Assembly: GCA_002792735.1 (NCBI GenBank)
Contig: PFOW01000012.1
Location: forward strand, 1 to 35,206
Reading direction: 5' to 3'
DNA from: a bacterium CG_4_10_14_0_2_um_filter_33_32
Lineage (GTDB): Bacteria; Patescibacteriota; CPR2_A; CG2-30-33-46
DNA: 35,206 nt
Under the pieces are notes generated by a model, which saw nothing but the letters and a program-made list of their open reading frames with translations, had not been told where the DNA came from and ran no database searches. Positions 1 to 35,206 of the stretch are shown in pieces (positions within the stretch are counted from its first letter, which is position 1; each line of letters starts with the position of its first letter). The translations under genes were made by a program, and so were the position numbers.

Positions 1-72
1 AAAGCCTCTTATGTTAATTTTGTAAGAATTGAATCCAAATTTTACTGGCGCGCGAACGAGTAAAGGTTTGGA

Positions 73-570
73 TTACTTATCCAGTTTAGCCAATTCGGAG
101 TTTGTTTTTGATTCTTCTTTTTGTAGTTCTTTTTCTCTTTCTTTGGCCTTTTCCATATCTTGGATTTTTCGTTTCTTAGCCTCTGTCCTAATAGCAATGA
201 GCGCATTATTTATTTCCTTATTGCATGTTTGAGCACTCATTTCCCAATATTGTCTAGCTATTGCTAGGCCTTCGGGGATAGCGTATCGGGCAGTGAATCG
301 AGCATTTCTTAAAAATGCGATGATTCTGGCAAGGCGCGGATGTTTTTTTGCAAGACGATATAGTCTATCTTGTCTGTGTTTCCTCCAACGCCGCCTGGCT
401 ATAAGGAGCGGTATAATAATCATTAATACGACAATGATTATTGCTCCTGTCCAGGATAAAAGATCCAAGAACGAACCTTTTGCAGCCCCCAAAAGATCAG
501 AGGCCAAAAGATTGTGAAGCACTATTACTAAGGCACTTATCATGCCCCAAATCTTATACAACCATTTCAT
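73..570 (-). CDS. small membrane protein with basic coiled-coil tail
   Basis: I do not recognise a family. The protein (165 aa from ATG at 570) has two hydrophobic segments, near residues 5-24 and 38-58, followed by a very basic stretch (RRRWRKHRQ) and a charged, probably coiled-coil C-terminus rich in K and E. It is probably an inner-membrane protein with a cytoplasmic tail. A GTG at 582 would add four residues, but it abuts the AAGGAG Shine-Dalgarno sequence, whereas ATG at 570 sits 11 nt behind it, so 570 is preferred. It lies 18 nt after the wall-hydrolase fusion gene and is probably the last gene of that operon, suggesting an envelope-linked role. Function unknown. Confidence 0.6.
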   Translation of the reverse strand: MKWLYKIWGMISALVIVLHNLLASDLLGAAKGSFLDLLSWTGAIIIVVLMIIIPLLIARRRWRKHRQDRLYRLAKKHPRLARIIAFLRNARFTARYAIPEGLAIARQYWEMSAQTCNKEINNALIAIRTEAKKRKIQDMEKAKEREKELQKEESKTNSELAKLDK

Positions 571-600
571 GCTTATCTGCACTCCTTCTAGTACTTATCC

Positions 601-1449
601 TTATCTTCTAAAACCCGATGTTTGCATGATCCATGCTACATACTTTTGGGTTTCTTGATAAGGCGGAATTCCGCAATATCTTTTAACTGCGTTGGGGCCA
701 GCGTTATAAGCTGCTAATGCCAAGTCCCATTTCCCAAAACGTACATAGTATTCATGCAGTTTTTCGGCCCCTAACTCTAATTGTAGTTGAGGATTATCCA
801 TAAATTGCTTGACAGTATAACCGCTAGCAATTATATTTCCTTCGCTTACTTGAGTTAGGCCAAAATGTTTACCTGTTGTAGATACTGCACTTGGATCCCA
901 AATACTTTCCTTATGTATTTTACATAAGAAAATTTCTCTAGGAATCTTCCATTTATCAGCAACTTCGCAGGCTTTTGTTGAGTGTCTTCTAAACTCAACA
1001 TGCCAGGGTTCCCATTCATACGGAAAATACATTCCATATTTTGGAGCAATGGCATATGCTCTAAGTCTAGCTTTTTTGCTGGGCCAGATGATATCATTAG
1101 CCCAACTTACCCCTGGTTCAAGTATCACTTGGTGATGACTTTCACCCGGAAGAGCTACCCACTTAGTAGCACCTTTTAGGCCATATTTCTTTATAGCCTC
1201 TCGTAATAAAACGGCTTGAAATTCCGGCGTCCTGTAGCTGGAGGTAACCTTTCCTCCTGTTTCTCTAAGGAACATATTGAGACGCCTTTGGTTGATGCCT
1301 GATTCTGGTTTCTCAACAACTTTTTGCATTATGGTTGTTGTCGGGATGCTCTTTTTTACCTTCTCAACCGAAGGTTTAATAGCATCCTCATAAACCTGAG
1401 ACCAGGCTAAGATAATAGCAACAATTATTATGCTAGCAATTAATCTCAT
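601..1449 (-). CDS. VanY/DacB-like carboxypeptidase - SLT lytic transglycosylase fusion
   Basis: A 282 aa exported peptidoglycan hydrolase with two predicted catalytic domains. Residues 1-20 are a signal anchor. Residues about 50-155 resemble the M15 D-Ala-D-Ala carboxypeptidase fold: SYRTPEFQ at 71, S104-H-H106, D119 and EPWH150-VEF. H106, D119 and H150 are the candidate zinc ligands. The H-to-D spacing (13 residues) is longer than the usual S-x-H-x6-D, so activity is uncertain. Residues about 165-280 are a lysozyme-like SLT domain: catalytic Glu in IHKE181S, then HFGLTQV and LAAYNAGPNAV. The predicted role is cleavage of both peptide stems and glycan strands in the wall. It starts at the base after the stop of the upstream small gene and shares its promoter and long leader. 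Confidence 0.8.
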   Translation of the reverse strand: MRLIASIIIVAIILAWSQVYEDAIKPSVEKVKKSIPTTTIMQKVVEKPESGINQRRLNMFLRETGGKVTSSYRTPEFQAVLLREAIKKYGLKGATKWVALPGESHHQVILEPGVSWANDIIWPSKKARLRAYAIAPKYGMYFPYEWEPWHVEFRRHSTKACEVADKWKIPREIFLCKIHKESIWDPSAVSTTGKHFGLTQVSEGNIIASGYTVKQFMDNPQLQLELGAEKLHEYYVRFGKWDLALAAYNAGPNAVKRYCGIPPYQETQKYVAWIMQTSGFRR

Positions 1450-1725
1450 TTATAGATCACCTGCTTGTGCTTTCATTATTGCTATTTCTTGTCGGATTTC
1501 TTCTTGTTTTGTCTCAATTTCTCGCCTAGTCCCTTCAAAGGGGTTTGGTTTTTCGATATTATTGGAGTTAGAATTATTATTTCCGATTCCTACAATATCT
1601 AGAGAAAAATTGATACTTTTGTTATCTATTGTTGGCCAACTGAGTATAGTCGTTATAGACCAAGCAATGATAATAATCGTTAAAACAAGAAAAAAATCGT
1701 TTTTGAAGGTTTTCAATGAACTCAT
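1450..1725 (-). CDS. small single-pass membrane protein of hydrolase operon
   Basis: A 91 aa protein with one N-terminal transmembrane segment (about residues 10-30), an Asn/Ser-rich linker (NNNSNSNN) and a charged, possibly coiled-coil tail (RREIETKQEEIRQEI). No family recognised. It is the first gene after the structured leader and its stop codon directly abuts the ATG of the VanY-SLT fusion, so the two are probably translationally coupled. The GGGAG ribosome-binding sequence lies immediately against the ATG; a TTG three codons in would have 9 nt spacing, so the true start may be four residues shorter. Its topology would place the coiled coil outside the membrane, perhaps as a partner of the hydrolase; this is inference. 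Confidence 0.6.
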   Translation of the reverse strand: MSSLKTFKNDFFLVLTIIIIAWSITTILSWPTIDNKSINFSLDIVGIGNNNSNSNNIEKPNPFEGTRREIETKQEEIRQEIAIMKAQAGDL

Positions 1726-1737
1726 CTCCCTTTACTT

Positions 1738-1995
1738 TCGCAACAGATGGGAGACTCTACGAATAGAGCCGGTTGCATCAATAGCTCCATGTAATCCAGG
1801 TGCCCAGATACGGATTACACTTCCTCGCTTCTCTATATAAACTTAACAATTTAAATAACCGCTGTATAAAACCAGCGGCTACTAAGAAAAAGTAGTTGCG
1901 CGCCGGTTTCACCCTAGCTCGCCGCACCCCATTAGGTGACCAATAGATCATTTTATATAAATGATCGGGAAGCGGGTCATAGCTCGCTACTTAAT
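1738..1995 (-). promoter_or_regulatory. structured 5' leader, riboswitch-like, unassigned class
   Basis: About 285 nt lie between the promoter and the first codon of the wall-hydrolase operon, clearly richer in G+C than the neighbourhood. Read on the minus strand: a hairpin GATCATTT/AAATGATC (1934-1958 area) with an internal loop closed by TGACC/GGTCA; then AACCGGCG (1908-1901), which can pair over 8 bp with CGCTGGTT (1877-1870); and CCGCTG (1878-1873), which can instead pair with CAGCGG (1864-1859), followed by TTATTT. The last two helices use the same bases and exclude one another, like an antiterminator/terminator pair. Further on are TGTAATCC/GGATTACA and a CTCTA-TTCG-TAGAG tetraloop hairpin. 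I could not match it to a known riboswitch. c-di-AMP (ydaO) switches often control wall hydrolases, but their core motifs are not seen here. Confidence 0.55.
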
Positions 1996-2015
1996 ATTTA
2001 ATTGTTAAGAGAAAT

Positions 2016-2044
2016 ATCTTATCATAAAAACGATTGTCTGTCAA
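2016..2044 (-). promoter_or_regulatory. sigma70-type promoter of wall-hydrolase operon
   Basis: On the minus strand TTGACA (2044-2039), a 17 nt spacer, then TAAGAT (2021-2016). This near-consensus promoter places the transcript start near 2010, so the structured leader 1738-1995 is transcribed as part of the operon. Confidence 0.75.
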
Positions 2045-2110
2045 TGGTTTCTATCGGATATAATTATATAACAACAAGCAGTTAGTAATAGACTATTTAT
2101 GGTATTTAAA

Positions 2111-2137
2111 AACAGATAGCTTTTTCTGCTATCTGTT
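2111..2137 (-). terminator. intrinsic terminator after tRNA-Val
   Basis: A perfect 10 bp stem AACAGATAGC/GCTATCTGTT with a 7 nt loop, flanked by A and T runs on both sides so it can act in both directions. It lies 15 nt after the 3' end of the minus-strand tRNA. Confidence 0.75.
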
Positions 2138-2152
2138 TTTTGTTTATTAAAC

Positions 2153-2230
<78 letters not shown>

Positions 2231-2342
2231 CTAATGACAATTAGAATTTTATCACGAAAAATATTGTTTTTGAAGGTATTTTGTTTGATATAGGTATATT
2301 TTGGATGTTACGCTATATAAAGAGTTATAGTCTAGGTAAAAA

Positions 2343-3593
2343 ATGAAACATGTTAAATTTTCGCTTATTTTAACTTTCATAGTTGCTTTTAGTTTGGGCG
2401 TTCTATTAACAGTTGCCAATATTGTTTATAGTTCATCCAATACAGAATCTTTATCAACTATTGGTAATGTTATAAGTTATGCTTCGCCGGTCATTAAATC
2501 GCCCATCTCAGATTCTTTAGTAAGCGCAGGTACTTCGATATCAGTAGAAGCGCCCGGAGCTATTAGTTTAGCAATTGGAGTGAAGCAATATATTAATACC
2601 ACTGTGTCATCTGATAGTTACCAATTTGAGAGAAGAAGTAATGGCTGGTATAAAATTGAATCGGGGAGAGATCCTTATTTATATTCAACAAATGAATTTA
2701 TTGTTATTGATTGGAAGACTGACAAATACATAAATGGAGAAGTAAAAATATATGCGATGGGCTATTATCCTAATGGAACTTCAGGTCAATCTTCAATAAG
2801 AATTTTTGTGAAAAAAGATACTGCAAGTAATCCTGTTTCTAATCCTACTCCAACACCAATTTCTAACTCTACCAATCAGAATAGCACCGACAGCACAAGT
2901 AGCACCAATAACACTACTACTAGTTCTTCTACAAATATTACTACTAACACAAACACATCTACTTCAGCAGAGACTATAAAGCCTCCAGCCGTTGCTAATG
3001 AAAATTTTTCGCAGTTAAGTAAAGAAGAGAAGAAAAAAGCTGTTTTAGATTATGTAAAGCAAAAATATCCTAATTCTGTTGTTAGTGATTATTTAGATAA
3101 TGATCAAGTGCTTAATATGGTTGCGTCAGGTATAAATAATAATATTAGGGTTGATAAAGCCGAAAATATAATCGAAAATCAAAAAACAAAAGTAATCCTT
3201 AAGGGGAAGGCAGCTCCTGATAAAGCAGTTTCGTTATATATTCTTTCAGACCCCATAATTGTAAGTACAAGAACAAATAAAGATGGCGATTGGGAATATA
3301 GCTTGGATAGTATAAGCGAAGGAAAGTACGAAGTTTTTGTTACAGTGACGGAAAACGATGGGAAAAGCATGAAAAGAAGTGAACCTTTAAGCTTCTTCAT
3401 ATCTACTGCTCAAGCGGCTAGCGTTAATGGTGGTGAATCAGGCAGTAAATCAAATGAAAATAGTTTTTATAGCACTCCTTTATTCAAATATTCTTTAATG
3501 TCAGTTATAGTCGTCAGTATTGTTTTATTAGCTTTTTTTATGTTATTAAGATATGAAAAGAAAAATTTAAAAAAAAAGATTGTCGTTAGGTAA
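2343..3593 (+). CDS. cell-surface protein with Ig-like domain and C-terminal membrane anchor
   Basis: A 416 aa exported protein. An N-terminal hydrophobic segment (residues 7-30) acts as signal peptide or anchor. A beta-rich domain spans about 45-160, followed by a low-complexity Thr/Ser/Asn/Pro linker at about 170-220. An Ig-like or carboxypeptidase-regulatory-like domain (about 275-350) contains the pattern KVILKGKAAPDKAVSLYI..T.KDGDWEYSL..ISEGKYEVFVTV, typical of bacterial beta-sandwich repeats. A transmembrane segment near 385-405 precedes a basic tail (KKNLKKK), placing the C-terminus in the cytoplasm. ATG at 2343 follows AGGT at suitable spacing. It is 14 nt upstream of the histidine kinase and probably co-transcribed, so it might be linked to the sensed envelope signal (inference). 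Confidence 0.7.
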   Translation: MKHVKFSLILTFIVAFSLGVLLTVANIVYSSSNTESLSTIGNVISYASPVIKSPISDSLVSAGTSISVEAPGAISLAIGVKQYINTTVSSDSYQFERRSNGWYKIESGRDPYLYSTNEFIVIDWKTDKYINGEVKIYAMGYYPNGTSGQSSIRIFVKKDTASNPVSNPTPTPISNSTNQNSTDSTSSTNNTTTSSSTNITTNTNTSTSAETIKPPAVANENFSQLSKEEKKKAVLDYVKQKYPNSVVSDYLDNDQVLNMVASGINNNIRVDKAENIIENQKTKVILKGKAAPDKAVSLYILSDPIIVSTRTNKDGDWEYSLDSISEGKYEVFVTVTENDGKSMKRSEPLSFFISTAQAASVNGGESGSKSNENSFYSTPLFKYSLMSVIVVSIVLLAFFMLLRYEKKNLKKKIVVR

Positions 3594-3607
3594 GGTAGTT
3601 TAATAAA

Positions 3608-4981
3608 ATGAAATTTTTTAAGGATCGTTTAGATTTTTTTAAAGAAAACCGTCAAGTCCTGTATGCGGTTTTTTTGTTAATTACTATTCCGATTATTTTA
3701 ATTTTTAATACATTATATATAACAAGATCCTTGGTTGATTTATTTAATTATGAACTTAGGCTAAAAGCTGAGCTTGCGTCATCGGTTATAAGTATAACTA
3801 CCGCTAATGACTTAAACAATCCTGATTTAATCCAAGGGAAGATTAAAAAAATAGTTGATAAAAGTTTATACGATACTATCAAATCGATAGAAATATTAGT
3901 GCCTAGCGGTGACAGTTTTAAAGTTATAGCTAGTACATCTGATACTGGTGGGGAAATTGTTTTGGATAAAAAAGATAAAGATATATCTAATAGTAAATTA
4001 GATAAATCTCTTACAGACTACCGTTTTATATGGTCACAAAATGAGACCCTAGCTACCTCAAGAAAGGATGAAAACGAAGAGTATTGGAGCATTGTGGCTC
4101 CTATCTTTGATGATAAAGATAGTAAGCTGGGCTTGGTTGATATTAAGGTGTCTTCTACTTTTATTAAAGATAAAGTTGATCAGACATTAACGAGATCATT
4201 AGTTATATTATTATTATCTATAATTATTGTTTTTTTATTAATTATTAATAATGCGAAACTATTCCAATACTCTATTTTATTTAGAAAGCTTAAAGAAGTT
4301 GATCAGATGAAAGATGATTTTGTTTCTATGGCAGCTCATGAGTTAAGAACTCCAATAACAGCGATAAGAGGCTTTTTGTCATTTCTTAAAGAGGATAATC
4401 CCAAGATAGATAAAGACGATATTATAAAAAGAGTTGAAGATTCAGCAGAGAGACTGAGTGAGCTTGTAAAGGATTTGCTTGATGTTTCAAGGATAGAACA
4501 GGAAAGAGTGGTCTTTGATATTAAGTCTACTGATGCAATGTCCATCATCTCGAGTTTAATAAAAGAATATGAATTATTGGCAAAGGAAAAAGGCTTAAAG
4601 TTGGAATTCGATAAAAAACCAGAATTCCCTGAAATTCTTATTGATCCTGATAAATTTAAACAAGTCATGATTAATTTAATTGGTAATTCGATTAAGTATA
4701 CTAAAAAGGGTAGTGTAAGTATTCTGTTGGGGAATGATCGAAAACAAGCAAGGATAACAATTAAAGATACTGGCATAGGAATGAATGAAGATGAAAGAAA
4801 AAACTTATTCAGTAAATTTTATAGAATTAGGAACAAAGAAACTGAAAATATTTCTGGTACAGGTTTAGGGCTCTGGATCACTAAGCAGTTAGTGATAAAA
4901 ATGAAAGGAAAGATTAGCGTTGATAGTTTACCTGGTATAGGTTCTCAGTTTACACTTGAGTTTCTTATTGCAAAAGACTAG
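3608..4981 (+). CDS. membrane sensor histidine kinase
   Basis: A 457 aa two-component sensor kinase. Transmembrane helices lie at about residues 18-38 and 196-214 and enclose an extracytoplasmic sensing region of about 155 residues with no recognised domain. The cytoplasmic part has the HisKA H-box with phospho-acceptor H244 in MAAHELRTPITA, followed by the HATPase_c motifs: N-box (MINLIGNSIKYT), G1 (DTGIGM), F-box (LFSKFYR) and G2 (GTGLGLWI). All key residues are present, so it should autophosphorylate. No response regulator with an output domain adjoins it; the only receiver protein in the window is the single-domain regulator at 19243. The gene follows the surface Ig-like gene by 14 nt. 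Confidence 0.9.
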   Translation: MKFFKDRLDFFKENRQVLYAVFLLITIPIILIFNTLYITRSLVDLFNYELRLKAELASSVISITTANDLNNPDLIQGKIKKIVDKSLYDTIKSIEILVPSGDSFKVIASTSDTGGEIVLDKKDKDISNSKLDKSLTDYRFIWSQNETLATSRKDENEEYWSIVAPIFDDKDSKLGLVDIKVSSTFIKDKVDQTLTRSLVILLLSIIIVFLLIINNAKLFQYSILFRKLKEVDQMKDDFVSMAAHELRTPITAIRGFLSFLKEDNPKIDKDDIIKRVEDSAERLSELVKDLLDVSRIEQERVVFDIKSTDAMSIISSLIKEYELLAKEKGLKLEFDKKPEFPEILIDPDKFKQVMINLIGNSIKYTKKGSVSILLGNDRKQARITIKDTGIGMNEDERKNLFSKFYRIRNKETENISGTGLGLWITKQLVIKMKGKISVDSLPGIGSQFTLEFLIAKD

Positions 4982-5015
4982 ATCGGTAAATAAATTGTAG
5001 TTTTTGATAGAAAAG

Positions 5016-6170
5016 CTATTCTTTAACTTTTTTCTTTTTGGCTCGAATCAGACTTAAATATATTTTTTCTAATCTTGCAGTTTGCTTTTCTGCTGATAAT
5101 TCTTTGGCGATTAGCAATGATTCATTAGACATTTTTTTATGCAGTTTATCGTTCGCTAACAACTTATCAATTTTGCTAGCCATATCTTTTGCGTTAGTTC
5201 TAACAAGATACCCATTGATATTATTTTTTACCATATCTTTTATTGCGAGATCTGAAACTGCCACGATAGGAAGACCAGAGGCCATTGCTTCTACGACTAC
5301 TAATCCTTGAGTTTCAGTTTTTGAAGAAAAGACAAAAATCTCTGAGTTTTTATACGCGCTTATTACATCTGTTTTTGGTAAGTATCCTAAAAATAAAACT
5401 TTTTCTTTAAGTCCTTTTTGTTTTGCTAACTTTTCTAATCCATTCTTATGCGGTCCGTTTCCTATTATAAGAAGTTTAACGTTTTTTGATTTTATATAAT
5501 TCAGAGATTCGATGATTAGCTCGATGTTTTTTTCTTTTGCAACACGTCCCACGAAAGTTAATATTTTTTCACTATCGGAAATATTATATTTACTTCTAAA
5601 TTGTTTATAATGATTATTTTTTAGTTTAAAAATATCTAGATTTACTCCTGTAGGGATAATCTTAACAGGTTTGGAGACCCCCCACTCTAAAAGAAATTTT
5701 TTTATTTTTGTTGAAGGCGCTATTATCAGATCACAATTATTACAAAAATCCTTTGATATTTTTTTTGCTAATTTTTGGGTAAATTTTGTATCCCATATAT
5801 AATGCACATATTCAGGATAAAGTGTGTGGTAAGTATGTAAATAGGGTATATTAAATTTTCTTGCCATAAATAAGCCAAATATACCAATGCTAAAAGGGTC
5901 ATGGGAATGAATAATATCAAGGTTTATTTTTTTTAATATATTTACCGCTTGTTGTGAGTAAGGTAGCGCCACTCTCATTTCCGGTTGAAATAAAAATTTA
6001 ACCGAAGGGAAGCGAATAATTTTTTCATTATCTTCTTTTTGTTTTGGCGTTGGTGCAAATATGTATACTTTGTGTCCATTCTTTTCAAGTTGTTCTTTAA
6101 AGGTATTAATTGATGTTACAACACCATTAATTTGAGGAGTATAGGTGTCAGTGAAAAATCCAATCTTCAT
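5016..6170 (-). CDS. GT4 glycosyltransferase, diacylglycerol glucosyltransferase-like
   Basis: A 384 aa GT-B fold glycosyltransferase. The N-terminus FFTDTYTPQINGVVTSI is characteristic of the GT4 branch that includes 1,2-diacylglycerol 3-glucosyltransferases and PimB-like mannosyltransferases. The C-terminal nucleotide-sugar half carries GRVAKEKNIELII, LGYLPKTDV and the E-x7-E motif region SSKTETQGLVVVEAMASGLPIVAV. It probably adds a sugar from a nucleotide donor to a membrane lipid at the inner face. It is the last gene of the operon 8422-5016; its ATG overlaps the preceding stop as ATGA. It converges with the histidine kinase gene (34 nt apart). The substrate cannot be fixed from sequence. 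Confidence 0.85.
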   Translation of the reverse strand: MKIGFFTDTYTPQINGVVTSINTFKEQLEKNGHKVYIFAPTPKQKEDNEKIIRFPSVKFLFQPEMRVALPYSQQAVNILKKINLDIIHSHDPFSIGIFGLFMARKFNIPYLHTYHTLYPEYVHYIWDTKFTQKLAKKISKDFCNNCDLIIAPSTKIKKFLLEWGVSKPVKIIPTGVNLDIFKLKNNHYKQFRSKYNISDSEKILTFVGRVAKEKNIELIIESLNYIKSKNVKLLIIGNGPHKNGLEKLAKQKGLKEKVLFLGYLPKTDVISAYKNSEIFVFSSKTETQGLVVVEAMASGLPIVAVSDLAIKDMVKNNINGYLVRTNAKDMASKIDKLLANDKLHKKMSNESLLIAKELSAEKQTARLEKIYLSLIRAKKKKVKE

Positions 6171-6868
6171 TTTTCCTCCCTGATATCCTCCATATGGACA
6201 TCCTTTCCTTTAAAAATAAATCTATGATAATCTTTCATGTAATTTAATACGGTTTTTAAAAATCCTTGACTGGCGTATCTTCTATAAGAAGTAACGACTA
6301 GTATATTTCTTAGAAAAAGAACCTTACCTTTTTTTCTTAATCTTAGTGAAAGATCAAGGTCTTCGAAGTATTTATCTTTTTTATAACCGCCTACTTCTAG
6401 GTACGCCTTTTTTCTAACAGCCATATTCACGCCCGGAACATTGTTTCCTCTATTTATAACCCTGTCTCCCCATATCCAAATTAAAGAGACGATCTTTAAG
6501 GCAATTTTATGTTTTTGAATATCAAATATATAAGGCCCTCCTACGGCTACGACATCTGAATTTTTTTCAAAAGCATTTTTAATCTTATACAGCCAGTCTG
6601 GCGGAAGTATAGTGTCGGCATCTGTCGTAGCGATAATATCTCCAATTGCTTTGCTAAATCCCGCTTTTCTTGCAAGACCAATACCTTTTTTAGGTTCTTT
6701 TACTATTTTAACCCCCATGGATTCGCATATTCCAACTGTTTTATCTGTTGAGCCGTTATCTACAACTATTATTTCGTTTGCTTTAAGTTGTTGATTTTGA
6801 AGTGAATCCAAGGTTCTTTTTATATATTTTTCTTCATTGTAGGCTGGTATGACGACCGAAATAATCAT
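6167..6868 (-). CDS. GT2 family glycosyltransferase
   Basis: A 233 aa GT-A fold glycosyltransferase. It has the N-terminal SVVIPAYNEEKYIKRTLDSL motif, DNGSTDKT, the DXD-type metal site TTDADTILP near residue 82, and the acceptor-side EDLDLSLRLRKKGK motif. A hydrophobic patch near 125-140 may touch the membrane. It starts ATG inside the end of the preceding gene (ATGA) and ends TGA overlapping the next ATG, so all three glycosyltransferases are translationally coupled. UGA is clearly used as a stop here, which matters for the recoding question at 10.5-17 kb. Probable role: adding a sugar to a glycolipid or surface polysaccharide. Confidence 0.85.
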   Translation of the reverse strand: MIISVVIPAYNEEKYIKRTLDSLQNQQLKANEIIVVDNGSTDKTVGICESMGVKIVKEPKKGIGLARKAGFSKAIGDIIATTDADTILPPDWLYKIKNAFEKNSDVVAVGGPYIFDIQKHKIALKIVSLIWIWGDRVINRGNNVPGVNMAVRKKAYLEVGGYKKDKYFEDLDLSLRLRKKGKVLFLRNILVVTSYRRYASQGFLKTVLNYMKDYHRFIFKGKDVHMEDIREEK

Positions 6869-7887
6869 TTTTTTTCCAATATACGCTTATAAATATCAAT
6901 TAATTCTTGTGTTAGTATAGAAATTTCGTATTTTTTAGCAACATTGTATGCCTTTTCCGCGTATTCATCATATAATTCTTTATCATCTCTTAATTTTAGG
7001 ATGAGAGATTTAAAGTTTTCATCTGTGCCTTTGATATAATTTTCTTCATATATTGGGGGATAAATATCTAAATCTCTTAATAAAAGCGGTAGATTAGAAG
7101 CAGCTGCTTCGATTACTGTAAAAGGAAAATTTTCCTGATAAGATGGGAAGAATAATATATCGGCAGCAGAATAATATGGGATTACATCTTCGAAGGGTAT
7201 GGTGCCTGTAAATAGGATATTACTGGGTGCATTTTGTTGAACTTTTTGCATCTTACTATAATCAGCGGCAAACCTTTTAAAGGGTATACCACCGATCCAA
7301 ATAAATTTTACATCAGGTAATTCTTTTGCTGTATTTATAAAAGTTTCTATTCCTTTTCTTGGTTGGATTTGTCCTGCATCTAATACCACAAAATCATTTT
7401 CTTTTATGCCCAGCTTGTTTCTTATTTTTTTTCGATCATTTTCATTTTTCTTAAACTTTTGCAAATTTACCCCATTTGGAATGAAGAAAATTTCTTTTTT
7501 TACTTCTATTTCTTTAAGTTCTTTAGCCACCTGGGGCGATACGGCTTGGATTGCGTCTGCTTTGTTGTAGAAATATCTTAAATATAGCTTTGCAAGGGGA
7601 TGCCAAAGTTTAGCGAAAATTAAACTGCCTAAAAAAGAATTAGGGACGACATGGGCGGTTATAATTTTCTTGCCTTTAAAGAATAGGCACTTAAAAAGAG
7701 AATAAGGTCCAATAGTATGTATGTGCATTATTTCGCATTTTTCTTTTGAATTTACAAAAACCCTTGCCCCTGCTCTTTGAAGAGCCTCTCTCATTTCAAC
7801 GAAAGCCGTATGAACGCCATGTCCCTGTACAGTAAAAGTAGTTTCGGATACAAGATTTACTTTTAAATTCTGAATCCATTTTTTCAT
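6865..7887 (-). CDS. GT4 glycosyltransferase
   Basis: A GT-B glycosyltransferase of about 340 aa. Visible features are an N-terminal VNLVSE..TVQGHGVHTAF acceptor-side motif, AVSPQVAKEL, a linker PNGVNLQKF, DAGQIQPRKGIETFI and the donor-binding region FFPSYQENFPFTVIEAAASNLPLLL. An upstream ATG at 7938 would add 17 polar residues overlapping the methyltransferase gene. I prefer ATG at 7887, which begins MKKWIQNLKVNLVSE and lies just after the upstream stop; ATG at 7923 is the other option. The stop TGA overlaps the next ATG. It is part of the surface-glycan/glycolipid operon; donor and acceptor unknown. Confidence 0.8.
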   Translation of the reverse strand: MKKWIQNLKVNLVSETTFTVQGHGVHTAFVEMREALQRAGARVFVNSKEKCEIMHIHTIGPYSLFKCLFFKGKKIITAHVVPNSFLGSLIFAKLWHPLAKLYLRYFYNKADAIQAVSPQVAKELKEIEVKKEIFFIPNGVNLQKFKKNENDRKKIRNKLGIKENDFVVLDAGQIQPRKGIETFINTAKELPDVKFIWIGGIPFKRFAADYSKMQKVQQNAPSNILFTGTIPFEDVIPYYSAADILFFPSYQENFPFTVIEAAASNLPLLLRDLDIYPPIYEENYIKGTDENFKSLILKLRDDKELYDEYAEKAYNVAKKYEISILTQELIDIYKRILEKK

Positions 7888-7906
7888 ATTTGTTGATTTT
7901 CTCTCT

Positions 7907-8422
7907 TTAGTAATTATAGACATAGATTGGCCCCACATTTTCTATTTTAATTGTTTCGGTTATTTTTTTATTAGGTATTTTAAAAACATAGCTTATTACT
8001 TTTGTTCCTTTTTCAAGCTCTTTCTCGAATTTGAAACTTAAACGATTCATTGCATTAGGGGATAAAAAGCAAAATATTCCCTTAGCTCTTGAGAGATCTT
8101 CTTTATAAAAATTTTTCCAGTGTATTTTAGCATTATTATCTTTTCCAAAAAGAAGAAATAATTTAGATATTAAATAAGTTAATGGTGCATATTCAAATCC
8201 GATTGCTTGGCCGCCCTTTTGTGAAATTTCTCTTAATATTCTTCCATCACCTGAACCTAGGTCAAAATATATTCTTCCTTTTTCTATATCCGCAGCTTCA
8301 ACCATTTTCCGGGCGATTTTTTTTGGGCAGGGGACGCTTGGTGCTCCGCCTATGCCCGCAATTAGTGTGAATATTGATATTGGTATCATAAGCGCCATTA
8401 AAAACAAGTAATAATAATCCAT
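7907..8422 (-). CDS. membrane-anchored class I SAM methyltransferase
   Basis: A 171 aa protein with an N-terminal transmembrane segment (about residues 4-24), then PSVPCPKKIARKMVEAA and the SAM-binding motif I FDLGSGDGRI near residue 54, followed by GFEYAPLTY (motif II). The layout resembles the FAM173/ATPSCKMT-like lysine methyltransferase family, which also has an N-terminal membrane segment before a PxVPxP motif. Substrate unknown. It opens the glycosyltransferase operon. A TATAAT hexamer sits exactly 6 nt before the ATG, so its mRNA is probably leaderless. Confidence 0.75.
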   Translation of the reverse strand: MDYYYLFLMALMIPISIFTLIAGIGGAPSVPCPKKIARKMVEAADIEKGRIYFDLGSGDGRILREISQKGGQAIGFEYAPLTYLISKLFLLFGKDNNAKIHWKNFYKEDLSRAKGIFCFLSPNAMNRLSFKFEKELEKGTKVISYVFKIPNKKITETIKIENVGPIYVYNY

Positions 8423-8434
8423 AATTTAATTATA
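8423..8434 (-). promoter_or_regulatory. -10 element giving leaderless methyltransferase/GT mRNA
   Basis: On the minus strand TATAAT (8434-8429), then TAAATT, then ATG at 8422. The 6 nt gap puts the transcript start on or next to the A of the ATG. No good -35 is visible. Confidence 0.5.
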
Positions 8435-8450
8435 AATTGAAAAACTAAAA

Positions 8451-8476
8451 AAGCCACTATCTATATGACGTGGCTT
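8451..8476 (-). terminator. intrinsic terminator after Phd-like gene
   Basis: Stem AAGCCAC/GTGGCTT with a 12 nt loop. Read on the minus strand it is followed by TTTTTTAG, a normal Rho-independent terminator for the gene ending at 8496. Confidence 0.75.
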
Positions 8477-8495
8477 AATTATAAATAAATATTCA

Positions 8496-9011
8496 CTAGA
8501 TAGGAAGATCTGGCGGTTCATCATTAGGTTGATTATCTCCCTGTTTCTTGTCATTTTTCCAAGGTCCTACGCTTTCATCGTAAATTTCTTCGGTAGGATT
8601 AGCGGGATTTGGGATATTATTACTTTGTGGCTGTTGAGGATTTTGAGATTCTTGTACATCGTTTGTATTGTTGGGTTGAGACGGCGCCTGGTTAGTATCT
8701 ATCTGCTCATTGCTCACTTCCGGAGCATATTTATTGTTAACCTGTTTTTCTATTGTTTTTTCTATTTCCTCGACCTTATTTAAATTAGTAGAATTATCTA
8801 TGCCGATTTCATGAATTTTTTGAGTTTCACTTCCATTGTGGATTTCGGGTAAATGTTCCAGATAATCTATTCCAACAATAGCCGCATAAGGCTTACCCGA
8901 TTTAGTAATTACAAAAATAGTGTTTTCATTTTTTGCAGTATCAACGAATTGATTCATGTTACCCATAAAATTTTCCAGGGTAATGATTTTATCTATTGGT
9001 ACTTCAATCAT
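8496..9011 (-). CDS. Phd/YefM-like antitoxin-domain protein with disordered tail
   Basis: A 171 aa protein from ATG 9011, chosen because AAAGGA precedes it by 7 nt; an upstream in-frame start at 9065 lacks this. Residues 1-55 (IITLENFMGNMNQFVDTAKNE, then IFVITKSGKPYAAIVGIDYLE) match the Phd/YefM antitoxin fold, a DNA-binding dimer that normally represses its own operon and neutralises a toxin through its C-terminus. Here the C-terminus is a long Asn/Gln/Pro-rich disordered tail (about 100 aa) and no toxin ORF adjoins it. It may be an orphan antitoxin or a regulator that borrowed the fold. It has its own terminator at 8451. Confidence 0.6.
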   Translation of the reverse strand: MIEVPIDKIITLENFMGNMNQFVDTAKNENTIFVITKSGKPYAAIVGIDYLEHLPEIHNGSETQKIHEIGIDNSTNLNKVEEIEKTIEKQVNNKYAPEVSNEQIDTNQAPSQPNNTNDVQESQNPQQPQSNNIPNPANPTEEIYDESVGPWKNDKKQGDNQPNDEPPDLPI

Positions 9012-9092
9012 AATTTTTCCTTTCAATCTTTCTTTAATTATTAAAAAAAAGAGGTTTTTTGTCAAACCTTTTTTAAGTAGGACATTTTATAC

Positions 9093-9953
9093 TTATAAAG
9101 CATTTTTTTCCAGATCCTCGGATTGGGGTTTTTCTATGTATTCTAAGTATTTTTTTGTAGTATTAAGATTTTTATGACCTGCCATGTAAGCAATAGCGAC
9201 TAGGCTTGTACCTTTTTTAATATGATGGGCACAAAAGGTGTGCCTTAGATCGTGAACACAGGCATCGTATATACCAGCTTTTTTATAATAATTAGAAATA
9301 GACATTCTAACATTTCTTTGATCCAGGGACTTACCATTCCTAGTTATAAAAAATATTTCTGATTTAACTCTGGGTCTTACTTTAAGGTATTCTTCCATTG
9401 CTTTTTTAGCCGGGGAATTTAAAGGGATTGTACGGGATATTTTTAGCTTTTCATCTAATACATCTAATTTGGATTCCTTACGCCTTATATCTTTTGTTCT
9501 AATTCTTACAGCCTCGCCAACTTTAATTCCTGTTTGAAGCATTAATTCAATTATGGCAAAATAGCGTTTATCATTTTTGGCTGAATCTCTTAATGCTTTA
9601 TACTCTACAACGCTTAAAATCCTTGGCTCAGATTCTTTTTCTTTTAAATATTTCAACGCAGATGCTGGATTTTTTGATATAAATTCGTTTAGCTCAAGAA
9701 ATTTAAAAAAAGATTTAACCGCAACTGTTCTAGCATTGATACTTTTCGGGCTTTTATTTTTTTTAATATAGCGTGATAAAAATTTTTCCAGATCCTCTCT
9801 TCTAACGAGATGGACTTTATGTCTTTTTATTTCCAACAAAAAATTAATTAGTTCATCTAAATTTCTTTCATAACTACGAATAGTGTGAGAGCTTTTTCCT
9901 GTTTTCTCTAAGTGTTTTGTAAACTTATTTTTTGCTTCAGTTATATGAATCAT
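9093..9953 (-). CDS. tyrosine recombinase / integrase, XerC/D-like
   Basis: A 286 aa two-domain tyrosine recombinase. An N-terminal SAM-like core-binding domain (about 1-95, TIRSYERNLDELINFL) precedes the catalytic domain. Catalytic residues seen: HDLR (H234, R237), MAGH260 and the nucleophile Y269 in TTKKYLEY, with a lysine near 169-171 in the beta-hairpin. The first catalytic Arg, normally in TGLR, is replaced by Lys144 in TGIKVGEA, which is unusual and may lower or alter activity. It strands separately with its own promoter (9962-9990). It could be a chromosome dimer resolvase or the integrase of a resident element; there is no obvious dif or att site next to it. Confidence 0.85.
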   Translation of the reverse strand: MIHITEAKNKFTKHLEKTGKSSHTIRSYERNLDELINFLLEIKRHKVHLVRREDLEKFLSRYIKKNKSPKSINARTVAVKSFFKFLELNEFISKNPASALKYLKEKESEPRILSVVEYKALRDSAKNDKRYFAIIELMLQTGIKVGEAVRIRTKDIRRKESKLDVLDEKLKISRTIPLNSPAKKAMEEYLKVRPRVKSEIFFITRNGKSLDQRNVRMSISNYYKKAGIYDACVHDLRHTFCAHHIKKGTSLVAIAYMAGHKNLNTTKKYLEYIEKPQSEDLEKNAL

Positions 9954-9961
9954 TTGCCTAT

Positions 9962-9990
9962 AGTCTAGCAGAGTAGGGTATAGTTGTCAA
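9962..9990 (-). promoter_or_regulatory. promoter of tyrosine recombinase gene
   Basis: On the minus strand TTGACA (9990-9985), a 17 nt spacer and TAGACT (9967-9962), then 7-8 nt to the ATG at 9953, so the message has practically no leader. Confidence 0.65.
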
Positions 9991-10073
9991 TAAATATATC
10001 TATAGGTATATTTATATAATAAAAGAAAATTAAAATTACTCCTATGTCATATCCGATAGAATGTAAAAAGGTG

Positions 10074-10102
10074 TTGACAAAATAGTTGTACCATGATACA
10101 AT
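10074..10102 (+). promoter_or_regulatory. strong consensus promoter of unassigned RNA
   Basis: TTGACA (10074-10079), exactly 17 nt, TACAAT (10097-10102). This is among the best promoters in the window and drives a region with no protein gene for 420 nt, which argues for a stable RNA or a long leader. Confidence 0.75.
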
Positions 10103-10108
10103 ACAAAG

Positions 10109-10492
10109 CTTTCTATTGAAAGCCTTTACATTGAAAAGTAAATAGAAGGGTTTAGAAGAAAGCTCAGGACGGGAGTTAGCCGGCTACAAGGAGGCAAATA
10201 ATAATATATTTAAGTGCCCATTCCTTCGGCAGCTAGTCGTTTCTTGAGCCTCCTTCTGAATCTTTCTATATCCTAGCTGGCTTGTTTAAGCCGACCTTTC
10301 GCGAGACTTATATAGGCCGCCCTTTTGCTAGGGTTGATAGCTTGGGAAAATATCAGGATCAACAGCATTAATAAAAAAATATGGCTGATTATACAGATAT
10401 TTAACTAAGTTGAGAGAGTACCTGTTCCGATAAATTAAGTTAGGGAGAACAAAATTTATTGGAGCAAGAATTATCGGAACAGATCTCTCTTT
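10109..10492 (+). ncRNA. structured RNA of unrecognised class, about 385 nt
   Basis: This gene-free stretch follows a perfect promoter and contains many possible helices. The first is GCTTTC-TATT-GAAAGC right at the start (10108-10123). Long-range pairs are TTTAGAAG (about 10151) with CTTCTGAA (about 10263), GGAGGC (10191-10196) with GCCTCC (10257-10262), and AGCCGGCTA (10178-10186) with TAGCTGGCT (10274-10282). The last would form a pseudoknot or an alternative fold with the first. Near the 3' end an 11 bp helix TGTTCCGATAA (10423-10433)/TTATCGGAACA (10471-10481) sits inside AGAGAG/CTCTCT and is followed by TTTATCTG, a possible terminator. I find no RNase P, SRP, 6S or tRNA signature. A separate promoter for the next gene begins at 10515, so it is probably a free-standing RNA. 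The 3' end is a guess. Confidence 0.55.
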
Positions 10493-10514
10493 ATCTGAAG
10501 TCAATGTATTACGT

Positions 10515-10526
10515 TATAATAATTAC
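10515..10526 (+). promoter_or_regulatory. -10 element giving leaderless GT39-like mRNA
   Basis: TATAAT (10515-10520), then AATTAC, then ATG at 10527. The 6 nt gap predicts that transcription starts on the ATG. This supports 10527 as the true start of the next gene, upstream of an in-frame TGA. Confidence 0.5.
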
Positions 10527-11912
10527 ATGAGAAAGATTAATATTTGATTATCTATCTTTACTGTTTTTATAGGTTTGGTTACATTATTTTTAATCATACC
10601 ATCTTTTAATAAACCATTAGCTCAAGATGAAGGCGTTTTTTTAAGTATAGCCGATGGTATTTCAAACGACAGAATTCCATATTTGGACTTTTTCGATCAT
10701 AAGCCACCCGGTATATATTTTCTTTTGGCGACTGTTTTGTTATTTTTCGGGAAAAATATATTTTTTATAAAAATTATTCTTTTATTATTTAATATTCTTT
10801 CTGCATTTTTTGTTTTTTTGTTTGCCGAAAAAATTAAAAAGGGAATCGGACTGTTAGGTTCCTTTCTTTTTTTATTTTCCCTTATATTTTTCGAGGGGAA
10901 TTATATTATTGCCGAACCTTTTATGGTTACTTTTATACTATTCTCTTTTTATTTTCTGCTGAAATATTTCGATAGTGATAAAAACTATTATCTTTTATTA
11001 GCTGGTTTTACTTCAGGATTAGCTCTTTTATTTAAACAAACAGCTATAGTAAATTTAATAATTTTTCTTTTCTTTTTATTAAGCGAAAAAAGAAAATCAA
11101 AGGATGTATTTTATTATTTGCTGGGTGTTATTATTCCTTGGCTGTTTGCCTTTCTTTACTTAATCGATAAAGGAGCCTTAAAAGAATCAATAAACCAGAT
11201 CATTGTGCTTAATTTTACAAGCTATCCGAGAGAACCATTGCAAATAGTTTTAAATTCCTTTATTGAAACCGTGAATAGAACTTTTCCTGCTTGGTTATTT
11301 TTTATAATTTATTTTTTTCAAAAGAAAAGTAAGAATACTGTGTTAAAGAAAATGATTCTGTTTTCGATAATTTTGCCAATACCTTTTTTCCTTGTAAGGC
11401 ATTATCCGCATTATTGGATTCAGATTCTCCCTTTTGTAGCAATTCTATCCGCTGCTGCTTTATATAATTTCTTTAATCAAAGAAAGAATATTATTTTTAA
11501 ATTAATAGTTTTTTTAATTATAAGTTTAAGCGTTTTCGGTAACTATAAACTATTTGTCTGGATTACTGATAATATAAATATACCTAAATTAAAAGAGCAG
11601 AATAGCGCCAAAGAATTTATAGATAATTTGCCTAATAAAAAAATTTTAACAGAAAATCAATTTACCTGTTTTTATTTTTTAATCGATAAAGAAAAAATTA
11701 CTAAATATCTTTATATAACCGAGGTTAATGATGGAGAGAAAGCAGAGCCAAAAACATTAGAATCTTTAAAAAGTAACCCGGATACTTATATTTTATGGAC
11801 AGAAGATTTGAATTTCGCGTATGCTAGGAAATTACAGGATTATATTATTAAAAATTATAAGCCGATTCGTAAGTTTGATAATCTAGGGCTTGTAGTTTAT
11901 GAAAAACCTTAA
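10527..11912 (+). CDS. GT39-like polytopic membrane glycosyltransferase with in-frame UGA at codon 7
   Basis: A multi-pass protein of 461 aa resembling PMT_2/ArnT-like lipid-linked-sugar transferases. The first loop has the acidic motif PLAQDEGVFLSIADG and the typical PYLDFFDHKPPGIYF; about ten hydrophobic segments follow and a soluble C-terminal part ends the protein. ATG at 10527, at leaderless distance from TATAAT, opens MRKINI, then TGA (10545-10547), then LSIFTVFIGLVTLFLIIPSF. Only by reading this TGA is the first transmembrane helix preceded by a normal charged N-terminus. Otherwise translation would have to start at TTG 10575 inside the helix, without a visible ribosome-binding site. 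It probably moves a sugar from a polyprenyl carrier onto protein or glycan outside the cell. It converges on the next gene with a 4 nt overlap. Confidence 0.75.
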
Positions 11913-13996
11913 TAGACTACTACCGCTGAGTTTCCAAACCAGCCCCATTTTGCCTTAAAGGTTCCAACGTCAAAAGTTCTGCCAGGATAACCATAGCCTG
12001 AATCATTTACCATAAAAGAAGTTGGGTTATCGATAGTGCTCGTAAAGCCTTTAACAACTTGTACATGAAGAGAATTTACTCCTCTTACGGTTTTTCCTCC
12101 AGGGGTTTTCCAATATACTTCATAGGCTGGTCATACGCCATTGACCCACCATACAATTACAGGATTTCCGTTTGTTATTTCTTGGGCAATGCCCTGTACA
12201 CTCCATCCGCTTTTAACACTTGTACTGCGCCAACTGGACATGGCTGCGGCAGTAGGACCCCAGTATGCGCCATACCTCCAATTTATACCTCCGGATTTGC
12301 CATCAACATTTCCGACTATACCGGAATAAGGATCTCCCCAGATAGAATTTGGATCTCCCCATGTGCCAGAAAATGAAGTCTTATCATAGCCAATAGTATT
12401 TAAAATTGTATTTTCTGAAACATACGCTCCTTTATAGGCTAAGGCCATTCTGGCAGCAGTTGCATAACATGAATAATTATGTCCTTGTCTATAAGAAGGT
12501 ACATTTAAAATCACAGTTTGTGCTTTTGTAGTAAAGGAAGTACTAAATGGCTGTATAGAATCTAAGCCGTTTATTGTTTTAATTCCAGTATCAACTCTTG
12601 CTGTATATGTTTGACTAAATCCTAAAGTATCATGAGAAAAAACCATAGCGTTTCCGTTTCAAGAAAAGCTTCCATTAACAGAAGGCCAAACGCTGAACCT
12701 ATTTTGAGCAGATCCATGATCAACTGCTTGGTTAAATGTAATGGTGATTTTTGTATTGGGATTAACACCATTAGCGCCATTTCAGGGTGATAGTTTAGAA
12801 ACCGTAACATATCCTATTGTTGTGAAGTTAAACTTAAAATCTTCCGCAAGCGAAACGCTATTCAAAGATTTAGCTGATTTATTTATAGTAATTTCATATT
12901 TTGTATTTTTAGCAAAATCGGATTTTTGAGTAAACTTAAGGGTACGGTTATTATCCCAAGAAAGGTTACGATCTATTTTCGGATTGATGGAAAAAGCAGA
13001 TTCAGCTGATGTCTTATCTATATCTTGCTTAAATTTAATTTTTATAGGTGTATTAGCTAGCACACCCGCACCCGTGGGTGAATAAGATTCTATCCCGGAA
13101 GCGTCTATTGTTCTAAAATAACTATTCCATATTTCCTGTTTTTCGCTTGCTGAAGTTTTTTCCTGGTTTTTATAGTTGTAGCTTATTAAATTTCTGTATA
13201 TTTTAAAGTTATAATCAGTGCTTTTTTTGTATTCTTCTTTTGGTTTTAAAAGGTATCTTACATCACTTTTTTTCTCTGTATTAAATTCTAGCGGAGGGTT
13301 TGATTCAAAAGAGAACTCAGCTAAATGTTCATGGGGGTAGTCAGTTTCAACTATGATATCTTGTTGTGGAAGAATCTCCTTGCTTCCATCTTTTGGATTA
13401 ACTAAGGTTACTTTTGGAGCTGGAGCTATTTGCATACTGAACATGTAATTTTTCTTTTTTGTTCCGAAAATACTCTTGATATTATTTACTGAAACCGTGT
13501 AGCGGGTTTCCATTTTTGGCGACTCTTTAGGAACAAATTTTAGCGTTTGGGAAAAATCCAATAAGTTATTTGAAAATTGCCAATCGCCGTCTATCTTTGG
13601 ATTTATTTCATATTGTAGGATTTTTTTATCAATAGGTTTGTCAAATTTTATTGTAAGCGGTTTTTTATCTGATATTTCAGTTATCCCGAGTGAGGGTTCG
13701 GTAGGAAATAATATTTTTGGTTCCGGCAAGGTAATTCCTAGAGAGCATAATATTAATCCGATAAAAAAAATAATGTTAAATATAACTTTCTTTTTATGGC
13801 TGCCAAACAGAAAATGATTTATTTTATATAAAAATTTTTTAAAAGAATGTAAAGTTTGTGGATCTAGGACATTTTTATTTTTTTTAATATGCGTAAATAA
13901 AATTACCCCATTATAGAGAAAAAATAGGGATAGCATAATGATAAGCGCTATACTTTGATGTCTGACATTAATTACGAATTCTACTACCTGTTTCAT
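11909..13996 (-). CDS. membrane-anchored Ig-like / C39 peptidase protein with three in-frame UGA codons
   Basis: Read through three TGA codons (12782-12784, 12659-12661, 12131-12133; codons 405, 446, 622), the frame runs unbroken to TAA at 11909 and gives 695 residues. Two transmembrane segments (about 14-36, 70-92) precede several SbsA/Big_5-like Ig domains, including IKIKFKQDID and ITITFNQAVD. A papain-like C39 domain ends the protein: Cys510 in QGHNYSCYATAARMAL, His644 in NSLHVQVVKGF, and N664/D665 in MVNDSGYG. The His and Asp lie after the third TGA, so termination there would remove half the active site. The second TGA aligns with Trp in the preceding Ig repeat (NLSWDNN versus FS-X-NGN), which favours Trp. 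The gene follows the deacetylase fusion by 3 nt in one operon. Role: extracellular peptidase, perhaps maturing surface proteins. Confidence 0.75.
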
Positions 13997-13999
13997 GGA

Positions 14000-16987
14000 T
14001 TAATCCTTATTAAGCCAATTTTTGTAAACGTCTTTTAGTGTTACGTATATTACTGGACCAGAGTCTTTTTCGTATTTGAATCCATCAATATAATTAAAGA
14101 GGTTATTTATTTTATCTTGTTCTTTTTTATTAAACCAGTGGGGATGGGAAAGGAACGTTACTTGTTTTCTTTCATTCAATGTCCCGCTTTGGTAGTTGTT
14201 ATTAAATCTATCTATCATGTCTTTAGATTGAAACCAATACGAGTCAGCTCCGTTATTCGGAATTTCCCACAGCTGTAAATTATTTGCGGATGATATATTT
14301 TGGTTGCCTATTGATGGTTTGTAGGGTTGTGTTGTTGGAGATAGCTTCCATGGTCCAACTTGTTTTGTATACCCACTATAGCCGAAATCATAAGCGGTTC
14401 TTCCGGATGAATCGATTTTTATGCCTGTTTTTTTTAAAGCTTTCAAGGTATCAAGATTTGCAAACCATCCGCCTGCCCTAAATGACATAGGCTTTCCTAG
14501 TCCTTTCTGATCAAACCACCATTCTGCTCGATTAATCAATTGAACTATTTTTTCTTCCGTGTAGTTAGTTGTTAGCACAGAGTAGCCATCTTTATATATA
14601 TCACCCCAATTAGGCCAGTCAGAAGCATATTTTGGATTTAGCCCAGCATCTTGTATAAAGTCATAAAACATATGCAGATGAAGCCCTATTTCATCTCTGT
14701 TGTTTTTACTTCTGTTTTTTACCCAATCAGTGATATATTGTTGTCTGTTTACCGGAATCGTTGATGTTGTGTATATTCTTGGGTTAAACATATGGGTAAG
14801 CGGTATATTATATTTTTTTGAAATATTATTAATAGAATCAAGGTAAGAGTTTGATACGTCATAACCTTCCCAGTCAAAATTCCATGTTACATATAATGGA
14901 TAAGATACATAGAAACCGCATTTTTGACTTTTATATTCTTTATCTCCATCATTTATAGTTACCTGTACTTGGTGAGTGCCAGGTAAAAGATTATTTATAG
15001 ATATATTTCCTTTCCAGTAGTTTTTATCCATATTTTCCATTTCTGTTTCAATGTTGCTGTCTATAATTTTATATTTTGCTTTTGGACTCTTTAGATTATC
15101 GTTACTGCTGATTGATAGTTTAAGTTTATTATCTGCAATTGGATTATCTGATATGAGTGACCATTTTCTTTCGACCTTTGCCAGTAGCGGGTAACTTCTT
15201 TCTTCATTTATTGATGATTGATATTTATATTTCCAGGGTTCCGGACTTTTATTTTCCGCTACTTGTTTGTTGGCGGCAAGATTTCCATAGTAAATAAATA
15301 CTTTATTTAATTCTCGGCCAGCATTTATTGGTTCAGGATTTTTGAATCTTAAAGTCGTATTATTTAAATTCCATTTGTTCTCAAGCCAGTAATCAATGTC
15401 CTGGTATTTTTTTCCGTTCCAGTAAACTATTTTTATATCGTTTCCGTTTGGAAGAGCCTTATCTTGTTTAACCATTGATTGGTGATCAAAAGTTACTTTA
15501 ATCACCTGGTTTTTAGGTATACTGCTGAATGACTCTAAATTTTTAATACTAATTTTTGTATTATATTCATACTCGTCGTTCCACCAAGACGATTCTGATT
15601 TTATAGCTTGGTTGCTTACGACTTTTTTTATTTCCTGAGCAACGCTCGTTAAGGCCGAAAAAGATAATATAGTTATTAATATAGAAGCAACCATAATATG
15701 TCTTTTTTTGATTATTCTATCTTGTCTAAATCTATTTTTGCTCCCAGAGAATAATCTTTTTAAAAAGCTCATTTCTTTTTCTGCATCTTCATATATTTCT
15801 TCTTCTAAGCGATACACAGTTTTCGTTTCTTTAATCTCTTGTTCGTCATGTAATCCTTTGTGGACATTAAGGCTGAATCTTAAATTGAATGGGAGAATGA
15901 TTGCAAGTGCTATAGAAAATATAAGCAGAACTAAAAACAAAAAAGAAAAAATCATTATTGAATCTGTTTTTACGCCACCCGAAATTTCATATAACTTTAG
16001 AAGAAATATGTGAATCCAGAATACCGCAAAAGCATTTTGTCCAAAAACAAGCAAAGTATCTCGTATTGCCGGTAAGTTTTTTAACTGTTTTAGCAGATAG
16101 AATATATAGTTTAGCAAAAAAGCAAAAGCAGTCCCTATTAGAAGAAAAGGTATTGATGGCGGTCACCTTAAAAAGAGGATATCAAATGGCTTGAAATTAA
16201 TATTAGCCGCAATTACTGCAATCAGTATTTCTATGGCCGATACTATCGCAAGAAACCTTGATATTTCTTTTTTATGGTGAAGTTTTTCTGTGGTTCTAAG
16301 CCAATGGCCCCAAGACATTCCCAAAATAAATATCGGGGCATATTGTAAAATGGGGAATCTAAAATATCCTTCACTGCCAGCCAAAAATGCTTTCCATGGT
16401 TCGAAAAATTCAGGCGCTTTAATCCCATAAAGAAAAAATCCGGTAAAATATAAATAAATTGAGATAATTATAGATATCGGTAAAGAGTTGGAAAGTTGTT
16501 TTAAGAACTTGGGGAATATAAAAACTAAAAATGAGTAAAAAATAAACGGAGGAATGAATTCTGTATATGAAGGAAGTGCTCTAAAAGTTAATATATCTAT
16601 AATTAATTTCCATTTATCCAAGGTCTGGCTTGCAAGTATTTGGCCTGATGAGACAAAAAAAGCTAGTAAATAATAAGACCCAAGGATTACTAATAGTCTT
16701 TTTAGCAGCTTTTTTCTTGATCCTATAATATATTCTTCATGTTTTATATATGCGATATAGGAAACTGCTCCTGAAACCAAAAGAAATACAGTAAAACAAA
16801 CTGTATTTCCAATTTTTTCCATCCCTAATAACAAGCTGTTTGTTGAATTATGAAAGAAGTAAACCGAATGAGCCAAGATCATCAAAAGAACCACCGATCC
16901 TCTCAGTAAATCTAATACAAAGTACCTTTTTCTAAAATGATGTGTCATGGCTTGCTCACATATAACTACTTCTATATTATTATACAT
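14000..16987 (-). CDS. acyltransferase - DUF2341 - polysaccharide-deacetylase-like fusion with in-frame UGA
   Basis: The frame is open for 995 residues apart from one TGA at 16163-16165 (codon 275). The N-terminal part is a polytopic acyltransferase of the DUF1624/heparan-glucosaminide N-acetyltransferase or acyltransferase-3 type (RYFVLDLLRGSVVLLMILAHS). The TGA falls in FLR-X-PPSIPFLLIG, where this family often has an aromatic residue before PPS. After more membrane helices, residues from about 440 are extracellular. A DUF2341-like domain starts at WWNDEYEYNTKISI. A NodB/deacetylase-like barrel follows, with TWNFDWEG, metal-type HLH in DEIGLHLHMF, FRAGGW and SHPHWF. The architecture suggests acetyl exchange on a surface glycan. 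An internal ATG at 16948 (MTHHFRKRY) is an alternative start. Confidence 0.75.
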
Positions 16988-17019
16988 GACTATACAAAAC
17001 TAAAAAATACGTAGGTAAG

Positions 17020-17913
17020 ATGTATAAATTATCGATTATTATGCCTGTGCACAACGAAGAAGAATCTATTAATGATTTTTACTGCGAGCTTATTAAGTAT
17101 ATAAAAATAAAAGAATCCGAAATTGTTTTTATTGATGACGGTTCTGATGATAATTCTTTAGACATAATGAAAAATCTTCAAAAAAAAGATAAGCGTATAA
17201 AAATAATTCAATTTTCTAAAAATTTTGGTCAGCAGGCCGCCATAAGGGCTGGTTTATCTTATATAAATGGAGATGTTGCAATTGTAATGGATGCCGATTT
17301 GCAGGATCACCCTAAATATATACCAGAACTTATTGAGAAATGGAAATCAGGCTATCAAGTTGTTTTTGCAAAGAGGCGTTTAAGGCTGGACTCTTTTTTT
17401 AAAAAAGCCAGTGTACTTATTTTTTATAAGATATTAAATTTGGTGGCTTCTAAAATCGATTCTAATGTAGGTGATTTTTATTTGCTAGATAAAAAAGCTA
17501 TAGAAAAGATTAATGCTTTCAAGAAAAAAACTATTTTTTTAAGAGGTTTTATTCAAGGGTTAGGTTTTAAACAAGGCAAGGTTTTAATAGATAGGGATAA
17601 AAGACATAAAGGGAAAAGTAGCTATTCATTTCTAAAAATGGTAAGGCTTGGGTTTGATGCTTTTATATCTTTGCCCAGGGGTTTAAGTAGATTAATTCTT
17701 CTTCTGGCAATTTTTATATTAGCTATGAGTAGTATCTTCTTATTTTTATTTTTTCAAAATTTAATAGCAGTTACTATCTTAATTTTTATTTTAGATATTT
17801 TTCAACTGTTTTTGCTAACGATATTATTTATTTATCTAAATTACACCATTGATGAGATTAGAAAAAAACCTCTTTATATAACAAAAAATATCTATGACCT
17901 CGAAGATGAATAA
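17020..17913 (+). CDS. GtrB/DPM1-like polyprenyl-phosphate glycosyltransferase
   Basis: A 297 aa GT2 enzyme with two C-terminal transmembrane helices (about 225-250 and 255-275), the form that charges undecaprenyl phosphate with a sugar. Motifs seen are SIIMPVHNEEESI, VFIDDGSDDNSLDIM, the DXD region VMDADLQDHPKYI and the downstream GDFYLLDKKA / FLRGFIQGLGFKQ, all typical of the family. AGGTAAG directly precedes the ATG. It overlaps the FAD-dependent gene by 20 nt, a pairing common in CPR surface-glycan loci. It would supply the lipid-linked sugar for a GT39-like enzyme such as the one at 10527 (inference). Confidence 0.88.
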   Translation: MYKLSIIMPVHNEEESINDFYCELIKYIKIKESEIVFIDDGSDDNSLDIMKNLQKKDKRIKIIQFSKNFGQQAAIRAGLSYINGDVAIVMDADLQDHPKYIPELIEKWKSGYQVVFAKRRLRLDSFFKKASVLIFYKILNLVASKIDSNVGDFYLLDKKAIEKINAFKKKTIFLRGFIQGLGFKQGKVLIDRDKRHKGKSSYSFLKMVRLGFDAFISLPRGLSRLILLLAIFILAMSSIFLFLFFQNLIAVTILIFILDIFQLFLLTILFIYLNYTIDEIRKKPLYITKNIYDLEDE

Positions 17914-19180
17914 TAAAAGAGTATGTATTATAGGAGCCGGTTTGTCCGGGTTAGCTATAGCTTATTTTCTTTCCAAAGAAGGATTTAATGTTTCTGTTTT
18001 TGAGAAAGAAGAAGAGGTCGGTGGTTTATTACAGACAATTGAAACACCTAATGGACAGTATATAGAAAAGTTCTATCATCATATATTTACTAATGACATA
18101 GAACTTCTTAATTTAATAGAAGAATTAGGGATATCCTATACAATTAAATGGCATCCAAGCAGTGTTAGTATTTATAGAGATAAAAGTATATATGATTTTT
18201 CTTCTCCTGTAGATATTTTTAAATTGGATTTTATGTCGATAGGATCAAGATTTCGTTATGTTATAGGAAGTCTATTTTTATTATTAAAGAGTCGTGGCTT
18301 CGATAATTTATCAGCCAAAGAAGTCATTGAAAAATATTTGGGGAAACAGGTCTGGCAAGAATTCTGGCGCCCGCTTTTTGAAGGCAAATTTAGCAAATAT
18401 GCTCCTTCTATAAATGCAAATTGGTTTTTATCAAGATTAAAAAGCCGGATTCAATCTAGAACCAAAGGAAAAGAAATATTAGGTTATATGGATGGTAGTT
18501 TTAAGTTGCTTGTAGATCGATTGGCAAGGGAAATTATAATAAGGGGCGGGGAGATATTAACCAATAAGGATATAAATAATATAAAAAATAACAATAATCA
18601 ATTTTTGGTGGATGGTAAGCCTTTTGATTTTATGATAAGTACTATTTCTCCTAAAATTTTTTTAGATACTATTGATTTCAACCTTGAAGAAAATCATCAA
18701 CTTCGATCAGTAGAATATATAGGAGTAATTTCTTGTTTGATCCGGTTAAATAAAAAAATCACCGATCATTATTGGAATAATATTTTCGATCAAGAAACAC
18801 TTTTTAAAGGAATTATTGAGCACACTAATTTATTAAATCCAAAAATATACGGAAATTCTCATTTTTTATATCTTAGTCATTATTTGCCAACTGATTCGGC
18901 GTTTTTTAGAAAGAGCGACAGTGAAATAAAGTCTGAGTATCTTATTCATTTAAATAAGTTATTCCCCGACATTAATAATCACGTATCTGATCTTTATGTA
19001 TTTAAAAATGAAGAAGCCCAGCCTATTATCAAAAAAGATTACCGAGAAATTCCTAATAAATTATCTGTAAAAAATTTATTTATAACCAGCATGTCGCATA
19101 TTTATCCTAAGGATCGAGGTTTAAATAATGCAGTGAAACAGGCTATCAAAATAAGGGATTTAATAATTGATTCTTTCTAG
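17894..19180 (+). CDS. FAD-dependent amine-oxidase-like protein
   Basis: A 428 aa flavoprotein. The N-terminal dinucleotide-binding motif is VCIIGAGLSGLAIAYFLSKEGFNVSVFEK, followed by the EVGGLLQT motif that packs on FAD, as in protoporphyrinogen oxidase, phytoene desaturase-like and UDP-galactopyranose mutase-like enzymes. The C-terminal FAD-proximal region reads NLFITSMSHIYPKDRGLNNAVKQA. Such proteins often sit beside GtrB-type transferases in surface polysaccharide loci; the substrate is unknown, but a sugar or lipid carrier is likely. Starts at ATG 17894 or 17906 are both possible inside the end of the GT2 gene. Ends TAG. Confidence 0.8.
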   Translation: MTSKMNNKRVCIIGAGLSGLAIAYFLSKEGFNVSVFEKEEEVGGLLQTIETPNGQYIEKFYHHIFTNDIELLNLIEELGISYTIKWHPSSVSIYRDKSIYDFSSPVDIFKLDFMSIGSRFRYVIGSLFLLLKSRGFDNLSAKEVIEKYLGKQVWQEFWRPLFEGKFSKYAPSINANWFLSRLKSRIQSRTKGKEILGYMDGSFKLLVDRLAREIIIRGGEILTNKDINNIKNNNNQFLVDGKPFDFMISTISPKIFLDTIDFNLEENHQLRSVEYIGVISCLIRLNKKITDHYWNNIFDQETLFKGIIEHTNLLNPKIYGNSHFLYLSHYLPTDSAFFRKSDSEIKSEYLIHLNKLFPDINNHVSDLYVFKNEEAQPIIKKDYREIPNKLSVKNLFITSMSHIYPKDRGLNNAVKQAIKIRDLIIDSF

Positions 19181-19209
19181 AAACGATACTTTTACCTATT
19201 TTATTTATT

Positions 19210-19218
19210 TGGTATAAT
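19210..19218 (+). promoter_or_regulatory. extended -10 promoter of response regulator gene
   Basis: TGG followed by TATAAT (19213-19218) is an exact TGnTATAAT extended -10. The predicted start is about 17 nt before the ATG at 19243. The same TGG-TATAAT form recurs at the cassette junctions downstream. Confidence 0.6.
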
Positions 19219-19242
19219 ATATAAAAGATAAATTATAAATAT

Positions 19243-19629
19243 ATGGAAGACCAAAAATATAAACTTTTGATAGCGGACGATGAACCAGATATCCGGGAAT
19301 TATATCAGTTAAAATTTGAAAATGAGACTTCTTTTAATATTGTTTTTGCTAAAGATGGGGAAGAGGCGGTAAATTTAACTCTGCAAGAAAAGCCTGATGC
19401 CATTTTGTTAGATATTATGATGCCCAAAAAATCTGGCATGGAAGTATTAAAAGAGTTAAAAAGCAATCCTAATTCATGGGAAGTGCCTATTATTATATTG
19501 ACAGGTTTGCCTCACGAGGCAATGAAGGAGGAGGCGCTAAAACTTGGAGCGGCTTCATACTTAATTAAATCCGACGTTACACCAAAAGAAGTCATTGATA
19601 TTTTACGTGAAGAATTGGAAAAAAGATAA
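19243..19629 (+). CDS. single-domain CheY-like response regulator
   Basis: A 128 aa receiver domain with no output domain. The acidic pocket is D12-D13 (ADDEPD), the phospho-acceptor D57 in LLDIMMP, the switch residue T87 in IILTG and K109 in LIKSD, so it should be phosphorylated and signal by protein contact. It stands alone between the glycan locus and the tmRNA. The histidine kinase at 3608 is the only kinase in this window and could be its partner, but the two are 14 kb apart. Confidence 0.9.
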   Translation: MEDQKYKLLIADDEPDIRELYQLKFENETSFNIVFAKDGEEAVNLTLQEKPDAILLDIMMPKKSGMEVLKELKSNPNSWEVPIIILTGLPHEAMKEEALKLGAASYLIKSDVTPKEVIDILREELEKR

Positions 19630-19674
19630 AATAGTATAGTTTTTAATTCCAAAATGTACTAATATTAGTTGTCT

Positions 19675-20058
19675 GGGGCTGATCAGCTTCGACGTAAGTT
19701 CTTTAATAGTTTTAAATTGCAAATCGAGCCGAGTTAACTCGCTAAACTGATTCAAAAACTTCAAGTGCAAATTCACTTGTTAGCAAAGTAAAAGCTGCTT
19801 TTAGCGGCTTGAGCTTTGCGCCAGCTGTAGTTTAATTTCTATGGCCGTCTGTCATTCCAGCTCCTCGACTGAAGTGAACAGGCGTCATTTTTCGAGGTGC
19901 TTTTCGGTTGTATCTGTAAGCCGAAATTAAGATTCACAGGATAAGGTTAGTTGATTTTGTTTGTTTTTTACAGCTAACCCGAAAACAAAAAACAATCTAA
20001 ATTTGTAGAATGTTTAAAGCTATGCTTACGGACGCGGGTGCGATTCCCGCCAGCTCCA
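19675..20058 (+). ncRNA. ssrA: tmRNA
   Basis: The 5' end GGGGCTGATCAGCTTCGACG and 3' end GGACGCGGGTGCGATTCCCGC-CAGCTCC-A form the tRNA-like domain; GGGGCTG pairs with CAGCTCC over 7 bp with one G-U. The resume codon is probably GCA at 19767, 93 nt from the 5' end as in other tmRNAs. It opens a 22 codon tag beginning ANSLV and ending FAPAVV, with stop TAA at 19833-19835. The tail APAVV differs from the usual LAA/VAA degron. CCA is not encoded (the 3' end is followed by TTT). It rescues stalled ribosomes and tags nascent chains for proteolysis. The 3' end is repeated downstream. Confidence 0.93.
20046..20058 (+). repeat. tmRNA 3'-end core, left copy of 13 bp direct repeat
   Basis: CCCGCCAGCTCCA, the 3' T-arm/acceptor of the tmRNA, recurs exactly at 20523-20535. 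tmRNA 3' ends are classic integration sites, so the pair looks like attL/attR flanking a 0.5 kb segment with the GIY-YIG gene. Confidence 0.65.
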
Positions 20059-20100
20059 TTTCTCGACAAGCTCGAAATAGACCAAAAAAAGCTTGCCGGA

Positions 20101-20111
20101 AAATGGAGCTG
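20101..20111 (-). repeat. inverted copy of tmRNA 3' end
   Basis: AAATGGAGCTG is the exact reverse complement of the tmRNA end CAGCTCCATTT (20051-20061), 39 nt away. It may form a hairpin with the 3' end of the precursor, or be a remnant of an integration event. Confidence 0.5.
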
Positions 20112-20197
20112 TTTAGTAAAATATATTTGAGTAAATAAGAATCGAGAAATGACTTCGAGTTTCTATAGAAATCGAGAAGCCACTTCCTGCATAAATT

Positions 20198-20473
20198 ATG
20201 AACAAACCATGGTTTCTATATATTGCTAGAACGAGAACAGGAAGATATTACACGGGTATTAGTCAAAGTCCTAAAGAAAGAATAAAAGCTCATAATTCTG
20301 GGAATGGAGCTAAATTTGCTGTTAATCAAGGCCCTTTTGAATTAGTTTATGTTTCTTTACCTATCGAGAATAAGCACAAGGCTAGAGAATTGGAGATAAA
20401 AGTTAAGGATTGGTCTCAAGAGAAGAAGAATAGGCTAATTACCAAAGAATGGGAATTAGACATTGATTCTTAG
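20198..20473 (+). CDS. GIY-YIG nuclease-domain protein
   Basis: A 91 aa stand-alone GIY-YIG domain of the UPF0213/YhbQ type. The motif is split as FLYIARTRTGRYYTGISQSPKERIKAHNSG, with the GIY-like YI and YTG strands and the catalytic Arg in PKERIKAHN. The ending EWELD supplies the usual glutamate. Family members are single-domain DNA/RNA nucleases of unclear role. The gene sits alone between the tmRNA and the repeat of the tmRNA end at 20523, so it may be the cargo or mobility enzyme of a tiny insertion. The preceding 140 bp contain direct repeats of AATCGAGAA and no other gene. Confidence 0.8.
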   Translation: MNKPWFLYIARTRTGRYYTGISQSPKERIKAHNSGNGAKFAVNQGPFELVYVSLPIENKHKARELEIKVKDWSQEKKNRLITKEWELDIDS

Positions 20474-20522
20474 GTGAGTAGTAAGATTTTTACCCAGTAA
20501 TAAATTTATTTTAATGCTGTAG

Positions 20523-20535
20523 CCCGCCAGCTCCA
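20523..20535 (+). repeat. tmRNA 3'-end core, right copy
   Basis: Exact 13 bp copy of 20046-20058. It is followed by CCCTTAAGCC, and the overlapping GCTCCACCCTTAA (20530-20542) recurs exactly at 21861-21873. Confidence 0.65.
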
Positions 20536-20543
20536 CCCTTAAG

Positions 20544-20573
20544 CCTTTCTTCGAAGGGTCTTTATGGTATATT
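20544..20573 (+). promoter_or_regulatory. hairpin plus extended -10 (junction A)
   Basis: CCTTT-CTTCG-AAGGG hairpin (20544-20558), then TCTTTA and TGG-TATATT (20565-20573). It terminates the GIY-YIG unit weakly and starts the VOC gene message about 30 nt before its ATG. Confidence 0.5.
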
Positions 20574-20610
20574 AATTATAAATTTTCTTTATTAATAAAA
20601 CGGAGATAAT

Positions 20611-21048
20611 ATGAGTGTAAATCCTCAACAAAATAATTCTTTAATAGAGTTACATATTCCAGACTTTGAACTTGCCAAAAATTTTTATGGAAAATTAGGA
20701 TTTAACGTTATTTGGGAAAGAGAACCAGAAGACAAAAAGGGCTATCTTATTCTAAAATTAGAAGGTAATATTTTATGCTTTTATTGTGGTAATGAAATGG
20801 TTTATCAGCACTCTTATTTTGGTCGTTTTTCTAAAGATACTAAAAGAGGATATGGAGTTGAGATTGTTCTATTGGTAAACGATGTAGAAAAGTCATTCGA
20901 AGAAGCGAGTAAATTTGCAAAGGTTATACAAGAACTAAAAGTTAAGCCTTGGGGACTAAAAGATTATAGGATTGAAGACCCATTTGGATTTTACTTACGA
21001 ATAACAGAGCTTCACGATATATTAGATAAAAATAATACTATTCCTTAG
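20611..21048 (+). CDS. VOC superfamily (glyoxalase/bleomycin-resistance-like) protein
   Basis: A 145 aa protein with the paired beta-alpha-beta-beta-beta modules of the vicinal oxygen chelate fold: IELHIPDFELAKNFYGKLGFNVIWE and, in the second half, VEIVLLVNDVEKSFEEA, ending in the typical IEDPFGFYLRITE. Likely metal ligands are His/Glu at the start of each module (ELH, RITE). The family covers glyoxalases, dioxygenases and antibiotic-binding resistance proteins; the substrate cannot be told. GGAG lies 6 nt before the ATG. It is a monocistronic-looking unit of the kind commonly carried by gene cassettes. Confidence 0.75.
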   Translation: MSVNPQQNNSLIELHIPDFELAKNFYGKLGFNVIWEREPEDKKGYLILKLEGNILCFYCGNEMVYQHSYFGRFSKDTKRGYGVEIVLLVNDVEKSFEEASKFAKVIQELKVKPWGLKDYRIEDPFGFYLRITELHDILDKNNTIP

Positions 21049-21127
21049 TTAATTATTAAAGTTATATTTGGATTAAATAAAAAGAGATTAATTGATGGGC
21101 GTCGAAGAGGGAAATTGATTTTTAGTT

Positions 21128-21823
21128 ATGGCAGAAGAAGATAATATAAAAAAAATTATTAAAGAAGTACCAGAATTAATACTAAAAGATATTGATTCAT
21201 TTCTTTTGCTTAGAACTGATGGCAATCTATTACTACACCAATATAAATTAGGTGGTGGTAATATACTGGCTTTAATGGGTCAATTTTCAGTTCTAAATTT
21301 TCTGGCAAAAGTTTATAAAATATTATCTTCTGGACTAGATGGTATGAATAAAATATCTGAGGAAACTCTTGAAGTTTTGAAAGAGTGTCAGAAGAAAAAT
21401 CCAGAACTTAAGGTCATAAAACGACCCAACAAGGCAGAAATAATTGAAATTCATTCTTTTATAAAATTAGTAAAAGATTACCCTTTGGATTTGGGTATCC
21501 CAAAAGATGATGACGAAAGCATAAGAAAGGTTTGGAATGATATTAGAAACAAAGTTAGCCATATATCTAGTATTGCGAAAGATAATGTAGCAGTAACTTA
21601 TGAGTTTCAGGATTTGAATTTTTCAGATGCATTGGAAGCGATTAAAAGTGCTACCAAACCGGCTTTTCTTAGAGAAAAAGGAAGGACTTTTTGCTGGGTT
21701 GATATGTTGAATAGTAATTTAAGAAGTATCGTCACTTGGATTTGTAATAAAATTGATGCTAGGGAATTTTCAAAAGAAAATATCGAATCAACTATATCCT
21801 GGTTAAGGAATGAGGATTTGTAG
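21128..21823 (+). CDS. HEPN-like hypothetical protein
   Basis: A 231 aa mostly alpha-helical protein without close family that I recognise. Residues 136-145 read WNDIRNKVSH, matching the HEPN superfamily motif R-x4-H (R140, H145), the active site of many HEPN RNases of toxin-antitoxin, CRISPR and abortive-infection systems. It is flanked by helices as expected for HEPN. No MNT nucleotidyltransferase partner is beside it. It lies in the run of short cassette-like genes after the tmRNA, consistent with a defence or RNA-processing cargo. Confidence in coding is high, in HEPN moderate. Confidence 0.55.
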   Translation: MAEEDNIKKIIKEVPELILKDIDSFLLLRTDGNLLLHQYKLGGGNILALMGQFSVLNFLAKVYKILSSGLDGMNKISEETLEVLKECQKKNPELKVIKRPNKAEIIEIHSFIKLVKDYPLDLGIPKDDDESIRKVWNDIRNKVSHISSIAKDNVAVTYEFQDLNFSDALEAIKSATKPAFLREKGRTFCWVDMLNSNLRSIVTWICNKIDAREFSKENIESTISWLRNEDL

Positions 21824-21837
21824 CATTGTTTTTGGAA

Positions 21838-21904
21838 TAAGTCCAAACTTCTTCAGCTATGCTCCACCCTTAAACCCCTCTCTTGAGGGGTTTAAGGGTA
21901 TATT
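21838..21904 (+). promoter_or_regulatory. cassette junction B: conserved repeat, 14 bp hairpin, -10
   Basis: AATAAGTCCAAACTT (21836-21850) resembles junctions C and D. GCTCCACCCTTAA (21861-21873) is identical to 20530-20542. A perfect 14 bp stem follows (21867-21880/21885-21898, loop TCTT), immediately before TATATT (21899-21904). It ends the HEPN-like gene and probably starts the methyltransferase mRNA. Confidence 0.55.
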
Positions 21905-21936
21905 TTGATGATAGGAAAAATAGTAGAATTATAATT

Positions 21937-22596
21937 ATGAAACAATGGAATGAAGTATTTAAAAAGCACGGGAAAGTTTTTACTAATCCCCATGAGGATA
22001 TGAAAAAAATTGGAAGGATTTTCAAAGAACGTAAGGTAAAGAAAATTCTTGATTTAGGTTGTGGCACAGGAAGGCATACTGTTTATTTAGCTAAATGTGG
22101 TTTTGATATTTATGGAATGGATATTTCTGAAGAAGGAGTTAGGATTGCCAGAGAATGGCTAAAGAAAGAAGGGCTTAAAGCTAATTTTAAAATCGGTTCC
22201 ATATATAAGAAGCTGCCATATAAAGATAATTTTTTTGATGCCGTGATTTCCACAAATACTATTCATCATCAAGGAATCGAAAAAGTTCGGGGAACAATTC
22301 AAGAGGTTGAGAGGATTTTAAAACCAAAAGGATTAATTTTTATAACGGTTCGCAAAAGAAAGTTTAGAAAATTTTATCCAAATTTTACGATAATCGAAAA
22401 ATACGGAAAACAAAAATCAAGATATCAAGTGGTTGGTGCTAGAACTTATGTTCCGATAGAGGGAGGGGAAAAGGGATTGCTTCACTATCTTTTTAATAAA
22501 GAATTAATAAAAAAGGAGTTCAAAAATTTTAAACTTGATATCTGGGTTGATACTGATAGAAGACATTATTGTTTATTAGGCGAATATAAGAAATAA
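21937..22596 (+). CDS. class I SAM-dependent methyltransferase
   Basis: A 219 aa methyltransferase of the Methyltransf_11/25 type. SAM-binding motif I is ILDLGCGTGRHTVYLA near residue 45, motif II GMDISEEGVRIAREW, motif III/IV DNFFDAVISTNTIHHQ, and motif V VERILKPKGLIFITV. I chose ATG at 21937 (MKQWNEVFKKHG); the longer frame to 21883 runs through the hairpin of junction B. The substrate is unknown; the closest general resemblance is to small-molecule methyltransferases. Single-gene unit between junctions B and C. Confidence 0.85.
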   Translation: MKQWNEVFKKHGKVFTNPHEDMKKIGRIFKERKVKKILDLGCGTGRHTVYLAKCGFDIYGMDISEEGVRIAREWLKKEGLKANFKIGSIYKKLPYKDNFFDAVISTNTIHHQGIEKVRGTIQEVERILKPKGLIFITVRKRKFRKFYPNFTIIEKYGKQKSRYQVVGARTYVPIEGGEKGLLHYLFNKELIKKEFKNFKLDIWVDTDRRHYCLLGEYKK

Positions 22597-22616
22597 AGCT
22601 TGATTGGGTTGTTTAT

Positions 22617-22702
22617 AGATAAGCTCAAACTTGTTTTACTACACTTTGTTTTAAAGCGCTCCCTATTTTTAAACCCCTCTTTGGAGGGTTTTGTGGTATA
22701 AT
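22617..22702 (+). promoter_or_regulatory. cassette junction C: repeat, terminator hairpin, perfect extended -10
   Basis: GATAAGCTCAAACTTG parallels junction B. Then come GCGCTCC, the stem CCCTC-TTTG-GAGGG followed by TTTTGTGG, and TATAAT (22697-22702) preceded by TGG, an exact TGnTATAAT. Terminator and promoter are fused: the T-run of the hairpin is part of the spacer to the -10. Confidence 0.65.
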
Positions 22703-22729
22703 TATTAAAGTTATTAATGAGGATCTCTT

Positions 22730-23596
22730 ATGAAAAAAAGAGGAATATTATTTTTAGGTATTCTTTTATCGTTATTTGTCATCACCTCTATCAACGCATC
22801 TGGTAGCGCACCATCTGTTTATAATAGTGATGCCAAAGGTCTCTTAGAAATGCTTTGGGCTAAGCTGGATCAGGCGATTAATGCAAACTACAATGTCAGT
22901 ATGTTAATGAGATACCATGATCATGAAGGTTCTACAGGTGATGGTTCATTTATAACTAGAGGATTGCCTATTAACACCAACGGTATAAAAAACAATGCCA
23001 TTACTTCTGCAAAAATAGCAGATGGAACAATTGCCGATGCAGACATATCCGATATAGCTGCTATTTCTGATTCCAAGCTAGCAACTATTGCCACTGCTGG
23101 TAAAGTTTCTGATTCTGCTTTATCTTCAAATATTACTAAGTTTGGTTCCTCAATTGACACTGCAGATATTACAGATGGAGCAGTAACTGCAACAAAACTT
23201 TCAACTGCCGCAAGAACTCGAAGCGCTTCTCTCTATGTCGGAGATCTCGCAGCCGGAACGAGCGTAGATCTGCCTATAATGATTGCGCAGGGGAATATTA
23301 CACTTACTAAAGTAAGTTTTGCCAATTTGGGCGCAATTAACCAAAATGATACCGATTATCTCGCTCTTTCTATTGGAAGAGCTAGATCTGGGAGTGGGGG
23401 TAATCTTGTTTTTGCTTATACTAAGGCTACGGGAGGCGTTGCTTTGGGAGGTGTTAACTGGAACAATACTTATACAGGGACTTTCTCTGCGTCAGTGATT
23501 GCTGGGGATGTTGTTTATTTCCAATGTTTTAATTTTGGTGCCGGAAGATCTCTCAGTCAGTTTATTACAACTATTGAATACACTGTTTCTGAATAA
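22730..23596 (+). CDS. secreted fibre-like surface protein, paralogue 1
   Basis: A 288 aa exported protein. The signal peptide (residues 1-24, ending ITSINASG) is followed by a conserved N-terminal module SAPSVYNSDAKGLLEMLWAKLD, then NYNVSMLMRYHDHEG, shared almost word for word with the gene at 29817. Next is a repetitive stalk (NNAITSAKIADGTIADADIS, AVTATKLS) of the kind seen in phage tail fibres and trimeric adhesin stems, and a C-terminal beta-rich domain of about 130 residues, probably a jelly roll. GAGG lies 9 nt before the ATG. Transcription is from junction C. It is likely a trimeric surface appendage or adhesin; the target is unknown. Confidence 0.7.
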   Translation: MKKRGILFLGILLSLFVITSINASGSAPSVYNSDAKGLLEMLWAKLDQAINANYNVSMLMRYHDHEGSTGDGSFITRGLPINTNGIKNNAITSAKIADGTIADADISDIAAISDSKLATIATAGKVSDSALSSNITKFGSSIDTADITDGAVTATKLSTAARTRSASLYVGDLAAGTSVDLPIMIAQGNITLTKVSFANLGAINQNDTDYLALSIGRARSGSGGNLVFAYTKATGGVALGGVNWNNTYTGTFSASVIAGDVVYFQCFNFGAGRSLSQFITTIEYTVSE

Positions 23597-23654
23597 TATT
23601 ATCTAAGCTTTTTCTATCCTGATTTGCCGAGGCTCTATCAAAATTTCGATTTAG

Positions 23655-23680
23655 AAAAAGGCTCTTATCTGAGCCTTTTT
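23655..23680. terminator. bidirectional intrinsic terminator
   Basis: Perfect 10 bp stem AAAAAGGCTC/GAGCCTTTTT with loop TTATCT and T-runs on both strands. It serves the fibre-like gene on the plus strand and the small minus-strand gene ending at 23683. Confidence 0.85.
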
Positions 23681-23682
23681 TC

Positions 23683-23907
23683 TTATTTACCCAACAATTT
23701 TTTTGTTTCGGGGCTTTGTTTTGAGAACCAGTCCATTAATTTTTTTCGATGTTTGCCAATAGACCACCCTGATGATTTAAATTCATTCGGATGTTCTCTT
23801 TTGTATTGTTCACAAATATTTCTATCTATCCCATAGTTAGGGACATTAAACAGTATATTATAATCTTTAATGAATATTTCCATCATTTCTTCTTTTGTTT
23901 TTTGCAT
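23683..23907 (-). CDS. small hypothetical protein
   Basis: A 74 aa, highly charged, soluble protein (IFIKDYNILFNVPNYGIDRN, then SGWSIGKHRKKLMDWFSKQS). No family recognised. It is the only minus-strand gene of this segment. The coding call rests on its natural amino-acid composition, the shared terminator at 23655 and a TATGAT hexamer (23919-23914) exactly 6 nt before its ATG, which predicts a leaderless mRNA. The opposite-strand frame over it is poor in charged residues and looks like a shadow. Confidence 0.6.
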   Translation of the reverse strand: MQKTKEEMMEIFIKDYNILFNVPNYGIDRNICEQYKREHPNEFKSSGWSIGKHRKKLMDWFSKQSPETKKLLGK

Positions 23908-23959
23908 AACTACATCATAACATAAGATTTACATAATTTATATGGGGTATTTGGCTAAA

Positions 23960-24039
23960 ATAAGTCCAAAACTTTTTCTACCCCGGCCTGTCGTGGCCTC
24001 ACTCTTAGGTCTCTCTCAGGAGGGGTTTTGTGGTAATAT
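23960..24039 (+). promoter_or_regulatory. cassette junction D: repeat and extended -10
   Basis: AATAAGTCCAAAACTTTTTC again matches junction B. A CCTC/GAGG-closed weak hairpin and GGGGTTTTG follow, then TGG-TAATAT (24031-24039). GGTTTTGTGGTA is shared with junction C. Confidence 0.5.
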
Positions 24040-24065
24040 GGAAAAAGAGTAAAACATAGGAAAAA

Positions 24066-24869
24066 TTGTTTAGTATTTTTAAGCAAGCGATAAAAGAAAA
24101 AAGATGGACACTTCTAACTTACTGTTTGGCAGGACTTTTCTTTGTTTGGATATATGTTTCTCTTTTTCCAATCGTTCAAGGATCATCGGTTAACGTTGCC
24201 CAACTTGTAAAAAATTTGCCAGAAGGCGTCGTTAAAGCTTTCAGCCTGGATCCAAAATCTTTTACAAGGTTTGAGGGTTTTATTTCCGGTAAACACTTTA
24301 GCCTCCTTTGGCCAATTATGCTTATTGGATTAGCTATTTCTTCTGGCAGCGCCTTTATATCCGAAGAAATAGAGAAAAAGACAATCAGTATTTTATTATC
24401 AGAGCCTATTTCAAGGACTAAAATATTTTTAGGAAAATTCCTCGCAGGTGTTTTTAATATCTTTATTTTTACCACAGTTTCTATCTTGTTAATTGTCCCT
24501 TTGGCTAAAATTTATGGCGTTGCTTATACAGGTGAAGGTTTTTTAAAAATAACTATCATTGGTTTTGTTTTTGGGTTGTCTGTTTTTAGTTTATCTATGT
24601 TGTTTTCGGCTATGTTTTCCGAAAAAGGAAAAGTAATCTTTTTAACCTCAGGTACCCTAATGGCAATGTATTTTGCTAATCTCGTCGCTCTTTTAAAGGA
24701 TAACTTAAGCGGGTTAAAATATTTTTCATTTTTCTATTATTTTAATTATTCAGAAATCTTGGTTCATAACAAAATAGATAATTGGGCTTGGTTAATTTTT
24801 TTGGGAACATTTCTTATTTCCAGCTCTTTAGCAATCGTATTGTTTAATAAAAGAGATATCGCAGCATGA
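24066..24869 (+). CDS. ABC-2 type transporter permease
   Basis: A 267 aa integral membrane protein with about six helices. It begins MFSIFKQAIKEKRWTLLTYC and contains the ABC-2 signature EEIEKKTISILLSEPISRTKIFLGKFLAG between the second and third helices. It starts at TTG 24066 behind AGGAAAAA. Family members pair with an ATP-binding subunit; none is encoded beside it, so the ATPase must lie elsewhere or the cassette is incomplete. The stop TGA (24867-24869) overlaps a following ATG as ATGA. The large loop with NLPEGVVKAFSLDPKSFTRFEGFISG is typical of this subfamily. Confidence 0.8.
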   Translation: MFSIFKQAIKEKRWTLLTYCLAGLFFVWIYVSLFPIVQGSSVNVAQLVKNLPEGVVKAFSLDPKSFTRFEGFISGKHFSLLWPIMLIGLAISSGSAFISEEIEKKTISILLSEPISRTKIFLGKFLAGVFNIFIFTTVSILLIVPLAKIYGVAYTGEGFLKITIIGFVFGLSVFSLSMLFSAMFSEKGKVIFLTSGTLMAMYFANLVALLKDNLSGLKYFSFFYYFNYSEILVHNKIDNWAWLIFLGTFLISSSLAIVLFNKRDIAA

Positions 24870-25039
24870 TTATTTTTATTAGCGGTTCCATAAATTCCGG
24901 AGAATCCACTGTGGTAAAACTTTTAGCCAAGAGATTAGATAATGCTATTGTTTCTGAATTAGTCGATCTAAATTTTAGTTTGACCGATTATATAATAAGT
25001 GCTACTATATCAATAGTCATTGATATAGGGTTGTTATGA
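24866..25039 (+). pseudogene. truncated P-loop kinase remnant
   Basis: A 57 codon frame. The first 35 residues (ISGSINSGESTVVKLLAKRL, then DNAIVSELVDLN) look like the start of a P-loop kinase or phosphotransferase. The Walker A lysine is changed to Glu (SGES for SGKS) and the rest of the enzyme is missing. The second half coincides with the promoter and operator of the ArsR operon, so that operon probably replaced the rest of the gene. ATGA overlaps at both ends might still allow translation. Confidence 0.55.
24980..25026 (+). promoter_or_regulatory. ArsR operon promoter and palindromic operator
   Basis: TTGACC (24980-24985), 17 nt, TACTAT (25003-25008). Overlapping the -10 and start site is a perfect 8-4-8 inverted repeat ATATCAAT-AGTC-ATTGATAT (25007-25026), matching the ATCAA-N6-TTGAT form of ArsR/SmtB operators. 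Repressor bound here would block its own operon. AGGG lies 6 nt before ATG 25036. Confidence 0.75.
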
Positions 25040-25344
25040 AAAAAACAGTTTGTTGTAACCAAGAGTTAAAAAACTTAATAAGTGCAATAGATTTAAGCGA
25101 TTTTTTTAAGCTTTTATCTGATCCTAATCGGTTAAAAGTAATTAGTCTTTTAAGTAAGCAAGATTTGTGTGTTTGTAAAATCTATAAATCATTAAGACTT
25201 TCGCAAAACCTTGTTTCTCATCATCTATCCAAATTAAAGAGTGCTGGATTACTTAAGGAAAGGCGGGATGGTAATTTTATAATATATAGTCTTGATAAAG
25301 TTGTTTTTAGAAAGTATAGAAGCATATTTATTAATTTAATATGA
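25036..25344 (+). CDS. ArsR/SmtB-family metalloregulator
   Basis: A 102 aa winged-helix repressor. The metal-binding motif DLCVCKI (C45, C47) corresponds to ELCVCD of the ArsR alpha-3 site. The recognition helix is LSQNLVSHHLSKLKSAGLL, and the wing RRDGNFIIYSL. Two extra N-terminal cysteines (C6, C7) could complete a thiolate site for As(III), Sb(III) or another soft metal. The C-terminus is short. It lies directly behind the palindromic operator and ahead of a thioredoxin-like and a permease gene, so it probably autoregulates a soft-metal detoxification operon. Confidence 0.88.
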   Translation: MKKTVCCNQELKNLISAIDLSDFFKLLSDPNRLKVISLLSKQDLCVCKIYKSLRLSQNLVSHHLSKLKSAGLLKERRDGNFIIYSLDKVVFRKYRSIFINLI

Positions 25345-25351
25345 GATAAGA

Positions 25352-25594
25352 ATGGAGATTAAAATTCTAGGCACTGGTTGCCTAAATTGTAATAAACTGG
25401 AAGCTAATACAAAACAAGCAATTAAGAATCTTCAGGTAAAGGCAAACATCATAAAAGTTACCGATTTAACGGAAATTCTCTCTTATGGAATTATGAGTAC
25501 GCCCGCTCTGGTTATAGATGGAGAAATAAAAGCCGTGGGGATGATTCCTGACGTTGAAGATATAGAGGAGATAATTAGGAGTTTAAATAAATGA
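25352..25594 (+). CDS. small thioredoxin-like redox protein
   Basis: An 80 aa thioredoxin-fold protein of the 'redox-active disulfide protein 2' type. The CLNC motif (C10, C13) follows the first strand, and cis-Pro is in MSTPALVIDGE. Such proteins regularly sit between arsR and an ArsP/UPF0718 permease. It may reduce the metal(loid) or the transporter's cysteines. Its stop TGA overlaps the permease ATG (ATGA), so the two are coupled. Confidence 0.85.
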   Translation: MEIKILGTGCLNCNKLEANTKQAIKNLQVKANIIKVTDLTEILSYGIMSTPALVIDGEIKAVGMIPDVEDIEEIIRSLNK

Positions 25595-26541
25595 TTAAGA
25601 TTTTTGCTGATTGGCTAACTTATACTATTTTTAATATAACTCCCAAAACTCTTGTTGCTGAAACAGTAAACTTTTTTATTTACGATACAATTAAAATCTT
25701 TTTGTTGCTCATCACGGTTATTTTTATTGTTTCAGTGATCCGTTCTTATTTTCCACCAGAAAAGATCAGAGACATCCTTTCAAAAAGGAAAAAATATGTC
25801 GGTCATATTTTGGCGGCTTTATTGGGAATTATTACCCCTTTTTGTACATGCAGCGCCATACCAATGTTTCTTGGCTTTGTAGAAGTAGGAGTTCCACTCG
25901 GAATTACGTTTTCCTTTTTAGTTGCTTCACCAATGATCAATGAAGTTGCGCTTGTTTTGTTATTAGGAATGTTTGGTTTTAAAATAGCGGCTATCTATGT
26001 AGTAAGCGGACTTATAATAGCTATTATTTCGGGATTAATTATAGGTAATTTAAAAGTTGAAAATCTAGTTGAGGATTTTGTATATAAAAATAAGGGCAAA
26101 CAATTAGATCTACCCAAGTTAGATTTTCGACAAAGAATTTTTTATGCAAAAAACTATACAATGAATATTGTTAAGCAAGTTTGGTTATTTATATTGATTG
26201 GTATTGGTATAGGTGCTTTTATACACGGTTATGTTCCTACTGATTTTCTCGCTAAATATGCAGGGAGTGGAAATTGGTATGCCGTGCCACTGGCCGTGTT
26301 GGTTGGCATACCTCTTTATTCAAATGCGGCAGGAATTATTTCTTTGGTTAGTGTTTTAGTCGAGAAGGGGGTTAGTATCGGAACTGTTTTAGCTTTTATG
26401 ATGGCAGTTACGGGTTTATCCTTACCAGAATTTATGATTTTAAAAAGAGTTATGAAAACCAAGCTTATTCTTATTTTTGCTGGGGTTGTCGGAATTGGGA
26501 TCATAATTACAGGTTATCTTTTCAATCTAATTATTATTTAG
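25591..26541 (+). CDS. ArsP/UPF0718-family permease
   Basis: A 316 aa membrane protein with about eight helices and the two-repeat layout of the DUF318/UPF0718 permeases. The first repeat contains the conserved cysteine motif TPFCTCSAIPMFLGF (C85, C87) and VGVPLGITFSFLVASPMINEVAL; the second has PLYSNAAGIISLVSVLVEKG and MAVTGLSLPE. Characterised members (ArsP) export trivalent organoarsenicals through such cysteines. Its position after ArsR and the thioredoxin-like gene supports soft-metal(loid) efflux. The exact substrate is inference. Confidence 0.85.
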   Translation: MIKIFADWLTYTIFNITPKTLVAETVNFFIYDTIKIFLLLITVIFIVSVIRSYFPPEKIRDILSKRKKYVGHILAALLGIITPFCTCSAIPMFLGFVEVGVPLGITFSFLVASPMINEVALVLLLGMFGFKIAAIYVVSGLIIAIISGLIIGNLKVENLVEDFVYKNKGKQLDLPKLDFRQRIFYAKNYTMNIVKQVWLFILIGIGIGAFIHGYVPTDFLAKYAGSGNWYAVPLAVLVGIPLYSNAAGIISLVSVLVEKGVSIGTVLAFMMAVTGLSLPEFMILKRVMKTKLILIFAGVVGIGIIITGYLFNLIII

Positions 26542-26624
26542 AAAAGTCTCTATTTTTAGCTTTAAACAATCTTTATTGGATATATTTTAGTTAAAAAGGA
26601 CCTTTTATGGCACTCTAAAAAAGG

Positions 26625-26636
26625 TAATATATATTT
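26625..26636 (+). promoter_or_regulatory. -10 element giving leaderless RtcB mRNA
   Basis: TAATAT (26625-26630), then ATATTT, then ATG at 26637. A small hairpin AAAAGG-A-CCTTTT lies 40 nt upstream and may end the ArsP transcript. Confidence 0.45.
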
Positions 26637-27791
26637 ATGATTGAAATAAAATCTGAAAAACTGCCAATATATTTATGGGCAAAAGATATTGAAGAAGGGG
26701 CGCTAATGCAGGCTAATAATCTGGCAAATCACCCTTTTGCTTTTCATCATATTGCAATAATGCCTGATGTTCACGAAGGCTATGGTATGCCAATTGGCGG
26801 AGTTTTAGCAACTGAAAAAGTAATTATTCCTAACGCGGTTGGTGTAGACATTGGGTGTGGAGTAACTGCCAGAAAAACTTCACTAAAAGGAGTAAGCAAA
26901 GAAGATTTAAAAAATATTTTGGGAAAAATTAGGGAAGAAATACCTGTTGGTTTTGCTCATTATAAAGTTTCGCAAGATAAGATAAATATGCCTAAGTTCA
27001 ATTTTAGTAAAGAAATAGAAAAGGAATATGAATCTGCTTTGCATCAAGTTGGGACATTAGGCGGTGGAAACCATTTTATTGAAATACAAAAAGATAGCAA
27101 AGAATATATTTGGATTATGGTACACTCAGGTTCTAGAAATTTAGGTTTTAAAGTGGCACATTTTTATAATCATTTAGCAAAAGAATTGAATAAGAAAAAC
27201 AAAATAAAGATTTCTGAAAAATGGGATCTGTGCTACCTTGTTCTTCAATCAAAAGAAGGTAAGAGCTATTGGCAGGATATGAACTTCTGTCTTCAGTTTG
27301 CATATAATAGTCGTTCTTTAATGCTATCAAAGATTTCTAAAATTTTTGAGGATCATTTTCCGACAGTAGAATTTGAGAAGGAAATTAATATTCATCATAA
27401 TTATGCAAGCCTTGAAAAACACTTTGGGAAAGAAGTAATTGTTCATAGAAAGGGAGCGATATCTGCCGTAAAAGATCAGATCGGATTAGTACCTGGCTCA
27501 CAAGGGACACATAGTTATTTAATAAAAGGCCTAGGGAATACTTTAAGTTTTAATAGTTGTGCGCATGGGGCAGGGCGTAGAATGAGCAGGAAAGAAGCCC
27601 GCCGATCTCTAAGTTTAGAAGAAGAAAAAAGTAAATTAGATAAAAAAGGGATTCTTCATGCAATTCGCGGCAAGCGAGATTTGGATGAGGCAGCCTCAGC
27701 TTATAAGAATATTGAAGAAGTAATGGATAAACAAAAAGATTTAGCGCAGATTATTGAAATATTTGCACCTTTGGCAGTAGTTAAGGGGTAG
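26637..27791 (+). CDS. rtcB: RtcB-type RNA ligase
   Basis: A 384 aa member of the RtcB family, which joins 2',3'-cyclic phosphate or 3'-phosphate RNA ends to 5'-OH ends using GTP and Mn2+. Metal and active-site motifs are all present: DVHEGYGMPIGGV, GVDIGCGV (Cys ligand), GGGNHFIE, MVHSGSRNLG, INIHHNYA, and the guanylated His in SCAHGAGR. No archease or RtcR/RtcA gene adjoins it. Its size is that of the compact bacterial form. Likely role: RNA repair. Convergent with the DEAD-box gene, only 11 nt apart. Confidence 0.93.
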   Translation: MIEIKSEKLPIYLWAKDIEEGALMQANNLANHPFAFHHIAIMPDVHEGYGMPIGGVLATEKVIIPNAVGVDIGCGVTARKTSLKGVSKEDLKNILGKIREEIPVGFAHYKVSQDKINMPKFNFSKEIEKEYESALHQVGTLGGGNHFIEIQKDSKEYIWIMVHSGSRNLGFKVAHFYNHLAKELNKKNKIKISEKWDLCYLVLQSKEGKSYWQDMNFCLQFAYNSRSLMLSKISKIFEDHFPTVEFEKEINIHHNYASLEKHFGKEVIVHRKGAISAVKDQIGLVPGSQGTHSYLIKGLGNTLSFNSCAHGAGRRMSRKEARRSLSLEEEKSKLDKKGILHAIRGKRDLDEAASAYKNIEEVMDKQKDLAQIIEIFAPLAVVKG

Positions 27792-27802
27792 TTCAAATAT
27801 TT

Positions 27803-29110
27803 TTAACTGACAAATGTTAAGGCCTTGCCACGTTTATTGGCTCTACCAGTTCTACCTATTCGGTGGATATAATCTTCATGGTTTTCGGGCGGATCATAGT
27901 TTATTACATGTGTGATGTCGCTAATATCTAGTCCTCTGGCAGCTACGTCCGTGGCAACTAGTATATTGAGGTAATCTTGTTTAAAAAGCCTTAAGGCTTT
28001 TTCTCTTTTAGTTTGCGGTTTATCTCCATGAATAGAGGTACTTTTGAAACCTCGTTCAAAAAGCTTATTTGATAAATCCTCAACACCTCTTTTGGTTCTA
28101 CCGAAAATAAGTACTTTCTTAAATTCCTCTTTTATCAAAAGTTCATGCAAAACTTCAATTTTTTCCTGGCCACCTTTTACTTTAACGATATCTTGCTCAA
28201 TATTTTCTGATGTTATTGATGATTTTATAGAAATAGTAATTGGGTTATTTGAAAAACCCTTGATAAGATTGCTAATTTTAGGGGGAACTGTTGCAGAGAA
28301 AAACAAAGATTGTCTGTTTTTTGGTAACAGAGACAATATTTTTTTAATATCGTCGATAAAGCCCATATCTACCATTCTATCCACTTCGTCTAAAACTATA
28401 TTTTGTACATTATTTAATTTAAGCCTGCCTCTTTGAATTAAATCATTAAGTCTCCCTGGAGTGCCAATAATAAATTGAGGATTTCTATTAAGGTCGAAGA
28501 TCTGTTGTCGTATATTAACTCCACCTATGCATTGGGCTGAAAATATTTTCATATGTCTTGCAAAATCTTTAAGCTCCGTATCGATTTGACTGGCTAGCTC
28601 TCTTGTTGGGGCGACAATCAATACTTTTTGTTCGCGGTCCATAAAAATTTTATTAATTAAAGGAACAATAAAGGCCGCAGTTTTGCCGGTTCCTGTATCT
28701 GCAACTCCAATGATATCCTTTTTATCAAGTACGATAGGGATTGCCTGGTCTTGAATTGGAGTAGGGATAATATAGCCCTTAGTTTCAATATTATTTTTTA
28801 ATTGTTCAACTAAATTAAAATCAGCGAATTTATATTTTGGAGTATATTTTTCTACGTCAGAGGCTGGAGAAGCTTTCTTGATATATTTTGAATAATTATC
28901 GATTGATGTATGAGCTCTTCTTTGGAATCTGGAGGGCCTATTATTCTTTTTGCCGGGTTTATAAAAGTAACTACCGTTGCTGGTGCTTTTAAATTGATTA
29001 TTTTCACTATGACTCTTCGTGGCGAATTTATTTCCGCTTCTTGATTTATTCGATGAGTTGAAACTGCCTTTATACCCACTTTTTGTGGGATTAAAAGATT
29101 TTTGATACAT
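27803..29110 (-). CDS. DEAD-box RNA helicase
   Basis: About 435 aa. An N-terminal extension of roughly 90 residues rich in Ser, Asn, Lys, Arg and Gly (disordered, probably RNA-binding) precedes the two RecA-like domains: Q motif (PTPIQDQAIPI), Walker A ADTGTGKT, PTRELASQ, TPGRL, motif II DEVD (rather than DEAD), SAT, RGLDI and HRIGRTGR. The protein ends only about 12 residues after motif VI, so it lacks the C-terminal tail of RhlE/CsdA types. ATG at 29110 is preferred; GTG at 29128 overlaps a CCCGC/GCGGG hairpin. Helicase of RNA remodelling, cold-shock type by analogy. Confidence 0.88.
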   Translation of the reverse strand: MYQKSFNPTKSGYKGSFNSSNKSRSGNKFATKSHSENNQFKSTSNGSYFYKPGKKNNRPSRFQRRAHTSIDNYSKYIKKASPASDVEKYTPKYKFADFNLVEQLKNNIETKGYIIPTPIQDQAIPIVLDKKDIIGVADTGTGKTAAFIVPLINKIFMDREQKVLIVAPTRELASQIDTELKDFARHMKIFSAQCIGGVNIRQQIFDLNRNPQFIIGTPGRLNDLIQRGRLKLNNVQNIVLDEVDRMVDMGFIDDIKKILSLLPKNRQSLFFSATVPPKISNLIKGFSNNPITISIKSSITSENIEQDIVKVKGGQEKIEVLHELLIKEEFKKVLIFGRTKRGVEDLSNKLFERGFKSTSIHGDKPQTKREKALRLFKQDYLNILVATDVAARGLDISDITHVINYDPPENHEDYIHRIGRTGRANKRGKALTFVS

Positions 29111-29240
29111 AATACTCTTCTTTTCCACCCGCTAAATGCGGGATACTTTAGATTTGTCGCCTGTATGAAATTTCGAGTATTTAATGTATGTATTAATCCT
29201 TTTGGTGTTAAAGGCTCGCATCCATATAAACAACCAATAA

Positions 29241-29269
29241 AGTATATCATAGAACAATAAATTTGTCCA
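29241..29269 (-). promoter_or_regulatory. promoter and ~125 nt leader of helicase gene
   Basis: On the minus strand TGGACA (29269-29264), 17 nt, TATACT (29246-29241) with an upstream TGA forming an extended -10. The start near 29234 leaves a leader of about 125 nt ending in the hairpin CCCGC-ATTTA-GCGGG just before the ribosome-binding region. Long leaders of DEAD-box genes are often temperature- or self-regulated. Confidence 0.6.
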
Positions 29270-29357
29270 GACTTTTGAGAAATAAGGATGAGTTATTCCA
29301 GCATAATTTTATGAGATATAAATTCTGATCTATACAAATTCTAATCTTTTATTTTTA

Positions 29358-29372
29358 TGATAAAATAAATAT
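29358..29372 (+). promoter_or_regulatory. extended -10, leaderless start of tautomerase-like gene
   Basis: TGA-TAAAAT (29358-29366) with 6 nt to ATG 29373: an extended -10 placing the start on the initiation codon. Confidence 0.5.
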
Positions 29373-29705
29373 ATGCCAACAGTTAATATCTATTATAAAA
29401 ATAGCGAAGAAGAATTAAAGATTGAATTTCTAGTAGAAAATTTAAAGCGTTACTTGGCGGGTGAGTTAAGTTGTAAAGATATTAGATTAAAGCCTGACGA
29501 GATTAGCGTTAGATTATTGAAGGTTAATGGTGACGGTATGCTAGGGCTAATTGAGTTGGAAGTTAAGGTGCATCAATTCAAAGATAGAGTAAAAAGACAA
29601 GATAAAATCTGTAAGAATATCGTGAATTTTATTAGGACACAAGAGCCAACGTTTAAAAACATAAAAGTTTGGTTAATATTAAGTGAGCTTGGGCACAGTT
29701 GGTAA
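29373..29705 (+). CDS. tautomerase/MIF-like small protein
   Basis: A 110 aa protein beginning MP, so removal of Met would expose the catalytic-type Pro1 of the tautomerase superfamily. The later pattern LKPDEISVRLLKVNGDGMLGLIELEVKVH, RVKRQDKICKNIVNFIR and KVWLILSELGHSW fits the beta-alpha-beta fold of 4-oxalocrotonate tautomerase/CHMI-type proteins. No pathway neighbour is present, so substrate and even enzymatic activity are uncertain. Single-gene unit with its own promoter. Confidence 0.5.
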   Translation: MPTVNIYYKNSEEELKIEFLVENLKRYLAGELSCKDIRLKPDEISVRLLKVNGDGMLGLIELEVKVHQFKDRVKRQDKICKNIVNFIRTQEPTFKNIKVWLILSELGHSW

Positions 29706-29816
29706 AATAAATGAAACTTGTGCTTACATCAGAAGGTAAATGGCAGAAGTTTAATTAAGAATTATTTCTTTTAAGCAATTTTTTCTATATAATATTGATA
29801 ATTAATGAGGCCTCTT

Positions 29817-30560
29817 ATGAAGAAAAAAAATTATCTGATGTTAGGCATTTTTGTCTCTATCTTTATCGTAACCTCTATTAAAGCAGCTGGCAGCGCACCA
29901 TCTGTTTATAATAGTGATGCTAAAGGTCTTCTAGAAATGCTCTGGGCTAAACTAGATGAAGCTATAGTATCTAATTACAATGTAGGGATGTTAGTTAGAT
30001 ACCATGATCATGAAGGTACTAACCCCGGAGATTTTGTAAGCAGAGGATTGCCTTTAGGCACAAACGGTATTAAAAACAATGCTATTTCTGGGGGGAAAAT
30101 AGAAAATAATGCTATAACTACTGATAAAATTTTAGATAATACGGTTACTGCTGCAAAGCTTGCTGTAATGGCTAAAACCCATACCGTTTCTATCCCTATG
30201 GGATCTGTAGATGCAGGGACAGGAAAGGCTCAACCAATTTTTATTGCTCCAACTAGCGGAACGGTAACGGCAATATCTTTTGTAAATACATCCGATATTC
30301 CAGTAGATGGAACTAATCATACTCATCTTGTTATTCATAAAAACTTAACAGCCGATACAACAGGACAAATTGCTGCTCTTTCCAATGATTCATCTACAAT
30401 TACCCATAATACTGTTTATCGTCCTGAAATTGGTATTATTAATTCTGACTGGTTAGACTTTGTATCGGGAGATTTTTATACATTTTATAAGATTGATAAT
30501 GGTTTTGGTTCTGCAATTAATAATATGTTAGTGACCCTTGATTATGTTACTTCTGAATAA
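29817..30560 (+). CDS. secreted fibre-like surface protein, paralogue 2
   Basis: 247 aa from ATG 29817, chosen over 29805 because GAGG then lies 6 nt upstream exactly as in paralogue 1 (the two leaders share AATGAGG..CTCTTATG). The signal peptide (1-24) and N-terminal module (SAPSVYNSDAKGLLEMLWAKLD, then NYNVGMLVRYHDHEG) are nearly identical to the gene at 22730. The stalk is shorter (NAISGGKIENNAITTDKILD, then AVTAAKL), and the C-terminal beta-rich domain is clearly different in sequence. The conserved base and variable tip resemble tail-fibre or adhesin diversification. TATAAT lies near 29790. Confidence 0.7.
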   Translation: MKKKNYLMLGIFVSIFIVTSIKAAGSAPSVYNSDAKGLLEMLWAKLDEAIVSNYNVGMLVRYHDHEGTNPGDFVSRGLPLGTNGIKNNAISGGKIENNAITTDKILDNTVTAAKLAVMAKTHTVSIPMGSVDAGTGKAQPIFIAPTSGTVTAISFVNTSDIPVDGTNHTHLVIHKNLTADTTGQIAALSNDSSTITHNTVYRPEIGIINSDWLDFVSGDFYTFYKIDNGFGSAINNMLVTLDYVTSE

Positions 30561-30582
30561 ATATTCAAACTGTTAAGCCTTT

Positions 30583-30617
30583 AAAGCCTCTCTTCAAGAG
30601 AGGCTTTATGATAATAT
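30583..30617 (+). promoter_or_regulatory. junction E: terminator hairpin fused to extended -10
   Basis: Stem AAAGCCTCTC (30583-30592)/GAGAGGCTTT (30598-30607), then TGA-TAATAT (30609-30617), then 6 nt to ATG 30624. The end of the fibre-like gene and the leaderless start of the next gene are packed in 60 nt. Confidence 0.65.
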
Positions 30618-30623
30618 TAGAAT

Positions 30624-31064
30624 ATGAAAGCAACAGATTTAGATAAACAATTAGTTGCGCCTTGCGGCATAAATTGCGCTTACTGTATAGGATACCTTAT
30701 TAAAAAAACAGGTAAGATGATTAAGGGTAAATATAAGGGATGTATTGGTTGTAGGTCAAGAAATAAACAATGCGCTTTTCTTAAAGGAAGGTGTGAGCTG
30801 TTAAGGGAGAATAAAATTGATTTTTGTTATCAATGCGAAAATTTTCCCTGTGATAATTTAAAGAAACTAGAAGCGAGATATAAAAAGAAAAATTGGGATA
30901 CAAGCTTTATTGAAAATAACGAAAGAATTAAAAGTATAGGTTTAGAGAAATTTATTCTAGAACAGAGGAAAAGATTTACTTGTTCAAAATGTAAGGGAGC
31001 TATTTGTATCCATACTTCTTCTTGTTTTAATTGTGGTCATAGTTTTATAGAAAATTTAAAATAA
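30624..31064 (+). CDS. DUF3795-like cysteine-rich protein
   Basis: A 146 aa zinc- or FeS-type protein. The N-terminal APCGINCAYCIGYL is the hallmark of DUF3795; KGCIGCRSRNKQCAFLKGRCE and DFCYQCENFPC add the family's other cysteine pairs. A C-terminal CSKC..C(x)5-6C(x)2C knuckle follows. About 16 cysteines in all. Function of the family is unknown. It begins at a leaderless promoter and lies 9 nt before the P-type ATPase gene, with which it may be co-transcribed, suggesting but not proving a metal-linked role. Confidence 0.75.
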   Translation: MKATDLDKQLVAPCGINCAYCIGYLIKKTGKMIKGKYKGCIGCRSRNKQCAFLKGRCELLRENKIDFCYQCENFPCDNLKKLEARYKKKNWDTSFIENNERIKSIGLEKFILEQRKRFTCSKCKGAICIHTSSCFNCGHSFIENLK

Positions 31065-31073
31065 TACTTAAAT

Positions 31074-33779
31074 ATGAATATTGCTATGAAGGAATTAGAA
31101 GAAATAAACATAAAAAAACTTAAAATAGATTTTTGTCATTTAACAATTAAGGAGACTTTAGATATTTTATCATCAGATATAGTAGGCCTTGGTAGTGGTG
31201 AAGCAGACAAGAGATTAAATATTTACGGGTTTAACACTCTTCCAGAAAAGAAAAGTAGGACGAAAATCTCTATTTTTTTTAATAATCTTAAGAGTCCGCT
31301 AGTCTATGCGCTTTTTTTTGCTGCTGCATTTGCTGGACTAATAGGTGAAATAATTGACGTAGCTATTATTATAATTGTGGTTTTTATTAATACTTTGATT
31401 GGGTATATTCAAGAAATTAAAGCTGAAAAAGAGATTGCTTCGCTAAAAGAATTATCCCAGTTTTTTGGAAAAGTTTTACGAGAGAAAAAAATTACAACAA
31501 TAGTAACTAGTCGTATTGTTCCAGGTGATATTGTAATTCTAGAAGAGGGCGATAGAGTACCAGCAGATGGGAGATTAATTAAGGCAAATAATTTATTAAT
31601 TAATGAATCTGCTCTCACGGGTGAATCATTTTTGGCGGAAAAGGTAGATGAAAAGATAAATACAAGTGAAAATACTATTCCAAAAAACATGGTTTTTCAA
31701 GGTACTACAGTAGCAGAAGGTAGGGGCGAGTTTATTGTTGTTAGTACAGGTACTGAGACTCATTTTGGTAAAATTGCACTCTTTTCGCAAGAAGTTGAAA
31801 CTGAAACTCCTATTCAGATAAAAATGAAAAAATTAAGTAGAGATATTGGTATAGCTGTTTTAGTCGCTAGTATTATTATTTTGGCTATAGGCATTATTGT
31901 TCATAAAGAAATATTGTATATGGTTCAGTTAACAATAAGCTTAGCTGTTTCAGCAATACCAGAAGGTCTACCAATCGCAATCACTATTATTCTGGTTTTA
32001 GGCGCAAAAAGAATGGCAAAGAAAAAAGCTATTGTAAGAAATATGATGGCTGTTGAAACACTTGGAACAACTACAATTATTGCTTCTGACAAAACAGGTA
32101 CATTAACTCACAACAGGCTTAGTGTTGTGGAATTATTTACTGATAAAAAAATTGAATCCAACATTGATATATTGAACTTGGAAGGATCTTTTTCTTCTCA
32201 GGGTAGTAAGTATATTGGAAATGACCTAAGAGAGCTATTGGTATCCGGTAGTGTTTGTAATAATGCAGAATTAATTATAGAAGACGGAAATCGTAGGGTT
32301 ATTGGAGAACCTACTGACAGCGCTATTTTAGCGGCGGCAGCATGTATTGGTTTTTCTAAAAATGAGTTTAAGAGATTAAAAGAAATCCCTTTTTCATCTA
32401 CAAGAAGAATAACGGCTGTTTTAGCTAAGTCTCCTGAATTATTTATATATACAAAAGGAGCGCCTGAAGAGATATTGAAAATATCCAAAAAGGTTTATTG
32501 GGGAGAAAAAGAATTGCTGCTTAATAACAAAGTAAGACAAGAAATAGAGAATCAAATATTAGATATGGCGCAGAGAGGATTAAGGACAATTGCCGTTGCT
32601 AAGAAAAGGTTTACGGAGGGAGAAAATTTTAATAAAGAATTTTCAAGTGGGGATTTAATATTTTTAGGTCTAATCGGCATGAGAGATACATATCGTCCCG
32701 GGGTTGAAGATGCAATTAAAAAGTGTCAAGCCGCAGGCGTAAAAATTATTATGCTTACTGGGGATCATTTAGAAACTGCTATATCTATTGCTAGAAGCTT
32801 GGGGATATATAAACCGGGGGATAGGGCCGTTGTGGCGGATAAGGTTATTGATAATTTATCACAAGAAGATGAGAAGGATAATTTTTCTAATATAACGGTT
32901 TTTGCTCGAGTACTGCCTGAACATAAATATAAGATTATTGATTTTCTTAAAAACAAGGGTGAGGTTGTAGCAATGACAGGCGACGGTGTTAATGATGTCC
33001 CAGCTTTGAGGAAAGCAGATATAGGAGTTGCGATGGGAGAGTCGGGTACTGATGCAGCTAAAGAATCAGCTGATCTTGTTCTTGTGGATGATAATTTTGC
33101 AACTATTATCAATGTAGTTGAGGAAGGAAGAACAATTTTTGAGAATATCAGAAAGACGGTTTTATACTTAATTTCTACTTCTTTGGGGGAGGTTTTAACA
33201 GTACTGGGTTCACTAATTTTGAAATTGCCTATACCAATAACACCGCTCCAGATATTATGGATAAATTTAATTACTGATACCTCTGCAATTATACCCTTAG
33301 GTATGGAACCAAAAGAGGAAGAACATCTTAAAAAACCACCTCGTAAGTTAAACGAAGGCATAATATCAAATCTTATAAAAAGAAGAAGTATAATAGTCGG
33401 TTCTTATATGGTTATTGTTGCTTTGATGCTTTTTGTTGTAAATCTTGGTAAAGGAGATGATTATGCTAGAACAATAACTTTTTTATTTCTGTCTATCTCC
33501 CAATGGTTTAATGCATTTAATTGTAGAAGTGAGACCCGCTCAGTTTTCAATATGGATCAATTTTCAAATATACCGCTGCTTTTAGGAATATCACTAAGTT
33601 TTTTAGCTCAAATTGTTGTGATGTATATTCATCCTTTTTCTAATATTTTCGGTTTTGTTAAAGTTGGTATATTAGAATGGGTTATTACTATTTTAGCATC
33701 TTTCGGTTTGATTATATTGATTGAGATTGATAAACTAATATCAAGAAAATTAAAATTATACAACAAATTTAGGGTCTAG
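31074..33779 (+). CDS. P-type (P2) cation-transporting ATPase
   Basis: A 901 aa ion pump of the Ca2+ (SERCA/PMR1) group. It has an N-terminal cation ATPase domain, about ten transmembrane helices, the actuator motif LTGESFLAEK, the M4 ion-site motif SAIPEGLPIAI, the phosphorylation motif with D339 in SDKTGTLT, the nucleotide-binding KGAPEEIL, and MTGDGVNDVPALRKADIGVAMG. All catalytic motifs are intact. PEGLP and the absence of N-terminal CxxC metal-binding domains argue for Ca2+ or Mn2+ rather than heavy metals. ATG at 31074 or 31086 may be used. It follows the DUF3795 gene by 9 nt and precedes a small membrane gene by 18 nt. Confidence 0.92.
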   Translation: MNIAMKELEEINIKKLKIDFCHLTIKETLDILSSDIVGLGSGEADKRLNIYGFNTLPEKKSRTKISIFFNNLKSPLVYALFFAAAFAGLIGEIIDVAIIIIVVFINTLIGYIQEIKAEKEIASLKELSQFFGKVLREKKITTIVTSRIVPGDIVILEEGDRVPADGRLIKANNLLINESALTGESFLAEKVDEKINTSENTIPKNMVFQGTTVAEGRGEFIVVSTGTETHFGKIALFSQEVETETPIQIKMKKLSRDIGIAVLVASIIILAIGIIVHKEILYMVQLTISLAVSAIPEGLPIAITIILVLGAKRMAKKKAIVRNMMAVETLGTTTIIASDKTGTLTHNRLSVVELFTDKKIESNIDILNLEGSFSSQGSKYIGNDLRELLVSGSVCNNAELIIEDGNRRVIGEPTDSAILAAAACIGFSKNEFKRLKEIPFSSTRRITAVLAKSPELFIYTKGAPEEILKISKKVYWGEKELLLNNKVRQEIENQILDMAQRGLRTIAVAKKRFTEGENFNKEFSSGDLIFLGLIGMRDTYRPGVEDAIKKCQAAGVKIIMLTGDHLETAISIARSLGIYKPGDRAVVADKVIDNLSQEDEKDNFSNITVFARVLPEHKYKIIDFLKNKGEVVAMTGDGVNDVPALRKADIGVAMGESGTDAAKESADLVLVDDNFATIINVVEEGRTIFENIRKTVLYLISTSLGEVLTVLGSLILKLPIPITPLQILWINLITDTSAIIPLGMEPKEEEHLKKPPRKLNEGIISNLIKRRSIIVGSYMVIVALMLFVVNLGKGDDYARTITFLFLSISQWFNAFNCRSETRSVFNMDQFSNIPLLLGISLSFLAQIVVMYIHPFSNIFGFVKVGILEWVITILASFGLIILIEIDKLISRKLKLYNKFRV

Positions 33780-33797
33780 TTTGATTAAGGGGTAAAT

Positions 33798-33980
33798 ATG
33801 TTTATAGGTTTAATATTAATATTTTGGGGAGGTGTTTGGCTTGCGCAAGAATTTGGTTTTATACCTGCTGATTTGCATATATTTTGGTCAATTTTACTAA
33901 TAGCAATAGGCATATCGATCATGTTTAAAAAAAGAAACACGTGTCTTTGTGATTTTTGGGATAAGGATGATAAAAAATAA
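33798..33980 (+). CDS. small two-helix membrane protein (LiaF-like TM type)
   Basis: A 60 aa protein with two transmembrane helices (LILIFWGGVWLAQEFGF and IFWSILLIAIGISIMF) and a short polar tail containing CLC. The G-x-W-L-x-x-x-G and FWSILLIAIG pattern resembles the membrane half of LiaF/DUF5668 proteins. AAGGGG lies 5 nt before the ATG. Probably co-transcribed with the ATPase; possibly an accessory subunit, but this is a guess. Confidence 0.6.
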   Translation: MFIGLILIFWGGVWLAQEFGFIPADLHIFWSILLIAIGISIMFKKRNTCLCDFWDKDDKK

Positions 33981-34003
33981 ATATTAATAATTTTATTTTA
34001 TTA

Positions 34004-35047
34004 TTAAGTCTTCGCTAATATCTTTTTATAAACCTTGATATAATTTTCTACCATGTGTTCGGAAGAAAATTTTTCTGCTTGCTTACGGCAATTTTCTCTT
34101 TTTAACTCATCAACTTTTTTTACATCTGCCACCATTTGATCTATATTTTCAGAAATATATCCGGATGTTCCGTCAGCGATAATTTCAGGTACGGAGCCGG
34201 CTCTAAAAGCTAATACGGGTGCTCCGCATGCCATTGCTTCAACCATAGTTAAACCAAACGGTTCATCCCATTTAATAGGGAATAGATATGCATATGCGTT
34301 TTGGAAAAGCTCTAATTTTTTATCGTGATCTACTTCTCCTAGATATATTATTTGTTTATTGTCTATTTCCGGCTCTATTTTAAGTTCAAAAAAATCTTTA
34401 TCTTCGTAGTCTATTTTGGATGCCATTATTAACTTCATACCTACTTTTTTGGCAACCTGAATAGCTTCTAGGCAGCCTTTTTGTTGTGCTATTCGGCTAA
34501 AATATAATAAATAATTTCCTTTGGGATTAGGGTTGTAAGTAAACTCATTTAGATTTATTCCATTATAGACGGTAGACAGCCAATTTAATTTAGGCTGATA
34601 TTTGCGTTGGTCATTTGAAATGGAGATGAAATGAGAATTATCAAATCTTGAGAAGAATTTTTTTATAGTCTTAAAATTAAGTATGCCATGAAGAGTTGTT
34701 AGTTTCGGGATATTTATATCCTTGGACGCCATTAACCCAAAGTATTCATTATGATTATGGAATATATCAAAATGATTTTTTAACAAATAGTTTTTAACGA
34801 TATCTGCCGCTAAATCTTGTGACATAAAATAATCATATGGCCAGATATTTTCGGGGTTTGTTCTTATAGCCTCTGAGGATACAGGGATTAATTTGGCGGA
34901 GGTTAGCGAATCCGCGGATGCAAAAAGAGTAACATCAAAGCCTTTTTTTATTAGTCCTTCTACTAAAAGATATATTACCATTTCAGTTCCGCCATAGCGT
35001 GGCGGTGGAACTCTTTCGATCACAGGAGCGAATATAGCTACTTTCAT
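34004..35047 (-). CDS. GT4 glycosyltransferase
   Basis: A 347 aa GT-B enzyme. The N-terminal IFAPVIERVPPPRYGGTEMVIYLLVEGL has the acceptor-side GGTE motif, SISNDQRKYQ follows, and the C-terminal half has YFSRIAQQKGCLEAI, LGEVDHDKK and PIKWDEPFGLTMVEAMACGAPVLAFRAGSVPEI, the E-x7-E nucleotide-sugar site. It resembles GT4 enzymes of exopolysaccharide and trehalose/sucrose-type branches. It stands alone on the minus strand, convergent with the ATPase cluster. Substrate unknown. Confidence 0.85.
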   Translation of the reverse strand: MKVAIFAPVIERVPPPRYGGTEMVIYLLVEGLIKKGFDVTLFASADSLTSAKLIPVSSEAIRTNPENIWPYDYFMSQDLAADIVKNYLLKNHFDIFHNHNEYFGLMASKDINIPKLTTLHGILNFKTIKKFFSRFDNSHFISISNDQRKYQPKLNWLSTVYNGINLNEFTYNPNPKGNYLLYFSRIAQQKGCLEAIQVAKKVGMKLIMASKIDYEDKDFFELKIEPEIDNKQIIYLGEVDHDKKLELFQNAYAYLFPIKWDEPFGLTMVEAMACGAPVLAFRAGSVPEIIADGTSGYISENIDQMVADVKKVDELKRENCRKQAEKFSSEHMVENYIKVYKKILAKT

Positions 35048-35148
35048 TTTCTACAAATTTTTAGATAACCTAATACTAAGCATACAGAGATTTTAAATCA
35101 CGGTCAATTTTTACAATCAAATAATCAGATTTTTCGGAATAAATAATA

Positions 35149-35169
35149 AAAAAACCGCTCTGGTTTTTT
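35149..35169. terminator. A/T-rich terminator hairpin
   Basis: AAAAAACC-GCTCT-GGTTTTTT, usable on either strand. An alternative CGCTC/GAGCG pairing overlaps it. It probably ends a gene lying beyond the window edge. Confidence 0.5.
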
Positions 35170-35206
35170 GATTGAGCGATATTGGTCATTGTATTATTTA
35201 TTTTTG

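Follow-up and report, generated by a model that had tools for sequence, protein, structure and literature searches.

The Absconditabacteria/Gracilibacteria read UGA as Gly (translation table 25), and in readthrough of the Q-beta coat gene a near-cognate tRNA-Trp decodes a leaky UGA. Reassignment of UGA to Trp has been reported for the Patescibacteriota family JAKLIH01, in which RF2 and UGA stops are absent and a tRNA with a UCA anticodon occurs in two of the four genomes (Fakih et al. 2026, PMC13092985). In-frame stops have also been described in prokaryotic genes under purifying selection, mostly interpreted as alleles that are short-lived at the scale of populations (Belinky et al. 2021, PMC7918605), and the same source gives UGA as leaky, being read as Trp at about 6% in B. 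subtilis. Three neighbouring genes of a further genome, in which five in-frame TGA codons occur, are compared here with these systems.

The source genome (907 kb, 81 contigs, 97% complete, 0.4% contaminated), that of an uncultured, ultra-small bacterium, is placed in the Patescibacteria, a scan of named genomes yielding a single relative, Ca. Berkelbacteria L135; all comparison genomes were from the same phylum, and none was closer. The window, meaning the whole stretch of DNA analysed (35,206 nucleotides), is contig 12. Approximately 75% of the genome was sampled, as stretches, together with ~0.8 Mb of the relative G142, with which the source genome (G000) has a median protein identity of 48%. 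For the codon census, true genes were used as queries, giving 97,239 aligned codons of the source genome against G142. Viral contigs were scanned as well, and none proved to be a relative. Elsewhere in the window lie a c-di-GMP-II riboswitch (1758–1841, minus strand; 75 bits, E = 2e-15), which adjoins small minus-strand genes and is possibly unusual for a reduced Patescibacteria genome, and a tmRNA (19675–20061, plus strand) with a long tag peptide, ANSLVSKVKAAFSGLSFAPAVV.

Translation bore out the original prediction of five in-frame TGA codons distributed over three genes (Table 1), and the frames are otherwise open, with no TAA, TAG or frameshift inside them (~6.4 kb). Domains had also been expected to continue across the TGAs, and the Pfam matches do span or adjoin the sites (Big_5, Peptidase_C39_2, PMT_2 and HGSNAT_cat). 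The GT39-like frame matches PMT_2 (E = 3e-15), the C39 frame Big_5 (2.6e-30) and Peptidase_C39_2 (4e-19), and the N-terminal piece of the acyltransferase frame HGSNAT_cat (1.3e-6, above cut-off); the deacetylase half gave a weak match that fell short of the cut-off (Polysacc_deac_1, E = 0.08). A TATAAT sits just upstream of the GT39-like ATG, a position compatible with a leaderless start.

Table 1. Frames and in-frame TGA codons of the cluster (window coordinates).
Feature	Position	Strand	Remarks
GT39-like membrane glycosyltransferase frame	10527..11912	+	461 aa; open only with TGA at codon 7 read through; from translation
TGA in frame, GT39-like codon 7	10545..10547	+	
Membrane-anchored Ig-like (Big_5) and C39-family protease frame	11909..13996	-	695 aa, three TGAs
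TGA in frame, C39 codon 405	12782..12784	-	SP-X-NGAN
TGA in frame, C39 codon 446	12659..12661	-	GSFS-X-NGN
TGA in frame, C39 codon 622	12131..12133	-	VNGV-X-PAYE
Acyltransferase (HGSNAT/DUF1624-like) and polysaccharide-deacetylase-like frame	14000..16987	-	995 aa, one TGA
TGA in frame, acyltransferase-deacetylase codon 275	16163..16165	-	FLR-X-PPS

Orthologues of the C39 protein (50–38% identical) are without stops, and across several genomes of the phylum no stop was found inside the domains of either these or the acyltransferase-deacetylase orthologues (51–38% identical). Stops reported by the search in the G142 orthologue were dismissed, as the G142 alignment has none, and those reported in the G280 orthologue sit in an inter-domain linker and interrupt no domain. 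The residues at the aligned positions agree with the expectation that Trp fits best at FLR-X-PPS and FS-X-NGN: codon 275 of the acyltransferase is TGG in all eight of the closest orthologues (W, rarely F, in the rest), and codon 446 of the C39 gene is TGG in all five of the closest, and the more distant ones have W wherever they can be aligned at this position. The alignment adds a third Trp site at C39 codon 622 (TGG in the five closest orthologues, variable in distant ones). At least three of the TGAs probably derive from the TGG of a conserved Trp codon by a G-to-A change. At C39 codon 405, where a small residue such as Gly had been proposed, the orthologues carry GCA, GGC, GGA, TCA and GCT (Ala, Gly or Ser), so that Trp is not ancestral there; a reading of UGA as Gly from this codon was rejected, the other conserved sites being Trp. 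The few orthologues of the GT39-like protein show no common residue at codon 7 (V, L), and the Ca. Berkelbacteria L135 orthologue has RKITI at the same place. The RK-I-I stretch at the start of that protein matches, so the codon 7 TGA is probably within the true gene and the N-terminus that contains it probably belongs to the gene.

That the TGAs cluster in three adjacent genes could point to programmed readthrough or recoding limited to the cluster by a local signal, selenocysteine included. However, the aligned sites in relatives are sense codons, mostly Trp, the five TGAs share no 3' context (the next base being T, A, A, C and C), structure downstream of the five sites was nowhere better than in shuffled sequences (z = -0.4 to +1.4), and the search for a tRNA-Sec returned none over the cut-off. 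This option, one of those raised by the original prediction, is considered very unlikely.

Outside the cluster UGA acts as a stop, as had been anticipated: it terminates 96 of 641 sampled genes, 24 of which end where the G142 orthologue ends. In the samples of both the source genome and G142, roughly 70% of the genes that end in TGA have a start-like codon overlapping the stop (ATGA, GTGA or TGATG). Where G142 has Trp, the source genome has TGG 366 times and TGA three times (97,239 codons), all three in the cluster; the proposed count of UGA in conserved genes, which covered ~75% of the genome, found no TGA at a Trp-aligned codon elsewhere. A search for prfB and for a UCA tRNA had likewise been suggested, and the first part was answered clearly, with an RF2 of 358 codons that carries the SPF and GGQ motifs and is without internal stop (RF1 is also intact). 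The second part returned no tRNA with a UCA anticodon, from a set in which tRNA-Asn and tRNA-Phe were also unseen and which is therefore incomplete, making the absence of a UCA tRNA weak evidence. The Trp columns, the UGA stops and RF2 rule out a reading of UGA as Trp across the genome as a whole, as far as the sampled ~75% shows.

UGA-as-Trp genomes do exist in the phylum, JAKLIH01 being the example (PMC13092985), and the cluster could have been imported or mis-binned from one of them. Against such an origin, the C39 and acyltransferase genes adjoin, with TGG, in several standard-code relatives, 46 Trp codons of the cluster are still TGG (~10% of its Trp-like codons are TGA), and the contig has tmRNA and tRNA-Val genes and a GC content near that of the genome. 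The idea of transfer from a UGA-sense genome has accordingly become extremely improbable.

Interior stops are concentrated in the cluster beyond what chance would give. Five convincing interior stops were identified in the 97,239 aligned codons, of which four, all TGA, lie in the C39 and acyltransferase genes (Fisher P ~4e-7, rounded denominators). The fifth is a TAG at a Trp codon of a copper P-type ATPase (L188:10143; contig C55, about 50143), at which an 85%-identical gene in G058 has TGG. The differences between these two genes are concentrated at third positions (283 vs 40 at second), and, given an identity of 85% to G058 despite ~48% between the source genome and G142, the ATPase was probably recently transferred.

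Further interrupted genes came from coding-potential scans, in which most candidates for TGA-joined genes were antisense shadows. A DNA methylase at the end of contig C68 (L131:154-777, minus strand) contains a single TGA, at a position where the G103 and G022 homologues (63–65% identical) both have Trp; its C-terminus departs from theirs. The hrcA gene at the end of contig C32 (L112:6284, minus strand), upstream of an apparently intact grpE-like gene, has TAG in place of the Gln codon of QPHTSAGRIP and what looks like a frameshift towards its C-terminus, and two adjacent decayed glycosyltransferase genes on contig C16 (L104:11200-13100, minus strand) contain TAA, TGA and frameshifts. In addition, a small predicted membrane protein (L120:4503-4898, plus strand; contig C48), for which there was no Pfam match, has an in-frame TGA. 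The supposition that in-frame stops are confined to the cluster is contradicted by these genes, among which is a UAG at a Trp position. Several accessory genes across the genome are thus interrupted by nonsense codons, with all three stop types represented, compared to TGA only within the cluster; the changes at a known Trp comprise five TGA and one TAG, a bias that is not significant (P = 0.11).

The TGAs could instead be errors of the consensus, or alleles of a minority strain, in a metagenome-assembled genome. Fragmentation into 81 contigs is in keeping with such an origin, as are the positions of the hrcA and methylase interruptions, no more than about 350 bases from the edge of a contig, and the compatibility of most lesions with a known ancestor codon with G-to-A or C-to-T change. 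Conserved genes are otherwise clean, however, with one other convincing interior stop in the aligned codons and about one credible frameshift, the cluster is mid-contig, and five errors of the same type in 6.4 kb would be unlikely. An artefact or strain mixture is considered improbable.

The composition of the lesions was evaluated by enumerating single mutations of the three cluster genes, among which TGA accounts for 27–29% of nonsense changes. Five TGAs out of five would occur with P = 0.0014–0.0022 under three neutral models, values that overstate the case, as the finding was picked out because of its TGA-only pattern. The original prediction had argued that decay should give UAG as often as UGA; inside the cluster this argument retains some force, while genome-wide it fails, given the Trp-to-TAG change in the copper ATPase, the TAG in hrcA and the TAA and TGA in the glycosyltransferase genes.

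The C39 and acyltransferase genes have not accelerated, with distance ratios of 0.92–1.02 for pairs that include the source genome and 0.88–1.01 for other pairs, although this test compares the two genes with each other and has little power for very recent loss. Their identity to G142 (~50%) is near the genome median. In both genes the invariant Cys, Asp, His, Asn, Arg, Gln and Ser are all kept, and three of 21 invariant Trp are lost, every one to TGA. Changes at invariant columns of the C39 protein lean from GC to AT (13:2, compared to 16:14 in other taxa; P ~0.05), and the lean persists at 11:2 without the two TGAs (P = 0.09), a weak excess of the kind expected of unselected drift. Overall, the constraint data fit working genes or very recent loss alike.

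If the genes are functional, UGA may have a dual meaning, in which a near-cognate tRNA-Trp(CCA) competes with RF2 (an incipient capture) and the effect is so far visible only in weakly expressed accessory genes. Trp in the orthologues at three conserved sites is consistent with this, as are the TGA-only lesions of the cluster and of its invariant Trp, the intact active-site residues of genes that have not accelerated, and the lone TGA at a conserved Trp of the methylase on another contig. The sole tRNA-Trp found is also suggestive: its anticodon is CCA, its anticodon stem has five pairable positions with a weak top (A27-U43, G28-U42), and its U11-A24 pair is the state created by the Hirsh G24A suppressor in E. 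coli, the Hirsh and 27-43 suppressors both being cited in PMC13092985. Yet relatives whose orthologues use TGG have the same U11-A24 pair and CCA anticodon, and a Hirsh-like A24 was rejected as a special cause. Furthermore, three UGAs in one gene demand efficient reading, which the 96 UGA stops and the intact RF2 oppose, the other Trp-aligned codons include 366 TGG and no TGA, and codon 405 is Gly, Ala or Ser in relatives. TGA at first seemed to be avoided where a long open extension follows in frame (P = 7e-4), which might have reflected such reading, but the signal vanished once stops coupled through ATGA, GTGA or TGATG were separated (P = 0.23). A dual meaning of UGA in working genes is regarded as unlikely, though as a serious rival, and it is doubtful that capture of UGA is just beginning in this genome, with an ordinary tRNA-Trp(CCA) keeping the surface cluster working while RF2 and UGA stops persist and UGA has two meanings in one cell.

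The explanation that is somewhat favoured is that this bacterium uses the standard code and that Trp codons of its accessory genes have recently mutated to stops, an effect perhaps softened by leakiness of UGA. As UGA terminates normally in the rest of the genome, the cluster genes are most likely freshly broken and not evidence of a new code; we infer that they are silenced, and recently. Nonsense decay needs no mechanism and the same genome supplies other examples of it, whereas efficient passage through three UGAs in one gene would call for a mechanism of which the analysis gave no sign. Against decay stand the all-TGA pattern, the lack of a frameshift in 6.4 kb, the absence of acceleration and the retention of the invariant residues. 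Under recent decay UGA would still terminate and the cluster genes would mostly yield truncated products. The C39 product would end within the Ig region, before the protease, the acyltransferase product would end within a membrane-rich segment, and the GT39-like product would end after six residues or restart downstream. Leakiness at a level of a few per cent, with the ordinary tRNA-Trp reading UGA, may make these mutations less harmful and favour TGA over TAG among the survivors.

If the genes are dead, the cluster offers a clear view of how genes are lost from a reduced genome at a very early stage, while their active sites are intact, and a caution that TGA-only interruption does not prove recoding. 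Live genes would make the cluster a naturally occurring intermediate in the reassignment of a stop codon, in a phylum where a full change of UGA to Trp has just been reported, and one tRNA and five codons would then allow a direct test of the idea of an ambiguous intermediate.

Compared to known systems, the nearest match is to the otherwise intact, constrained genes interrupted by stops of PMC7918605, from which this locus differs in having five stops of one type in three adjacent genes. The cluster resembles JAKLIH01 in its phylum and in having UGA at Trp positions, but the source genome has RF2 and ends genes with UGA, and the search of its incomplete tRNA set gave none with a UCA anticodon. 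The Absconditabacteria/Gracilibacteria are likewise Patescibacteria with UGA as a sense codon, though here the conserved sites are Trp and UGA is a stop genome-wide. With leaky-UGA systems the source genome shares a tRNA-Trp(CCA) with U11-A24, and Trp would be the residue inserted; unlike in those systems, three UGAs in one gene would have to be read, for which known background levels are far too low.

Follow-up and report, generated by a model that had tools for sequence, protein, structure and literature searches.

We propose, with a probability of about 0.6, that a small mobile unit, which combines a double-hairpin DNA module with the gene of a GIY-YIG nuclease, lands at the 3' end of the tmRNA gene (ssrA). 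The unit was recognized in a stretch of 35,206 nucleotides from a very small, uncultured bacterium, the whole stretch being referred to below as the window. Many distant relatives have similar nuclease units behind tmRNA or tRNA genes, and this recurrence suggests a mobile gene of a kind that has received little notice. In the best reading of these comparisons, a family of homing-like GIY-YIG elements, putatively mobile and predicted to cleave their targets, uses tmRNA and tRNA genes as insertion sites and leaves a working RNA gene.

The tmRNA gene of the window (Table 1) is of full length and uninterrupted according to both ARAGORN and Rfam. The duplication of its 13-bp tail CCCGCCAGCTCCA, reported in the first-pass annotation, was fully borne out: the 907-kb genome contains just two copies (20046 and 20523), the second of them 465 nt beyond the tmRNA 3' end; the reversed pattern, searched as a control, has no matches there, and the zero-order expectation is about 2e-6 in 4 kb. 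The first unit (20059-20535) is bounded by these two direct repeats from the ssrA 3' end and consists, in this order, of a double hairpin anchored at the CCA, the GIY-YIG gene, the copy of the tmRNA tail and a terminator-like hairpin. The left arm of the outer repeat of the module starts inside the tmRNA CCA, and its 10-bp stem appears in the MFE fold. The encoded protein belongs to a superfamily of homing nucleases (GIY-YIG, PF01541). There is a good case, judging from the sequence, that the first unit represents an insertion at ssrA, and the hairpin at J1 is probably the former terminator of the tmRNA. The nuclease, initially listed as mere cargo, appears instead as the enzyme associated with the ssrA site.

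Table 1. Features of the tmRNA locus and of the array behind it (positions in the window).
Feature	Position	Strand	Basis or content
tmRNA gene (ssrA), anchor	19675..20058	+	ARAGORN; Rfam RF00023, E 8e-56; 3' tail CCCGCCAGCTCCA at 20046-20058
Double-hairpin module	20057..20151	+	outer inverted repeat CATTTCTCGA (20057-20066) / TCGAGAAATG (20142-20151); inner palindrome TTTCTCGACAAGCTCGAAAT
GIY-YIG nuclease (UPF0213-like), 91 aa, intact	20198..20473	+	Pfam PF01541, E 1.4e-14; PDB 1zg2, E 4e-11
Second copy of tmRNA 3' tail, distal end of the GIY-YIG unit	20523..20535	+	CCCGCCAGCTCCA
Junction J1	20530..20583	+	tail, terminator-like hairpin 20543-20559, TGGTATATT
VOC/glyoxalase-like protein, 145 aa	20611..21048	+	Pfam
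HEPN-like protein, 231 aa	21128..21823	+	NCBIfam, RNKVSH motif
Junction J2	21836..21917	+	AATAAGTCCAAACTT, GCTCCACCCTTAA, perfect 15-bp hairpin 21866-21899, GGGTATATT
Class I SAM methyltransferase, 219 aa	21937..22596	+	Pfam
Junction J3	22618..22712	+	GATAAGCTCAAACTT, hairpin, TGGTATAAT
Secreted fibre-like protein, 288 aa	22730..23596	+	paralogue at 29805
Junction J4 (weak)	23959..24049	+	AATAAGTCCAAAACTT, hairpin no stronger than in shuffles, TGGTAATAT
ABC-2 type permease, 267 aa	24066..24869	+	Pfam
J5, same class, ahead of zinc-finger-like gene	30574..30623	+	further terminator-like hairpin, TAATAT

The comparison genomes were Patescibacteria of classes other than that of the window genome. 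Among 150 GIY-YIG matches in the phylum, 11 lie 26-3392 nt downstream of a tmRNA gene, all on the same strand, with 0.27 expected (P about 1e-14), and the nearest match upstream of a tmRNA is 7.3 kb off. The earlier suggestion of repeated insertion at ssrA is supported in the case of the first unit and, by comparison among genomes, with respect to the site: in 9 of the 52 genomes, the window genome included, the start of a GIY-YIG gene is no more than about 330 nt from the tmRNA 3' end, and copies of the tmRNA tail of at least 13 nt were found downstream in 6 of 52 genomes vs 0 of 156 controls (three control scans). A same-strand tRNA or tmRNA 3' end is present within about 300 nt upstream of 13 of the 31 GIY-YIG genes (30 loci); for comparison, 12 of the 802 ORFs of the window genome lie within 150 nt of such an end. 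The genes adjoin many different RNA genes, some of them following tRNA 3' ends, and in 18 other GIY-YIG loci tRNA and tmRNA were the only Rfam families matched.

The layout of the window (tmRNA, module, GIY-YIG gene, tail-like copy AATTCCCACCATCTCCACT, terminator) is repeated in genome G049; a tail copy past the GIY-YIG gene is present also in G000, and in G048 one kinase-like gene separates the tmRNA from a 19-nt tail copy. Most tmRNA-linked GIY-YIG units have no clear distal tail copy, so the duplication is not universal, or it decays. A close duplicate of the exact 13-mer CCCGCCAGCTCCA was found in the phylum scan in the window genome only, because the tail sequence varies among lineages. 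In G028, tRNA-Ser is split by a GIY-YIG gene, its 5' half is duplicated, and an intact tRNA follows. The inverted repeat of the module (CA-X...X'-TG at the RNA end) was recovered at 12 of 20 GIY-linked sites vs about 0.9 at control positions; 8 of 10 repeat pairs covary, which illustrates the pairing rather than tests it, since this set was picked for complementarity. The GIY-YIG loci at tRNA-Ser, -Arg and -Lys are often devoid of the double-hairpin module. Within the genus of G010 the unit is present in G010 and G149, in the latter with an apparently frameshifted nuclease gene, and absent from two further species, G031 and G081; the alignments with an unoccupied site end at the tmRNA 3' end, where similarity ends also in several same-genus or same-family pairs. 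As to other sources of comparison, a contig search queried with the response regulator encoded upstream of the tmRNA retrieved no near relative; in viral contigs, a 17-mer covering the tail and the junction had four matches, none at a tRNA or tmRNA detectable by ARAGORN or Rfam, and neither the HEPN-like nor the GIY-YIG protein had relatives there.

The proposed mechanism is as follows. The GIY-YIG nuclease would cut an unoccupied tmRNA (or tRNA) gene close to its 3' end, and repair off an occupied copy would install the unit directly behind the CCA, so that the RNA gene would remain complete, with a copy of the RNA tail and the old terminator staying on the distal side of the unit. Repeated rounds, with repair tracts bringing neighbouring genes of the donor, could stack unrelated genes between copies of the tail and terminator, and such stacking would yield the array 20536-24060. 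We infer the nuclease activity and homing from sequence, and also that the segments with the VOC, HEPN, methyltransferase, fibre and permease genes arose by accretion. In its fullest form the proposal envisages an undescribed Patescibacteria family of autonomous elements of about 0.5 kb (the CCA-anchored double hairpin plus GIY-YIG), which would recognize conserved tmRNA and tRNA 3' ends and by cut-and-repair accrete accessory genes step by step behind ssrA, making an integrase-free, cassette-like hotspot; taken as a whole, this is tentative and somewhat to be doubted.

The cassettes past the first unit are less certain: J1-J3 are related, J4 is weak, and not all units are single-gene. The first-pass annotation had described unrelated single genes on one strand, each cargo bringing its own terminator and promoter. 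Pfam backs the GIY-YIG, glyoxalase/VOC, methyltransferase and ABC-2 permease identities and provides no match for the HEPN-like protein, which resembles Csm6 weakly in NCBIfam (E 0.001) and has the RNKVSH motif. A single interval holds both the VOC and the HEPN-like gene, and the fibre gene is followed by a 74-aa ORF on the opposite strand (23683-23907); the segments past J1 encode no nuclease. The exact duplication of GCTCCACCCTTAA (20530) at 21861 was confirmed. The J1-J2 local alignment (score 42) exceeds that of J1 with all 320 other intergenic regions, the J2-J3 alignment likewise beats all others, and a genome search with a DNA profile of five junction cores (J1 20530, J2 21861, J3 22660, J4 23996, J5 30574) retrieved nothing else at E<=10 in 760 kb of the genome. 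The sequence AATAAGTCCAAACTT, given in the first-pass annotation as common to the junctions, is exact at J2 and matches at 13/15 in register at J4 (with one extra A) and 12/15 at J3; it occurs at 57 sites in 760 kb at a level of at least 12/15 and is therefore weak by itself. Likewise, AGTCCAAACTT scanned over the genome with one mismatch allowed was not above its reversed-pattern control, which makes it uninformative by itself. As for the hairpins, that of J2 is very strong (z -6.8), those of J1 and J3 are terminator-like and non-significant vs shuffles, and that of J4 is no better than shuffled. Promoter-like sites are no commoner in the region than in shuffles; what survives of the terminator-promoter claim is the locus-specific related set J1-J3. 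The idea that a hairpin with a -10 box behind it is a general style of the genome was considered and rejected, as this arrangement hardly exceeds controls.

These observations bear directly on an alternative for the segments past the first unit, namely that they were never mobile, the VOC, HEPN, methyltransferase, fibre and permease genes being ordinary neighbours whose spacers came to resemble each other in their terminator-promoter arrangement by convergence or local duplication. We give this a chance only a little short of even. The weak alignment and hairpin of J4, the chance level of promoter-like sites and the frequency of AATAAGTCCAAACTT at 12/15 favour it; however, convergence fits poorly with the uniqueness of the junction profile in 760 kb, with the superior J1-J2 and J2-J3 alignments, and with the genome-wide count of hairpins preceding a -10 box (57/341 vs 43/335 controls), so hardly enriched that the arrangement is not a house style. 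Nor does an ordinary neighbourhood suit the HEPN-like gene, a rare accessory gene found in 2 of 191 other genomes. This alternative is compatible with the homing-like reading of the first unit.

An integrase was also considered in the first-pass annotation, and the array could consist of remnants of small genomic islands, inserted in tandem by a recombinase acting on the ssrA tail, with the integrases lost or supplied in trans. Tandem islands flanked by 20-bp ssrA repeats are documented at ssrA in Dehalococcoides (PMC3146451), the tail repeats of the window are direct repeats, and a tyrosine recombinase is encoded in the window (9093-9953), 10 kb upstream of the tmRNA. Nevertheless, we regard this origin as unlikely: no integrase was found in the array or at its head, and none of the proteins encoded in 20059-24869 is a recombinase; in the whole genome there are two tyrosine recombinases (PF00589), the upstream one included, and no match to the resolvase family (PF00239), numbers that fit housekeeping Xer proteins; the units are of 0.5-1.4 kb; and the family enriched at the site throughout the phylum is GIY-YIG. 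Still less probable is that the GIY-YIG genes are non-mobile residents, co-expressed with tRNA and tmRNA genes and serving, for example, RNA or DNA maintenance. It would agree with their invariable location on the strand of the nearby RNA gene, the mostly intact ORFs and the existence of related UPF0213 proteins in other bacteria, but not with the patchy distribution inside one genus and the apparent frameshift in G149, the variety of RNA gene neighbours, the insertion within tRNA-Ser with partial duplication, or the tail copies past the GIY-YIG genes in G000 and G049.

Accessory gene gain in the streamlined Patescibacteria is poorly understood. If the homing-like reading is true, a nuclease-linked hotspot at tmRNA and tRNA 3' ends would be a concrete and searchable route of gene gain without an integrase, the small UPF0213-like GIY-YIG proteins of these genomes would acquire a role, and a testable cutting activity on a defined target would be predicted.

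The apparent homing-like use of GIY-YIG at ssrA resembles known kinds of elements; its setting at tmRNA and tRNA 3' ends was found in no report in the literature searched, which left out most subscription papers. Like the window, the Dehalococcoides islands form tandem accessory segments behind ssrA, with direct repeats of its 3' end and an intact RNA gene; they are larger, and many have a CcrB-like serine recombinase module (DsiB), whereas no resolvase was found for the window units, where a GIY-YIG nuclease and a double hairpin are linked to the site. Integron gene cassettes are likewise series of unrelated genes parted by hairpin-bearing repeats, but the integron-like style suggested initially could not be upheld, J1-J4 containing no attC core (GTTRRRY / RYYYAAC) on the plus strand. 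The tail region of tmRNA is host to other selfish elements as well, the group I introns of its T-loop (PMC11915505), of which a few encode LAGLIDADG homing endonucleases; they are self-splicing and interrupt the gene, whereas in the window the unit follows an uninterrupted tmRNA gene. The insertions in CPR rRNA genes (PMC11270868), which are non-intron insertions in structural RNA genes, share with the window the broad bacterial group and a GIY-YIG ORF; Tsurumaki et al. judged GIY-YIG in these insertions to be outside spread by homing. They interrupt the rRNA, whereas the units described here are placed at tmRNA or tRNA 3' ends, with an inverted repeat anchored at the CCA and sometimes a copy of the tail. 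In mitochondrial homing-endonuclease insertions (Phlebia atp6/cox2, Allomyces atp6; PMC4019555), as in the window, an endonuclease gene is located behind the host gene and a duplicated 3' end keeps that gene complete; the hosts there are protein-coding mitochondrial genes, and here structural RNA genes of bacteria.

The terminal 13-mer of the tmRNA occurs exactly twice in the window genome (0.9 Mb in 81 contigs, of which the window is contig 12; exact search of all contigs), the only other copy being the downstream one reported by the first-pass annotation, while genome composition predicts about 2e-6 copies in 4 kb. By the search tool's placement this genome falls among Patescibacteria-like ones, as the sole representative of its class in the set compared. 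A terminator-like hairpin lies beyond the second copy, as would be predicted if copy and hairpin once closed the tmRNA unit and the stretch in between was inserted. This stretch encodes a 91-aa GIY-YIG protein with kinship to UPF0213 proteins of solved structure. Between the tmRNA and this ORF lies the inverted repeat CATTTCTCGA / TCGAGAAATG (75-nt spacing), whose left arm starts with the CA of the tmRNA CCA and which forms the outer stem in the predicted fold of the double-hairpin module. Insertion of this first unit at ssrA is well supported.

Positions of the tmRNA, the array and other features in the window
Feature	Position	Strand
Tyrosine recombinase gene	9093-9953	-
tmRNA (ssrA)	19675-20058	+
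Terminal 13-mer of tmRNA, start of first copy	20046	
First unit	20059-20535	
GIY-YIG gene	20198-20473	
Terminal 13-mer of tmRNA, start of second copy	20523	
Junction J1, first GCTCCACCCTTAA	20530	
Terminator-like hairpin	20543-20559	
Junction J2, second GCTCCACCCTTAA	21861	
Junction J3	22660	
Fibre-like protein gene	22730-23596	
Junction J4	23996	
ArsR-type regulator, thioredoxin-like and permease genes	25036-26541	
Fibre-like protein gene	29805-30560	
Junction J5	30574	

Among 52 tmRNA loci from across Patescibacteria, nine have a GIY-YIG ORF, always on the tmRNA strand, that begins no more than about 330 nt beyond the tmRNA 3' end, and in four cases one lies 1.6-3.4 kb downstream; genome G049 has the layout of the window, distal tail-like copy and terminator included. 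Among 150 GIY-YIG matches from 105 genomes, 11 lie up to 3.4 kb downstream of a tmRNA, every time on the same strand (0.27 expected, with genomes treated as independent); the 7 kb upstream hold no match. In 6 of the 52 genomes the tmRNA is followed by copies of its tail, 13-22 nt long, vs 0 of 156 control scans; many GIY-YIG sites carry none. As a general insertion site across genomes, ssrA is well supported. In one genus (that of G010), module and GIY-YIG gene stand directly behind the tmRNA in two species, in one of them apparently frameshifted, and unrelated sequence stands there in two others; alignments to or between the unoccupied sites stop at the tmRNA 3' end, and comparable breaks of similarity occur in other pairs of one genus or one family. 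The GIY-YIG gene of G032 lies 19 nt from the tmRNA and a 74% identical gene of its relative G012 at 3.4 kb, as though the same point had taken up additional DNA. In three genomes (G053, G045 and G056; loci L273, L299 and L271), inserts of about 157 nt that contain no ORF separate the tmRNA from a 16-22 nt copy of its tail, those of G053 and G045 enclosing an inverted T-arm-like stretch. In G050 (L278), a CCA-anchored palindrome, possibly a solo module, directly follows the tmRNA with no GIY-YIG gene.

Among the 30 loci that best match the window's own tmRNA-linked protein, many other GIY-YIG genes immediately follow tRNA-Ser, Arg, Lys, Tyr, Glu or Met; in a control restricted to a single genome, that of the window, and to a shorter distance, 12 of 802 ORFs had such an RNA-gene neighbour. 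Of 20 GIY-linked RNA ends, 12 carry a CCA-anchored inverted repeat, vs about 0.9 at control positions. Its arms vary among sites yet stay complementary (the set was chosen for complementarity and serves as illustration only), and some tRNA-linked GIY-YIG genes lack the module. A GIY-YIG gene of G028 (L306), located downstream of the tmRNA at about 1.6-2.1 kb, interrupts a tRNA-Ser immediately behind its anticodon; the 5' half is duplicated and an intact tRNA is restored behind the gene.

As to the downstream array, GCTCCACCCTTAA does recur exactly at J2, ahead of a perfect 15-bp hairpin (z -6.8, folding vs shuffles). The J1-J2 and J2-J3 alignments outscore all 320 other intergenic regions, J4 being weaker, and in the 760 kb searched all matches to the joint profile of the J1-J5 cores fall in the stretch of about 10.6 kb that follows the tmRNA; of the junctions proposed earlier as shared, J1-J3 are related. 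The AATAAGTCCAAACTT motif taken alone is weak. Repeated insertion at ssrA, as the first-pass annotation had it, is supported for the first unit, and it is plausible, judging from J1-J3, that later rounds at the same site brought in the segments with VOC/HEPN, methyltransferase, fibre and permease genes. Not every unit holds a single gene: VOC and HEPN genes share one window segment. In G048 (L303) a lone kinase-like gene occupies 0-835 nt downstream of the tmRNA, followed by a 19-nt tail copy and a terminator, with no nuclease or recombinase between tmRNA and copy, which is the kind of unit proposed. A promoter for each cargo found no backing, promoter-like matches in the array region not exceeding chance. 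The N-terminal half is conserved between the two secreted fibre-like proteins (80% DNA identity over 181 nt), and their C-terminal halves diverge; the ArsR-type regulator, small thioredoxin-like protein and membrane permease stand in series, like a metal/arsenic efflux operon.

The integron-like style suggested earlier is not supported: junctions J1-J4 lack attC cores on the plus strand, and no integrase occurs among the array proteins. The enzyme associated with the ssrA site is a GIY-YIG nuclease with its hairpin module rather than an integrase; genome-wide, just two tyrosine recombinases occur and the resolvase family has no match. One of the two recombinases is encoded 10 kb upstream of the tmRNA; no connection between it and the tail repeats was found. 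The most economical mechanism would be homing-like cutting and repair that leaves the RNA gene whole.

In the literature searched, mostly without subscription papers, we found no report of GIY-YIG units at tmRNA or tRNA 3' ends. Nuclease insertions that duplicate gene ends are known from fungal mitochondrial genes (PMC4019555), GIY-YIG insertions, whose mode of spread is unknown, from rRNA genes of CPR (PMC11270868), and group I introns from the tmRNA T-loop (PMC11915505). The ssrA islands of Dehalococcoides (PMC3146451) follow the same tandem logic as that proposed for the window array; however, they employ serine recombinases, whereas the site in the window is associated with a GIY-YIG nuclease.
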